Assembly (NCBI GenBank): GCA_013139755.1
Contig: WTAG01000703.1
Coordinates: 1 to 5,669, forward strand
Length of the DNA stretch: 5,669 nucleotides
Origin: Methylomarinum sp.
GTDB taxonomy: Bacteria > Pseudomonadota > Gammaproteobacteria > Methylococcales > Methylomonadaceae
Direction: 5' to 3'
In this document: positions 1 through 5,669 of the stretch, piece by piece
Numbering within the stretch: the stretch's first letter is position 1
Layout: each line of letters starts with the position of its first letter
Notes under the pieces: generated by a model
What the model saw: only the letters and a program-made list of their open reading frames with translations
What the model was told of the DNA's origin: nothing
The model's database searches: none
Program-made: the position numbers and the translations under genes

Positions 1-47
1 TCAGTACGTTCCTCTTCTGTCAGTTGCACAATGTATTTTTTAGCCAA
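1..47 (-). CDS. Partial IS630-family-like transposase, N-terminus only
   Basis: Read on the minus strand from a TTG at 47-45, the sequence gives M-A-K-K-Y-I-V-Q-L-T-E-E-E-R-T before the window edge. This is the style of start seen in IS630-family transposases, where a KKY-[IV]-V-x-L-T-x-E-E-R segment precedes the helix-turn-helix. An in-frame TAG (56-54) lies just upstream and no ATG is available, so TTG is the only sensible start. A purine-rich AAGGA lies immediately before it, closer than usual for a ribosome binding site. Only 15 codons are visible, so the family call rests on a short motif. If correct, one end of the insertion sequence, with its terminal repeat and TA target, should lie somewhere between 48 and about 110, directly beside hemP. 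I could not place that end. Confidence 0.5.
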   Translation of the reverse strand, partial: MAKKYIVQLTEEERT

Positions 48-115
48 GTCCTTCTAACCGCCGATAATATAGTAAATTGATTATATGGGGGCATTAGTAG
101 ACATATCAATGATGA

Positions 116-238
116 CTGAGTACTAGGCTTTCAAGTGATTTGTTGTTTAAACAGCAAAATAAAGTAATTATTGAACACTTGGGGGAAGAGTATGTTCTAC
201 GCATTACCCGTAGTGGAAAACTAATCCTTACTAAATAA
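116..238 (+). CDS. hemP: Hemin uptake protein HemP (start uncertain, possibly frameshifted)
   Basis: The frame ending at TAA 236-238 encodes L-S-S-D-L-L-F-K-Q-Q-N-K, then V-I-I-E-H-L-G-E-E-Y-V-L-R-I-T-R, then S-G-K-L-I-L-T-K at the C-terminus. This is the HemP/HmuP family core: an S-x-x-L-F start, a V-x-I-x-H-x-G-x-x-Y-x-L-R segment and the terminal G-K-L-I-L-T-K. Family members are usually about 40-60 residues and occur next to heme or iron receptors; related HmuP/HemP proteins act as regulators of heme-receptor expression. The start is a problem. An in-frame TGA lies at 113-115, leaving only CTG (116) or TTG (140). The obvious ATG codons at 109 and 112 are one frame off and stop at a TAG (124-126). 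Removing one base near 121 would give a normal M-M-T-E-T-R-L-S-S-D protein of 42 residues. The core identity is firm; intactness is not. A receptor gene follows 76 bp downstream. Confidence 0.82.
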   Translation: MSTRLSSDLLFKQQNKVIIEHLGEEYVLRITRSGKLILTK

Positions 239-250
239 CAATTTAATCAA

Positions 251-290
251 AGCCAGCCAAATCTGAGCAATAGCAGACCTAGCCAGCCAA
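251..290 (+). repeat. 10-bp direct repeat, 30-bp period, upstream of the receptor gene
   Basis: AGCCAGCCAA occurs at 251-260 and again at 281-290, so the two copies start exactly 30 bp apart, about three helical turns. This places them on the same DNA face. They lie between the hemP stop and the receptor ribosome binding site. A regulator binding site or an RNA element in the leader is possible, but nothing identifies a binding protein. Chance duplication of a 10-mer is also possible. Confidence 0.4.
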
Positions 291-303
291 TTCTTTTAAT
301 TTC

Positions 304-308
304 AGGAG
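304..308 (+). promoter_or_regulatory. Ribosome binding site of the receptor gene
   Basis: AGGAG sits 6 nt before the ATG at 315. An in-frame TAA at 297-299 excludes any earlier start, so this site fixes the N-terminus of the receptor. Confidence 0.8.
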
Positions 309-314
309 TTCTGG

Positions 315-2498
315 ATGGCCGGTCCTTTTTTATTTACACCTCAGCTTTGTTTTTTAAGCATAAGTTTGCTTTATGCATCAGTCATTATGGCTGAATCAAT
401 TAATCCAGATTCATTACAATTGGCCGAATTAATTCTGCCTGAGATACAAGTGACAGGAAATCAATCAGGACTTTATCATTACAGCCTGATGCCTGTTACC
501 GGTATTACCCGTGAGCAATTTGCAAACCAGCCAGACAACGGACGTTTAGGTGATGTGATTAATCGTTTGCCTGGCGTGTTTATGGGTGGCGCTCCTGGCG
601 AAAATAAGGATATTCGTTTGCGTGGCATGGATAAGGAGTTTACCCGTTTTGAATTTGACGGTCTGCAATTGCCAGGTGGAGGTGAGAAACGCGAGTTTCA
701 GGTTAACCGTATTTCCCCCTTTGCCATTGGCGAATTAAAAATCCTGCGTAATGCCACTGCCGAATATGAAAGCGACGGGATTGCCGGACGGATAACAGCA
801 GACTTGCGAGCAATTCCTGATCAGTTCAAGCTGGATTTTAAAGGTATGGCGGGTGGTATTGATACTATTGATGGCGAACAAAGAGCGGTCAGCCTGGCGG
901 TGGGCGACCGTTATAATGACAGATTCGGCTTTAATCTATTTCTGGACTATAACCGTTTTCCGCTGGAAAAACGAAAAATAAAAGACAAGTTCAAAGCAGA
1001 CGGCTCTTTGAAAGAACGGGAAACCGAAACTGAGGACAAGCCTGGCGACAGTTACAATGCCTTGCTGGATGCGGTATGGATGTATGATGATGGCGAGGTT
1101 CATTTTAAACCGATGTGGTTTAACCTGGATGAAGACAAAGATATGACCAAGCTAAAAATCCAACCGGGCAAAGACCCGTCACTGGAAGCTGAACAAGAAG
1201 ATAAAAATGCTAGAACCTGGGGAGGTACACTGGCACAAATTCATCGTTTTGAAAATGGCGGATTACTGGAATCAGATTTCAGTTATATCAAGGGCAGTGA
1301 AGACAAAGACAAGAAAAAAACGGCATTCAAACAAAAAAATGGCATCTTTGAGCTGGACAAAACCGAAGTGGAAGATGAAACCAAGGAAGACATGTTTTAT
1401 CAGGTTCGCTCAAAAGTCACCGTGCCATTTACTTTGGGTGTTCCTCATACACTCAAAACTGGTTTTCATTTTCGCTTTAGGGATCGCTTTCGTAACAAGG
1501 ATAAAATAGAAATCAAAGCCGATGGCAAACAAACCGACAAGACTACGCCTAAAGACAATTATAAAATTGAAGAAAATTACTGGGCGGGGTTCATCCAGGA
1601 TGAATTGAATATAACCCAGGATCTTGCCTGGGGCTTGGGATTGCGTGTAGAGCATGTCAGGCAAAAAGCCGCATCAGGAGATGGCGTGAGCCAGATTACC
1701 CAGTTTACCGATTTTAACCCCTCAACTCATCTGCGTTATAGTCTATCCAGTCAATGGACAGTGCATGGTGCAGTATCACGTAGCCTTAACCGGCCAAAGT
1801 TTGATGAACTGGCGCCGTTTGAAAACGAAAAAAATGATCGCTTTGTACTCGGTAATCCTGATCTGCAACCGGCTGCTTCCATCAATTATGATGTTGGCAT
1901 TAGCTATAATATTGATAATCTAATGTTGGCCGTTAATTTGTTTCATAAAGACATTAAAGATGTGATTGAAGAGGTGGATAGCGGAGAGGATAGAGACGGT
2001 AAAGATATTTTTCGGGTTGAAAATGTCGGTGATGGCTGGACCCGGGGTATCGAACTGGAACAGCGAGTGCAACTGGACTTTCTGCATTCAAGCCTGGAAG
2101 GGTTAACTTTATGGGGTAATGAAAGCCTGCTGGATTCTGAACTGAGAGACAAAAATGGTATAAAACGCAAACTTAATGAACAGCCTGATTTAATTGCCAA
2201 CTTTGGTATCGAATATCAACTGGCTGCAACCGGAACACGTTTTAATGTGACGGCAAAATTTCGCGACCAGATAGAAAAAGTCAAGGAACAAGGTGAAAAG
2301 GAACTGGAACGGTCTCAGTGGAGTCTTGATTTTACTGTCCGTCAGGAACTGGTAAAAGATACCGAATTATTCTTTAATGCGCTGAATTTATTCGATACAA
2401 AAAAACAAAAAAGTAAATCCAAAAGCAATGGCGAACAGGAACTGGAAACCGAATCCACAGGGCGTGTATTCATGGTGGGTATTCAAACTCATTTTTAA
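315..2498 (+). CDS. TonB-dependent outer-membrane receptor (iron/heme-type, ligand unknown)
   Basis: This 727-residue protein is the usual length for a TonB-dependent receptor. Residues 1-26 form a secretion signal (hydrophobic L11-M25, probable cleavage at I-M-A/E-S); unusually it has no Lys or Arg before the hydrophobic stretch. A TonB-box-like L-P-E-I-Q-V-T-G follows at 41-48. The plug domain spans about 55-165, with L-G-D-V-I-N-R-L-P-G-V at 78-88 and I-R-L-R-G-M at 100-105. The rest is a beta-barrel with alternating strands, ending in the expected aromatic residue (G-I-Q-T-H-F). A barrel segment S-R-S-L-N-R-P-K-F-D-E-L (488-499) followed by L-G-N-P-D-L-Q-P (512-519) corresponds to the region that carries FRAP and NPNL motifs in heme receptors, but the FRAP motif itself is absent. 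Predicted outer loops are strikingly rich in Lys, Asp and Glu. Ligand assignment to heme or a ferric chelate rests on the neighbours, hemP upstream and a reductase pair downstream, and is inference. Confidence 0.93.
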   Translation: MAGPFLFTPQLCFLSISLLYASVIMAESINPDSLQLAELILPEIQVTGNQSGLYHYSLMPVTGITREQFANQPDNGRLGDVINRLPGVFMGGAPGENKDIRLRGMDKEFTRFEFDGLQLPGGGEKREFQVNRISPFAIGELKILRNATAEYESDGIAGRITADLRAIPDQFKLDFKGMAGGIDTIDGEQRAVSLAVGDRYNDRFGFNLFLDYNRFPLEKRKIKDKFKADGSLKERETETEDKPGDSYNALLDAVWMYDDGEVHFKPMWFNLDEDKDMTKLKIQPGKDPSLEAEQEDKNARTWGGTLAQIHRFENGGLLESDFSYIKGSEDKDKKKTAFKQKNGIFELDKTEVEDETKEDMFYQVRSKVTVPFTLGVPHTLKTGFHFRFRDRFRNKDKIEIKADGKQTDKTTPKDNYKIEENYWAGFIQDELNITQDLAWGLGLRVEHVRQKAASGDGVSQITQFTDFNPSTHLRYSLSSQWTVHGAVSRSLNRPKFDELAPFENEKNDRFVLGNPDLQPAASINYDVGISYNIDNLMLAVNLFHKDIKDVIEEVDSGEDRDGKDIFRVENVGDGWTRGIELEQRVQLDFLHSSLEGLTLWGNESLLDSELRDKNGIKRKLNEQPDLIANFGIEYQLAATGTRFNVTAKFRDQIEKVKEQGEKELERSQWSLDFTVRQELVKDTELFFNALNLFDTKKQKSKSKSNGEQELETESTGRVFMVGIQTHF

Positions 2499-2570
2499 TG
2501 TATAAACAACAGGCGTTGTAGACTGAACTTCAATCCGCCATGATAAATTTTATAGGTAACAAACAAATTG

Positions 2571-3251
2571 ATGAAAACACCTACATTTAGTGCCCGTAGC
2601 TGGCATAACTGGATCAGTATTGCATTGGTTATCCCCTTATTCATTATTGCCATTACCTCATTGTTTATGGCGCATGAAAAAAGCCTGGATTTAAAAAGTC
2701 TAAGCTGGGGGGCGCAGACGCCGGAAATCAGGAGTGTGCTCTATGGCAAACACGATTTGTTAATGCTGGCCAGTAAGGATGATGTTTATGAATGGATAGA
2801 TAATCGTCTACAAGCTATTCCCGCTTTGCAGGGATTGGAGGCTAGATTTATCAAGGTGTTAGCAGATTCCAGTATTTTAATCGCAGGAAAAGGCGGCTTA
2901 TGGTTGCGACATTCAGATCAGAAATGGCGGCAAAAATATGCAGGGGATATTCATGGTCTACAAATTATCAGCGATGGTCACTGGCTGATCGTCGACAAGA
3001 ATGTCGGCACCATGTTGAGTACTGATCAAGGTGGGCATTGGCAACAGGATAGTAAAGTAGCCGCATTGCTGGAACAGTTACCCGCAAGACCCTATAATCT
3101 GGAAAAACTGATACACGATCTGCATACTGGCAAAGCATTTTTTGGTAAACATCTGGAATGGATATGGATTGATGTACTAGCTCTGGTGCTAGGCTTTCTG
3201 TGTTTAACGGGGGCTTATATATGGTGGAAATCGCAATATAATAAACAATGA
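2571..3251 (+). CDS. PepSY-TM-like inner-membrane protein with Asp-box periplasmic domain
   Basis: The protein has 226 residues from the ATG at 2571. A TTG directly before it (2568) is possible but less likely; a weak AGGT at 2554-2557 is the nearest ribosome binding site. One helix spans about 15-34 (after S-W-H-N-W) and a second about 197-220. The end, L-I-H-D-L-H-T-G-K followed by the helix and T-G-A-Y-I-W-W-K, is typical of the last part of PepSY-associated TM proteins, many of which serve iron-siderophore reduction. Basic residues put both ends in the cytoplasm and about 160 residues in the periplasm. That part has no evident PepSY domain. It has short beta-like segments and an exact Asp-box S-T-D-Q-G-G-H-W (150-157). 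His12, His35, His182 and His185 lie near the membrane faces and could ligate heme. The stop overlaps the next start by 4 bp (ATGA), indicating translational coupling to the reductase. I infer an electron-transfer partner. Confidence 0.72.
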   Translation: MKTPTFSARSWHNWISIALVIPLFIIAITSLFMAHEKSLDLKSLSWGAQTPEIRSVLYGKHDLLMLASKDDVYEWIDNRLQAIPALQGLEARFIKVLADSSILIAGKGGLWLRHSDQKWRQKYAGDIHGLQIISDGHWLIVDKNVGTMLSTDQGGHWQQDSKVAALLEQLPARPYNLEKLIHDLHTGKAFFGKHLEWIWIDVLALVLGFLCLTGAYIWWKSQYNKQ

Positions 3252-4360
3252 TCTGGTTACTGATCGTTGCTGCTGGCATCGGGCTGTTATGGCTTACTGT
3301 TGTGTTCGTGCATGGTTTGATTTGTTATGCACACTGGCGGTGGCAAAAACGACGGCGGCGATTACAAAATATGCCCTTGCCTCTAAGGGTAATTCATCGA
3401 TATGATTTTAACGATCAGCGTTTTATGGTGCGTCTGGCGGCATTAGATAACGCAGCTTTACCTAAATTCAATCCGGGACAGTTTTTAACTATCTGTATCG
3501 CTCTGGAAAACAGCTCATTAATCAGCAAACGCCGTTATTCCATCAGTAACTGGCAACGCCACCCCCGTTTTTATGAATTATGTATAAAACGGCTAGCGGA
3601 TGGCAAGGTTTCCAGTCGATTATTTGATGCCCTGCAAACAGGGACTGAAGTCTCGATTTTACCACCTGATGGTGTTGCTTTTCCTGTTTTGAAAAATCAA
3701 TCTGAAGTTGTTTTAATGGCAGGTGGTGTGGGCATTTCTCCAGTGCGTTCAATCGTCCATTTTTTATCGCAACAAAGCAGAAACACAAAGATTAGTTTAT
3801 TTTATTCCGCTGCTAAACGGCATGATCTTTGTTATCTGCAGGAATTTACTGAATTATCCAGAGAATTGGAAAATTTCTTTTTTTATCCTACATTGACCCA
3901 ACGGGAGTCAGATTGGCCAGGACTAACAGGAAGGCTATCTGTAACAAGCATTATGGATTCAGTGTCTGATACTGAGCGGGCAACTTTTATATTGTGTGGT
4001 CCAGACACTATGCAACAGAGCTTAATAACAGCGTTGCAAAAAAAAGGCATCAGCCCATCCCAGATTCATTTTGAACGTTTTGGAGCGGGTAAAACAACAA
4101 ATGCAGACCAAGCTTTTAATATTCAATTAGAATCTGGCAAACAGTTTCAGTTTGATACCCAACCGACTCTGCTTAGTGCGATGGAAGATAATAATATTAA
4201 TATTACCAGCAGTTGCCGCACTGGAGAGTGTGGCGATTGTCGGATTCAGCTACTGGAAGGCAAGGTAACACAATTAAATCCAGCAATGGTTAAGCTGTCA
4301 GATAATGAAATACTGCCTTGTTGCTGTGTACCGGCCAGCCATCTAAAAATTGCTCTTTAG
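3248..4360 (+). CDS. Membrane-anchored NAD(P)H oxidoreductase with FAD and plant-type 2Fe-2S ferredoxin domains
   Basis: The 370-residue protein starts with one helix (about 3-27) followed by W-R-W-Q-K-R-R-R-R, which holds the rest in the cytoplasm. An FAD-binding barrel follows (about 45-145) with the R-R-Y-S flavin motif at 95-98. A nucleotide-binding domain (about 150-280) has G-G-V-G-I-S-P at 159-165, C-G-P-D-T-M at 250-255 and I-H-F-E-R-F-G at 273-279. The C-terminal 2Fe-2S domain has Cys323, Cys328 and Cys331 (CX4CX2C) plus a C-C-C triplet at 358-360 supplying the fourth ligand. Electrons should pass from NAD(P)H to FAD to the iron-sulfur cluster, as in oxygenase and CDP-6-deoxyglucoseen-reductase-type reductases. 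The gene begins inside the previous stop with no clear ribosome binding site, so its translation is probably coupled. A membrane anchor and the receptor/PepSY-like context suggest it reduces imported iron or heme, not an oxygenase. That role is inferred. Confidence 0.9.
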   Translation: MIWLLIVAAGIGLLWLTVVFVHGLICYAHWRWQKRRRRLQNMPLPLRVIHRYDFNDQRFMVRLAALDNAALPKFNPGQFLTICIALENSSLISKRRYSISNWQRHPRFYELCIKRLADGKVSSRLFDALQTGTEVSILPPDGVAFPVLKNQSEVVLMAGGVGISPVRSIVHFLSQQSRNTKISLFYSAAKRHDLCYLQEFTELSRELENFFFYPTLTQRESDWPGLTGRLSVTSIMDSVSDTERATFILCGPDTMQQSLITALQKKGISPSQIHFERFGAGKTTNADQAFNIQLESGKQFQFDTQPTLLSAMEDNNINITSSCRTGECGDCRIQLLEGKVTQLNPAMVKLSDNEILPCCCVPASHLKIAL

Positions 4361-4363
4361 GAA

Positions 4364-4384
4364 CTGTATTCATAATTAATACAG
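4364..4384 (+). terminator. Weak hairpin just after the operon, possible terminator
   Basis: CTGTATT (4364-4370) and AATACAG (4378-4384) pair perfectly around a 7-nt loop, 3 nt after the reductase stop. The stem is AT-rich and the nearest T-run (4397-4401) is 12 nt downstream, so it is not a canonical intrinsic terminator. It could be a 3'-end processing or stability hairpin. Confidence 0.35.
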
Positions 4385-4580
4385 CAATAAGGACTATTTT
4401 TATACGAGTAATAGAAAGGATACCCTGAAATGCGAAGCGCACCAGCAGTATTGTTTTAAAGATGTTTAAAACTCAGTCCTTTCCAGAAAGTAAAAAAGGC
4501 AAGGGTCAAGTCGCACGCCGTTACCTGCAATCAATCTAGCAGGCTCAAGTTCCATCTGGGGAATTACTCATTCTGCTGCG

Positions 4581-4614
4581 GAGCAGTGTATGAGAAATTA
4601 TGTACTGTAAGTTC
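4581..4614 (+). ncRNA. Group II intron domain V-like hairpin, probably a degenerate remnant
   Basis: These 34 nt begin GAGC and end GUUC, the paired ends of group II intron domain V, and 34 nt is the classic domain V length. The arms CAGUGUAUGA (4584-4593) and UUAUGUACUG (4598-4607) form ten pairs including wobbles, closed by a GAAA tetraloop. Against this, the usual 2-nt bulge position is not preserved, the tetraloop is offset by one base, and no intron-encoded reverse transcriptase lies upstream. It could be a decayed 3' fragment or coincidence. Confidence 0.25.
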
Positions 4615-4692
4615 CGTGAAGGCAAAGCTACAGGCCGTAATGTAAGTGAATCTGTATTAGCCTCGTTAACCTATTAAGAATGTTACCCCTCT

Positions 4693-4701
4693 GACTTGAA
4701 G
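4693..4701 (+). repeat. Left copy of 9-bp target-site duplication
   Basis: GACTTGAAG here is repeated exactly at 5033-5041. Each copy directly abuts the outer end of a 17-bp terminal inverted repeat, as expected for a 9-bp target duplication made on insertion. Confidence 0.85.
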
Positions 4702-4750
4702 CATAGGTATCTACACAATTTATGCAAATAACAATAATTAGGAGCTTGTG

Positions 4751-4790
4751 CTCTTAAGCCCTCGCCCCGGCGGGGAGAGGGTTGGGGCGA
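4751..4790 (+). repeat. REP-like hairpin unit 1 inside the MITE
   Basis: CCCTC (4759-4763) pairs with GAGGG (4777-4781) and CCCC (4765-4768) with GGGG (4772-4775), leaving a G/A mismatch and a GGC loop. The unit starts CTCTTAAGCCCTC and contains GGAGAGGGTTGGG; both 13-mers recur in unit 2. CCCTCTCC...GGAGAGGGTTGGG elements are common dispersed repeats in proteobacterial genomes. Confidence 0.7.
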
Positions 4791-4829
4791 CACTGCCATT
4801 AAGTAAGAGGTTTAAGAAAATATTTTTTG

Positions 4830-4872
4830 CTCCTCTTAAGCCCTCTCCTGATGGAGAGGGTTGGGTGAGGAG
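4830..4872 (+). repeat. REP-like hairpin unit 2 inside the MITE
   Basis: CCCTCTCC (4841-4848) pairs perfectly with GGAGAGGG (4853-4860) around a TGAT loop. An outer pair, CTCCTC (4830-4835) with GAGGAG (4867-4872), extends the structure. It shares 13-bp blocks with unit 1 (CTCTTAAGCCCTC at 4833-4845, GGAGAGGGTTGGG at 4853-4865). A third, inverted copy of the first block lies at 4924-4936. Confidence 0.72.
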
Positions 4873-5032
4873 AAATTAAAATAAACTCTTTTCGCCATTA
4901 ACTTAATGGCAGTGACTTGGGACGAGGGCTTAAGAGCAAGCATTGTCACTAAAAATTCCTAAGCTTAAGGGCATTATCTCTTTGTCCCTAATTCTGTATA
5001 GCAAAAAGAAAATACTTGTGTAGATACCTATG

Positions 5033-5041
5033 GACTTGAAG
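5033..5041 (+). repeat. Right copy of 9-bp target-site duplication
   Basis: GACTTGAAG abuts the right terminal inverted repeat and matches 4693-4701 exactly. It completes the target duplication of the 331-bp element. Confidence 0.85.
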
Positions 5042-5197
5042 GGGGAAGCAGCTATTACCCGTTTATTTAACAATGAGTGGAACAGGTAAATTCTTCGGGA
5101 CTATTAATAGTGGCATGTAGCGGAAGATTGATTGTGTAGGGTGGGTCGATCCAATATGGTGGTGTTTGCAGCACAAACGGATTCATATAAGCGAAAT
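5042..5197. other. Non-coding stretch between the MITE and the 3' repeat
   Basis: No gene is visible. Joining 4701 to 5042 (removing the element and one target copy) keeps one frame open from after the TAA at 4675-4677 to the TAA at 5087-5089, reading P-S-D-L-K-G-E-A-A-I-T-R-L-F-N-N-E-W-N-R. This could be a decayed gene that the element interrupted, but I do not recognise it. GTAGGGTGGGTCGA near 5140 resembles half of a dispersed repeat, with no inverted partner seen. Confidence 0.4.
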
Positions 5198-5342
5198 AAA
5201 CTTCTTCCATTTATAGCCAGCTATTATCAACTTATGGGTCATAAAATCTCCCTTATTAAATCCATTTATCCACATCACAGCTTATCAAGAGCTTAGCCCC
5301 AATAATTTCCCAGTTAAATCCACTCACCATAACGACTAATGC
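5198..5342 (+). repeat. Long direct repeat, copy 1
   Basis: This copy matches 5526-5669 at an offset of 328, then 327 bp. The first ~65 bp are clearly related but diverged: AAACTTC-[T/A]-TCCATTTATAG, then roughly 70% identity by eye. The last 79 bp (5264-5342) are identical to 5591-5669. The repeat carries a perfect DnaA-box 9-mer at 5266-5274 and a 6-bp direct repeat, AGCTTA, with an 11-nt period. No coding function is evident. Confidence 0.85.
5266..5274 (+). other. DnaA-box 9-mer (TTATCCACA)
   Basis: This is an exact match to the strong DnaA box TTATNCACA, within repeat copy 1. The role is unproven. It is one of three identical 9-mers in the last ~410 bp. Confidence 0.5.
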
Positions 5343-5458
5343 TACTTAAGTTATTGATATTTATTTTGTTTATCCAAGCTGACTGTTTTTTATACAATTT
5401 AAGATAACTATTGCAAAAACAATGACTAAGGATTCCTTTAAAGAAGGTCTCCACAGAG

Positions 5459-5467
5459 TTATCCACA
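5459..5467 (+). other. DnaA-box 9-mer (TTATCCACA) with adjoining palindrome
   Basis: This exact DnaA-box match lies in the spacer between the long repeats. The box overlaps CACAGA-A-TCTGTG (5464-5476), a 6-bp palindrome. The local CAGAGTTATCCACAG context resembles the R4 box of the E. coli chromosomal origin. A weaker 7/9 match, TTATCCAAG, lies at 5370-5378. Confidence 0.5.
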
Positions 5468-5525
5468 GAATCTGTGAGCAACTGTTGATGCCTATATGTT
5501 CCACTTTATAAATTGATATACATAG

Positions 5526-5669
5526 AAACTTCATCCATTTATAGTCGGCTATTATTAATATTAAGTTATAAAATATCTCTGATCGAATCAATTTATCCAC
5601 ATCACAGCTTATCAAGAGCTTAGCCCCAATAATTTCCCAGTTAAATCCACTCACCATAACGACTAATGC
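5526..5669 (+). repeat. Long direct repeat, copy 2 (cut by window edge)
   Basis: This is the second copy of the repeat at 5198-5342. Its perfect 79-bp block runs exactly to the last base of the window, so its true right boundary is unknown. The two copies imply a tandem period of about 327 bp. More units could lie beyond the edge. Confidence 0.85.
5593..5601 (+). other. DnaA-box 9-mer (TTATCCACA)
   Basis: This exact DnaA-box match lies in repeat copy 2 at the same place as in copy 1. It is therefore duplicated together with the repeat and is not independent evidence for an origin. Confidence 0.5.

What the first reader, a model, noticed from the sequence alone, without database searches (positions are those of the whole stretch)
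4693..5041. Intact MITE-like element: 331 bp, 17-bp perfect terminal repeats, 9-bp target duplication
The ends CATAGGTATCTACACAA/TTGTGTAGATACCTATG are perfect inverted repeats, and GACTTGAAG flanks both exactly. There is no coding sequence inside, so a transposase elsewhere must mobilise it. The perfect duplication implies relatively recent insertion and a possibly active family in this genome.
Basis: seen in the sequence. Interest (0 to 1): 0.72.

Follow-up and report, generated by a model that had tools for sequence, protein, structure and literature searches.

The report
REP-seeking mini-transposon with Tn5-like partner
A 331-base piece of non-coding DNA with matching ends is a small jumping element that most likely moves with the help of a Tn5-like enzyme made elsewhere; relatives with the same ends often land in the small hairpin repeats scattered through bacterial genomes, and often carry such repeats inside them.

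Summary
The MITE reading is supported. The 17-mer occurs in 71 of 311 genomes of one methanotroph order, reversed control 0 in the listing, and in Pseudomonas, Legionella massiliensis, Acinetobacter, Psychrobacter and Gallionella. A full-length partner exists in other genomes: an IS of about 1.36 kb with the same ends, 9-bp duplications and an IS4/Tn5-like transposase. An unoccupied homologue of this target lies in another genome of that order (L254); a Pseudomonas relative has exact empty sites in 3 genomes. Beyond the finding: such elements often land in palindromic REP-like hairpins (37 of 47 exact ends in Pseudomonas loci abut REP sequence, 0.13% of random positions), and this element and 15 of 17 Pseudomonas elements carry REP-like sequence inside. 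Not shown: that the window's host makes the transposase or that the element is active; its genome is not held. REP targeting by an IS4-family element has a published precedent, ISRm22 (PMC1525189).

The parts
4693..4701 (.). left target-site duplication GACTTGAAG
   Evidence: single copy GACTTGACG in the unoccupied homologue L254
4702..4718 (+). left terminal inverted repeat CATAGGTATCTACACAA
   Evidence: same 17-mer at both ends of the 1368-bp IS in L213
4702..5032 (.). non-autonomous element (MITE), 331 bp, no open frame through it
4749..4768 (.). left arm of internal 20-bp inverted repeat (partner 4919-4938)
   Evidence: I1, 95%
4759..4790 (+). REP-like palindrome 1 (CCCTCGCCCCGGCGGGGAGAGGGTTGGGGCGA)
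   Evidence: sequence; shares GGAGAGGGTTGGG with palindrome 2 (D18)
4791..4804 (.). left arm of internal 14-bp perfect inverted repeat (partner 4901-4914)
   Evidence: I8
4838..4884 (+). REP-like palindrome 2 (CCCTCTCC-TGAT-GGAGAGGG-TTGGGTGAGG), a dispersed repeat in the methanotroph order
   Evidence: 42 of 311 genomes at E<=1e-9; all listed places lie within window 4820-4907, most within 4838-4884;
4901..4914 (.). right arm of internal 14-bp inverted repeat; short matches to this neighbourhood occur in G001, G002 and G005
   Evidence: I8
4919..4938 (.). right arm of internal 20-bp inverted repeat
   Evidence: I1
5016..5032 (-). right terminal inverted repeat
5033..5041 (.). right target-site duplication GACTTGAAG
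4686..4690 (.). left stem (CCCCT) of the weak hairpin at the target; its partner AGGGG starts inside the duplication
   Evidence: joined site: fold energy p 0.03, but palindrome centred on the duplication p 0.67, against 200 random stretches of the window
5042..5045 (.). right stem (G run) of the target hairpin
4537..4645 (+). group II intron D1-D4 remnant next to the insertion, part of the repeat that occurs unoccupied in L254
   Evidence: (33.7 bits, gathering score 49)

Best explanation
A non-autonomous transposon (MITE) that is excised and inserted in trans by an IS4-family, Tn5/IS50-like DDE transposase recognising the 17-bp ends, with a 9-bp staggered cut at the target. A full-length partner IS (about 1.36 kb, about 410-430 aa) exists in other genomes with the same ends. 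The enzyme prefers hairpin-forming palindromes, often REP repeats. Elements with these ends repeatedly contain REP-like sequence between the ends, as this one does. SHOWN: ends, duplication, absence of coding sequence, partner IS with the same ends and duplication length in other genomes, empty sites, REP preference among the elements examined, a dispersed REP-like repeat inside this element. INFERRED: mobilisation in trans, cut-and-paste chemistry as in Tn5, presence of a suitable transposase in this host, and how REPs came to lie inside (most simply two ends landing in neighbouring REPs and afterwards moving as one unit).
For: Anatomy. 47 end pairs with duplications among the 170 sequences then held; one compound pair dropped, leaving 46 (39 under 1 kb, 7 of 1362-1374 bp). 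Full-length IS with the 17-mer (0-2 mismatches) at both ends and exact 9-bp duplications: L147, L150, L151, L154, L158, L160, L164. In the order, 14 of 30 fetched transposase loci are bounded by ends with at most 3 mismatches each, 1356-1371 bp apart; 8 of those 14 have an exact duplication (7 of 9 bp, 1 of 8 bp); L213 has the exact 17-mer at both ends. Genomes with the transposase carry the exact 17-mer more often: 17 of 26 against 54 of 285, Fisher p 1.3e-6, relatedness not corrected. Tn5 transposase is the top PDB match of the seven-sequence profile (E 8.4e-12); the alignment pairs its D, D and E motifs with D79, D174 and E311, invariant in 7 of 7 (that these are the catalytic residues of Tn5 is recalled). 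Empty sites: L202, L203, L205 with one copy of the 10-bp duplication; L254 for the window's own target. REP preference.
Against: No genome searched has a full-length sister of this 331-bp element; matches cover the REP-like stretch, the neighbouring internal repeat arm, or an end (13 genomes, 311 genomes with 2 candidates scored per genome). The host genome is not held. The two genomes richest in the ends, G011 (131) and G012 (97), gave no transposase hit, and 0 of 219 Pseudomonas genomes did. The first two full-length copies seen, L101 and L022, show no duplication (mismatched in L101; untestable at a contig end in L022), nor does L148. The window's target is only a weak hairpin (fold p 0.03, palindrome p 0.67), and half of the 46 sites do not pass 5% in either test (21 and 23 pass). 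The L254 homology continues only 11 columns (8 identical) beyond the junction. All 4 transposases tested score below NCBIfam's IS4 cut-offs.
Confidence: 0.88

Rival explanations
1. A REPIN/BIME-type REP cluster moved by a RAYT tyrosine transposase, whose outer inverted repeats are incidental.
For: The interior holds REP-like palindromes, one of which is a dispersed repeat in the order.
Against: 17-bp terminal repeats shared with a DDE-transposase IS, an exact 9-bp duplication, and empty sites with a single duplication. Known IS200/IS605 elements lack terminal inverted repeats and make no larger duplications (PMC2817692, passage read).
Confidence: 0.05
2. An internally deleted derivative of one particular full-length IS (classical MITE origin), whose middle was later filled by REPs.
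For: Ends agree with an IS such as L213.
Against: Just inside the 17-mer the window's bases differ from those printed for the IS copies. Only the first 5-7 inner bases were compared, so this is weak.
Confidence: 0.25
3. The element is immobile now: a relic kept as an intergenic hairpin or transcription terminator.
For: No transposase on the contig; host unknown; some end-rich genomes lack a detectable transposase.
Against: Perfect ends and duplication; the homologous target is unoccupied in another genome.
Confidence: 0.3

Closest known systems
Tn5/IS50 (IS4 family)
   Same: Partner transposase is homologous to Tn5 transposase, with D, D, E and the Y-R-E-K spacing conserved (signature recalled); 9-bp duplication (recalled for Tn5); the window's end agrees with the IS50 outside end (recalled) at 11 of 19 gap-free positions, reached by 0.9% of shuffled ends. 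Tn5 target sites are described as often palindromic (PMC1525189, passage read).
   Different: Remote homologue; different outer end bases; REP preference among the elements examined; the window element is non-autonomous.
ISRm22 (IS4 family, Sinorhizobium meliloti)
   Same: IS4-family element whose copies sit in REPs, at the palindrome axis (PMC1525189, abstract and passages read).
   Different: 6-bp duplications reported there, 9 here; autonomous; other host; its sequence was not compared.
hupL MITE of Ca. Thiomargarita nelsonii
   Same: MITE with a 10-bp direct repeat and a 19-bp inverted repeat and no parent IS found in ISfinder (PMC4853749, passages read).
R0/R2 repeats of Pseudomonas fluorescens SBW25
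   Same: MITE-like intergenic repeats with inverted ends, suggested to be moved by IS transposases in trans (PMC2718517, passages read).
   Different: 24- and 43-bp inverted repeats, 89 and 110 bp; sequences not compared.
REPINs / RAYTs
   Same: REP-based miniature mobile DNA; REP-like sequence lies inside this element.
   Different: 17-bp ends shared with a DDE IS and a 9-bp duplication here; different enzyme class.

Membership tests
MITE (non-autonomous DDE-transposon derivative) | short, no coding capacity | tested here: met
   331 bp, stops in all six frames
MITE (non-autonomous DDE-transposon derivative) | terminal inverted repeats and target-site duplication | tested here: met
   17 bp perfect, 9 bp perfect; 0 of 2000 simulations
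MITE (non-autonomous DDE-transposon derivative) | same ends as an autonomous element | tested here: met
   (in other genomes)
MITE (non-autonomous DDE-transposon derivative) | multiple copies in the same genome | not testable with these tools
   host genome not held; no full-length sister found in 311 genomes of the order (2 candidates scored per genome)
MITE (non-autonomous DDE-transposon derivative) | empty site | tested here: met
   L254 homologue without the element; homology past the junction is short (8 of 11 columns)
IS4 family, Tn5/IS50-like (partner transposase) | DDE triad and Y(2)R(3)E(6)K signature | tested here: met
   invariant in 7 of 7 aligned partners, aligned to Tn5 1mus; signature spacing recalled
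IS4 family, Tn5/IS50-like (partner transposase) | curated family score | tested here: inconclusive
   NF033590 IS4 model at 83-108.5 bits in 4 of 4 tested, cut-off 160; PF01609 matched in 6 of 7 members
IS4 family, Tn5/IS50-like (partner transposase) | ISfinder assignment of the ends | not testable with these tools
   no ISfinder access
REP-targeting IS (ISRm22-like behaviour) | insertions in REP palindromes | tested here: met
   at the level of the elements examined; the window's own site is only a weak hairpin
REP-targeting IS (ISRm22-like behaviour) | duplication of 6 bp as reported for ISRm22 | tested here: not met
   9 bp here; exact 10 bp in 14 of 17 Pseudomonas elements
REPIN (RAYT-mobilised) | bounded by REPs, without terminal repeat plus duplication | tested here: not met

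The most novel reading that the evidence does not exclude
A wide class of REP-seeking mini-transposons: one 17-bp end, found letter for letter from methanotrophs to Pseudomonas, Legionella massiliensis and Acinetobacter, captures host REPs between two copies and so carries its own landing sites, letting elements nest and build up inside REP clusters. In Pseudomonas the same end goes with a 10-bp instead of a 9-bp cut and no relative of the known partner transposase was found, so a second, unidentified enzyme may share the end.
Probability: 0.35. Interest if true: 0.62.

Novelty: new variant of a known kind. Interest (0 to 1): 0.48.

Why it matters
It gives a widespread small repeat, for which I found no name in print, a concrete partner enzyme, an end sequence and a target rule. 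Elements that seek REPs and carry REPs would help to explain how REP-rich regions grow and rearrange, and the shared 17-mer makes this testable in ordinary laboratory strains.

Tried and rejected
Viral contigs: 5 exact 17-mer matches; none has a second end with 3 mismatches or fewer in the held stretch; L003, whose match lies near the contig end, was not followed. Plasmid and phage records: no match to the element, nor of plasmids to the left flank. Search of one family (237 genomes) with the window's reductase at E<=1e-60: one match, 38% identical. Best relative of the window's receptor is 58% identical, so the host was not identified. Extra internal hairpins as a mark of the short elements: 18 of 39 short ones but also 4 of 7 full-length IS exceed shuffles, so not specific. 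Possible nested insertion in L067 (a 179-bp element inside a 462-bp one): suggestive, but the outer ends carry 2 and 4 mismatches. ORFs in two long Pseudomonas elements (L060, L031) were listed and none pursued. Rfam MIR6224 match to the interior (23.5 bits, gathering score 171) taken as chance. Literature: the 17-mer and four 13-base cores occur in no paper of the library. Other searches; I read passages of 6 papers (PMC2718517, PMC1525189, PMC4853749, PMC2817692, PMC3733652, PMC3686654) and only listings of the rest; in these I saw no REP-targeting MITE with these ends. ISfinder and subscription papers were out of reach.

Full report
OBSERVATION. The element is 4702-5032, 331 bp, with perfect 17-bp inverted ends and GACTTGAAG on both sides. 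In 2000 Markov simulations of the window, 1 had a separated perfect 17-bp inverted repeat within 1 kb and none had one with a flanking 9-bp duplication. No frame is open through it. The receptor protein of the window is recorded on one contig of 5669 bp, the length of the window, and no genome is held for it. Upstream lie a TonB-dependent receptor, a PepSY-type membrane protein and a ferredoxin/NAD reductase.

COPIES ELSEWHERE. Exact search favours exact ends by construction; variant ends such as CATAAG and CATAGC occur on IS copies. Real elements are shown by pairing: 47 pairs of ends (at most 4 mismatches each, 6 in all) with an exact 8-10-bp or one-mismatch 9-10-bp duplication were found in the 170 sequences then held. 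One compound pair was dropped, leaving 46: 39 short elements of 87-750 bp and 7 of 1362-1374 bp. In the order of a Methylobacter genome, 71 of 311 genomes carry the exact 17-mer, up to 131 times, and the reversed pattern 0 times in the listing.

PARTNER. L101 and L022 hold 1370-bp elements with these ends and transposases of 420 and 428 aa; neither shows a duplication (mismatched in L101, at a contig end in L022). Relatives at E<=1e-20 were found in 8 of 33 searched genomes. Among them Gallionella, Acinetobacter and Psychrobacter copies are bounded by the 17-mer (0-2 mismatches); seven have exact 9-bp duplications: L147, L150, L151, L154, L158, L160, L164. L148, L149, L155 and L162 do not; recombination between copies would explain it but was not tested. 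In the methanotroph order 26 of 311 genomes have the transposase at E<=1e-30. Of the 30 loci fetched, 14 are bounded by ends with at most 3 mismatches each, 1356-1371 bp apart, and 8 of these have an exact 8- or 9-bp duplication; L213 has the exact 17-mer at both ends. The other 16 were fragments, lacked an end or had poorer or differently spaced ends. Genomes with the transposase carry the exact 17-mer in 17 of 26 cases against 54 of 285 without (p 1.3e-6); relatedness is not corrected for. The profile of seven transposases finds Tn5 transposase as its best PDB match (E 8.4e-12), with the D, D and E motifs aligned; a single sequence found nothing. A wider search scored 7998 candidates and gave 3214 relatives at E<=1e-70; most of the 120 listed are unnamed or called hypothetical.

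EMPTY SITES. For the Pseudomonas element in L017, 11 loci from other genomes were examined: L202, L203 and L205 are uninterrupted with one copy of the 10-bp duplication, in the middle of a REP; L201 carries an element at the same place; 7 could not be aligned across the junction. For the window's own insertion, the left flank (with the group II intron remnant) matches 3 of 311 genomes. One homologue, L254, is 75% identical and runs through GACTTGACG into GGGGAA without the element; the other four hits stop before the junction and say nothing. Past the junction only 11 columns align, 8 of them identical, so this is good but not overwhelming.

TARGET. In 46 joined sites the fold energy is in the lowest 5% of random stretches of the same locus in 23, and a palindrome centred on the duplication in the highest 5% in 21 (about 2 expected for each). 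In 42 Pseudomonas loci 37 of 47 exact ends abut REP sequence (22 the upper half, 15 a looser lower-half motif), 10 do not match the motifs although some look like REP variants, and 0.13% of random positions match (motifs chosen after seeing the data). That REP head occurs 465-813 times per genome in four Pseudomonas genomes and 0 times in seven others. In Acinetobacter guillouiae the six full-length IS copies sit in palindromes of the CCTTCTCCC-N3-GGGAGAAGG type, one with a variant base; 12 unbroken exact ones exist in that genome (the pattern is palindromic and counts on both strands). The window's site is weaker: fold p 0.03, palindrome p 0.67.

REPS INSIDE. The window element contains two REP-like palindromes. 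The second belongs to a dispersed repeat matched in 42 of 311 genomes at E<=1e-9; all listed places lie within window 4820-4907. Shorter matches also touch the internal repeat arm near 4884-4928 and the ends. That these are REPs of the window's own host is inference. In Pseudomonas 15 of 17 elements contain a REP head against 0.26 expected from shuffles and 8.9% of equal-length random stretches (motif also post hoc). An internal hairpin as such is not specific: 18 of 39 short elements and 4 of 7 full-length IS. Interiors in other groups were not tested systematically for REPs.

MECHANISM. Best reading: trans-mobilisation by a Tn5-like enzyme, 9-bp stagger, preference for palindromes. How REPs get inside is inference; REP targeting makes two nearby ends likely, and two outer ends can then move as a unit. 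Neighbouring elements or ends 81 bp apart in Gallionella (L147, L115) and the possible nested pair in L067 fit this.

PUZZLE. In Pseudomonas the same 17-mer goes with 10-bp duplications (exact in 14 of 17 elements, one mismatch in 3), and 0 of 219 genomes have the transposase at E<=1e-15. The tool warns that an empty answer without a positive control shows nothing, though the same profile found matches.

KNOWN WORK. REP targeting by an IS4-family element is on record for ISRm22 with 6-bp repeats (PMC1525189, abstract and passages). MITE-like Pseudomonas repeats are described in PMC2718517 (passages). No paper in the library holds the 17-mer or the 13-base cores, and in the searches (listings, and passages of six papers) I saw no REP-seeking MITE family with these ends; subscription papers and ISfinder were out of reach.

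Noticed in passing
window 5198-5342 and 5526-5669: A direct repeat of about 145 bp in two aligned blocks (88% and 93% identical), spaced 327-328 bp; the contig ends inside it, perhaps an assembly break in a repeat array.
   Followed up: no
window 4537-4645: Group II intron D1-D4 remnant below the gathering score; the surrounding repeat has homologues in L254-L258, and group II intron matches lie elsewhere in L254, L255 and L257.
   Followed up: partly
L101, L147, L149, L022 transposases: NCBIfam model NF011312 (FlhF) matches these transposases over its positions 413-767, far below its cut-off, which suggests that the model contains an inserted transposase.
   Followed up: no
L017, L031, L064 and other Pseudomonas loci: Same 17-bp end but 10-bp duplications, and no detectable partner transposase in 219 genomes.
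   Followed up: partly
G011 and G012 (L032, L119): 131 and 97 exact ends per genome without a transposase hit.
   Followed up: partly
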